Assembly: GCF_002633015.1 (NCBI RefSeq)
Contig: NZ_NSIU01000017.1
Location: forward strand, 1 to 45,627
Direction of reading: 5' to 3'
Origin: Sulfuricurvum sp. PD_MW2
Lineage (GTDB): Bacteria; Campylobacterota; Campylobacteria; Campylobacterales; Sulfurimonadaceae
DNA: 45,627 nucleotides
The position numbers and the translations under genes were made by a program. This document shows, in pieces, positions 1 through 45,627 of the stretch. Below the pieces are notes generated by a model, which saw only the letters and a list, made by a program, of their open reading frames with translations, was not told where the DNA came from and did no database searches. Positions within the stretch are counted from its first letter, which is position 1. Each line of letters begins with the position of its first letter.

Positions 1-63
1 CGGCGACAACCGAGATCTCCACTATCTTCTTCGTAGGCAGCGTCTGATGTTTATAAGAGACAG
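1..63 (+). other. Residual Illumina Nextera adapter (not genomic)
   Basis: Positions 1-22 match the end of the Illumina P5 primer with two substitutions (8 and 19). Positions 23-30 sit where the 8-base i5 index belongs and differ by one base from index 503 as I remember it. Positions 31-44 match the Nextera read-1 segment with one substitution (35). Positions 45-63 match the Tn5 mosaic end with two substitutions (45 and 51), ending in ATAAGAGACAG. The alignment is gap-free over the whole stretch, which is the order expected of a Nextera library end. Genomic sequence therefore starts near position 64. Confidence 0.96.
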
Positions 64-950
64 TTTTTTGCACGGTACAAAGCTTGATCGGCACGAGCGA
101 TAAAATCATCATAGCTATCACCGGCATGGTGGATAGTAGCTCCTACGCTAACGGTCATTTTAATGGTTTGCCCTGAATAGATTAAATGGCTTTGTTCAAT
201 TTTTGAGCGGATTTTATCGGCTACGGTAAATGCTTTTTCCTTATTGCACCGGTTCAAAAGAACACTAAACTCTTCGCCCCCGTAACGATAAACTTTATCA
301 CCGCTACGAAGAATGGATTTGATCGTATGTGCGAAAAAATAGAGAACTTTATCTCCGGCTACATGCCCGTAATGGTCATTGATATGTTTAAAATCATCGG
401 CATCAATCATTAACAAAACGGTTGGAAGCGTTTTCGTCTGACCTGCTTGTATCACGCTGTGTAAATCATCGATCAGCCCTTTGCGATTGGTGACTTTGGT
501 AAGGGGATCTATGGTGAGTTGTGTAATTGTTTCTTGAAGTTCGTTGTGTAATGTATCAATTTTGTTTTGTGCTTTCTTGAGCTCAACGGACATATTGTGT
601 CCCAGCTCGCTGAGACCATCGACAAATTGTATACACCGTTCTATTCCCTCTTTGGGCGTTTTGCTGATATAGGTTTCTTGCAACTGTGCCACATGAGAGA
701 TATCTGCATGGGTTTCAACAAAAGCTTCAATACTTCGATGAGCAATATCCAGATAGCGAGTTAGTTCTTCACTGGATACGAAATCGTCGTTTTGAAGAGC
801 AATCAGTTCGCTATCCTCGGATTGGCGTACAATTTGATCAAAATGTTTTTTATAATGGTGAGGAAGGGCCGGAAGTCCGAGAGCTCGAAGTGTACTGAGT
901 GTTTGATCATGAATAGAAGCAATTTTATCGTTTATATCAGCACTGCTCAT
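64..950 (-). CDS. GGDEF diguanylate cyclase, C-terminus missing at contig end
   Basis: This is a predicted diguanylate cyclase, making c-di-GMP from two GTP. The N-terminal ~150 residues are helical and match no sensor domain I recognise. The GGDEF domain follows, with the active-site motif GGEEF at about residues 224-228. An RxxD inhibitory site (RSGD) lies five residues before it, so product inhibition is likely. No signal peptide or membrane segment is visible, so it is probably cytoplasmic. The start at 950 has GAGGA upstream. The reading frame ends at 51-53, but the last residues and the stop come from adapter sequence; the genuine protein breaks off after the ALYRAK motif and lacks its true C-terminus. 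Confidence 0.9.
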
Positions 951-1036
951 TCACGAATCCTCAAAAATTTGTGTGATTGTAACATTAAATAGTGAAAAAT
1001 GATGGTATAAAATTTAATCGATTGCGATGAAAATTC

Positions 1037-2269
1037 TTAAATTTTGAGTTCGTAATCCCATGCTTTGCAATACATTTTGTAAAGTTTATCGCTTTTTATT
1101 TGGAGTTTTGAAGCTATACGGCTGATCAAAGGGTGAATTTGATCCGTTTTTTCTAGTTTTTCAGAAATTTCTAGAAGTTTTCCGAAATGTCCTTCTCTAT
1201 GTAACAATGCGTCTACAATCGATTGGTCCAGATGGATTTTTTGAAGTATTTCATCCATACTAATGTGTAAATAGGTATCAATCAAGGAGAGACTTCCGGT
1301 TAAAAATGCCTCATCACTCAGGTTCGGTTTGCCTAAAGCGATCACTAATTCTCTCATCATATTCGCCCGAAATTTTGCGGCATCGATAATTGCTTCTTGG
1401 AACATCTCTTCGCTGGCACTCGAATAGAGAAATAACCCCAACCAAGACCGTAATTTTTGCGGTCCTAAAAGGGTGAGAATATGTTTGACACTCGTGATCT
1501 CTTGATGGAATGAGAATTCAGCTGAATTGATATATCGGAGAAGATTGAAGGTTAGCTCGGGATAATAGGAAAACTTCTCACTGATAACATTCATATCACT
1601 TGTTGTTCTTAGAGTATTTATCATATCAATCGCATGGATAATCGAGGGTTCAATTTTGATCCCTTGGATAATAGTCGGTTTTTCAAAAAAGAATCCCTGA
1701 AAATAATCAAAGCCGGCATTTTTACATCGATTAAATATCTCTATATTTTCAACTTTTTCTGCCAATAATTTAACATTGAGGGCAGAAAATTTTTCGACCA
1801 TCGCTTCGATCGTCATATCGGTAGTCGCAAGCAAATCGATTTTGATCACATCGACATAGGGAAACAGTAATCTGAAATATTCAATATTTTCATTATCACA
1901 GGAAAAATCATCAAGAGCAAATCGGTATCCCAGTTCGTGCAAATAGGCTATTTTGTCAACAACTTCTTGATTTACTTTTGTATACTCTAATATCTCGAAG
2001 ACAAGTTTAGATTTTGGCAGAGATAAAAAAACATCGCTGAGTATAATGGTTTCATCGATATTGATATAACCGATTTTATCTCCGATGATAGAAGTTAGAC
2101 CGATATTATGAATAAGATTGAGGATAACTCGGGCAGTTGCGTGAGCGTTATCTGTAAAAACGGCTTCACTGGATTCGTGCGTGCTTCGATAGAGAAGCTC
2201 ATAGGAAATACACTTTCCTTCTCTATCGAATATTGGTTGTCTACCGATAAAAATATCTGATTCGACCAT
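1037..2269 (-). CDS. EAL-HDOD (YuxH-like) signalling protein
   Basis: A two-domain signalling protein. The N-terminal half (about residues 1-205) is an EAL-type domain of the YuxH kind, opening with FIGRQPIFD. The C-terminal half (about 205-400) is an HDOD domain. The signature EAL position reads YELLYRS, and the usual metal-binding residues are not evident, so it is more likely a c-di-GMP binding or scaffolding protein than an active phosphodiesterase. I chose the ATG at 2269 because AGGA lies 7 bases before it; an in-frame GTG at 2284 would place that ribosome site inside the gene. It lies between two other minus-strand genes, 86 bases before the GGDEF gene, and could be co-transcribed with it. 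Confidence 0.85.
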   Translation of the reverse strand: MVESDIFIGRQPIFDREGKCISYELLYRSTHESSEAVFTDNAHATARVILNLIHNIGLTSIIGDKIGYINIDETIILSDVFLSLPKSKLVFEILEYTKVNQEVVDKIAYLHELGYRFALDDFSCDNENIEYFRLLFPYVDVIKIDLLATTDMTIEAMVEKFSALNVKLLAEKVENIEIFNRCKNAGFDYFQGFFFEKPTIIQGIKIEPSIIHAIDMINTLRTTSDMNVISEKFSYYPELTFNLLRYINSAEFSFHQEITSVKHILTLLGPQKLRSWLGLFLYSSASEEMFQEAIIDAAKFRANMMRELVIALGKPNLSDEAFLTGSLSLIDTYLHISMDEILQKIHLDQSIVDALLHREGHFGKLLEISEKLEKTDQIHPLISRIASKLQIKSDKLYKMYCKAWDYELKI

Positions 2270-2324
2270 GACAGATTCCTGCACCCCGCATTTAGTTCAA
2301 AGATGCATTATACATCTGAATTTC

Positions 2325-3533
2325 TTATTTTAGTCCTTCAGTTGAATAGACATTGCGAGGATTCCAAAGAATCCATCCGCAACTCCCAAAAGCTTCACTT
2401 GCCGCGATTTGATCCCGTATCTCTTTGGCTCCGTAGATACGTCGATCAAACGCGTAATCTCGGAATGCTTGAAGCCATGGGCGGTAAGCTAACGGAGATG
2501 TTCCCGATTTTTCAAGTGCTTTATCGAGGGATAGTTTAACGATTTCATAATTTGCTTTTACCGGATCGGGGTATCCTGGAATTCCCGCATTAAATCCTGA
2601 TGGATAGAGCATTGGCGAGAGATAGTCGACATAAGGTGAAAGTGCATCAACACGCTGTCCGATCTCAATATCGGCATCATGCCAGCTGACATATCCGAAA
2701 ATATCGGCTGAGATAAAAACATTGTAGGGAGTCAAACGTGCTCTTGCCGCTTCTAAAAATCCTGTGATCGCTTTTACCCGTTCAGCCTGTGTATTTTCAA
2801 CCGAGAATTTTACCCCTTTTCGATCCGGGAAGCGGACATAGTCGAACTGAATTTCATCAAATCCAGCAGCTGCGGCTTCGGCTGCAATACTGATGATATA
2901 TTCTCTCGGTTCTTTACGGGATGCATCGATCCAGTAAAGTCCCTCTTTGTCTTTGAAAAGAGATCCGTCAGTAGTTCTGACACCCATTTGCGGATGTGCT
3001 GTGACGTAAGGTGTATCTTTAAATGATACAATGCGGGCAATCACGTAAATACCCTCTTTATGCAAATCGGCAACAAACTTTTTCACGTCTTTAAATAAAA
3101 CAATTTCTTGTGCACCGATACTGTTTGCGATCGGGTTCGCCGTTTTAAAAGCGATTTGTCCGCGATCCATTTTCACATCGATAACAAACGCATTGATCTC
3201 TGTGTTCTCTAAAATACGTTTGGCATTTCCCATAATTTTGCTGCTTGTGGCACCAAAACTTGAAAGATAGAGGGCTTTTGGGCTAAATGGGTTGAGATAC
3301 ATTTTCCCCCCGCCTGTATAAAACTTTCGTTCGTATCCTACTGCACGTACGCCGATAACACCAGAGGCGGGAACTTTAAATGAACCGTTACAGTCACTTC
3401 TATACTCTTTGCCTTGTGAAACGATAATAGCATTGGCTATTGGTTTGGAAGTTTTTTTGTCTAAAATAGTTCCACTGATGAGTGCTCCCCATGTCAATGT
3501 CACCGCTGTAGCTAACACCACTAATGCTCTCAA
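2325..3533 (-). CDS. Exported glycoside-hydrolase-like protein (DUF4015)
   Basis: The protein has a cleavable signal peptide (about residues 1-16, MRALVVLATAVTLTWG). A small carboxypeptidase-regulatory-like beta domain follows (about 20-75: SGTILDKKTSKPIANAIIVS). The rest is a DUF4015 glycosyl-hydrolase-like (beta/alpha)8 domain, with FDEIQFDYVRFPD as the conserved strand carrying likely acidic catalytic residues and a C-terminal GSCGWILWNPRNVY motif. The substrate is unknown; a cell-envelope or matrix glycan is plausible. The start is TTG, with AGGGGA five bases upstream and the signal peptide beginning directly there. It lies 55 bases upstream of the EAL-HDOD start on the same strand. Confidence 0.82.
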   Translation of the reverse strand: MRALVVLATAVTLTWGALISGTILDKKTSKPIANAIIVSQGKEYRSDCNGSFKVPASGVIGVRAVGYERKFYTGGGKMYLNPFSPKALYLSSFGATSSKIMGNAKRILENTEINAFVIDVKMDRGQIAFKTANPIANSIGAQEIVLFKDVKKFVADLHKEGIYVIARIVSFKDTPYVTAHPQMGVRTTDGSLFKDKEGLYWIDASRKEPREYIISIAAEAAAAGFDEIQFDYVRFPDRKGVKFSVENTQAERVKAITGFLEAARARLTPYNVFISADIFGYVSWHDADIEIGQRVDALSPYVDYLSPMLYPSGFNAGIPGYPDPVKANYEIVKLSLDKALEKSGTSPLAYRPWLQAFRDYAFDRRIYGAKEIRDQIAASEAFGSCGWILWNPRNVYSTEGLK

Positions 3534-3650
3534 TTCTATCCCCTGTAATCTGATGGCGACATCGTAGCAAAAAAACGTCTAAAATATGGAGGTTTGAAGG
3601 GATAAAATGTTAACATTCTCTAACAAAATACCAAAAAGGTACACCATTTT

Positions 3651-4979
3651 ATGTCATTTACGACTTTAGGGCTAAACCCACATCTTCTTCATACCCTTCA
3701 AACAATCGGTTATTCGAAACCGACACCGATTCAAGAACAGGTTATTCCACTTGTATTGCGTGGCCGGGATATTCTCGGCGCTGCACAAACCGGAACCGGT
3801 AAAACAGCAGCTTTTACGCTTCCTATTCTCCATAAACTCACTGAAGAGGGATCACAAGCAAGTGCGAGAGCTTTGATCATTGTTCCCACACGAGAATTGG
3901 CATCTCAAATCGGATCTGCAATCGAGATTTATGCTCAAGGGTTAGAGTTAAAAGTTCTTCCTCTTTTCGGCGGAGCGAATATGGCTCGTCAGGCGAAAGA
4001 ACTGAGTAACGGGGTCGATATAATTGTAGCGACCCCGGGACGTTTGATCGAGTTGAATAAACAAGGGCATGTTCCTCTTTCACGAATCGACTTTTTGGTA
4101 TTTGATGAAGCCGATACGATTTTTGATATGGGATTTATCCGAGAAGTAGAACAAATCATCGATCTGTTGCCGCTCAAGCGCCAAAATATGCTATTTTCCG
4201 CAACAATGACGGGTGCAGTAAAACAGTTAAGTGAAAAAATCCTCAAAAAACCGCTTTTGGTGGAGATCGATAACCTAAAAGCTGCCGATATGACGTTGCG
4301 TCAAGTGGTTCATCCGGTCGAAAAAGAGCGTAAAAAAGAGCTGTTATCATTTTTGATCGGTTCAAATAACTATCCGCAAGTACTTGTATTTACCCGCACC
4401 AAAGTAGAAGCGGATGAAGTGAGTGCAGAACTCACCGCAAGCGGGTTGAAGAATGTCGTCATTCACGGGGATAAAAAACATGGAGCGCGTGACCGAGCCC
4501 TCAATGATTTTAGAGAAGGGAATGCCCGTATCCTTGTTGCAACGGACATCGCTGCGCGAGGATTGGATATCGAGGGATTAGACGTTGTGATTAACTACGA
4601 TATCCCTCACGTAGCTACGGACTATCTCCACCGTATCGGACGGACAGGGCGTGCTGGAAATGATGGATTGGCAATTACGCTTCTCTCTTCCGCAGAACAT
4701 ATCTCTTGGAAAAAGATTATTACGATGCTCGGTAAAAATGTCGAGACGATTTTGGTCAAAGGATTTGAGCCTCCTGCTGAGAATGGATTGGTAAAAACTC
4801 GCGGGAAAAGTCTCTCTAAAGAGGGAGAGAAAAAAGGGAAAATTGCCGGAGCATTTGGAAATAAACGTAAAAAAGCTCCCGTTCAGCCAAAACATGTAGG
4901 TAAGCGCGGACCACGTGTTGCACGAGAAGAAGAATCCCCAAAAGCGGCTCCGAAAAAAGGGAAAGGGCGAGGGAGATAA
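3651..4979 (+). CDS. DEAD-box ATP-dependent RNA helicase (RhlE-like)
   Basis: A cytoplasmic RNA helicase with the full set of DEAD-box motifs in order: Q-motif region PTPIQ, Walker [26 protein letters not shown] in the first RecA domain, then ARGLDIEG and HRIGRTGR in the second. A lysine/arginine-rich tail of about 60 residues ([15 protein letters not shown] onwards) probably contacts RNA. The architecture resembles RhlE/CsdA-type helicases in ribosome assembly or mRNA turnover. At 442 residues it is full length. The substrate cannot be told from sequence. arfB follows 11 bases later on the same strand, so both translation-related genes may share a transcript. Confidence 0.93.
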
Positions 4980-4990
4980 TTTCTTCGATC

Positions 4991-5413
4991 ATGCTACAAA
5001 TCTCCCACACCGTTAGTATCCCCGACGCTGAGATCGAAATCACTGCGATCCGATCCCAAGGTGCAGGCGGGCAAAACGTCAACAAGGTCTCTACGGCCAT
5101 TCACCTCCGATTTGACATCAATGCTTCAACACTCCCCGACTTTTACAAAGAACGCCTTTTAGAACTCACTGATCATCGGATCACCAAAGAGGGTGTCATC
5201 AATATCAAGTCTCAAGAATCACGTTCCCAAGAAGAGAACAAAGAAGCGGCGTTGGAGAGGCTCAAAGAGCTGATTAAAAGCGTCACGATTGTCCAAAAGA
5301 AGCGAAAAGCGACGAAACCGACCCGGAACTCTCAGAAACGGCGAATGGACAGTAAAACAAAGCATGGAAATATCAAGAAGATGCGGGGGAAAGTGAACGG
5401 CGGGGAGAGCTAA
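4991..5413 (+). CDS. arfB: Alternative ribosome-rescue factor ArfB (YaeJ)
   Basis: A peptidyl-tRNA hydrolase of the class-I release-factor family that frees stalled ribosomes. The catalytic GGQ tripeptide sits in [16 protein letters not shown] near residues 24-39. The 140-residue length and the lysine/arginine-rich tail ([20 protein letters not shown] onwards), which enters the empty mRNA channel, are typical of ArfB and shorter than RF1/RF2. It follows the DEAD-box helicase by 11 bases. The gene meets a minus-strand gene tail to tail with a 9-base gap. Confidence 0.92.
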
Positions 5414-5422
5414 ACTTTTTAT

Positions 5423-6127
5423 TTATGAAAATATAATCTCTCCATTTCGTTTTTTATGAATAAAATCGCCAAGAATACCAATCTTTATATATATTTCAAT
5501 GATTTCACAAGAAGTAATAAACTCGATAATTTGTTCTTTGTAACGGCTGTAATACATATGTGTAAAGTCGTCAAATTTTGGGATATAGATAAAGATCAAT
5601 CCTTCACCATAGTGAGATATTTGAATAGTAGCTTCGTCAAACTTGCTTTTTAATTTGGTAAAAAACCCTTCTTGCAATGAATAATAAACTGATCCATCAT
5701 AACTTTCTCCAGATTTACTGCGATTCAGTTCGTCAACTGATACTCCTATACTTTTTACTTCACAATAAAATTGTTTTCCCACAATCTCGTAACTAAGGTC
5801 AGGAATCTTTTTTTTCTTTGCAGAATCATCTAATATTTTAATATTTTCATAGCCTTGATTTTGTAGATATTGATAAGCAAAGGCTTCATTAAGTTGATTA
5901 TAAAAGGCTTCTTTTAATTGACCATCTCGGTGCTGTTTATAATGTTCGATTGCTTTTGTAGAAAGTATATTCCATGATTCTGAATCAAGACATTGAAATA
6001 CTTCTTCGTAAGGAGCATATATATTTCTCCAAGATGGATCTATCAGAGTGGTTTTCATTGTTTCCAGATAGCTATCATGTTTTTCTGCATTTTCAATTTT
6101 CTGAATCAATTCATTAAAATGTTTCAT
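5423..6127 (-). CDS. PD-(D/E)XK nuclease-like protein linked to higBA
   Basis: I do not recognise this 234-residue protein as a named family. It has the layout of a PD-(D/E)XK endonuclease fold: a helix glutamate (E81 in NEAFAYQYLQNQG), PD at 109-110 (KKKIPDLSYE), and EVK at 123-125 (FYCEVKSIG), followed by an alpha/beta segment (GLIFIYIPKF). It is A+T-rich compared with its neighbours. Its start lies 14 bases after the higA stop on the same strand, so higB-higA-this gene looks like one operon. The ribosome site is weak (GAAAGA), which may mean translational coupling. A defence-type nuclease is the obvious idea but is inference only. Confidence 0.7.
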   Translation of the reverse strand: MKHFNELIQKIENAEKHDSYLETMKTTLIDPSWRNIYAPYEEVFQCLDSESWNILSTKAIEHYKQHRDGQLKEAFYNQLNEAFAYQYLQNQGYENIKILDDSAKKKKIPDLSYEIVGKQFYCEVKSIGVSVDELNRSKSGESYDGSVYYSLQEGFFTKLKSKFDEATIQISHYGEGLIFIYIPKFDDFTHMYYSRYKEQIIEFITSCEIIEIYIKIGILGDFIHKKRNGEIIFS

Positions 6128-6141
6128 AGAATTCTTTCAGA

Positions 6142-6510
6142 TTACGCCGAAGCTTTCGGTACCAATACTTCCAACGGAATATGAAGCTGTGCCGAGAGGT
6201 TGGAGATCATACTGAGCGATAGTCCGATCTTACGGTTGAGTACTTCGGAAACCTTGCTTTTGCTCCCGATGAGGGGAACCAAATCTTTTTGTTTGAGTCC
6301 CATCTCTTCCATACGATATTTGATCGCTTCGATGGGATCGGGTGCGGCGATTTGCCAGTGTTGCTCTTCGTATTTCTCGATCAACAGCGCAAGAATTTCG
6401 AGTTCGTCGCCCTCCGTGCTTCCGATCTCAGGTTCTAAATCCATGAGTACGTCGATGCGCTCAAGTGCCTTTTCATAATCGGCTTCGGTTCGGATAGGGG
6501 ATAGGTGCAT
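6142..6510 (-). CDS. higA: HigA-type antitoxin (XRE family)
   Basis: The antitoxin of a HigBA module. The N-terminal ~70 residues are helical and acidic (EKALERIDVLMDLEPEIG). The C-terminal half is a Cro/CI-type helix-turn-helix (KQKDLVPLIGSKSKVSEVLN). The family neutralises HigB and represses the operon. I chose the ATG at 6510: it has GAGGAG 8 bases upstream and follows the higB stop after one base. An upstream in-frame start at 6528 would run inside higB and place the ribosome site within the gene. A nuclease-like gene follows 14 bases downstream. Confidence 0.9.
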   Translation of the reverse strand: MHLSPIRTEADYEKALERIDVLMDLEPEIGSTEGDELEILALLIEKYEEQHWQIAAPDPIEAIKYRMEEMGLKQKDLVPLIGSKSKVSEVLNRKIGLSLSMISNLSAQLHIPLEVLVPKASA

Positions 6511-6511
6511 G

Positions 6512-6805
6512 TTAAATCTCCTCTGCATTTATTTTGTCGTATTCGCTGTGGGTTCCGATGAACTTGACTCGGACAATTTTCCGTTTGTAATCGATATGGA
6601 CGATCAGGCGGTAATCGTTACCCTTGATATTGAAAACAACGCGGTTGTCTCGTAAAAAAGAGGCACTGGAATACTCTCGTTTTATTTGACCGGGGCTTTC
6701 CCATAGTGCTTTGCGCACATCTGAGTGCCACACTTCCAAAGGTATTTTTACCTGAGGATGCTTTTCATAAAACAGTATCAATGTCTTTTTACTGATAACA
6801 TTCAT
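6512..6805 (-). CDS. higB: HigB-type mRNA interferase toxin
   Basis: A 97-residue toxin of the HigB_toxin (RelE-like) family, which cleaves mRNA, usually at the ribosome. The C-terminal hallmark VRVKFIGTHSEYDKI is intact, as are the core strands (RVVFNIKGNDYRLIVHIDY). Toxin-before-antitoxin order is typical of HigBA. The operon is preceded by a -10-like TATACT and a 17-base palindrome that probably binds HigA. Confidence 0.91.
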   Translation of the reverse strand: MNVISKKTLILFYEKHPQVKIPLEVWHSDVRKALWESPGQIKREYSSASFLRDNRVVFNIKGNDYRLIVHIDYKRKIVRVKFIGTHSEYDKINAEEI

Positions 6806-6811
6806 AGAGAA

Positions 6812-6840
6812 AGTATAAGTTTTGTTCCTTTAAAAGGAAC
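6812..6840 (-). promoter_or_regulatory. higBA promoter with palindromic operator
   Basis: A perfect inverted repeat of 8 bases on each side of one central base (GTTCCTTT-A-AAAGGAAC) occupies 6824-6840. A minus-strand -10-like TATACT lies at 6812-6817, and the higB start at 6805 is just downstream. The palindrome fills the interval between the -10 and the expected -35, where a repressor would block polymerase. HigA autoregulation is the likely role, by analogy with the family. Confidence 0.65.
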
Positions 6841-6865
6841 TTAGTGTATTCGGAAATAACTCTAT

Positions 6866-6873
6866 GCTACAAT
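6866..6873 (+). promoter_or_regulatory. Extended -10 promoter element for nspC
   Basis: TGC followed by TACAAT forms an extended -10 box 32 bases before the nspC start. No convincing -35 is visible, which is common in Campylobacterota. AGGA lies 8 bases before the ATG at 6906. Confidence 0.5.
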
Positions 6874-6905
6874 CACGTCATTAAAACCTCTTTTAGGACT
6901 TATCC

Positions 6906-8051
6906 ATGAGCACTATCGATTTTTCTCAACTCCCCCATACACCATGTTATATTTGTGAGGAGGAACTTTTAGAAAAGAATCTCCTTGTGATGGATCGGGT
7001 ACAGAGAGAATCAGGCGCAAAAATCATCCTTGCCCTCAAAGGGTTTGCGATGTGGTCAACTTTTCCTATGGTAAGCAAGTATCTCTGCGGATGTACTGCG
7101 AGCGGACTGCATGAAGCCAAGCTTGCCCGTGAGAAAATGAACAAAGAGGTGCATACTTACTCTCCAGCGTTCAAAGACGAAGATATAGACGAAATCGCCT
7201 GTATCAGCGATGATATCGTATTTAATTCACCTGCACAGTTTCACCGCTATTACGAGCGTGTCAAAACTGTCAATCCGAACATCTCCGTATCACTCCGCGT
7301 CAATCCCGAATACTCCTCAAGCCCCGTCGACCTTTATAACCCGTGCGGACTTTACAGCCGTTTGGGAACAACATTGGCAAATTTCGATGAGAGTATTGTG
7401 GCACAGCTTGATGGACTCAATTTTCACGCCCTTTGCGAACAAAATGTTGATGCGTTAGAAGGAGTTCTTGAAGCGTTTGAAGCAAAATTCGGCTCCTATA
7501 TTGACGGACTGAAATACGTCAATTTCGGAGGAGGGCACCATATTACCCGAGTTGACTATGATGTCGACCGCCTGATCGAAGTGATCCGTGCATTTAAAGC
7601 GCGTCATAACGATATTACTGTTTATTTAGAACCCGGTGAAGCAATCGGTTGGCAGACGGGACCATTGGTTGCATCGGTGCTCGATATCGTTCATAACGGG
7701 ATGGATATTGCGATTTTGGATACCTCTGCCGAAGCGCATATGCCTGATACCCTTGCGATGCCGTATCGTGCTATGGTACGAGGATCAGGAGAAGCAGGCG
7801 AGAAAGCCTATACCTACCGTTTCGGAGGCAATACGTGTCTGGCGGGGGATATCATGGGGGATTATTCGTTTGATGAGCTGCTTCAAGTAGGTGACAAGAT
7901 TATCTTTGAAGATCAAATACATTATACGTTTGTCAAAAATACGACATTTAACGGAATCAAGCTCCCCTCGCTCGCGATCTGGACAAAAGAGGGTGAGCTT
8001 AAAATCGTTCATGAATTTGGGTATGAGGATTATCGCAACCGTCTCTCGTGA
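6906..8051 (+). CDS. nspC: Carboxynorspermidine decarboxylase NspC
   Basis: A PLP-dependent decarboxylase of the alanine-racemase-fold group that converts carboxy(nor)spermidine to (nor)spermidine, the last step of the alternative spermidine route used by Campylobacterota. The PLP lysine lies in ALKGFAM near residue 44. The phosphate-binding loop is EPGEA, and the second-subunit catalytic cysteine is in NTCLAGD. The 381-residue length is normal. Its usual partner, carboxynorspermidine dehydrogenase, is not in this window. It ends 10 bases from the convergent PilZ gene. Confidence 0.93.
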   Translation: MSTIDFSQLPHTPCYICEEELLEKNLLVMDRVQRESGAKIILALKGFAMWSTFPMVSKYLCGCTASGLHEAKLAREKMNKEVHTYSPAFKDEDIDEIACISDDIVFNSPAQFHRYYERVKTVNPNISVSLRVNPEYSSSPVDLYNPCGLYSRLGTTLANFDESIVAQLDGLNFHALCEQNVDALEGVLEAFEAKFGSYIDGLKYVNFGGGHHITRVDYDVDRLIEVIRAFKARHNDITVYLEPGEAIGWQTGPLVASVLDIVHNGMDIAILDTSAEAHMPDTLAMPYRAMVRGSGEAGEKAYTYRFGGNTCLAGDIMGDYSFDELLQVGDKIIFEDQIHYTFVKNTTFNGIKLPSLAIWTKEGELKIVHEFGYEDYRNRLS

Positions 8052-8061
8052 AGGGATACTG

Positions 8062-9129
8062 TTAGATGATCTGATCACGAAGGGCTTTGATAATTTCTTG
8101 TTCCCTTCGTGTAACGTATTTTCCAATTTCTCCCTCTTGTTGTAGCGTAGGATCGATTTGAAAATGGTACTTATAACCGCTTTCATAAGAAGATTTAAAA
8201 ACCATTTTGGCTTTTACTCTATTATGGTTTCCTATAATTTCTAAGGGAAATTCCAGAATCAAATCGTGACAGTTTATTTCATAGGAGTGCATGCTTGTAA
8301 GTGCTACTCCTCCAAGAGAGATATCATAGGCATAACATGTAGTCTCTTGTTTTTCAGGGCAGAGAATTGTAAAGCGAAGTGGATGAAAAGGGCGTACTCG
8401 AATGGTCTGTCGATGAAATAACGAATTATGGAGTTGTTCAAATCGATAGACGCGCAAATAATTTCTACCATTAATGTCGATAGGGGATACGGAAGCAAAA
8501 ACATCGGTGATCAGGTCATTTGTTTTAAGTAGATAAATGCTATTTTGAATTAAAGCCGCTTTTTCTTGTATCGGATGAGTCTCTATAATAATACTTTCTT
8601 CATCGGTATGGATAACGCGTGCAGGGTAGTGAATCGGTACTCCCAAGTAGGTATTTAACACATGAAGATTTTTTTCTTGGCGACGTATTGTTTCGATAGC
8701 ATCGATTAGAGTTGCTTCAAAAAGAGAAGCGATATTGTTGTTTGGATTGAGTATATGGCTAATTAACTCTTCTACCGTTGTCGCAAAAGCAGCTATTTTG
8801 CTCCATCCATCCGATTTACCGGTATAAAATGATTTTACGTAAAAATTTAGAATCATATAAAACGTATTATTGATGAATTGTTCAAATGCATCATCCGTAT
8901 CAAAATTAGAACGTATTTTTGTAACAGTGTTCTTTAAGCGAGTGTGTTCGGTAGTAAACAATATGTCACATAACTCTCCAAAAAGTTCTTTCATTTGGAT
9001 ATCGTTTTTAAGGTGAGATGAAATGTATGTCTTCCATGCCGCTTTAACGAATAATTCACGAAATGCCGTAATGTCTAAGTCATTATGAACTGTATGACGA
9101 AGTTTTTTAAGGTTATGAGGTTTTTTCAT
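8062..9129 (-). CDS. PilZ-domain c-di-GMP-binding protein
   Basis: The C-terminal ~120 residues form a PilZ domain with both c-di-GMP signatures: RxxxR (RQTIR, residues 240-244) and DxSxxG (DISLGG, 269-274). The first ~230 residues are mostly helical and unrecognised; no membrane span is evident, so it is probably a cytoplasmic c-di-GMP receptor. It is the last gene of the apparent operon pdxJ-pdxA-unknown-this gene, 31 bases after the unknown coiled-coil protein. The output is not predictable from sequence; motility or surface behaviour is usual for the family. Confidence 0.85.
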   Translation of the reverse strand: MKKPHNLKKLRHTVHNDLDITAFRELFVKAAWKTYISSHLKNDIQMKELFGELCDILFTTEHTRLKNTVTKIRSNFDTDDAFEQFINNTFYMILNFYVKSFYTGKSDGWSKIAAFATTVEELISHILNPNNNIASLFEATLIDAIETIRRQEKNLHVLNTYLGVPIHYPARVIHTDEESIIIETHPIQEKAALIQNSIYLLKTNDLITDVFASVSPIDINGRNYLRVYRFEQLHNSLFHRQTIRVRPFHPLRFTILCPEKQETTCYAYDISLGGVALTSMHSYEINCHDLILEFPLEIIGNHNRVKAKMVFKSSYESGYKYHFQIDPTLQQEGEIGKYVTRREQEIIKALRDQII

Positions 9130-9160
9130 GATATTTCCAAAAGACTACGATATTCATATA

Positions 9161-10657
9161 CTAGCGTTTTGTTAAAACCGTAGCAAGCGCTTCGGTGATG
9201 AGATCATACGATTCGATAAATGAAGCCATTTGCTCAAGATAGGTTTTGAGTGATTTTTTTTCATAATCGAGTTTGCGTTGACGTCTGATAAGTTCACTCG
9301 TTTTTCCCGATATTTTATTTTTACTAAGTTCGGCTTGAGAGAGTATTTTTTTTCTCATGTCTAAAAGTTCTATTTCATGATAATTAAGACGATTGATCTG
9401 AGATTTAAGAGAGAGTACCTCTTCGGAAGTATTGCCTGTTTTATGTTTTAAACGTTCGATAGCTGCTTCGTTTTCAGTAATGGTTTCTTCGATATCTGCC
9501 AATTTCAGATTTATAGTGTTTTTATTGTTTTTCTCTTCTGCTAACTCGTTTTGACAAATTGCTAGATCATTTTCCGTATTTTGTATCGTCTCTTTTTGAG
9601 TAGCTATTTTTAGTTTGACCTGTTTGTATTGCATAATCACGGATAAGATCGAACTGTAATTCCATCGCTGTTGTTTTGTATCGATAATGGCATATTTTTG
9701 AATTTTATTTCCATGATTGTCAATAACGACTTCATCAGCAAAAAACTTTATAAACGATTCTGCATTTTTATCCCGTTTTTCGATAAAAAGGAGTAGATTT
9801 TTGGCCGTATAGATAAAAATATCATGAAAATTTTGGCGAAGGACGTATCCGGTGAATCCCTCAATTCTTGGATGGTCACTTTGTCGCATGATTTCAAGAA
9901 GCAAAATTTCGATCATAGAGCGAAAAACAGTGATAAAGGTACGGGTAAACGTAAAATTATCAATGACTCCGAAATTGAGTTTTTCTTCGAGTACTTCATC
10001 TAGAAAGGATTCGATATGCTCCCATGCTCCGTTAGGAAAATAGGTTTGATACATCGCTTCCATATCCTCTACAGACTCTCCTGCGAACCGTTTGTCGATA
10101 CCCTCGGCAAATCGTTTTGGAGGTGTGTAGATACGAATCGTAAGTCGACCCCGTAAAAAGAAGATAATATCTTTGGAATCCAGATTGAAAATTTCATTGA
10201 TTTGCTGGCGTATCACTTGGCGGATATAATCTAGATCGGTATCGAATAAGAGAAAATTGTTCAAAATTGGATTACGAATTTCACCCGGTATAGAGACGAT
10301 GTAGGGTACCGGCGAAAAATCAGATTTTCGATCATAAATATCCAAGAGTATAGAACTGTTGCGATGCAGCATTCGGTCATACTCTTCTGATTTTGAGGAA
10401 TCAAGAAACTGTTTTTTGAGTGCGAATGAGGCAAAAGTAACTTGCAGTTCAATGGATTGATTATTATTGGCAAAGTATTTTACGATCCCTTTTCGGATGG
10501 AACCTTTTTTCTCTTCAAAAAGTTTTTGATCACTATCGACAGAGATTTTTTTGAGTAATGTTTTGTATTGTTCAGTTGTAAAATCTAGAGCATAGAGCCG
10601 TTTAGGGAGGAAATCATTTAAAATCTCGGCGATCTCTGCTATGAAACGAGGGTTCAT
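9161..10657 (-). CDS. Unknown coiled-coil protein in pdx-PilZ operon
   Basis: A 498-residue protein I do not recognise. Residues 1-330 look globular and alpha/beta with no signal peptide or membrane segment. Residues from about 335 to 480 form a long, charged, heptad-like region (NDLAICQNELAEEKNNK and onward) that should be a coiled coil, with a short hydrophobic end. Its start overlaps the pdxA stop by 4 bases (ATGA), so translation is coupled to pdxA, and the PilZ gene follows 31 bases later. It may work with the PilZ receptor, but this is inference from position. Confidence 0.72.
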   Translation of the reverse strand: MNPRFIAEIAEILNDFLPKRLYALDFTTEQYKTLLKKISVDSDQKLFEEKKGSIRKGIVKYFANNNQSIELQVTFASFALKKQFLDSSKSEEYDRMLHRNSSILLDIYDRKSDFSPVPYIVSIPGEIRNPILNNFLLFDTDLDYIRQVIRQQINEIFNLDSKDIIFFLRGRLTIRIYTPPKRFAEGIDKRFAGESVEDMEAMYQTYFPNGAWEHIESFLDEVLEEKLNFGVIDNFTFTRTFITVFRSMIEILLLEIMRQSDHPRIEGFTGYVLRQNFHDIFIYTAKNLLLFIEKRDKNAESFIKFFADEVVIDNHGNKIQKYAIIDTKQQRWNYSSILSVIMQYKQVKLKIATQKETIQNTENDLAICQNELAEEKNNKNTINLKLADIEETITENEAAIERLKHKTGNTSEEVLSLKSQINRLNYHEIELLDMRKKILSQAELSKNKISGKTSELIRRQRKLDYEKKSLKTYLEQMASFIESYDLITEALATVLTKR

Positions 10658-11580
10658 CGTTTTCTCATAAAGTGTAAAGAGGCTGTAATAGCATTGATAT
10701 AGCTTTGCAAAGAAGCAATGTTTTTATAGGCAATATCAAATGCTGTTCCATGATCAACTGAGGTACGTATGATTGGGAGTCCTAACGAGACATTAATCCC
10801 TTCATCAAAATAGAGCGCTTTGAGCGGAGCAAGACCTTGATCATGATACATCGCGGCAATCATGCTATAGCGTTCACGAAAACGGGGAGTGAATGCTATA
10901 TCAGGGACAATAGGACCGACGAAAACTTCTTTGCCGATATGAATATTGGCTTCTTTTATCGCTGCTTCGATAAAACACTCTTCATCTCCTAATACACCGT
11001 GATCTCCTGCATGAGGGTTTAATCCTAACACGGCGATAGGACTGTGGTTTGTTGTTTCATGCAACTGAAGTAAAAATGAGACTAACGGCTTGGTTTGGAT
11101 ATGTGAAGCAACTTCGCGAAGAGGGATATGCTCGGTATAAAGAGGGACATAGAGCTTATCGCATCCGAGCATCATGATTGCATTGCACTGAAAAATATCT
11201 CGCAGTGCATCGGTATGCCCGACATAGGTTATTCCTGCCAACATCCATGCTTCTTTATGGATAGGAAGAGTGGTGATGGCATCCACGATACCGTCTTTGG
11301 CAAGTTCAACGGCAGATATAAAAGATTCAAAGCTGTAACGTCCGCTTTTTGCACTCACAAGACCGGGCTCGATTGTAAACTCACCTGCAATTTCATGACA
11401 CACAAAATCTTCTGGTAGAGGCATATCGAGGTGTTCAGCTGCCTGAGTAGCCATGAAACGGCTAATGCAGTAGATCGGATGACATAGTCTTATAACGTCA
11501 TTATGGGCTTTTAGGGCAATCTCAAACCCGATTCCATTCAAATCGCCGATACTGATGGCGATACGTTTTAGCGTTGACAT
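10654..11580 (-). CDS. pdxA: 4-hydroxythreonine-4-phosphate dehydrogenase PdxA
   Basis: Oxidises 4-phosphohydroxy-L-threonine in DXP-dependent pyridoxal phosphate synthesis; the product feeds directly to PdxJ. Family motifs include the metal-ligand histidines in GHTDALRD and YHDQGLAPLK, and the GLNPHAGDHGVLG loop. The 308-residue length fits Campylobacterota PdxA. The start overlaps the end of pdxJ by 13 bases and the stop overlaps the next gene by 4, so the three are tightly coupled. Confidence 0.95.
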   Translation of the reverse strand: MSTLKRIAISIGDLNGIGFEIALKAHNDVIRLCHPIYCISRFMATQAAEHLDMPLPEDFVCHEIAGEFTIEPGLVSAKSGRYSFESFISAVELAKDGIVDAITTLPIHKEAWMLAGITYVGHTDALRDIFQCNAIMMLGCDKLYVPLYTEHIPLREVASHIQTKPLVSFLLQLHETTNHSPIAVLGLNPHAGDHGVLGDEECFIEAAIKEANIHIGKEVFVGPIVPDIAFTPRFRERYSMIAAMYHDQGLAPLKALYFDEGINVSLGLPIIRTSVDHGTAFDIAYKNIASLQSYINAITASLHFMRKR

Positions 11581-12371
11581 AATGCTTTCATGTCCGAAAC
11601 GGCAGTTGCTAACCCTGTAAAGACAGATCGAGCAACAATGCTTTGTCCGATATTGAGTTCTTCGATAGTATCGATACTGACAATCGGAGTAACATTTTGG
11701 TAATTTAGTCCGTGTCCTGCCGCAACTTTGAGCCCGAGTGAACGGGCATAATTGGCTGCATCGACAATTGTACCGTACGCATTTTCAAGCAGGTTGTCGA
11801 GCTCATTGCGAGAGAGGTTCAGTGCTTCAATGCTGTGATGCGAATGGGGAAGGGCAGAATAGCGCATGGCATAAAGATTTGCGTAGGTTCCCGTATGGAG
11901 TTCTACCCATTCTGCTCCTAGGCGCTCACTGGCCTCTATCGCTTCACGGGTTGGATCGATAAAGAGAGAAATTTCAATTTCATGTTGCTTCAGCTGTTTG
12001 ATAGCATCTAATATGAAGTTGTGATGTCCGATAACGTCTAATCCCCCTTCCGTAGTCACTTCTTGTCGTTTTTCAGGAACGAGCGTGGCACGATGGGGAC
12101 GGAGAGCGCAAACAATTTCGATAATTGAGGGCTCAATCGCACATTCGAGATTCACCGGAATAGGTGACGTTGTGATGATACGATAGGCGTCGTCATCGTG
12201 AATATGGCGACGGTCTTCACGCAAATGTATCGTGATTTGATCGGCACCGCTCTGCGCACAGATAGCAAGTGCCATGAGCGGATCAGGATCGTTGATCTTA
12301 CGCGCTTCACGTAGAACCCCGATATGGTCTATATTGACACCAAGATTCATTTTAGGCTTGATGGTGTGCAT
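11568..12371 (-). CDS. pdxJ: Pyridoxine 5'-phosphate synthase PdxJ
   Basis: Condenses the PdxA product with 1-deoxyxylulose 5-phosphate to form pyridoxine 5'-phosphate. The TIM-barrel motifs are clear: LGVNIDHIGVLREAR at the N-terminus, ITIHLREDRRHI, VELHTGTYA and AGHGLNYQNV. The 267 residues match the family. It is first in the minus-strand operon; AAGGA lies 6 bases before the ATG. Its promoter should lie in the 382-base gap shared with divergent napA. Confidence 0.96.
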   Translation of the reverse strand: MHTIKPKMNLGVNIDHIGVLREARKINDPDPLMALAICAQSGADQITIHLREDRRHIHDDDAYRIITTSPIPVNLECAIEPSIIEIVCALRPHRATLVPEKRQEVTTEGGLDVIGHHNFILDAIKQLKQHEIEISLFIDPTREAIEASERLGAEWVELHTGTYANLYAMRYSALPHSHHSIEALNLSRNELDNLLENAYGTIVDAANYARSLGLKVAAGHGLNYQNVTPIVSIDTIEELNIGQSIVARSVFTGLATAVSDMKALCQR

Positions 12372-12630
12372 AAAAATCCTTTTATTATTGAAGATATATC
12401 ATGTTCGTTGATAGTTGTTTTATGGCTTTTCAGCAGGTTGATTTCAACAAAATAATAAAGATCGTATATCTCTATGATTTTTGCAATTTAAAAATACAAA
12501 TCTTTCCTTGAATTATATCGAACAATTAACGCTTGAGACTATATTGATGGGTAGTATTTTGAATTTAGAGATACAAAAGGGAGGCTATTCTGAAATTTGA
12601 TTCTGTATTAGATAAATTTATTATTTTCCC

Positions 12631-12660
12631 TTGACTTAAGTTTATAAATTAGATTAGAAT
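12631..12660 (+). promoter_or_regulatory. Candidate sigma-70 promoter of the nap operon
   Basis: TTGACT (12631-12636) and TAGAAT (12655-12660) are separated by 18 bases, a good -35/-10 pair. Transcription would begin near 12667, leaving a leader of about 87 bases before napA, which has AAAGGA at 12742-12747 as its ribosome site. Confidence 0.6.
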
Positions 12661-12689
12661 GATTAGTGTGAATGAAAACAATATATCTC

Positions 12690-12716
12690 AAAAAAGGTTC
12701 TTTTAGAACGTTTTTT
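12690..12716 (+). promoter_or_regulatory. Hairpin in the napA leader
   Basis: Two 12-base arms are complementary at 11 of 12 positions around a 3-base loop: six A, GGTTCT, loop TTT, AGAACG, six T. It lies in the predicted napA leader, 37 bases before the start. The U-run on the 3' side makes it terminator-like, but the stem is weak in G+C. It could be an attenuator, a protein-binding operator or a stability element. Confidence 0.5.
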
Positions 12717-12753
12717 AAAGGTATTCTCAAAATCCAATCCTAAAGGATACATT

Positions 12754-15540
12754 ATGCAAGAAAGTCGTAGAGAGTTTCTCAAAGCAAGTGTTGCTACTGC
12801 TGCCGCATCTGCGGTAGGGATGGTATTGCCCAAGGAAGTTCAAGCTGCATCGGAACAAGGAGAAAGCGGATGGCGCTGGGATAAGTCAGTATGCCGTTTT
12901 TGCGGAACGGGATGCGGAGTCATGGTCGCAACTCAAAATGACAAAATCATTGCTGTCAAAGGTGATCCTGCTGCTCCGGTGAACAAAGGGCTCAACTGTA
13001 TCAAAGGGTATTTTCTGGCAAAAATTATGTATGGTGCTGATCGTCTGACGCAACCGTTGCTTCGTGTTGATGCGAGTGGAAATTTCAGTAAGAAAGGGAA
13101 ATTTCAACCGGTCAGTTGGGAGAAAGCATTTGATGTTATGACCGATAAATTCAAAGAGACGTATGCTAAAAACGGACCAACTTCGGTAGCCGTTTTTGGT
13201 TCAGGGCAATACACTATCCAGGAGGGGTATGCCGCACTAAAGCTTATGAAAGCGGGATTCCGATCTAATAATATTGATCCAAATGCCCGTCACTGTATGG
13301 CTTCTGCGGTTGCCGGATTTATGCAAACCTTCGGGATTGATGAACCGGCAGGATGTTACGATGATATTGAACTAACCGATACCGTCGTAACATGGGGAGC
13401 GAATATGGCAGAAATGCATCCGATCCTTTGGTCACGGGTTTCTGATCGCAAGCTAACCAATAAAGCAAAAGTAAAAGTAGTTAATCTTTCGACATATGCT
13501 ACACGTACATCTGATCTTGCGGATATCGAAATTATTTTTCGACCAAATTCGGATTTAGCAATTTGGAACTATATCGCACATGAAATCGTTTACAACAATC
13601 CTGAATCGATCGATTGGAAATACGTTAATGACAACTGCGTGTTTACAACCAGCTGGGTTGATACAGGATTTGGTATGCGTAACAATCCGAATCACCCGAA
13701 ATTTAAAGCTGAAGAGAAAGATACCGTAGCTAAAGAGGTATCTAAAAAAGTAAGCAGTCTCGAAGCTCCTGCACTTAAGCCATTTGGATACGATGCCGGT
13801 GAAACGATGAAAATGACCCATAATGCCAATGCAGCTGAAAACTGGGTTATCGGATTCGAGGAGTTCAAACGAGGTCTTGCCCCCTATACTCTGGATTATA
13901 CCGCACGTGTCGCCAAAGGGAATCCTGACGAAGATATCGAAACGTTCAAGAAAAAACTCAAAGCCCTTGCCGATCTCTATATTGAAAAAGGGCGTAAAGT
14001 AGTTAGTTTCTGGACAATGGGTATGAACCAGCATACACGCGGTACGTGGGTTAACTCTCAATCGTATATGGTGCATATGTTGCTTGGTAAACAATCAAAA
14101 CCTGGAACCGGCGCATTCTCTCTTACTGGTCAGCCATCAGCTTGCGGAACGGCGCGCGAGGTAGGAACATTCAGTCACCGTCTTCCTGCTGATATGGTTG
14201 TTGCGAATCCAAAGCACCGTGAACATACTGAACATATTTGGAAAATACCGGAGGGTACGATTAACCCTGTACCGGGAAGTCACTATGTCCAGATTATGAG
14301 GGATCTCGAGGATGGAAAAGTAAAATGGGCATGGGTACATGTTAACAATCCATGGCAAGATACCGCTAATGCTAACCACTGGATCAAAGCGGCACGGGAA
14401 ATGGATAATTTTATCGTTTGTTCCGATGCCTATCCCGGAATCTCAGCCAAAGTTGCTGACCTGATCCTCCCATCGGCAATGATTTATGAGAAATGGGGCG
14501 GATACGGTAATGCGGAACGCCGAACTCAACAATGGCGCCAACAAGTCACACCGGTTGGGGAGGCAATGCCTGATTTATGGCAATATACAGAGTTTGCAAA
14601 ACGCTTTACCCTTGCCGAAGTATGGAAAGAGTGGAAAATCAACGATAAAGTCACTTTGCCGTCAATTATGGATAAAGCATTGGCGATGGGCTACAAACCG
14701 ACTGATACTTTGTTTGATGTCTTGTTTGCAAATAGTGAGGCTCGTAGCTTCCGTTGGCCAGATCCGATCGGTAAAGGATTTATGAATACCGAAGCAGCCG
14801 GAGACAAACGTAATGTTGTCGGTTCGGATGGAAAGGTATTTAAAGGCTATGGATTCTTTATCCATAAATATATTTGGGAAGAATACCGTAAATTTGGTCT
14901 TGGGCATGGGCACGATTTGGCCGATTTCGATACTTATCACCGAGTGCGTGGTCTTAAATGGCCGGTTGTCAATGGCAAAGAGACTCAATGGCGTTTCAAT
15001 TCCAAATACGATCCGTATGCGAAGAAAACGGGACGTGATTTTGCATTCTATGGAGAGTTTAGCAAAGTGATTCCGCAAGGGACTTTGGCAGGGCCGGATG
15101 CGTCAAAACCGAAAGTGGATTTGAGCAATAAAGCGAAGATTTTCATGCATCCTTACATGGATCCTCCAGAAGTTCCGAGTGAGGATTATCCGTTATGGCT
15201 TTGTACCGGACGGGTACTCGAACATTGGCATTCCGGGACGATGACCATGCGTGTGCCGGAACTCTATCGTGCGGTTCCGGAAGCATTATGTTATATGCAT
15301 CCTGAGACCGCAAAAGATGCGGGAGTTAAAGACGGTCAGCTTGTATGGGTAGAGAGCCGACGCGGAAAAGTGAAAGCACGTGTTGAAACCCGTGGCCGTA
15401 ACAGACCTCCGAAGAGCCTTGTATATGTTCCTTGGTTTGATGAAAAAGTCTATATTAACAAAGTATGTTTGGATGCGACATGTCCGATCTCCAAACAGAC
15501 CGACTTTAAAAAATGTGCGGTCAAGGTTTATAAGGCATAA
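12754..15540 (+). CDS. napA: Periplasmic nitrate reductase catalytic subunit NapA
   Basis: The large Mo-bis-MGD subunit that reduces nitrate to nitrite in the periplasm. A twin-arginine signal opens the protein (SRREFLK, residues 4-10, then a hydrophobic stretch ending near VQAA). The [4Fe-4S] cysteines are C47, C50, C54 and C82. The molybdenum-ligating cysteine is C181 in ARHCMASA. At 928 residues it has the Campylobacterota length, about 100 longer than the E. coli protein. First gene of napAGHBFLD; electrons should arrive from NapB, and NapD should bind its Tat signal before export. Confidence 0.98.
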
Positions 15541-15542
15541 CC

Positions 15543-16355
15543 ATGATCAAGGAAAAACTCCCTCCGCTTAGTGAACGGCGCCGATTTTTGTTGCAGGCTT
15601 TGCAAGGGATCGGTTTGGCGACATTGGGTGCTTTGACGTGGAGTGCATATTTGAATGAGGCAAAAGGGTCTATGCTCTTTTTACGCCCTCCGGGTGCATT
15701 GAAAGAGAAAGATTTTATAACACATTGTATCCGATGCGGGTTATGTGTCGAAGCGTGCCCGTATGATACCTTGAAACTTGCTCGTGCAGGGGATAATGTA
15801 CCGCTTGGAACACCGTATTTTAACGCTCGCGATATTCCGTGTTATATGTGTGATGATATTCCGTGTGTTCCACCATGTCCAAGTGGAGCCCTTGATGCGA
15901 TACTGGTATCTAAAACCAATGCAAAGGGTGTGAACCAGTTGGACATCACTAAGGCTAAAATAGGAATTGCAATCGTCGATAGCGATCAGTGTATTGCCTA
16001 TTGGGGGATACAGTGCGATGCATGTTTTCGTGCATGTCCTCTGATGAATGAAGCGATTGTGATCGATCATAGCCGAAACGATCGAACAGGCAAGCATGCG
16101 TTATTGGTTCCACGTATTGTTCCTGATATATGTACGGGATGTGGTATGTGTGAAAAAGTGTGTGTGACCGAAAAACCATCGATTATCGTGTTACCGCTTG
16201 CAGTTGCTAAAGGCAAAGCGGGTAGCAACTATATAAAAGGATGGGATAAAGGGGATGAAAAACGGCTTGAGACTCAAGAGAGTGGAGGGCAAACAACCAT
16301 TACTCCGACCAGTTCACAAAAAACGGTCGATTATCTCAATAACGAGGAGTTTTAA
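15543..16355 (+). CDS. napG: NapG ferredoxin-type quinol-dehydrogenase subunit
   Basis: A periplasmic protein with four [4Fe-4S] cysteine clusters (CIRCGLCVEACP, CYMCDDIPCVPPCP, CDACFRACP, CTGCGMCEKVC). A Tat-type N-terminus (ERRRFLLQALQGIG) precedes them. With NapH it passes electrons from menaquinol toward NapB/NapA. Campylobacterota lack napC, so the NapGH branch is expected to be the main route. The start is 2 bases after the napA stop, and its stop overlaps the napH start by one base (TAATG). Confidence 0.95.
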   Translation: MIKEKLPPLSERRRFLLQALQGIGLATLGALTWSAYLNEAKGSMLFLRPPGALKEKDFITHCIRCGLCVEACPYDTLKLARAGDNVPLGTPYFNARDIPCYMCDDIPCVPPCPSGALDAILVSKTNAKGVNQLDITKAKIGIAIVDSDQCIAYWGIQCDACFRACPLMNEAIVIDHSRNDRTGKHALLVPRIVPDICTGCGMCEKVCVTEKPSIIVLPLAVAKGKAGSNYIKGWDKGDEKRLETQESGGQTTITPTSSQKTVDYLNNEEF

Positions 16356-17173
16356 TGAGATGGGTCTATAAACATCGACTGATAATTCTTCGTCGGTTGT
16401 TGCAGTCCGCATTGATTCTTCTCTATGCCGAAGCCCATATATGGGGATGGAAAATCCTCGAAGGAGATTTGGGAAGTTCGCTTTTGATGGGAACTATCCC
16501 TTTGGCTGATCCTTTTGCGGTTGTTCAGATGAGCATTGCAGGGGCGCTACTGGGAATTGATGTCCTCATAGGTGCGGCTATTATTGCCCTTTTTTATGCA
16601 ATTATTGGCGGACGGGGATTTTGTGCATGGGTCTGTCCGATTAATATTGTCACCGATATAGCAAATGGTTTGCGTCGTATGCTTCGTATCAATGAAGTAG
16701 AACATCGTGTGGTGATTAGCCGTGGTCTGCGGTATTGGATCTTAGGTATCTCATTAGCTCTTTCAGCCCTCTTTGGTGTAGCGGCGTTTGAGTTAATCAG
16801 CCCGATCGGGATACTTAACCGTGGTTTGATTGTTGGCATCGGATTCGGCGGAGCGGTTATAGTAGGGGTCTTTTTGTTTGACCTTTTTGGGATTAAAAAC
16901 GGTTTTTGCGGTCATTTGTGCCCGCTTGGTGGATTTTATTCACTAATCGGTCGCTTCAGTGTGATTCGTGTTAAACATAATCAGGAACAATGTACGCAGT
17001 GTATGAAATGTACCAATATATGTCCTGAAAAACCGGTCTTGCACATGATCGGTAAACGGAGTGAATTTGTTGCCATGGGAGAGTGTACCAATTGTGGTCG
17101 CTGTGTCGAAGTGTGTGACGATGAGGCTTTAAATTTTGAGATTCGATTATTGAGTAAACAATCTAAGGAGTAG
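16355..17173 (+). CDS. napH: NapH membrane quinol-dehydrogenase subunit
   Basis: An inner-membrane polytopic protein with about four hydrophobic spans. Cytoplasmic-side CxxxCP motifs (CAWVCP and CGHLCP) are present. Two C-terminal [4Fe-4S] sites follow (CTQCMKCTNICPEKP, CTNCGRCVEVCDDEA). It oxidises menaquinol and hands electrons to NapG. The 272-residue length is normal. Translation is coupled to napG by the one-base overlap, and napB begins 3 bases downstream. Confidence 0.95.
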   Translation: MRWVYKHRLIILRRLLQSALILLYAEAHIWGWKILEGDLGSSLLMGTIPLADPFAVVQMSIAGALLGIDVLIGAAIIALFYAIIGGRGFCAWVCPINIVTDIANGLRRMLRINEVEHRVVISRGLRYWILGISLALSALFGVAAFELISPIGILNRGLIVGIGFGGAVIVGVFLFDLFGIKNGFCGHLCPLGGFYSLIGRFSVIRVKHNQEQCTQCMKCTNICPEKPVLHMIGKRSEFVAMGECTNCGRCVEVCDDEALNFEIRLLSKQSKE

Positions 17174-17176
17174 CAC

Positions 17177-17758
17177 ATGAAACGTAGTGTGATGAGTGTT
17201 ATCGCTGCATTGCTAGTAGGAACAGCATGGGTGAGCGCAGGACAAAATGTTGAGATTGCAGAAGAGACTCTTGGTCTTTCAAAAGTGAGTGTAGATGCAG
17301 ATACCGGATTGGTTGAAAAACCGTATTCTTATAAAGGGACGGCTCCGGGTGCGGGAAATAAACGTATTCCAAGGGCGTATGACAATGCCCCTCCGATGAT
17401 TCCGCATGATATCAATGAGTTACCGATCATCACCCAAGAAGAAAATACCTGTACGTCATGTCATATGCCTGATGTAGCATCGAGCGTCGGAGCGATTCCG
17501 ATTCCGAAAACGCATTTGACAAATTTGCGTAAAATGGAAGATCTAAAGGGGCAATTGTATCAAGGGCGATGGAATTGTACACAGTGTCACGCACCACAAG
17601 CTGAGCTTGATCCGGCTGTTATGAACAAGTTTAAAGGTGCCTACCGTAAAAAAATCGGCGGTGAATACAAAACGAATTTGATCAAAACATTACGTGAAGG
17701 TGTTGTGGAAGACAAATCAGGTTCGTTTGATTTAAATAAAGATTTATTGGAAGAATAA
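17177..17758 (+). CDS. napB: NapB dihaem cytochrome c subunit
   Basis: The small electron-transfer subunit of periplasmic nitrate reductase. An N-terminal signal peptide ends near VSAGQ. Two CxxCH haem sites are present (CTSCH and CTQCH), with conserved upstream histidines such as PPMIPH as axial ligands. The 193-residue length is slightly longer than enterobacterial NapB, as usual in this phylum. It overlaps napF by one base (TAATG). Confidence 0.95.
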   Translation: MKRSVMSVIAALLVGTAWVSAGQNVEIAEETLGLSKVSVDADTGLVEKPYSYKGTAPGAGNKRIPRAYDNAPPMIPHDINELPIITQEENTCTSCHMPDVASSVGAIPIPKTHLTNLRKMEDLKGQLYQGRWNCTQCHAPQAELDPAVMNKFKGAYRKKIGGEYKTNLIKTLREGVVEDKSGSFDLNKDLLEE

Positions 17759-18261
17759 TGGATTCACGCCGCAATTTTTTTGCATCATTGTTATCTATTG
17801 GAAATGGGAAAAAAGAAGAAGCCGTTTTTCGACCTCTTCTGCCTGGGTTCATAGTCAACAGTGTCGAACAATGCGGTAAATGCAACGATTCTTCTTGCAA
17901 AACAGTATGCGAAGAGGGGATCATTATACGCGAAGGCGATGCCATTCCTTATCTTGATTTTTCCCGTCGCGGTTGTACGTTTTGTGGAGAGTGCTCAAAA
18001 GTATGCGAATACGATTGTTTTATTGCGCAGCCTGTTGAATCTATTGATGTCAGGGTTGAGATCAATATTTTGAATTGTTTGGCGTGGAATAAAACAATTT
18101 GTCGAACGTGTGCTGATGTTTGTAACGAAAAAGCGATCCATTTTACAGGATTATGGAATCCGGAAATCGATATGAACGCGTGTAGCGGATGTGGATTTTG
18201 TATCGGAGTATGTCCAAGCAATACAATTCAAATTCATCCACAACCAAAAGAGAAAATATGA
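17758..18261 (+). CDS. napF: NapF ferredoxin-type maturation protein
   Basis: A cytoplasmic ferredoxin-like protein thought to help load the NapA Fe-S cluster before export. Four cysteine-rich sites are visible: CGKCNDSSCKTVC, CTFCGECSKVC, CRTCADVC and CSGCGFCIGVCP. No export signal is evident; the N-terminus (MDSRRNFFASLL) carries an RR but lacks a long hydrophobic stretch. Its stop overlaps the napL start (ATGA). Confidence 0.92.
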   Translation: MDSRRNFFASLLSIGNGKKEEAVFRPLLPGFIVNSVEQCGKCNDSSCKTVCEEGIIIREGDAIPYLDFSRRGCTFCGECSKVCEYDCFIAQPVESIDVRVEINILNCLAWNKTICRTCADVCNEKAIHFTGLWNPEIDMNACSGCGFCIGVCPSNTIQIHPQPKEKI

Positions 18262-19187
18262 AACTTTTAGTCACACTAATATGTGTCGTCACTTTATGGG
18301 GTACTACGATTACACCGAAAATGATTGTAAAAACGTCATCCCCTGTTTTGGATTTTGTCGTTCATGACATGATTTGGGCGGGTACGGATAATGGTGAAAT
18401 TCTTAAAATAGGGTTGAACGGCAAAATTCTCTCTACGCAAAAGCTTGACCCGATCAAAAACTCGTTCGGAGAGAAGCTTATTCCTAAAGTTATGAGCCTT
18501 GATATCTCTCCTGATCAACAAACACTTGCCGTAGCGACCGAAGAGGGAAAAATCGTATTGTTTAAAGACGGAAAAAAGATTCCTACCTCTTTTCATACGT
18601 ATAGTGTCATAAAAAAAATCGGATTTGTTTCGGAGACTACAGTATTGGTGACATTGTTAAGTAACGAAATACTTTGGTTTGACCTTCAGCTTAATAAAAC
18701 CCTTAAAACCCTCAGTGCCGGTACTTCTCCACTTTCTGATATGGCTCTCTCAAAAGATCGAAAATATGCTGCTGTAGCTGGTGAAGCAGGTATCGTGACG
18801 CTCATAGATACCCATTCGATGAAAATTCTCCGTAATATACAAGGCGGGAATGTGGATAATATTTATAAAATCGATCTTCAAAACGGTTTTATTGTTACGG
18901 CGGGGCAAGATCGCAGAGCTATCATCTATTCGCTAGACGGCAAACGCTATACACGGTATTATGGAACCTTTTTGATCTATAGTGCTGCTATGTCGCCAAA
19001 TGCAACTCGAATGGCGGCTGCGATGGATGAAGATAATATGATTTCTCTTTTTGATGTTGCCAAACAATCTAAAATCGCTTATGCCAAAGGGCATAATGCA
19101 ACGTTGAATCGGATCGTTTTCATCAATGAAAAACGGTTTGTTTCCAGTGCAGATGAAAATAAAATAATAATTTGGGAGCTACCATGA
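18258..19187 (+). CDS. napL: NapL beta-propeller-like protein
   Basis: A WD40/beta-propeller-like protein found in Campylobacterota nap operons; its exact role is not settled. The start at 18258 gives a signal peptide (MKLLVTLICVVTLWG), so it should act in the periplasm. Repeated blade motifs follow (ISPDQQTLAVATEEGKIVLF, LSKDRKYAAVAGEAGIVTLI, MSPNATRMAAAMDEDNMISL). It overlaps napF by 4 bases and napD by 4 bases. A longer frame beginning at 18189 would add a non-signal extension inside napF and is rejected. Confidence 0.9.
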   Translation: MKLLVTLICVVTLWGTTITPKMIVKTSSPVLDFVVHDMIWAGTDNGEILKIGLNGKILSTQKLDPIKNSFGEKLIPKVMSLDISPDQQTLAVATEEGKIVLFKDGKKIPTSFHTYSVIKKIGFVSETTVLVTLLSNEILWFDLQLNKTLKTLSAGTSPLSDMALSKDRKYAAVAGEAGIVTLIDTHSMKILRNIQGGNVDNIYKIDLQNGFIVTAGQDRRAIIYSLDGKRYTRYYGTFLIYSAAMSPNATRMAAAMDEDNMISLFDVAKQSKIAYAKGHNATLNRIVFINEKRFVSSADENKIIIWELP

Positions 19188-19531
19188 ATATATCAAGCGT
19201 TGTTGTAAAATGTGCACCGGAGTACATTGAATTTGTATTAAATGAGCTGCATCAAAGCGGTCAGTGCGAAGTGTATGCACACGATGAATTAGGCCGTATA
19301 ATCATCATTCTAGAAGGTGAGAATACAGAAGAAGAGAGTGAAAAATTACGTAAAGTTCAAGAGATTCCTCATGTGCTCTCAGCTGAAATGGCAATGGCAT
19401 TTAGTGAAAACGAATTTGCTGAAGAACAGGGAAAGTTTGAGGTACTAAGTGATAATTTAATCAATTTTCTCAATGCTGAAGATGTTGACGCAAAAGATAT
19501 TATTTATCATGGTCATTTAAAGGACAAATAA
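19184..19531 (+). CDS. napD: NapD chaperone for NapA export
   Basis: A small cytoplasmic chaperone that binds the NapA Tat signal and holds back export until the cofactors are inserted. The 115-residue sequence has the typical beta-alpha-beta pattern (ISSVVVKCAPEYIEFVLNEL, CEVYAHDELGRIIIILEG). The start at 19184 has GGGAG upstream and overlaps the napL stop (ATGA). It is the last nap gene, ending the napAGHBFLD order; tgt faces it tail to tail. Confidence 0.92.
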   Translation: MNISSVVVKCAPEYIEFVLNELHQSGQCEVYAHDELGRIIIILEGENTEEESEKLRKVQEIPHVLSAEMAMAFSENEFAEEQGKFEVLSDNLINFLNAEDVDAKDIIYHGHLKDK

Positions 19532-19601
19532 AGAAATTGCTTATCTCTCATTGCAGCATAGAGGTTGTTTTTTTGAGAGTATTGGTATCTAATCTCTAAA
19601 A

Positions 19602-20744
<1,143 letters not shown>

Positions 20745-20786
20745 TTATTTTAGCGCATCGTGAGGCTTTTGAACAACCCATTTCGC

Positions 20787-20792
20787 TATAAT
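20787..20792 (+). promoter_or_regulatory. -10 element of hemL promoter
   Basis: A perfect TATAAT lies 30 bases before the hemL start in the 99-base gap between divergent tgt and hemL. No strong -35 is visible, as is usual in this phylum. Confidence 0.55.
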
Positions 20793-20822
20793 GGCAAAAA
20801 GATTACTATTTTAGGATGAAGA

Positions 20823-22106
20823 ATGAGCATCGAACATTCACAGAGCGCTTTTGAAAGAGCCCAACAACTTATTCCCGGTGGTGTAAACTCCCCGGTTCGA
20901 GCGTTTAAAAGTGTCGGAGGAATTCCACGATTTATTGCTCGGGGAGAGGGCGGTTATTTGGTTGATATCGATGAAAATCGTTACGTCGATTATGTCCAAA
21001 GCTGGGGACCACTGATCTTCGGACATCGTGATGAATCTATCGAAAATGCTGTCATCGAAGCGGTTAAACACGGTCTCAGTTTTGGAGCACCGACCGAAGC
21101 TGAATCAGAACTCGCGGAGCTGATTATCTCTATCTACGACTCTATCGAGAAAATCCGCTTTGTGAGCAGCGGAACCGAAGCCGTGATGAGTGCAATCCGT
21201 CTTGCTCGCGGATTTACGGGCCGAGATGACATCGTCAAATTCACCGGATGCTATCACGGTCACAGTGATGCATTGCTGGTTCAAGCGGGTTCAGGTGCCG
21301 TGACGTTCGGAACTCCGAGTTCTCCTGGAGTACCTGCCGATTTTACCAAACATACCCTTTTGGCGGAGTACAACAATATTGAAAGTGTCAAACAATGTTT
21401 CCAAGATAGCCCTGGAATCGCGTGTGTCATTATTGAGCCGATTGCCGGAAATATGGGACTGGTTCCTGCAACTAAAGATTTCTTAGCCGAACTTCGTGCT
21501 CTATGTGATCAATATGGTACATTACTCATTTTTGACGAGGTTATGAGTGGTTTTAGAGCATGTTTACACGGTGCGGAGAGCATTACGGGAACTAAACCTG
21601 ACCTTGTTACTTTGGGTAAAGTGATCGGTGGCGGTATGCCGGTCGGTGCATTTGGAGGTCGCCGCGAGATCATGGCACATCTTTCACCGGAGGGTGGTGT
21701 TTATCAGGCAGGAACTTTGAGCGGTAATCCGGTTGCGATGGCGGCAGGTCTTGCATCGATTCATAAGCTTAAAAACAATGCACGAGTATTCAGTATCCTT
21801 GAGGAACGTGCAAAACGTTTGATGAACGGGTTTACGGAAGCAGCCAAAAAGCACAATATAGGTTTGCAAACCGACGTGCGCGGTTCGATGTTCGGATTTT
21901 TCTTCTCCGATGAATCGGTAGGAAACTTTGCCGAAGCACTCAAAAGCGATACGGCACGTTTTGCTAAGTTCCATGCGGCAATGTTGGATGCGGGATTTTA
22001 TTTTGCGTGTTCACAGTTTGAGACGGGCTTTATCTCAACGGCCATAACGGATGCGATGATCGAAGAGACGATTGCAGCGGCAAATAAAATTTTTGGGGAA
22101 CTGTAA
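20823..22106 (+). CDS. hemL: Glutamate-1-semialdehyde 2,1-aminomutase HemL
   Basis: A class-III PLP aminotransferase-fold enzyme that makes 5-aminolevulinate for haem by the C5 pathway. The PLP lysine is in [17 protein letters not shown]. The cofactor aspartate is in [11 protein letters not shown], and the N-terminal signature [14 protein letters not shown] is complete. The 427 residues match the family. AGGATGA precedes the ATG. The stop overlaps the next start by one base. Confidence 0.97.
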
Positions 22107-22402
22107 TGGATAACCAAGAAGAGCAAAAACCCCGTTTAAAACCGATTATCGAAGGGGCTGAGACCCTTTCATTAGGCATTTCGATGGTGGTTGCGATCCT
22201 GATTGGTGTTGCGATGGGATTGGGGCTTAAGAAGCTTACGGGGGTTGCATGGCTTTTATGGGTCGGTGTTTTTATTGGTATCGCTGCTGCCTTTTTGAAT
22301 GTTTATAAAGCGTACAGTAAGCAGTATAAAGAGTTTGAAAAATTAGCAAAAGACCCGCGTTATAACATGGGTAAACAAAGTGATGATGACGATGAGGATT
22401 GA
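22106..22402 (+). CDS. AtpZ/AtpI-like membrane protein
   Basis: A 98-residue protein with two hydrophobic helices (about residues 24-42 and 47-67), a proline/glutamate-rich start and an acidic end (DDDDED). The pattern matches the AtpZ/AtpI family, associated with F1Fo ATP synthase assembly or Mg2+/Ca2+ transport. No atp genes are in view, which is normal for the stand-alone copy in this phylum. Coupled to hemL by a one-base overlap; the next gene begins 6 bases later. Confidence 0.75.
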   Translation: MDNQEEQKPRLKPIIEGAETLSLGISMVVAILIGVAMGLGLKKLTGVAWLLWVGVFIGIAAAFLNVYKAYSKQYKEFEKLAKDPRYNMGKQSDDDDED

Positions 22403-22408
22403 TCACTC

Positions 22409-22846
22409 ATGAGTAGTTTTATCGTTGCACTGTTCTCATCGATGTTGATCGTGCTTGGATCGCTTTATGCTTACCGCAATATGATTCAAAGCCGTGTCGG
22501 AGATGTTGATGTCTCGGATACAAAAGATGCGATCGATATGATGGATGATCCGTATGATCTGTACGAAGAGGAACGTGAGCAGGAGATCACTGATATAAAA
22601 ACGATGATCAAAGAGGAAAAAGCACGTCAAAAAGGGAATGTTCTCAAAAATACAACGCAAAACGCTTCTGCGATGGTATCGATTTATCGGTTATTACCCT
22701 ATGGGTTTTTGATCGTAGGATTCATAGCTCTTAAGAACTCTAACTCTCTATCGATTCTGCCGTATCTGATCGGCTTGGCAGCAGGGATGCCGTTGGGGTA
22801 TCTGTTGGCGAAAAAACTCTTTATTTTACGATCATCGGAACGTTGA
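22409..22846 (+). CDS. Small membrane protein of unknown function
   Basis: A 145-residue protein with an N-terminal transmembrane helix (FIVALFSSMLIVLGSLYAY). An acidic soluble stretch follows (about 30-75: DTKDAIDMMDDPYDLYEEE), then two more hydrophobic helices (YGFLIVGFIAL and LPYLIGLAAGMPLGYLL). I do not recognise the family. It is the third gene after hemL and the AtpZ/AtpI-like gene. Its 3' end overlaps the convergent gene by 26 bases. Confidence 0.72.
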   Translation: MSSFIVALFSSMLIVLGSLYAYRNMIQSRVGDVDVSDTKDAIDMMDDPYDLYEEEREQEITDIKTMIKEEKARQKGNVLKNTTQNASAMVSIYRLLPYGFLIVGFIALKNSNSLSILPYLIGLAAGMPLGYLLAKKLFILRSSER

Positions 22847-23507
22847 TCGTAATACGCTGTTCTTTTATATCCACAAAAAGATTGTTCTCTTCTGCTAAAT
22901 GGGTAATTTCCGCTAGATATCGCCGGCTGATCGTTTCGGCTGAAACTTCGATCGAAAAGAGAGAGTATTTCTCCCCTTCGAATTTAATATGCTCCCCAAC
23001 CCGGAAAAATAATCGGGTCGCAATTTTTTCATTTCCTGCCATAGAGGTATAGATTTTATTTAGCAGTTTGATGAACCATTCTGTTTGAAGACGGATTTCA
23101 GGGATGGTCGGATCGAGTTCTTTGGTATATTTGGTCTGCGAACCGATAGAATTGGAGCTGATACACAAATCAATCAGGGTGTAGACATTGACCAATTGCC
23201 CTTCCGGTTTTTGAGCGGTAAATTGAAAAGAAGGCAACTGATAGAGACGAATACCGATTTGCTCTTCGTCTTCGTATCCTACAGTGATACCAAAAAATTT
23301 AAAACGGCCGAATTCGAGTTCTAAGAATGTCGTTTTAAATCCAAAAGAAGAACTCGCATACGTGGTGGCGATTTTATAGATGGCGGAAGCTTCGATAGCT
23401 CCGAGGAGATACTGAGCTTCAGTATTTAGAGAGAGTATTTTCCCGCTTGAGCTAAAAAGGATGAATGGATTAAAATCGTATTCAATCCATTGTTGATCGA
23501 ACGTCAT
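22821..23507 (-). CDS. Unknown PAS-like protein coupled to rpoD
   Basis: A 228-residue cytoplasmic protein I cannot name. Residues 1-100 look PAS-like (NPFILFSSSGKILSLNTEAQYLLG). Residues 110-228 resemble a degenerate GHKL/histidine-kinase ATPase region (KLLNKIYTSMAGNEKIATRLFFRVGEHIKF) without recognisable N, G1 or G2 boxes. The start overlaps the rpoD stop by one base (TAATG), so it is probably translated with the primary sigma factor. Its tail overlaps a convergent gene by 26 bases. Confidence 0.7.
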   Translation of the reverse strand: MTFDQQWIEYDFNPFILFSSSGKILSLNTEAQYLLGAIEASAIYKIATTYASSSFGFKTTFLELEFGRFKFFGITVGYEDEEQIGIRLYQLPSFQFTAQKPEGQLVNVYTLIDLCISSNSIGSQTKYTKELDPTIPEIRLQTEWFIKLLNKIYTSMAGNEKIATRLFFRVGEHIKFEGEKYSLFSIEVSAETISRRYLAEITHLAEENNLFVDIKEQRITINVPMIVK

Positions 23508-25369
23508 TAGTCCTCGATATAGTTTTTGAGTTTACGACCCACTTTAGGGTGTTTGAGCTTTTTGATCGCGCTGCTTTCGATTTGGCGCACGCGCTCACGG
23601 GTAACATTGAGCTCTTTTCCGATCTCTTCAAGAGTACGGTCACTTTCATCGTCCATGATTCCAAAGCGCATTTTGATAACCGCTTTTTCACGTTCGTTGA
23701 GCTGTTCGAGAACGCTTTCAATTTGAACTTTCAAGTCATCTTTCAAGATAGCATCACTTGGTGAAATTGACATTTTATCTTCGATGAAATCACCGAAACG
23801 ACCGTCTTCTTCATTACCGATCGGAGCTTCCAGTGAAATCGGCTCTTTTGTGATTTTGATGACGTTTTTAACTTTCTCGACCGACAAGCCCACTTCTTCT
23901 GCGATGGTTTCAACATCCGGCTCTTTTCCGTGCTCTTGGAGATGTTTACGCATGATTTTGTTGATACGGTTGATCGTTTCAATCATATGGATCGGGATAC
24001 GAATGGTACGTGCTTGATCGGCGATAGCACGGCTGATTGCCTGACGGATCCACCATGTCGCATACGTCGAGAATTTATACCCTTTTTGGTATTCAAATTT
24101 ATCGACGGCTTTCATCAGACCGATGTTACCTTCTTGAATCAAATCCAGGAACGGCAATCCACGGTTGGTATAGCGTTTGGCAATCGAGACAACCAGACGG
24201 AGGTTCGATTTTGCCATACGGGTTTTTGCCGTTTCAGAGATGCTTTTACCACGTTTGATCTGCTCCAAAATATCGGCGAGTTTTTCAGGTTCCATGTTGA
24301 ACCCGCCTTTGGAAGCCTCTTTGGTTTGGATCAGTTTTTTGATCTCCATATAGGTACTGACCATCGTTGCTTCCGGTACTTTGGTTGCGATCTCTTCTTT
24401 GGTCAAATCGCAGATTTTATTGAGAATCAAAGTATGATTCTTTTTAAGCTGATCGTTAAAAAGCGGAAGTTTATACTCCAAGCGTTTGAGTTCGCGATCA
24501 AATCCTTCATCGCTGCGAAGAGCCGTCTCCATGGAACGGACAAGCTCATTAATGAGTTTTGAGGTAGGTCCAAGATCCAAAAGGGCTTCTTTGAGCATTT
24601 TTTTCTTGAAGCTCACATTGAGGAAGAAAAGGACATATTCTGCATCCATCTCATCGATTGGGCGCTCTTCCAACATTTTTTCGGTCGCTTTTACCCACTC
24701 TTTTTTCGCTTTTTCGAGTGATTTAAAGGATGTTACGACTTTTTCAACCCGTTTTTTATCTTTTGCCGAAGGGGCTTTTTCGGTTGATTCTTCATCATCG
24801 ACTTCATCATCGACATCATCATCCCCTTCGTCTTCTCCGTCTTCTTCGAAGCTTTTGAAGAGCTCTTTTACGCGTCGTTCACGATTGATGAGCGGGTCTT
24901 TATAATCAAGAATAAAATCGATGAGATACGGGACAGAACAGATCGCATCGATGATGATCCCTTCCCCCATCTCCATACGCTTAGAGATTTCAACTTCTTC
25001 TTCTTTTGTTAAAAGGGGAATTTGCCCCATTTCACGAAGATACATACGCACCGGTGAATCGGAACGTGACCATTCGAGAAGTTCGTGCTGTTTGAGGATA
25101 TCAAACTCATCCCCGCTTGCTTCTTCGATGTATTTGAGTTGCGCGGCACGTTTTGCGGCAGCTTCTTGCTGATTGAGCATTTTGGCATGTTCTGAAGAGG
25201 TAAAAAGACAGATCTTATGTTTTTGCGCCAATTTTAGAATGTTTTTTGCTTGAGCAAGGGTAGGTTGTTTGTCAAAAGGATCGACAATTGTTTCATAGGT
25301 GAGACAATTTTTGGATTTATGTTCGGAAAATAGGGTTTCGAGATGTTTATTTAGATCTTTGACGCTCAT
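23507..25369 (-). CDS. rpoD: RNA polymerase primary sigma factor RpoD
   Basis: The housekeeping sigma-70 factor, 620 residues. A region 1.1-like N-terminus comes first, then region 1.2 ([23 protein letters not shown]). A non-conserved block with a strongly acidic run follows ([19 protein letters not shown]). Regions 2.1-2.4 are textbook ([46 protein letters not shown]), then region 3, then region 4 with the -35-reading helix ([19 protein letters not shown]). GGGAG lies 9 bases before the ATG. Confidence 0.98.
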
Positions 25370-25404
25370 ACGAGAAGGGCTCCCTTTACTGTTAAAAGAG
25401 GTGG

Positions 25405-25410
25405 ATTATA
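25405..25410 (-). promoter_or_regulatory. -10 element of rpoD promoter
   Basis: A perfect TATAAT on the minus strand 35 bases before the rpoD start. No -35 match is visible. It sits next to the hairpin that separates rpoD from flgF. Confidence 0.5.
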
Positions 25411-25433
25411 CCGAAATTTTTCTTAAATAGCGG

Positions 25434-25460
25434 TTTCCCTCAATATAAAGGGAAATTTTT
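25434..25460 (+). terminator. Hairpin with T-run between rpoD and flgF
   Basis: A 7-base stem TTTCCCT (25434-25440) and AGGGAAA (25449-25455) encloses an 8-base loop and is followed by five T on the plus strand. It resembles a rho-independent terminator, yet no plus-strand gene lies upstream. It sits 5 bases before the sigma-54 promoter of flgF and could block readthrough into the flagellar genes, or terminate an antisense transcript of rpoD. Confidence 0.5.
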
Positions 25461-25465
25461 GATAT

Positions 25466-25481
25466 TGGAACACTTGTTGCT
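25466..25481 (+). promoter_or_regulatory. Sigma-54 (RpoN) promoter of flgFG
   Basis: TGGAAC (25466-25471), a 5-base spacer, then TTGCT (25477-25481) match the -24/-12 consensus, with the invariant GG and GC separated by 10 bases. Transcription should begin near 25492, 22 bases before flgF. In Campylobacterota, RpoN with the FlgSR system drives rod and hook genes, which fits flgF-flgG. Confidence 0.88.
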
Positions 25482-25513
25482 AAACATCGCTAACAACTTC
25501 ACAAGGATGATGA

Positions 25514-26326
25514 ATGCAGACCGGATATTATGCAGCTACCGGTGGAATGGTTGCTCAATTTAATCGTATGGACACGATTGCATCCAATCTGGCTAATGCC
25601 AATACGGCAGGGTTTAAACGAGATCAACTTATTACAGGGGATTTCGCACGCTTATATAAAACGGCGCAAAGCGAGTTGCCGATAGAAAATAATACAGAGG
25701 ACGCAGCTCAGTATTTCAACCGTGCAATGAGTCGTGTTCCTCAGATTACTGATGCTTATACCGATTATAGTGTCGGATCGATGCAAGAAACAGGTAATAC
25801 GTTTGATCTTGCTCTTGCCAAAGAGGGACAATTTTTTGCTGTTAAAACACCGCAAGGGATCCGATTAACGCGAGACGGTACATTTACCCTCAGTGATGAA
25901 GGCAAGTTGGTTAACAAACAAGGATATGAAGTTTTATCCAGTGATAAATCAGCTATTACCTTCAATCCGCAAGATAGCATTGTTACTATTGATAAAAACG
26001 GTCAAGCAATGACCAATGTTCCAGGTACGTCACAAATGGTAGCCAACAAAAAGCTCCTTATCGTGGAACCTCAAAATTTGCGGATGTTAAAAAAAGAGGG
26101 CGAAAATTTATATGTTCCCGAAGCAGCAGATCCGTTGAATGCAAAAGCTGATAGTGGAACGGTGATGCAAGGGTTTACTGAAAAAAGTAACGTAAATGCT
26201 GTTAATGAAATGATTGCATTGGTGGAAGCCAACCGTTTGGTCGGAATGTACCAAAAAGCGATGGATTCACAAATGAACGATCTAAATAAAGACGCTATCG
26301 AAAAACTAGCGGTAACACGACGATAA
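25514..26326 (+). CDS. flgF: Flagellar proximal-rod protein FlgF (FlgG2)
   Basis: A rod/hook-family protein exported by the flagellar type III system. The N-terminus has the conserved heptad and signature NLANANTAGFKRD. The core carries GQFFAVKTPQGIRLTRDG, and the C-terminal coiled-coil motif is VNAVNEMIALVEANRLVGMYQKAM. At 270 residues and paired with flgG it corresponds to the gene called flgF or flgG2 in this phylum. AAGGATG lies just before the ATG. It is driven by the sigma-54 promoter upstream. Confidence 0.88.
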   Translation: MQTGYYAATGGMVAQFNRMDTIASNLANANTAGFKRDQLITGDFARLYKTAQSELPIENNTEDAAQYFNRAMSRVPQITDAYTDYSVGSMQETGNTFDLALAKEGQFFAVKTPQGIRLTRDGTFTLSDEGKLVNKQGYEVLSSDKSAITFNPQDSIVTIDKNGQAMTNVPGTSQMVANKKLLIVEPQNLRMLKKEGENLYVPEAADPLNAKADSGTVMQGFTEKSNVNAVNEMIALVEANRLVGMYQKAMDSQMNDLNKDAIEKLAVTRR

Positions 26327-26343
26327 ACTAAGGAGATAAGACT

Positions 26344-27132
26344 ATGATGCAATCGCTTTATACCAGCTCTACAGGGATGCTGGCAATGCAAAATCAGATC
26401 GATACCACGGCGAATAACGTAGCCAACGTTAACACGATGGGGTATAAAAAATCTCGCGCCGAATTTGCCGATTTGATGTATAAAGTCATGACGTATGCCG
26501 GTACATCTACCAGTGATACGACAAAATCTCCGACAGGGATTGAAGTGGGGCTTGGGGTTCGTCCTACTGCGATCAACAAAATTTTCACCGAAGGAAGTTT
26601 GAAACAAACCGACAATACGCTCGATCTTGCGATTACAGGAAAAGGTTTTTTCAAACTTCAACTTCCAAACGGTACCGAAGTGTATACCCGTAATGGATCG
26701 TTTAAAGTCGATCAAAACGGAACTCTTGTCAACTCTGATGGTTATACGGTTACACCTGAGGTTGTTATTCCCGAAGATGCTACAAGTATTAGTATCGGTG
26801 TTGATGGTATTGTTAGTGTTATCCAAGCCGGTCAGGCACAAGCGACGCAAATCGGACAAATCTCTTTGACCAATTTTATCAATCCATCGGGATTGCATTC
26901 AATGGGAGATAATCTTTTTGTCGAGACGGACAGTTCGGGTCAACCGATCGAAGGTACTCCGGGAGAAAACGGTCTTGGAAATATTCGACAAGGGTTCGTT
27001 GAACTTTCAAACGTTCAGTTGGTCGTTGAACTTACCGATCTGATTACAGGTCAACGTGCCTATGATGCCAACTCTAAAGTAATTACTACCAGTGATGAAA
27101 TGCTGGCAACAACCAATGGCTTGAAACGCTAA
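26344..27132 (+). CDS. flgG: Flagellar distal-rod protein FlgG
   Basis: The distal rod subunit. The N-terminal signature NNVANVNTMGYKKSRAEFADL, core GKGFFKLQLPNGTEVYTRNG, and C-terminal NVQLVVELTDLITGQRAYDANSKVI motifs are complete over 262 residues. It follows flgF by 17 bases, with AAGGAG upstream. A candidate terminator hairpin lies 24 bases after the stop, so flgF-flgG is probably a two-gene operon. Confidence 0.96.
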   Translation: MMQSLYTSSTGMLAMQNQIDTTANNVANVNTMGYKKSRAEFADLMYKVMTYAGTSTSDTTKSPTGIEVGLGVRPTAINKIFTEGSLKQTDNTLDLAITGKGFFKLQLPNGTEVYTRNGSFKVDQNGTLVNSDGYTVTPEVVIPEDATSISIGVDGIVSVIQAGQAQATQIGQISLTNFINPSGLHSMGDNLFVETDSSGQPIEGTPGENGLGNIRQGFVELSNVQLVVELTDLITGQRAYDANSKVITTSDEMLATTNGLKR

Positions 27133-27155
27133 TATTAAACTTCTCTTTCTCTTAG

Positions 27156-27184
27156 CCGGGGCTTTTTCCCGGAAGACACTTTTT
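27156..27184 (+). terminator. Candidate terminator after flgG
   Basis: CCGGG (27156-27160) and CCCGG (27168-27172) pair around a 7-base T-rich loop. Flanking TCTT/AAGA can extend the stem past a two-base bulge. A T-run follows at 27180-27184. It is the only strong hairpin in the flgG-msrB gap. Confidence 0.6.
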
Positions 27185-27261
27185 ATCTTCAATTTCATTT
27201 TTAGCTTTTGACACTATTATCATCATTGACTAAATTTTGAATTCGATAGCTAGGAAAAAAC

Positions 27262-27630
27262 ATGAATTACAATAAATTAACTCCCGAAGAAGAGTATGTT
27301 ATTTTACGCAAAGGGACAGAACGCCCCTTTGGAGCGAATTATGAAAAATTTTTACACGAAGGCAAAGGGATTTATATATGCCGTCAGTGTAATACCCCGC
27401 TGTATATGACTGAAAACAAGTTTGATTCTCATTGCGGGTGGCCGAGTTTCGATGATGAGATTGCGGGTGCGGTTAAACGAGTCCCTGATGCAGACGGACG
27501 ACGTGTAGAGATTATTTGTGCTTCTTGCGGAGGACATTTAGGACACGTATTTATCGGAGAGAGAATGACACCGAAAAATACGCGTCATTGCGTCAATTAC
27601 ACATCCATAAAATTTATTTCTGCAGAGTGA
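27262..27630 (+). CDS. msrB: Peptide-methionine (R)-S-oxide reductase MsrB
   Basis: Repairs methionine-R-sulfoxide in oxidised proteins. Two zinc-binding CxxC motifs (CRQC, CASC), the CGWPSFDDEI motif and the GGHLGHVF loop are present. The catalytic cysteine is in RHCVNYTSIKF. At 122 residues it is a stand-alone MsrB domain without MsrA fusion. There is no signal peptide, so it is cytoplasmic. It stands alone between the flgFG and leuDB units. Confidence 0.94.
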   Translation: MNYNKLTPEEEYVILRKGTERPFGANYEKFLHEGKGIYICRQCNTPLYMTENKFDSHCGWPSFDDEIAGAVKRVPDADGRRVEIICASCGGHLGHVFIGERMTPKNTRHCVNYTSIKFISAE

Positions 27631-27668
27631 GATTATCGGGTTTTAAAACTCTTTCAACTCTTATTGGC

Positions 27669-27674
27669 TATAAT
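27669..27674 (+). promoter_or_regulatory. -10 element of leuD promoter
   Basis: A perfect TATAAT 30 bases before the leuD start, within the 74-base gap after msrB. Confidence 0.5.
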
Positions 27675-27704
27675 CACCTAATTTTATGTAACTATTAGGA
27701 TTTT

Positions 27705-28211
27705 TTGATGCAGAAAATTGAAGGTAAAGTCTGGAATTTCGGTAAAGATATCGATACCGACCTCATTATCGCCGCCCGTTATCTTAACACCTCTGACCCG
27801 AAAGAGCTTGCAAAGCATGTTATGGAAGATGCCGATCCGGCGTTTGTAAATAAAATGACTCCTGGGGATATCATCGTTGCCGATGAAAATTTCGGATGCG
27901 GTTCATCTCGTGAACATGCTCCCATCGCACTCAAAGCTGCAGGCGTTGCGGCGGTTATCGCTCCGACGTTTGCCCGTATTTTTTACCGTAATGCATTTAA
28001 TATGGGACTCCCGATTTTCGAACTTCCTGAGAGTTTAGAGATAAAAGAGGGTGAATCGGTTAGTATCGATATGGATGCAGGGACCATTACCAACACAACA
28101 AATGGGAAAGTATACAACTTTATCCCTATCCCACCGTTTATGCAAGAGTTGATCGCCGCTGGCGGTTTGATGAACTATGCAGAAGCTGAAATTGCCGCGC
28201 AGGAGAAATAA
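27705..28211 (+). CDS. leuD: 3-isopropylmalate dehydratase small subunit LeuD
   Basis: The small (swivel-domain) subunit of isopropylmalate isomerase in leucine synthesis. Signatures are [16 protein letters not shown] and [17 protein letters not shown]. At 168 residues it is the short archaeal-type LeuD common in Campylobacterota. The large subunit LeuC is not adjacent. leuB starts 4 bases downstream. Confidence 0.94.
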
Positions 28212-28215
28212 TACG

Positions 28216-29292
28216 ATGAAAAGTTACAATATTGCATTGATCAAAGGGGACGGAATCGGCCCTGAGATCGTTGATGAAGCGGTAAAAGTTTTAGATGCGG
28301 TAGCCGCATGCGAAGATCTGGAGTTCAATTATCAAGAAGTTTTGATGGGTGGATGTGCTTACGATGCAGTCGGCGATCCGTTACCGCAAGAGACGATTGA
28401 TGTCTCTTTGAAAAGCGATGCAGTTCTTTTCGGTGCGATCGGTGGACAAAAATGGGATAACCTTCCTCGTGAAAAGCGTCCTGAGAGCGGATTACTCCGT
28501 TTCCGTAAAGAACTCGGTGTATTCGCTAACCTTCGCCCCGCAAATGTGTATGATGAATTGGTGAATGCCAGCTCTCTCAAACCGGAGATCGTCAAAGGGG
28601 TTGATTTGATGGTTGTTCGTGAGTTGATCGGCGGGATCTACTTCGGCGAACCGAAAGGGCGCGATGAGAACCGTGGATGGAACACGATGGTGTATACCCG
28701 CCCTGAGATTGAGCGGATTGCTCATGTAGCATTTAAAATCGCGATGGAACGCTCTAAAAAAGTATGTTCGGTTGATAAAGCTAACGTGTTGGACGTGAGC
28801 CAATTGTGGCGTGAAGTGGTCGAAGAGGTTGCCAAAGAGTACCCAGAAGTGGAACTTAGTCATATGTACGTTGATAATGCGGCAATGCAATTGATCCGTG
28901 ATCCGAAACAATTCGATGTTATCTTGACCGGCAATATTTTTGGAGATATCTTAAGCGATGAAGCAAGTATGCTCTCAGGATCGATCGGATTGTTGCCATC
29001 TGCTTCAGTGGGAGCGGCGATTGGTGTCTATGAGCCGATTCACGGTTCTGCACCTGATATCGCTGGACAAGGGATTGCCAACCCAATCGCTACCATTGCG
29101 AGTGCTTCGATGATGCTTCGATTTGCACTTGGTGAAAATCGTGCAGCAGATCGTATTGACTATGGTATTAAACAAGCATTGGCTGAAGGTTACCGCACAA
29201 AAGACATTGCTGGATTTGATGCTAAAGAGGTCTGTTCGACTAGTGAAATGGGCTCTATTATTGCTAATTTCGCCGCAAAATGCAAACTTTAA
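28216..29292 (+). CDS. leuB: 3-isopropylmalate dehydrogenase LeuB
   Basis: An NAD-dependent oxidative decarboxylase in leucine synthesis. Motifs include the N-terminal [12 protein letters not shown], substrate arginines in [44 protein letters not shown], and the NAD site [20 protein letters not shown] chose the ATG at 28216, preceded by AGGAG; a start at 28177 would add a non-family extension inside leuD. The 358 residues fit. The next small gene starts inside its last 13 bases. Confidence 0.96.
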
Positions 29293-29528
29293 CGCTTGCC
29301 AATATTTATGAGCTTCAAGGGCTCAAAGAAGATGCCCTTGAGATTTACAAAGAGATATTGAAAAAAGATCCTTCCAATGCCGATGCAAAAATTGCTATTC
29401 GCCGATTGTCAGGAATGCGGAAAAAGTTTTTAGGGGTCAACAACGAGATGAAAAGTTATTTCATCGAGATGGAAGAAGAAGCAGAATTCATTCAATTTGA
29501 AAGGTGGTTATTGCGCGCATGGAATTAA
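29280..29528 (+). CDS. Small TPR-like protein upstream of CiaD-like gene
   Basis: An 82-residue protein with one clear tetratricopeptide-type helix pair ([30 protein letters not shown]) and a charged helical tail. The start lies inside the end of leuB. A small gene just before ciaD is also what I remember from Campylobacter. It overlaps the next gene by 10 bases. It may act as a partner or chaperone, but no function is established. Confidence 0.72.
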
Positions 29529-29887
29529 AAGATGTTATTTTATCGACATTAGCCGAAATTGAAGAACTGACCATCGCTCCAGAACCCGTTGAAAAAAATA
29601 CTGTTCGTCCTCAAAAAGAGGAAAAATCTTCTTTTCAAGAAGAACTGATAGCAGCACAAAAAGTAATAGTTGAACCGGTAAGTCAAGTTGTAGAGACGGT
29701 TCATGTTGTACGGGATGATGAAGCTCGTATGCTAGAAGGGATTCGAGAACGTTTATTAGTTCTTTTTGAAGGATTCCAATCCCCAAACAACAAACAAATT
29801 GAGGCAAAAGTCGATTTGACGTTGAATTTTTTAGAGTATCTTCTCGCTACGATCGATCATCGTTTAGAAACGATCAAAGAATCATAA
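29519..29887 (+). CDS. CiaD-like domain protein
   Basis: A 123-residue acidic protein with a low-complexity middle (EPVEKNTVRPQKEEKSSF). Its helical C-terminus (RMLEGIRERLLVLFEGFQSP, LTLNFLEYLLATID) resembles the CiaD-like domain of Campylobacterota. In C. jejuni, CiaD (Cj0788) lies close to purU, and purU is directly downstream here, which supports the match. CiaD there is a secreted invasion effector; in a free-living organism the ancestral role is unknown. The ATG at 29519 is preferred over an in-frame GTG at 29504, because AAGGTGG at 29501-29507 would then serve as the ribosome site, though spacing is long. Confidence 0.68.
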   Translation: MELKDVILSTLAEIEELTIAPEPVEKNTVRPQKEEKSSFQEELIAAQKVIVEPVSQVVETVHVVRDDEARMLEGIRERLLVLFEGFQSPNNKQIEAKVDLTLNFLEYLLATIDHRLETIKES

Positions 29888-29912
29888 CCTTTTTTAACCC
29901 TAGGATAGTTGT

Positions 29913-30752
29913 ATGAATGAACATTATCGAGTATTGATTGATTGCAGTGATGAAAAAGGGTTGGTATATAAAGTATCCGGTGTTTTTTTTAACCGTAATC
30001 TCAATATTATCTCCAATAACGAATTCGTTGATAAAGCACAGAATAAATTTTTTATGCGCAGTGTCGTCGCCGGTGAGATCGCACCTGAAATGTTAGAAAG
30101 TGAATTGCGTGCAGTTCTTCCAGCAAATGCTCAGCTTGAAGTGATTACACCTCGAAAAAAACAAGTTGTGTTGATGGCAACCAAAGAATCTCATGCTTTG
30201 GGTGATTTATTGATTCGATATGAAGCAGGAGAACTTGATTGTCATATTATCGGCGTTGTTTCTAATTATGATCTTCTTGAGCCGTTAGTCTCTAAATTCG
30301 GTATCCCTTATTATACGGTTTCACACGTGGGATGTGATCGTGACGAGCATGAACGCCGTGTCCTTGAACAGTTAGGAGAACTCGGAGAAATCGACTATAT
30401 CGTATTGGCAAAATACATGCGTATTTTGACGCCGCGGTTTGTTGAAGCGTATGAGGATAAAATTATCAATATTCATCACTCATTTCTTCCCGCTTTCATC
30501 GGTGCAAATCCCTATAAACAAGCGTATGAACGCGGTGTAAAAATTATTGGTGCCACAGCCCACTTTGTCAACAATAATCTGGACGAAGGGCCTATCATCG
30601 CACAAGATGTTATTCATGTTAACCATGCGCACGGATGGGAAGAGATGCAACGTCAAGGGCGAGATGTGGAAAAAATTGTCCTTTCGCGGGCGCTTAAATT
30701 GGCATTGGAAGATCGTATTTTTGTTCATGACAACAAAACGATTATCTTTTAA
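29913..30752 (+). CDS. purU: Formyltetrahydrofolate deformylase PurU
   Basis: Hydrolyses 10-formyl-THF to formate and THF, balancing one-carbon units. An N-terminal ACT domain (residues ~5-80: VLIDCSDEKGLVYKVSGVFF) precedes the formyltransferase domain, with the catalytic set in the INIHHSFLPAFIGANPY region and the downstream aspartate in NNNLDEGPIIAQD. The 279 residues match the family. The trmL start follows its stop with no gap. Confidence 0.95.
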   Translation: MNEHYRVLIDCSDEKGLVYKVSGVFFNRNLNIISNNEFVDKAQNKFFMRSVVAGEIAPEMLESELRAVLPANAQLEVITPRKKQVVLMATKESHALGDLLIRYEAGELDCHIIGVVSNYDLLEPLVSKFGIPYYTVSHVGCDRDEHERRVLEQLGELGEIDYIVLAKYMRILTPRFVEAYEDKIINIHHSFLPAFIGANPYKQAYERGVKIIGATAHFVNNNLDEGPIIAQDVIHVNHAHGWEEMQRQGRDVEKIVLSRALKLALEDRIFVHDNKTIIF

Positions 30753-31223
30753 ATGTTTAATATCGTTTTAGTACACCCTCAAATTCCCAACAATACAGGT
30801 GCCATCGGACGGCTATGTGTCAATACCGGTTCATCATTGCATCTGATCAAACCGATCGGGTTTGATATTGATGAGAAAGCGGTACGTCGTGCAGGTCTGG
30901 ATTATTGGCACAAAATTGATTTGCATGTTTGGGAAAATATCGATGTATTTATGGATGCTCATCCAGATAGAAACCGTTTTTTCTTTGCAACGACCAAGAC
31001 CGATAAGAGCTATTTTGAACATGAGTTTCAAGAGGGAGATTACCTTTTTTTCGGTAGCGAAACAGCCGGTATCCCAACGGATATTTTAGAAGCGTATCCA
31101 GAACAGACAATGACGATTCCTATGACAAAAGAGGGGAGAAGCCTCAATTTAGCGATTAGTACAGGGATCATCCTCTATGAAGCGATCAAACAAAATTTTA
31201 CTAACTACCGAAAGATGATGTAA
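30753..31223 (+). CDS. trmL: tRNA (cytidine/uridine-34-2'-O)-methyltransferase TrmL
   Basis: A small SPOUT methyltransferase that modifies the wobble nucleotide of leucine tRNAs. The 156-residue minimal SPOUT fold is complete: VHPQIPNNTGAIGRLCVNTG at the N-terminus, FFATTKTDKSYFEHEFQ, and the knot motifs FGSETAGIP and IPMTKEGRSLNLAISTGIILYE. The ATG begins immediately after the purU stop. A tiny membrane protein follows after one base. Confidence 0.94.
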   Translation: MFNIVLVHPQIPNNTGAIGRLCVNTGSSLHLIKPIGFDIDEKAVRRAGLDYWHKIDLHVWENIDVFMDAHPDRNRFFFATTKTDKSYFEHEFQEGDYLFFGSETAGIPTDILEAYPEQTMTIPMTKEGRSLNLAISTGIILYEAIKQNFTNYRKMM

Positions 31224-31224
31224 T

Positions 31225-31350
31225 ATGATGCAATTTCTCGATACTATTATGACAGTACTGTTTGTCTTGTTTTTAATCTATATTTTTCGCGGGTATCATC
31301 TTTCCCGTTTGGATAAAATGGAAAAAGAGAAAAACGATCAGCAAGAATAA
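31225..31350 (+). CDS. 41-residue single-span membrane protein
   Basis: ATGATG at 31225 opens a 41-codon frame ending at 31350. It encodes a hydrophobic helix (DTIMTVLFVLFLIYIF) followed by a charged tail (RLDKMEKEKNDQQE). It begins one base after the trmL stop, so it can be translated by coupling. The design, one N-terminal span and a basic/acidic cytoplasmic tail, is common among unannotated small proteins. Function unknown. Confidence 0.6.
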   Translation: MMQFLDTIMTVLFVLFLIYIFRGYHLSRLDKMEKEKNDQQE

Positions 31351-31352
31351 GA

Positions 31353-31436
31353 TTAAAACAGTTTTTCTGCCCAGACTCCCATTTTTCTCTCAAATTTATC
31401 CATCCATCCATTTGCTTGGCGAATTACCTTTGCCAT
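31353..31436 (-). CDS. 27-residue amphipathic ORF divergent from S24 repressor
   Basis: On the minus strand, an ATG at 31436 preceded by GGAG at a 6-base spacing opens a 27-codon frame. The product starts MAKVIRQANGWMDKF and ends AEKLF. Hydrophobic residues fall at positions 4, 8, 11/12, 15, 19, 22 and 26, giving one face of an amphipathic helix with two tryptophans. The frame shares its upstream region with the LexA/CI-like gene. I do not recognise a family; expression evidence is lacking. Confidence 0.42.
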   Translation of the reverse strand: MAKVIRQANGWMDKFERKMGVWAEKLF

Positions 31437-31497
31437 TGTCTACTCCTTGACATTAATTAGGCAAATAGTAAAATATTTCGAAAAGTGTTTTAATAAA

Positions 31498-31536
31498 TAT
31501 GACATTTTGCAATATATATCCAATTTTTGTGTCATA
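31498..31536. promoter_or_regulatory. Spaced inverted repeat upstream of S24 repressor
   Basis: TATGACA (31498-31504) and TGTCATA (31530-31536) are exact inverted copies, with centres 32 bases apart (about three helical turns). They lie between the divergent mini-ORF and the repressor gene. A pair of half-sites bound cooperatively by the repressor would fit, but the match could be chance. Confidence 0.4.
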
Positions 31537-31577
31537 ATTCTTACAATACACTATCGATAATTCAAAAGGATACTACT

Positions 31578-32237
31578 ATGAAAACATTCAGCGATATTGT
31601 CGAGACAATCAAAGACATCGTCTCATCTGAATTTCCCGATAAAAAAGTATTTGATAAAGATGTAGCGGATTTATTGGAGATAACGCAAATGAATTTTGCT
31701 ACAATGAAAAAGCGTAACAAGATCCCTTTTAACGAATTGCTTGATTTTTGTGCCAAGCGTTCTATTGCAATCAATTGGCTGCTGTACAACCAATCACCTG
31801 AAAGTTTAATCGAGCCGACGAACCGTTTTTATATGGTGCGTTATTTCTCTTCGGTTAACGCCTCAGCAGGGGGAGGCGCCGATAACGAAGAATTGGATTT
31901 TGAACCTCTGATGCTTGAAGAAAATTTTGTCCTCTCTTTAGGCGGTGAAAAAGAGCTACGCCATATCGAAGCGATAAATGTATCAGGTGATTCCATGGAA
32001 CCCTCCTTTAGCTATAACGATATTATTTTTATAAATCGCTCAAAAACCGATATTAGTCGAGGCGGAATCTTTACGATTCGTACGGAACATGGGCTGTTTA
32101 TTAAGCGATTGCAAGTACGAATTGATGGTAAACTTGATATTATTTCAGATAACAAAGACTATCCTACCTATGTTGCCCGAAAAGATGAAGTAGAGATTAT
32201 CGGAAGAGTTGTAGGGCGTTTTGGTGGAGTTGAATAA
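31578..32237 (+). CDS. LexA/CI-like S24 self-cleaving repressor
   Basis: A 219-residue transcriptional regulator. Residues 1-75 form a CI-type DNA-binding domain (KDVADLLEITQMNFATMKKR). The C-terminal half is a S24/LexA-type peptidase with Ser139 (SGDSMEP) and Lys176 (LFIKRL), 37 residues apart as in LexA. An Ala-Gly bond at 97-98 (NASAGGG) is a plausible self-cleavage site. DNA-damage-triggered cleavage is the known behaviour of the family, but it has not been shown for this branch. The ATG at 31578 with AAAGGA is preferred; an in-frame start at 31527 adds residues from the leader. Confidence 0.82.
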   Translation: MKTFSDIVETIKDIVSSEFPDKKVFDKDVADLLEITQMNFATMKKRNKIPFNELLDFCAKRSIAINWLLYNQSPESLIEPTNRFYMVRYFSSVNASAGGGADNEELDFEPLMLEENFVLSLGGEKELRHIEAINVSGDSMEPSFSYNDIIFINRSKTDISRGGIFTIRTEHGLFIKRLQVRIDGKLDIISDNKDYPTYVARKDEVEIIGRVVGRFGGVE

Positions 32238-32250
32238 AATGGAAGAGTAG

Positions 32251-33711
32251 ATGAATAAAACGTATTGGATGAGCACTATCTTATTAATGGCGTTAGGGGG
32301 ATGTAGTACCCATACGCCTATTGCTGAATCTCAACCAAAACCATTTCCTTCTCTTACAAAAAGCGATGCTAATCTAACCGATCCATTTTGTTGTATGCTT
32401 CCCCAAGATCTTGATGTAAAACTTCCTGAATACGGTCCAAAAATCAATGATTTGGAGCGTTTTGAGCAATCGATGGCCCCTTATGCTGAACAAAATGGTG
32501 TCGATAAAGAGAACTTGCTGGATATACAACTGACCTTTGATGATCGGTATTATTCTCCATGGAGCTATACTCTTGCTCCTCAAAAAGTTCAGGAAGTGAC
32601 CTGGCCGTTGAGAGCATTTCGAGGTGGGTATGGAAACAATCTGCTTCCTGTTAGCCCTTCATGGTTCGAAGGGATGAAAAATCAATCAAATTTTGAAGCA
32701 TATGGCAGTATCAATAAAAAAGCAATTGCCCTCAAGTGGATGGATATACGAGCTTTTCCAACGAATAAACCGCTTTATAAAGACCCTTCAAAAGCGGGTG
32801 ACGGATATCCGTTTGATCTTTTGCAAAACAGCAGTGTCAACTATAATGAACCGATTTTTGTCTCGCATACCTCAAAAGACGGGGCATGGAGCTATATTTT
32901 TACCAATAACGCATCGGGTTGGGTTCCATCTGAAGGTGTCAGTATGCTTGATGATTCAACCGCTCTTTCTATTAAAAAGTCAGAAAAACTCTTTATTACT
33001 GAGGATAATATAGCTCTTTACGATGCAACAAATCGTTTTGTAGCATATTCACGGATCGGAATGGTATTACCTTTAGAAAAAGAGGAGGGTGAATTCTATT
33101 TTGTTAAAGCAGTCGATGCAAACGGAGCGATAAAAATACTATCACTTCCAAAGCATGCCGCACACATCGGTGTGAGTCGATTCACAAAAAACGATTTGAT
33201 TTCAATTGGGAATCAGATGCTAAAAAATACATACGGGTGGGGCGGAATGTATGGTGAGCGAGATTGCTCCTCCATGATTCGTGATTTCATGACCCCTTTT
33301 GGCATAATGCTTCCAAGAAACTCCTCATCACAAGCAAAAAAAGGGGAAGTTATCTCGTTTAGTGGGATGAGTAATGAGCAAAAACTCTCACTGATCAAAG
33401 AACAGGGGATCCCTTTTGAAACCATTGTTTATCTCAAAGGGCATGTTCTTTTGTACGTTGGTACTTATCAAGATAACGTCATGGTCATGCATAACTTTTG
33501 GGGTGTAAGAACTCTGGATAAAAGTGGAAATAAAGGGCGTCATATCATAGGCAAAGCGATTATTAGCACACTTGAAATAGGATCGGAGTTAGAGGAATAC
33601 GACTCATCTATGAAATTGCTTTCACGGGTTGAAAGTATGAATATATTTACGAAAACAGCTACTCCTCTTGCACGTCAAAGCAAGAGTGTAGCAAGTAAAA
33701 AACCGCTTTAA
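32251..33711 (+). CDS. NlpC/P60 cysteine-peptidase lipoprotein with SH3 domains
   Basis: A predicted peptidoglycan endopeptidase. The N-terminus is a lipoprotein signal with lipobox LGGC (cysteine near residue 18). The middle holds bacterial SH3-type domains (WMDIRAFPTNKPLYKDP, GAWSYIFTNNASGWVPSEGV). The C-terminal third is an NlpC/P60 domain with catalytic cysteine in YGERDCSSMIRDF and histidine in KGHVLLYVG. The family cleaves D-Glu-mDAP bonds of stem peptides. It begins 13 bases after the S24 repressor, so both may share a transcript; its stop abuts the convergent gene's stop. Confidence 0.86.
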   Translation: MNKTYWMSTILLMALGGCSTHTPIAESQPKPFPSLTKSDANLTDPFCCMLPQDLDVKLPEYGPKINDLERFEQSMAPYAEQNGVDKENLLDIQLTFDDRYYSPWSYTLAPQKVQEVTWPLRAFRGGYGNNLLPVSPSWFEGMKNQSNFEAYGSINKKAIALKWMDIRAFPTNKPLYKDPSKAGDGYPFDLLQNSSVNYNEPIFVSHTSKDGAWSYIFTNNASGWVPSEGVSMLDDSTALSIKKSEKLFITEDNIALYDATNRFVAYSRIGMVLPLEKEEGEFYFVKAVDANGAIKILSLPKHAAHIGVSRFTKNDLISIGNQMLKNTYGWGGMYGERDCSSMIRDFMTPFGIMLPRNSSSQAKKGEVISFSGMSNEQKLSLIKEQGIPFETIVYLKGHVLLYVGTYQDNVMVMHNFWGVRTLDKSGNKGRHIIGKAIISTLEIGSELEEYDSSMKLLSRVESMNIFTKTATPLARQSKSVASKKPL

Positions 33712-34017
33712 TTATCCTCGAATATCCAAAAGGGATCCGTACATCTCGTTTTGTGTACGTATAGCCTGAACATTTGCTTGAGTTGTTTTTTCAATCGTAG
33801 TCTGATCGGTTAACTCTTTTGAGAGATCTGTTTGTGATTTTTCACTTCCGTTGGATGTTGCCATTTGTGTATTTGCTTGCGTTGAGCCGTTTTGAGTCTC
33901 ACTGATGGCAGTTTCTTGCGGTACAAAGCGGTCGGTATTTACGTTGGCAATATTATTAGCATTCGCATTCATCCACGTTTGATGCGACATGATGGAAGAT
34001 ACATTCGAGCTTATCAT
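33712..34017 (-). CDS. Minimal flagellar rod/hook-like protein
   Basis: A 101-residue protein with the two ends of a flagellar rod/hook protein but no middle domain. Its N-terminus (SSIMSHQTWMNANANNIANVNTDRF) matches the rod signature ANNIANxxT. Its C-terminus (TTIEKTTQANVQAIRTQNEMYGSLLDIRG) matches the rod C-terminal helix. The linker (about 38-65) is low-complexity Gln/Asn/Thr/Ser. It could be a rod component, an adaptor or a secreted regulator; FlgC/FlgB are longer. Strong ribosome site AAAGGAG. Its stop directly abuts the NlpC/P60 stop. Confidence 0.72.
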   Translation of the reverse strand: MISSNVSSIMSHQTWMNANANNIANVNTDRFVPQETAISETQNGSTQANTQMATSNGSEKSQTDLSKELTDQTTIEKTTQANVQAIRTQNEMYGSLLDIRG

Positions 34018-34057
34018 AATCAGCTCCTTTGGCTAGATGAGTATCAGTATAGTTCCC

Positions 34058-34075
34058 ATCACCTTAAACGGTGAT
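34058..34075 (-). terminator. Hairpin between dapD and rod-like gene
   Basis: ATCACC and GGTGAT pair around a 6-base loop in the 70-base gap after dapD. There is no T-run after it on the minus strand, so it may be a weak dapD terminator or a processing site. Confidence 0.35.
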
Positions 34076-34087
34076 AGAAAATCAAGA

Positions 34088-35284
34088 TTAGTGTAAATCA
34101 GCGTTGAGTTTTACTTCACGGGTTGAGCGACGGATAAGCAATTGCCCAGTAGTGGAGTCTTGGCGGTAATGGATACCGTTGAGTCCTACCAAGTCTTTGC
34201 CTTTGAAGCTTGTTCCGTTAAGTGTTTTGGACGGATTTGCCTCTTGGATTTTGGCAAGTTCTTCGGCACTGACTGAAAATTTTGTTCCCGCAAGTACTGC
34301 GATTCCGGCATCAACAATACAGCCATCTCCTAGTGCGATTCCTGTAACAGAGTTTGCACCCAAGAGCGTATTTTTACCGATAGTGACCGGAATACCGTCG
34401 GTTCCGCTGAGAACGCCAAGGATAGATGCACCTCCCCCAACGTCTGAACCATCACCTACAACTGCAGAACTTGAAATACGCCCCTCAACCATGCTGACAC
34501 CTGTGGTTCCCGCATTGAAGTTTACATAACTAGCACCCGGCATTATGGTTGTTCCTGCATGAAGCTGTGCACCAAAACGAACTTTTGAGTCATCCAATAC
34601 ACGAGTATTGTTTGCAGGGATAATGTGTTGAAGATAGCGCGGGAATTTATCGACGAAATCGATTTTCGGATATTCGTTGGCGAATTTGAGCTCGATCTCG
34701 TTTTCACGGAGCCATTCGAGTTCAATCGGTTGACCATCCGACCATGCTACGTTATGAAGTGCCCCGAACGCACCGTTTAGGTTGAGTGAACGAAGTGCTG
34801 CTTTTGAGGTAGAGAGGGCATAGAGTTTGAGATAGGTTCCCTCTACGCTCGTACATGCTACATCGTTGAAAAGGATAACAAGACGGAATTCACCATCGCG
34901 CATCCCGCGCTCTTTGATCTGATTGTAAAGGGCTGAGACGACTTGAATATTTTTGTGTGCATCGCCGAATGCTTCATCAGCATACGGGGTAAAAGCATTT
35001 AAACATCCTTCTAAAAATTTTGTTGTTACAGGGATGATCACTTCATCAGCATTGAAATCAATTTCAAACCCTTGTTCTTGTGCACTTTTAATAAAAATAG
35101 CAGCACTGCCGAAATTCTCGTTCCAGTTGATGTGCGGATAGGTTGCCTGGAGGATTTTTGAGCTGTCAAGCTGACCAAAATCGACACGGCAGATACCGAA
35201 TGCAAGGGGATTTTTGTATCCGGCGGTATTTTGAATATCTTGAACACATGCTTTAAAAGCGGCTTCGGTCTCTAAAATTTCCAT
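34088..35284 (-). CDS. dapD: Tetrahydrodipicolinate N-succinyltransferase DapD
   Basis: Succinylates tetrahydrodipicolinate in lysine/meso-DAP synthesis. The C-terminal half shows the left-handed beta-helix hexapeptide pattern (GTTIMPGASYVNFNAG, SSSAVVGDGSDVGGGASILG, VTIGKNTLLGANSV). The long N-terminal domain and 398-residue length are of the Campylobacterota type rather than the 274-residue enterobacterial form. GAGAAA precedes the ATG. It is divergent from the ankyrin gene. The product feeds cell-wall stem peptides, the target of the nearby NlpC/P60 enzyme. Confidence 0.94.
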   Translation of the reverse strand: MEILETEAAFKACVQDIQNTAGYKNPLAFGICRVDFGQLDSSKILQATYPHINWNENFGSAAIFIKSAQEQGFEIDFNADEVIIPVTTKFLEGCLNAFTPYADEAFGDAHKNIQVVSALYNQIKERGMRDGEFRLVILFNDVACTSVEGTYLKLYALSTSKAALRSLNLNGAFGALHNVAWSDGQPIELEWLRENEIELKFANEYPKIDFVDKFPRYLQHIIPANNTRVLDDSKVRFGAQLHAGTTIMPGASYVNFNAGTTGVSMVEGRISSSAVVGDGSDVGGGASILGVLSGTDGIPVTIGKNTLLGANSVTGIALGDGCIVDAGIAVLAGTKFSVSAEELAKIQEANPSKTLNGTSFKGKDLVGLNGIHYRQDSTTGQLLIRRSTREVKLNADLH

Positions 35285-35391
35285 ATTTTCTCACTTGGTG
35301 TAAAATTAATATAGAATTTTACCACAAGAGCCTATGGATGGGTTGAATGTTGCGTGTTATACTGTCGTTATATTAATCAAATGGAATATTT

Positions 35392-35877
35392 ATGGATCAG
35401 TGGATTAGTTTATTAAAAGCAAATGATTATCTTGGGATCAAAAAATATCTCAGTAATGGTGCCAATGTCAATGCCCAAGAAGATAATGGGGAATCAGTTA
35501 TATGTTTTGCAATGCGATATCGATGCGATGATGAGATTATAGAGCTGTTGATTGAAAATGGTGCGAATCTGACACATGTTGATAATGAAGGGGTCAGCGT
35601 TTTCGATGTAGCTGTTACCTACAATCATCTTCCCATCATCGAGCAACTATTGGAAAGTGAGTTTGATATTAACACACCGACCCGTAAAAGTGGGTTTACG
35701 CCGCTCATGGGAGCCGTATGTTATGGACGTATTGAAGTGGTGCGTAGATTATTAGGGAAAAAAGCAAATTTATCCGCCCGTGACAATCACGGATTTACGG
35801 TATTTGATTATGCACGTAAAATGAATAAAAAATCTATTTTAGCTCTATTAGAGGCAGAATTGCATGGAACAGATTAA
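35392..35877 (+). CDS. Ankyrin-repeat protein overlapping htpX
   Basis: A 161-residue protein of about four ankyrin repeats ([78 protein letters not shown]). No signal peptide or membrane span, so it is probably a cytoplasmic protein-binding partner. The end overlaps htpX by 14 bases, so the two are translated together. This suggests a link to membrane-protein quality control, though the binding partner is unknown. Confidence 0.85.
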
Positions 35878-36751
35878 AACCTTTTTATTGCTTGGGACAT
35901 TGAGCGTACTGCTCGTCTTTATCGGTGGATATTTAGGCGGTCAGGCGGGAATGGTGATCGCATTGCTCATGGCTGGCGGTATGAATTTTTATGCCTATTA
36001 TTTTTCTGATACGATGATATTGAAACACTATAACGCACAAGAGGTCGATCCGCGTGAAGCTCCGATGCTTTATCGTGTTGTTGAGCGGTTGGTGGAACGT
36101 GCCGATCTGCCGATGCCGAAGGTGTATATTATTCATGATCATATTCCCAACGCTTTTGCAACGGGTCGTAATCCCTCTCATGCAGCGGTTGCTATTACAA
36201 CGGGATTACTTGAACTCTTGAATGAAGATGAGATTGAGGGGGTTATGGCGCATGAACTCTCACATGTTGCCCATCGCGATATCCTTGTGGCTACAATAGC
36301 CGCAACGATTGCGGGTGCAGTTGCCTTTATAGCTAATATGCTGCAGTTTGGAGCGATGTTCTCTCAACGGGACAATCGTAACGGAAATCCCATCTTGATG
36401 CTAGTCATGGCGATTTTATTACCGATTGCCGCTACTGTGATTCAAATGACGATTAGCCGCTCACGCGAGTTTATGGCGGATGCGGGAGCGGCACATCTCA
36501 CCGGTCACCCCGAGTGGCTTCAAAATGCACTGATCAAACTCTCCAATTATAATGCGAGAGGAGAAGTGCATGGAGCAACACCGGAAAATGCCCACATGTT
36601 TATTATTAGTCCGTTTGATGGCAAAAGCGTTTCGTTTGCGAATTTATTTCGGACTCATCCGACGACCGAGCAGAGATTGGAACGCTTGGAAGCATTAAAA
36701 GAAGAAGTTTCTCATCCTAAGAATAAATTGTATGAGCGTCATTACCGATAA
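35864..36751 (+). CDS. htpX: Membrane zinc metalloprotease HtpX
   Basis: An inner-membrane heat-shock protease that degrades misfolded membrane proteins. Two N-terminal hydrophobic helices ([35 protein letters not shown]) come first. The HExxH zinc site [10 protein letters not shown] and the downstream glutamate in [17 protein letters not shown] follow. Two more hydrophobic segments lie between them. The 295 residues are normal. It overlaps the ankyrin gene. Confidence 0.95.
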
Positions 36752-36756
36752 GCGGG

Positions 36757-36897
36757 TTACTCCGGCTCAATCTTAAGAGTGAAGTGCGGCTTTGGGGGGC
36801 TCTTTTTTTTCGGATGTTTCAAAAACGTATGACGATAGATAATATAGATAAAGAGACTGATTCCCAATCCGATCATCAAGATCATTACTTTACTCAT
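36757..36897 (-). CDS. 46-residue single-span membrane protein
   Basis: On the minus strand, an ATG at 36897 opens a 46-codon frame. Its hydrophobic helix (VMILMIGLGISLFIYIIY) is followed by a basic, proline-rich tail (HPKKKSPPKPHFTLKIEPE). GGGAGG lies about 10 bases upstream. The gene contains runs of eight A and six C, so it may be slippery. Convergent with htpX and 49 bases upstream of the cinA-like stop on the same strand. Function unknown. Confidence 0.62.
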   Translation of the reverse strand: MSKVMILMIGLGISLFIYIIYRHTFLKHPKKKSPPKPHFTLKIEPE

Positions 36898-36951
36898 TCT
36901 AACTTGCCCTCCCGTTTTCTTTTAAATAAATCGGCAGTTTAAAAAAAACGT

Positions 36952-37707
36952 TTATTCAGAAGTATTGTTGATGAGGGAATAGGGTATCGATTTTGACTCT
37001 AATGCATCAATAAAACGTTTAAAATTGGCTTTTGACAGTTTTTGATCAGATGATGCGACTGAAATTTCGACCGTTGGATTTCCTCCGTTCATCATTGGTA
37101 ACGATGAAAAATCGATCCCCTCATCCATCAGCTCCATTACATCGATTAATGTATTTTCAGATGTTTGCGCTACGAGGGTATGCCGGTAAGTGAGAGAAGC
37201 TTTTGGATAAAAACGTTCTAATGCATCTTCGACCATCGGATGGGACATCTCCGGAAATCCTGGCATGAAGAAATAGCGATCGTAGAGATAAAAGCCTGAC
37301 ATGTTATTGATGACGTTATGAAGCAGTCCCGAATTTTTGGGAAGCTCTGCCATATGAATACGGTGCGGATAGGCCGCATCTGCGAACCGTTCGATGATGT
37401 GATCGGTAAATTCTTTGTGAGGAACCAATACACCGTCACTAAAGACATTGGCAGCGATCTGACGGGTTAAATCATCAGGGGTTGAACCGATCCCGCCAAA
37501 ACTGAACATCACCGCGTCGGGATCATTTTTGATCATGTTAAATGTATTATGGATCAGTATAGGATCATCTTTGATGATGAAGGAAGAGAAGAGGGTATGA
37601 CCGCGGCGGAGCAGGGCGTCACGTACATAGAGAAAATGTTTATCTTCTCGACGGGCATTGAGGATTTCAGATCCGATAATAACGGCATAAAAGTGAGGTG
37701 TTTTCAT
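36952..37707 (-). CDS. CinA-like molybdopterin-binding (MoaB/Mog) protein
   Basis: A 251-residue protein of the CinA N-terminal / MoaB-Mog fold. Signatures are AVIIGSEILNARRED at the N-terminus and the FGGIGSTPDDLTRQIAA loop. It lacks the C-terminal nicotinamide-nucleotide amidase domain of full CinA, so it belongs to the short, often uncharacterised form. No ribosome site is visible before the ATG, and an extended -10 box sits directly upstream, so the mRNA may be leaderless. Confidence 0.83.
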   Translation of the reverse strand: MKTPHFYAVIIGSEILNARREDKHFLYVRDALLRRGHTLFSSFIIKDDPILIHNTFNMIKNDPDAVMFSFGGIGSTPDDLTRQIAANVFSDGVLVPHKEFTDHIIERFADAAYPHRIHMAELPKNSGLLHNVINNMSGFYLYDRYFFMPGFPEMSHPMVEDALERFYPKASLTYRHTLVAQTSENTLIDVMELMDEGIDFSSLPMMNGGNPTVEISVASSDQKLSKANFKRFIDALESKSIPYSLINNTSE

Positions 37708-37713
37708 ACGAAG

Positions 37714-37722
37714 ATTATAACA
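37714..37722 (-). promoter_or_regulatory. Extended -10 promoter directly before cinA-like ATG
   Basis: On the minus strand, TGT-TATAAT is a perfect extended -10 element. Its last base is 7 bases before the A of the ATG at 37707, so the start point predicted from normal spacing falls on the start codon. Confidence 0.62.
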
Positions 37723-37752
37723 TGAGATTCCCCGCTAAGGGGAGTGGGAGAA

Positions 37753-38415
<663 letters not shown>

Positions 38416-38988
38416 TTAAATTTTTGTTTTGATGAACGCTTCCATCTCATCGACAATTGCGTCGATGGAACGTTCACCGTTGATTTTTTGGAGGAGATTT
38501 TTCTCTTCATAAAACGCTTGGATGGTACTGAGCGGTTCGGTATAAACATTCATGCGGTTATTGAACACCTCTTCTTTGTCATCCGCACCGCGAGAACGTC
38601 CGAGAACACGATCACGTGCTACCTCTTCGCTCACGACGACTTCTATGACACTCTCCAATACAATAGAGGTATCGTGCTGCAAAAATTTGTCGAGTTCATT
38701 CATCTGCTCGAAGGACCTTGGGTAACCGTCAAACAAAATCACATCGGATGGAGCAGCTTTGATTGCACTGGTGATGGTTTCAATCGCAATTTCAATCGGA
38801 ACGATCATTCCACGGCTGATAAAGCTGTCGATTCGCATACCGCGTTCACTTCCGCTTGCTACCTCGGCACGGAGGAGATCGCCTGTGGAATAGTGAACAA
38901 TAGCATCACTGTTGCGCGCTGCTATCATCTCTGCATCGGTTGTTTTTCCTGAACCCGGTGCACCGATAATCAAAAAAAGCTTTTTCAT
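38416..38988 (-). CDS. Second, short adenylate-kinase-like NMP kinase
   Basis: A 190-residue nucleoside monophosphate kinase. P-loop GAPGSGKTT at residues 8-16, [10 protein letters not shown] and [11 protein letters not shown] motifs are intact. It has only a short lid ([17 protein letters not shown]) and is about the size of the single adenylate kinase I recall from C. jejuni. The variation [12 protein letters not shown] instead of GxGKGTQ may alter nucleotide choice. It may phosphorylate AMP or another NMP. It is upstream of the long adk, downstream of aspS. Confidence 0.85.
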
Positions 38989-39005
38989 GACCCTCCTTTA
39001 TTTTT

Positions 39006-39078
39006 AAACGTCAAAGGAATAAAATCCTTTTGACTCTGCTAGCCGCTTGGGCTACTAAAGCTTGCCTCTAAAGAGGCA
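39006..39078 (-). promoter_or_regulatory. Cluster of short hairpins between aspS and the kinase pair
   Basis: Three adjacent inverted repeats fill the 95-base gap: AAAGGA/TCCTTT with a 6-base loop near 39015-39032, TAGCC/GGCTA near 39041-39055, and TGCCTCT/AGAGGCA at 39063-39078 with a 2-base centre. None has a clear T-run on the minus strand. They may act as terminator, processing site or leader structure for the kinase genes. Confidence 0.4.
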
Positions 39079-39083
39079 GAATT

Positions 39084-40838
39084 TTATTTTGCACTCTCTC
39101 TGAGTCGGATATGAAGCTCACGTAATTGGGTGAGTTCTACCGGACTTGGCGCTTGCGTCATGATACATGAGGCTTTTTGCGTTTTCGGGAACGCGATAAC
39201 GTCACGAATACTGTCTTTTTTCGACAATAGCATCATAAAACGGTCAAAACCGATCGCAAATCCACCGTGCGGAGGTGCACCGAATTTGAGTGCATCGAGC
39301 AAGAAGCCAAATTTCTCTTGAGCCTCTTCTTCTCCAATCCCCAAAAGACTAAAAATTTGTTCTTGAAGTGCTTGTTTGTGGATACGGATCGATCCTCCCC
39401 CGAGTTCGGTTCCGTTAAGGACGATATCATACGCGATCGATTCGATGTCTTCGAGGTGCTCGTGGTTGAGATCACGCGGCATGGTGAACGGATGGTGGAG
39501 AGCTTTGACACGACCTTCTTCGATCTCGAACATCGGGAAGTCTACAACCCAGACAAATTCGAAACGATCTTTGTCGATCAGGTTCATTTTCTCATGCTCT
39601 GCGATGAAGATACGGAAACGTCCCATATAATCCCAGACGGTTTTTTTATCTCCCGCACCGAAGAAGACGACGTCGCCCACTTCCATTCCTGTACGATCAA
39701 CGAGGAGCTGTAGATCTTCAGGGGTGAAGAATTTCTCCAACGGTCCTTTGAGACCGTCTTCTTTCATTTGGAAATATCCGAGGCCTTTCGCACCGAATTT
39801 ACGCACATAATCTTCGAAGCTTTTCATTTCACGTTTGGAGAATACCAAATCGGCACCCGGAACGCGAAGCGCTTTGATACGGTTCATTTTCGGGTTGGCA
39901 GCGATTGACGTGAAAATCTCATTGTCACAGCGTGCAAAGATGTCGATCACATCAACCATTTTAAGGTCATATCGAAGATCCGGTTTATCCGATCCGTACC
40001 ACTCCATCGCATCGCTATATTTGATACGGTTGAACGGAGTCGTAACGGTGTGTCCCGCAGCGGCGAACATACCGGTAATCAACTCTTCGGCAACGCGGAT
40101 AACGTCTTCTTGGTTACAGAAGCTCATCTCAACGTCGATTTGCGTAAATTCAGGCTGACGATCGGCACGCAAATCTTCGTCACGGAAACATTTCGCGATT
40201 TGGAAATAGCGATCAAATCCACCCACCATCAACAGCTGTTTAAAAAGCTGCGGAGATTGGGGGAGGGCGTAAAATTCACCTTCGTGAACACGGCTCGGAA
40301 CAAGATAGTCACGTGCTCCTTCCGGAGTTGATTTGGTCAAAATCGGCGTTTCCACTTCCAAGAATCCAAGACGGTCAAGGACGTTACGTGCCGCGATCGC
40401 CGCTTTTGAACGCATTTGGAAGGTTTGGAACGCGTTCGGATTACGCAAATCAAGGTATCGGTAACGAAGACGGGTCTCTTCACCGACGTTGTTATCGCCG
40501 ATACCGAACGGTACCGGTTCTGAACGGTTTTCGATAATGAGGTTTTCAACCACCACTTCAATCGCACCCGTTTTGAGACGAGGGTTCACAAGACCTTCAC
40601 CACGGTTACGGACACGTCCGTGAGCGATAAGAACGAACTCGTCGCGTACTTCGCTCGCTACTTTGTGTGCATGGGCATTATCAGCGGGATCACATACGAG
40701 CTGGATCAAACCGCTTTTATCGCGCAAATCGATAAATACGATCCCTCCATGGTCGCGGTAGCTGTTTGCCCAACCGCATAAAACGACGTTGTCGCCTACG
40801 TTTGCTTCACTTAAATCGGTACAAAAATGACTTCTCAA
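39084..40838 (-). CDS. aspS: Aspartyl-tRNA synthetase AspS
   Basis: A class-II synthetase charging tRNA-Asp; in Campylobacterota it is generally non-discriminating and also charges tRNA-Asn, with GatCAB correcting. The N-terminal OB fold opens at [15 protein letters not shown]. Class-II motifs follow, with motif 2 [16 protein letters not shown] and motif 3 [12 protein letters not shown]. The 584 residues match. The start is TTG at 40838, preceded by AAGGA with a 7-base spacing, and the protein aligns from MRSHFC as in other AspRS. Confidence 0.96.
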
Positions 40839-40867
40839 ATCAAAGTCCTTACAAAATATTTTGCGCG

Positions 40868-40873
40868 ATTATA
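40868..40873 (-). promoter_or_regulatory. -10 element of aspS promoter
   Basis: A perfect minus-strand TATAAT, 30 bases before the aspS start, flanked by GCGC on both sides. Confidence 0.5.
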
Positions 40874-40909
40874 GCGCTAATAAGCTTGTGGTTTGATAAT
40901 ACGTAGGGG

Positions 40910-40933
40910 ATGTACGCACCTGTATGCGTACAT
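40910..40933. repeat. Inverted repeat between P-II-like gene and aspS
   Basis: Nine-base perfect arms ATGTACGCA and TGCGTACAT enclose CCTGTA. The hairpin lies 17 bases after the P-II-like stop and about 40 bases upstream of the aspS -10 on the minus strand. There is no T-run; it is either a terminator without a tail or an operator. Confidence 0.5.
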
Positions 40934-40950
40934 ATATTAAGCACTCAGTT

Positions 40951-41346
40951 TTAGCTCGATGGGGTATCGACAGCGGTAAAGAAGGTATTGGTTTTAGCTG
41001 TAGTACGCGGTATCGGTTGCGTTAGAGCCGATTCATTTTTTTCTCCCGTACGGATACGTTCAACTTCGAGAACCGGAGTGACCCACATTTTCCCTGCGCC
41101 GTGACCCAAATCCTGTGTATGGGCACGGATCGCTTCCATCGTGATCTCTTTGGTCTTATCGTTGGAGACGACGATGAGGAGCATTACTTTCGGATACAAA
41201 TCGGGAGCGTTGTTTTTCTCTGCAATCCCGAGTGAACCTTTACCGATTACGTCAGTAACGGTAACCCCTTCGATTTCATTATCGAACAGTTCGCGTAGAA
41301 CATCATTCAAGCAGTGTTTATTAAATACAGCGGTAATTTGAAACAT
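40951..41346 (-). CDS. P-II-like nitrogen regulatory protein, divergent T-loop
   Basis: A 131-residue protein of the P-II (GlnB/GlnK) family, trimeric sensors of ATP/ADP and 2-oxoglutarate. Typical elements are the N-terminal strand, the B-loop GHGAGKMWVTPV and the C-terminal VERIRTGEKNESAL. The T-loop region (IGKGSLGIAEKNNAPDLYPK) is shorter than in GlnB and lacks the uridylylated tyrosine. A ~25-residue tail follows. The ATG at 41346 with AAGGGG is preferred over a start at 41412. Divergent from nifU. No amtB is nearby; the partner is unknown. Confidence 0.78.
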   Translation of the reverse strand: MFQITAVFNKHCLNDVLRELFDNEIEGVTVTDVIGKGSLGIAEKNNAPDLYPKVMLLIVVSNDKTKEITMEAIRAHTQDLGHGAGKMWVTPVLEVERIRTGEKNESALTQPIPRTTAKTNTFFTAVDTPSS

Positions 41347-41415
41347 TTTGGACCCCTTGTGTGGTGTTGTGATAGAGACATTATAAATTGAATCTGTCTT
41401 TTGAATAATCATTTT

Positions 41416-41436
41416 ACTGATTATTTATTAATCAGT
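41416..41436. promoter_or_regulatory. Palindromic operator candidate between P-II-like gene and nifU
   Basis: Perfect 8-base arms ACTGATTA and TAATCAGT around TTTAT, a typical dimer site. A minus-strand TATAAT (41380-41385) for the P-II-like gene and the sigma-54-like nifU promoter flank it, so one regulator could serve both directions. Confidence 0.5.
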
Positions 41437-41464
41437 TTACAAAAGGTGTCGAAAATACAAGTAC

Positions 41465-41476
41465 GACAAAATTGTC
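41465..41476. promoter_or_regulatory. Short palindrome upstream of nifU promoter
   Basis: GACAA-AA-TTGTC, 5-base perfect arms, lies about 15 bases upstream of the nifU -24-like element. Function unknown. Confidence 0.3.
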
Positions 41477-41491
41477 AGATCTCGATGAGAA

Positions 41492-41507
41492 TGGCACTTG
41501 CATTGGT
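41492..41507 (+). promoter_or_regulatory. Sigma-54-like promoter of nifU (imperfect -12)
   Basis: TGGCAC (41492-41497), a 5-base spacer, then TTGGT match the -24/-12 layout except that the invariant GC at -12 is GG. Transcription would begin about 22 bases before the nifU ATG at 41541. The fit to position and to a nif gene is good; the -12 mismatch makes it tentative. Confidence 0.38.
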
Positions 41508-41540
41508 ATGGACAATGAATCCATTTTGGGAGAAGAGACA

Positions 41541-42518
41541 ATGGCACGAGATACGCTGATCGGCGGAGCATTATGGGAAGAGTATTCCAGCGAAGTACAA
41601 CGACGGATGAATGATCCGGTCAATATGGGTGAAATTACCCAAGAAGAGGCCGATGCTGCGGATAAAAAACTGATTATTGCCGATTTCGGTGCGGAGAGCT
41701 GCGGGGATGCGGTGCGACTTTATTGGATGATTGATCCTAAAAATGATGTTATTGTAAAAAGCCGTTTTAAAAGTTTCGGATGCGGAACGGCGATTGCCAG
41801 CTCGGATATGATGGCGGAATTGTGCATGGAAAAAACGGTTGATGAAGCGCTCAAAATTACTAACATCGACGTTGAAAAAGCGCTTCGTGATCATGAGGAC
41901 ATTCCAGCCGTTCCGGGACAAAAAATGCACTGTTCGGTAATGGCGTACGATGTGATCAAAAAAGCGGCGTCGATCTACAAAGGTGTCGATATGAGTGAAT
42001 TCGAGACCGAATTTATCGTGTGCGAATGCGCCCGTGTGAGTCTTGATACCCTCAAAGAGGTGATTCGTCTCAATAAGCTTGAAAGTATTGAAGCGATCAC
42101 CGACTATACCAAAGCGGGCGGATTTTGTAAGTCGTGCATCAAGCCCGGAGGGCATGAGAAAAAAGATGTTTATCTTGTTGATTTGCTGGCGGAAGTTACC
42201 GCAGAACTTCAAAAAGAGGCGATCAGTAAAAAAATAAAAGAGGCGAAAGGGGATGGAAATTTCAATGCGATGAGTTTGGTGCAAAAGCTTCGCAGTATCG
42301 AATCGATCCTCGAAGAGTACATTCGCCCGACCCTCAAAGCCGATCATGGTGATGTTGAAGTGATTGATCTCAAAGAGATAGACGGAGAGCATGAACTCTA
42401 CATTCAATATAAAGGTGAATGCATGAGCTGTTCGATGAACACGACGACGACGCTCGCAGGGATGCAGGATATGCTCAATTTCAAACTCAAAAGTAATCTA
42501 CGAGTGATGGTGGTGTAA
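41541..42518 (+). CDS. nifU: NifU Fe-S cluster scaffold
   Basis: A three-domain Fe-S scaffold. The IscU-like N-terminus has cysteines in ESCGDAVRLYW, FGCGTAIASS and KMHCSVMA. The central [2Fe-2S] domain carries VCECARVS and GGFCKSC. The C-terminal Nfu domain has GECMSCSM. I chose the ATG at 41541, preceded by GGAGAAGAG, giving 325 residues and the usual NifU opening MARDTLIGGALWEEYS; a TTG at 41472 would prepend an unrelated stretch. In this phylum NifU can serve general Fe-S assembly, but nifT downstream suggests a nitrogenase role. Confidence 0.92.
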   Translation: MARDTLIGGALWEEYSSEVQRRMNDPVNMGEITQEEADAADKKLIIADFGAESCGDAVRLYWMIDPKNDVIVKSRFKSFGCGTAIASSDMMAELCMEKTVDEALKITNIDVEKALRDHEDIPAVPGQKMHCSVMAYDVIKKAASIYKGVDMSEFETEFIVCECARVSLDTLKEVIRLNKLESIEAITDYTKAGGFCKSCIKPGGHEKKDVYLVDLLAEVTAELQKEAISKKIKEAKGDGNFNAMSLVQKLRSIESILEEYIRPTLKADHGDVEVIDLKEIDGEHELYIQYKGECMSCSMNTTTTLAGMQDMLNFKLKSNLRVMVV

Positions 42519-42519
42519 G

Positions 42520-43641
42520 ATGGCATACGCCACAAAAGAGGGGACGTTTCGGTATCTAAAGAGATTTGGGAAGTATTCCAAAGATTTTTACCGTTTTAAC
42601 GGCGAACTCTTTTTTCCCTCACTGGGAATCGGAACGTATAAAGCCGAACCCTACAAAGAGGATAACTACATCATCAACTACGCAGATGCGATTCAGATGG
42701 CATTACGCAAAGGGATTCATCTAATCGATACGTCGATCAATTATCGCTATCAGATGTCTGAACGTGAAATTGCTGAAGCGATTCATCCGATGCTCCAAAG
42801 CGGTGAAATAATGCGTGATGAGATTATCATCGCCTCCAAAGCAGGGTTTATACCTCTGGATTTCCCGTTTCCCGAGAATCCGTACGGCTGGATACAAGAA
42901 AATATCATCAAAGCAGGGTTGGCGAGTGCTGATGAGGTGATTATCGATCAGCACTGTATGAGTCCCGCATATCTGCGTTGGAGTTGTGAACAGTCGCTTA
43001 AAAATCTGGAGTTAGAGATGATCGATATTTTTTATCTCCATAATCCTGAAACCCAGTTGGGATATGTGGATCAAAACACGTTTTATGAACGTATCGAAGC
43101 GGCGTTTGGGCTTTTTGAAGAATTGCGTAGTGAGGGAAAAATCGTCTCTTACGGTATAGCGGCATGGAACGGATTTTTATACGAAGCGGATCATACCGAA
43201 TATATCTCTCTCAAAAAAGTGGTGGAGATTGCCCGTCGTGTCGGCGGAGCAGATCATGGACTTAAATATATCCAAAGCCCGTTCAATCTTGCCAAGCCAC
43301 ACGCATACGGTTATGTAAATCAAGAGTGCGAAGATGGAAAGTTTTATCCTCTGATGCATGCGTGTGCTTCGTATGGCTTGACCTGTATTGCTTCATCTCC
43401 TTTGTTGCAAAAAAATCTCTTTAAACGTCCGTTCGCTTCCAATGTTGCGGAGTTGCTGAATACGACAGAGTTGAGTGATGTAGCCAGCGCGCTACAGTTT
43501 GCTCGTAGTGCCGGAGCGATCAGTGCGATTTTCGGTGCCGTTGATCCTTCACACGTAGAGGATAATGCTATTTTGGCGTATATTCCGGAGGCGTCGGTGG
43601 ACGCCGTAAATACATTGATGAGGGGTGCGTATGCTGTATGA
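42520..43641 (+). CDS. Aldo/keto reductase
   Basis: A 373-residue oxidoreductase with the aldo/keto-reductase catalytic tetrad: Asp70 and Tyr75 in DTSINYRY, Lys107 in ASKAGF, His174 in FYLHNPE. It should use NAD(P)H on an aldehyde or ketone; the substrate is unknown. It starts one base after the nifU stop and overlaps the flavoprotein gene, so it belongs to the nifU operon. Confidence 0.85.
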   Translation: MAYATKEGTFRYLKRFGKYSKDFYRFNGELFFPSLGIGTYKAEPYKEDNYIINYADAIQMALRKGIHLIDTSINYRYQMSEREIAEAIHPMLQSGEIMRDEIIIASKAGFIPLDFPFPENPYGWIQENIIKAGLASADEVIIDQHCMSPAYLRWSCEQSLKNLELEMIDIFYLHNPETQLGYVDQNTFYERIEAAFGLFEELRSEGKIVSYGIAAWNGFLYEADHTEYISLKKVVEIARRVGGADHGLKYIQSPFNLAKPHAYGYVNQECEDGKFYPLMHACASYGLTCIASSPLLQKNLFKRPFASNVAELLNTTELSDVASALQFARSAGAISAIFGAVDPSHVEDNAILAYIPEASVDAVNTLMRGAYAV

Positions 43642-45289
43642 TGTCGTGGTGGTCGGAAGCGGAATATCAGGATTGTATGCCGCGCTCTATGCCAGACGTG
43701 CTGGTTTGAATGTCGCCCTGATTTGTAAAAGCAACCCTCTGCGCACCAATTCTGCGGTTGCATCGGGCGGGATCAATGCGGTGCTCAAAACGACACGCCA
43801 TGATTCCATTCGCGACCATGTTGCCGATACGATCAAAGGCTCAGATAAACTGGCCCGTTTGAGTGCTGTGAGTGCTATGGTTACGGGTGCCGAGGAGATC
43901 ATTTATGAACTGCAGGAGATGGGCGTTCAGTTTGATCGTGATAACGAGGGTAACATAGCACAACGCCCTTTTGGCGGTACGAAGGCAAAGCGAACCTGTT
44001 ATATCGCTGATAAGACGGGGGCATCGATTACACAGACGCTTTTGGTACAGTGCCGCCGCGAAGGGGTCAGTATTCTCCAAAATCATGTCATGCTCGGGAT
44101 TGCTACGTACAAAGAGAAGTTCTCCGGGATTACACTATTGCGTCGCCGTGATTCCCAAGTGATCGCTTTTGCGTGTAAATCACTCGTATTGGCGGGTGGT
44201 GGATATGCGGGTATCTATCGGGGGCATTCGACCAACTCCCAAGAATCCAGCGGAGATATTCTCGCAATTGCCTTACGCGCAAAAATGCGTTTAGCCAATA
44301 TGGAATTTGTACAGTTCCATCCAACGACGTTGATAGGCAGCGGTACTTTGATCAGCGAAGCGGCGCGAGGCGAGGGGGCATATATCGTCGATGAGAGAGA
44401 GGAGCGTTTTACCGACGAGCTTCAGACGCGAGATAAGCTCTCCCGTGATATTGTCAAACATCAGCTTGAAGGGCATCGTGTTTATCTCGATTTTCGTCAT
44501 TTAGGGGAAGAGTTGATCGATAAAAAACTTCCATCCGCACGAAAACACGCACTTAATGGTGCAGGTATCGATATTCTTACCGAATTATTGCCGATCACCC
44601 CGTCCGCTCACTATACGATGGGGGGAATATGGAGCCGCAATGATACATCAACCGATATCCCAAATCTCTTCGTATGCGGCGAATGTGCTTATAGCGGTGT
44701 TCATGGGGCAAATCGATTGGGCGGCAACAGTTTGCTTGAAGCGGCATATTTTGGTCGTCTTGCAGGTCTCGAAGCGGCAAAAGCCGCTAAAAAAGGGGAA
44801 TATCATCCGATAGATTATGCACTGGTGGATAAAGAATCCCGTTATGTGGAGTCGATATTGGAGGGTGAAAATCGCTTTAATATCAATACTATGCGTCGTA
44901 ATTTGGGTAATAATCTCTATACGAACGCGGGTGTATTTCGTACCCATGATTCACTGGCGTCCGCATTGGAATATGTCCATTATCTGATGAAAATGTCATC
45001 TGGACTGTGCTGTATCAACAAAGAGCGAAGTGATAACGTCGAGCTTCTCTCAATCATTGAGTTTCGTAACTCATTAACCGTTGCCGAAGCGATGATAATG
45101 TCGGCATTAGCGCGTGAAGAGTCGCGTGGCAGTCATTACCGTAATGATTTCCCGCAATGTGATGATAAGCAGTACGAGGCCAATACGATTATCAGACGAT
45201 TAGCGGGAACATTTTTACGGATCACGTTCGAGGGTCATCTTTCATCGGATTGGTGGCACCGGATACGAGAGTTTTTTCACGCAAAGTGA
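43631..45289 (+). CDS. FAD flavoprotein, L-aspartate oxidase / fumarate-reductase family
   Basis: A 552-residue FAD enzyme. The FAD-binding start is VVVVGSGISGLYAA, and SGGINAV follows. Residues such as HVADTIKGSDKL and RPFGGTKAKRTCYIAD are closer to fumarate reductase/succinate dehydrogenase flavoproteins, while the length fits NadB. Catalytic-type residues are in FHPTTL, RDIVKHQL, SAHYTMGGIW and GANRLGGNSLLEA. No FrdB-type Fe-S subunit is nearby. L-aspartate oxidase or a soluble fumarate reductase are both possible. The ATG at 43631 has GAGGGG five bases upstream, inside the preceding gene's end. Confidence 0.8.
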   Translation: MLYDVVVVGSGISGLYAALYARRAGLNVALICKSNPLRTNSAVASGGINAVLKTTRHDSIRDHVADTIKGSDKLARLSAVSAMVTGAEEIIYELQEMGVQFDRDNEGNIAQRPFGGTKAKRTCYIADKTGASITQTLLVQCRREGVSILQNHVMLGIATYKEKFSGITLLRRRDSQVIAFACKSLVLAGGGYAGIYRGHSTNSQESSGDILAIALRAKMRLANMEFVQFHPTTLIGSGTLISEAARGEGAYIVDEREERFTDELQTRDKLSRDIVKHQLEGHRVYLDFRHLGEELIDKKLPSARKHALNGAGIDILTELLPITPSAHYTMGGIWSRNDTSTDIPNLFVCGECAYSGVHGANRLGGNSLLEAAYFGRLAGLEAAKAAKKGEYHPIDYALVDKESRYVESILEGENRFNINTMRRNLGNNLYTNAGVFRTHDSLASALEYVHYLMKMSSGLCCINKERSDNVELLSIIEFRNSLTVAEAMIMSALAREESRGSHYRNDFPQCDDKQYEANTIIRRLAGTFLRITFEGHLSSDWWHRIREFFHAK

Positions 45290-45330
45290 TGCGATGAATT
45301 TAAATATTAATCAATATTAAGGAGCGAGAA

Positions 45331-45543
45331 ATGGCAAAGGTAATGTTACGTTACGATTCTAAGGGGATGATCTCTTTTTATGTCGCTAAAAAAGATATGG
45401 AAGAGACCATTCTATCATCAGAATTTGACAGTGATGAAAAATGGGGTGGAGAGGTAAAGCTTAGCAATGGAGAAACATGGTTTATTGAGCCGTGTATGAA
45501 GAAATTCCCGAGTGAAGTTGTAGCAAAACGATTGGGTGATTAA
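45331..45543 (+). CDS. nifT: NifT/FixU nitrogen-fixation protein
   Basis: A 70-residue protein matching NifT: opening MAKVMLRYDSKGMISFYVAKKDMEE, then WGGEVKLSNGETW and ending EVVAKRLGD. NifT occurs almost only in nitrogen-fixation clusters, usually next to nifHDK or nifZ, and its role is not settled. AAGGAGCGAG precedes the ATG. It lies 41 bases after the flavoprotein and a hairpin follows. The window ends before further nif genes could be seen. Confidence 0.88.
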   Translation: MAKVMLRYDSKGMISFYVAKKDMEETILSSEFDSDEKWGGEVKLSNGETWFIEPCMKKFPSEVVAKRLGD

Positions 45544-45558
45544 TATATTTGAAATTTT

Positions 45559-45593
45559 GTGAAAAACTAGGAAATTTCTCTAGTTTTGTTCAC
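45559..45593 (+). terminator. Candidate terminator after nifT
   Basis: AAAACTAG (45563-45570) and CTAGTTTT (45580-45587) form a perfect 8-base stem around a 9-base loop; GTGAA/TTCAC extends it past a 2-base bulge. The T-rich 3' arm fits a terminator for the nifU-nifT unit. Confidence 0.5.
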
Positions 45594-45627
45594 GTGATTT
45601 CTAAACCTGTATCAAGTATTATAGTAT

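Follow-up and report, generated by a model that had tools for sequence, protein, structure and literature searches.

Untrimmed Nextera adapter sequence at the start of a Sulfuricurvum contig

What is the origin of the first 63 bases of this contig, which adjoin the 3' side of a minus-strand diguanylate cyclase gene and are open to translation from it? The window, i.e., the whole stretch of DNA that was analysed, is the entire contig C72 (45,627 bases) of a 2.26-Mb draft in 76 contigs, listed as 99.99% complete. On the plus strand the window starts with CGGCGACAACCGAGATCTCCAC-TATCTTCT-TCGTAGGCAGCGTC-TGATGTTTATAAGAGACAG, after which the minus-strand GGDEF gene is reached. Bases 1-63 thus occupy the extreme tip of the contig. 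The original prediction was that they consist of Nextera adapter parts, in order and without gaps, with five substitutions in the 55 non-index bases and a near-match to a standard i5 index.

In the outward direction, from base 63 to base 1, the sequence is CTGTCTCTTATAAACATCAGACGCTGCCTACGAAGAAGATAGTGGAGATCTCGGTTGTCGCCG. When this is aligned with the construct CTGTCTCTTATACACATCT-GACGCTGCCGACGA-[i5]-GTGTAGATCTCGGTGGTCGCCG, 50 of the 55 non-index bases are identical and no gap is needed, as had been predicted, and the count of five substitutions is exact. The mosaic end, the Read-1 arm, the index and P5 follow one another in this order outward from the genomic insert. Compared with the Nextera S503 construct (P5, i5 TATCCTCT and Read-1 arm), the five substitutions are joined by a single mismatch in the eight index bases, which bears out the near-match to a standard index; the next closest index after S503 has three mismatches. 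Of random 8-mers, 0.7% differ by no more than one base from at least one of 18 i5 indices. The initial seven bases of P5 (AATGATA) are absent from bases 1-63, because the contig ends there. With equal base frequencies, 50 or more identities among 55 bases would arise by chance at a given position with a probability of about 7e-25, and in separate pattern scans for the P5 part and the mosaic-end part the number of chance matches expected in the window, as estimated from shuffles, is 0. When the P5 part is searched for in the whole genome, it is found in a single place, which is the start of this contig (bases 1-22). The sequence of P5, the S503 i5 and the Read-1 arm is printed in PMC8225968, and that of the Read-1 arm with the mosaic end has been published in PMC3906532. 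It is virtually certain that bases 1-63 are an untrimmed Nextera P5/i5/Read-1 adapter read-through ending in the mosaic end, and not genome. The positions of the adapter parts, of the gene that they adjoin and of the tails at other contig ends are collected in Table 1.

Table 1. Adapter parts, adjoining gene and adapter tails on further contigs of the draft
Feature	Contig	Positions	Strand	Locus	Remarks
Illumina P5 flow-cell sequence CGGCGACCACCGAGATCTACAC without its first 7 bases	C72	1-22	+		2 substitutions; pattern search
i5 index TATCTTCT	C72	23-30	+		1 mismatch to Nextera S503 (TATCCTCT)
Nextera Read-1 transposon arm TCGTCGGCAGCGTC	C72	31-44	+		1 substitution; published arm, PMC3906532
Tn5 mosaic end AGATGTGTATAAGAGACAG	C72	45-63	+		2 substitutions
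Artefactual 3' end of predicted ORF, codons N-C-L-L and stop	C72	51-65	-		adapter except for 64-65
Diguanylate cyclase (GGDEF) gene, genuine part, cut at contig end	C72	64-950	-		Pfam GGDEF, 4.8e-41
C2 end tail	C2	39225-39250		L109	26 nt, CTGgCTCTTATACAaATCTtACGCTt, mosaic end and Read-1 arm; score 18
C3 start tail	C3	1-29		L034	29 nt, CTGTCTCTTATcaACAcTTaACGCT...; score 13
C36 start tail	C36	1-15		L067	15 nt, partial mosaic end; score 9
C65 end tail	C65	131205-131287		L172	carries CTTATACACATCT, begins 83 nt from end; probable

Consider now what the adapter does to the gene. Mechanically translated, the ORF at 51-950 gives 299 amino acids and ends RAKNCLL-stop. Of the last 15 bases of this ORF only 64 and 65, with which the N codon opens, are genuine, and the remainder is adapter. 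The orthologues most similar to the GGDEF protein, at 60-76% protein identity, come from four members of the genus and a Sulfuricurvum MAG; they share ALYRAK or close variants of it and continue for some 10-13 further residues, with NEGKNRTILED in G004, NQGKNKTVLVH in G011 and KEGKNRTVLLDE in Sulfuricurvum sp. NZ_JAEMQA010000027.1, each followed by stop. In a MAFFT alignment, meaningful up to the junction and pairing adapter bases with unrelated downstream sequence beyond it, the window's gene tracks its orthologues as far as GCA AAA AA and then becomes CTGTCTCTTATA, which is the mosaic end. At the orthologous place, G004, G011, G001, G009, G010 and NZ_JAEMQA010000027.1 have gene sequence and no adapter, and an exact scan for the junction among 84,980 species genomes, a collection in which the window's own record may not be included, gave no match. 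Had these 63 bases been seen next to the GGDEF gene in another assembly or genome, this would, as named beforehand, have spoken against an adapter; no such case turned up in the orthologues or the species genomes. The C-terminal end of the 299-residue diguanylate cyclase (CLL-stop) is artefactual and encoded by the adapter, and, judged from the orthologous sequences, the gene in C72 lacks about its last 10-13 codons. The C-terminus of the diguanylate cyclase annotated at 51-950 should be marked as incomplete.

In G004 the GGDEF gene is preceded by an EAL-HDOD gene and followed by a TonB-dependent receptor gene; in the present draft the EAL-HDOD and GGDEF genes lie in the window at 51-2284 on the minus strand, and a receptor gene opens contig C66 (19-2028).

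The gene that comes after GGDEF, both in G004 and in NZ_JAEMQA010000027.1, is this TonB-dependent receptor, at a distance from the last shared codon of 38 nt in the former and 71 nt in the latter. Here its orthologue, 69-71% identical, is found on C66, from base 19 onward. The position of the receptor at the start of C66, taken together with the gene order in the relatives, makes C66 the likely true neighbour of C72. From the gene order of these two relatives we infer both the join and the size of the gap: C72 and C66 probably adjoin each other across a gap of roughly 20-50 bases, and the adapter probably occupies the place of these missing bases. The two contigs can be treated as likely neighbours.

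Each of the draft's 152 contig ends was surveyed over its outermost 400 bases: both Nextera read-through sequences were slid along it, with 200 shuffled adapters as control. The start of C72 reaches a score of 45, and degraded Nextera tails are found also at the end of C2 and at the starts of C3 and C36. These four tails stand at the very tip of their contigs, with scores that were unreached by the 200 shuffled adapters at the respective end. The score of C36, taken alone, falls within the range of the best shuffle scores for the whole set of ends (up to 9 and 11), so that its case depends on where it lies, at the tip, and on the tails found elsewhere. The end of C65 probably carries a degraded Nextera tail as well: after the adapter motif come 64 G-poor bases, with a single G, that have a weak likeness to the P7 side (18 of 39 bases match, shuffle p 0.0012). 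The end of C76 and the start of C2 are weakly adapter-like, with scores no higher than those of the best shuffled adapters over all ends, and were not counted. The pattern of errors varies between the tails, which fits with what is expected from separate poor read tails. The tails of C2, C3, C36 and C65 also need trimming.

The likeliest course of events by which this sequence came to stand at the tip of C72 is as follows. When a library fragment has an insert shorter than the read, read 2 would run into the P5-side adapter, and a low-quality adapter tail could then be left untrimmed. It is proposed that the assembler extended C72 with such a tail at a coverage gap, there being no genomic reads to span it. 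To what was found directly (the identity and order of the adapter parts, their position at the contig end, the other tails, the continuation of the gene in relatives and the likely neighbour C66), this account adds that the source would be read 2, that one or a few reads would be involved, that trimming would have failed and that coverage would have been low at the break. Five substitutions in 55 bases and one in the index exceed what is expected of a consensus with good support; an error rate of about 10% fits with the low-quality 3' tail of a read, and favours one or a few poor tails over a deep consensus.

According to PMC3906532, it is exactly this sequence that must be removed from read 2 when a Nextera fragment has a short insert, and the read-2 read-through of Nextera and NexteraXT libraries described there, with CTGTCTCTTATACACATCTGACGCTGCCGACGA as the sequence to be trimmed, is like the present one in sequence, order and orientation; the difference is that here the adapter survives in an assembled contig, and with about 10% substitutions. 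In public microbial assemblies, adapter remnants concentrate at contig ends and hinder joining (PMC11536531). The adapter of C72 is like this contamination in its position at an extreme contig end and in keeping neighbouring contigs apart, whereas that study concerned exact matches to the TruSeq universal adapter, and the present case is a Nextera adapter with substitutions. An exact 33-base search would miss the adapter of C72; having substitutions, tails of this kind can escape adapter screens that require exact matches.

The same adapter could also have arisen from an adapter dimer or from chimeric ligation in the library, rather than from read-through of a short insert. This is improbable, as a simple read-2 read-through would give precisely the order and orientation seen here, and neither a second insert nor a doubled adapter is seen. 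Far less probable still is an insertion, in the GGDEF gene, of a natural transposon end of the IS50/Tn5 type: the 19 bases that adjoin the gene do resemble a Tn5 end, but they differ from the engineered mosaic end at 2 positions and from the natural outside and inside ends of IS50 at 5 and 6, and behind them come the Read-1 arm, the i5 index and P5, which no transposon is known to carry, all at the tip of a contig. A genuine insertion of an engineered Tn5 adapter in the DNA of the sequenced strain, as opposed to a read artefact, is just as remote. That the 63 bases are genomic and resemble an adapter by chance, as their six substitutions (index included) and an ORF that stays open into them and closes with a stop might suggest, is the least credible reading of all and is rejected in view of the match probability, the shuffles, the similar tails at four other contig ends, one of them only probable, and the orthologues, which are without these bases. 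The adapter read-through at the start of C72 is an ordinary technical artefact of a known kind, with no biology in it. Its relevance is for data cleaning only, and bases 1-63 should be masked or trimmed, a recommendation already made in the original prediction, which stands with the adapter identity confirmed.

Elsewhere in the phylum, the 33-base P5-side read-through occurs with at most 3 mismatches in 6 of 397 genomes, the present one included. In three cases, L207 (G176:C11:9-41), L206 (G091:C1:104-136) and L204 (G120:C11:20740-20772), it lies no further than about 160 bases from a contig end, and in L204 and L206 it is followed by decayed P5 sequence and an A-run. In two others, L203 (G134:C1:1354772-1354804) and L205 (G101:C1:1582556-1582588), decayed adapter and A-run lie in the interior of large contigs; there are 1,500 bases to either side, free of N, and this suggests that sequence was there joined across an adapter-bearing read tail.
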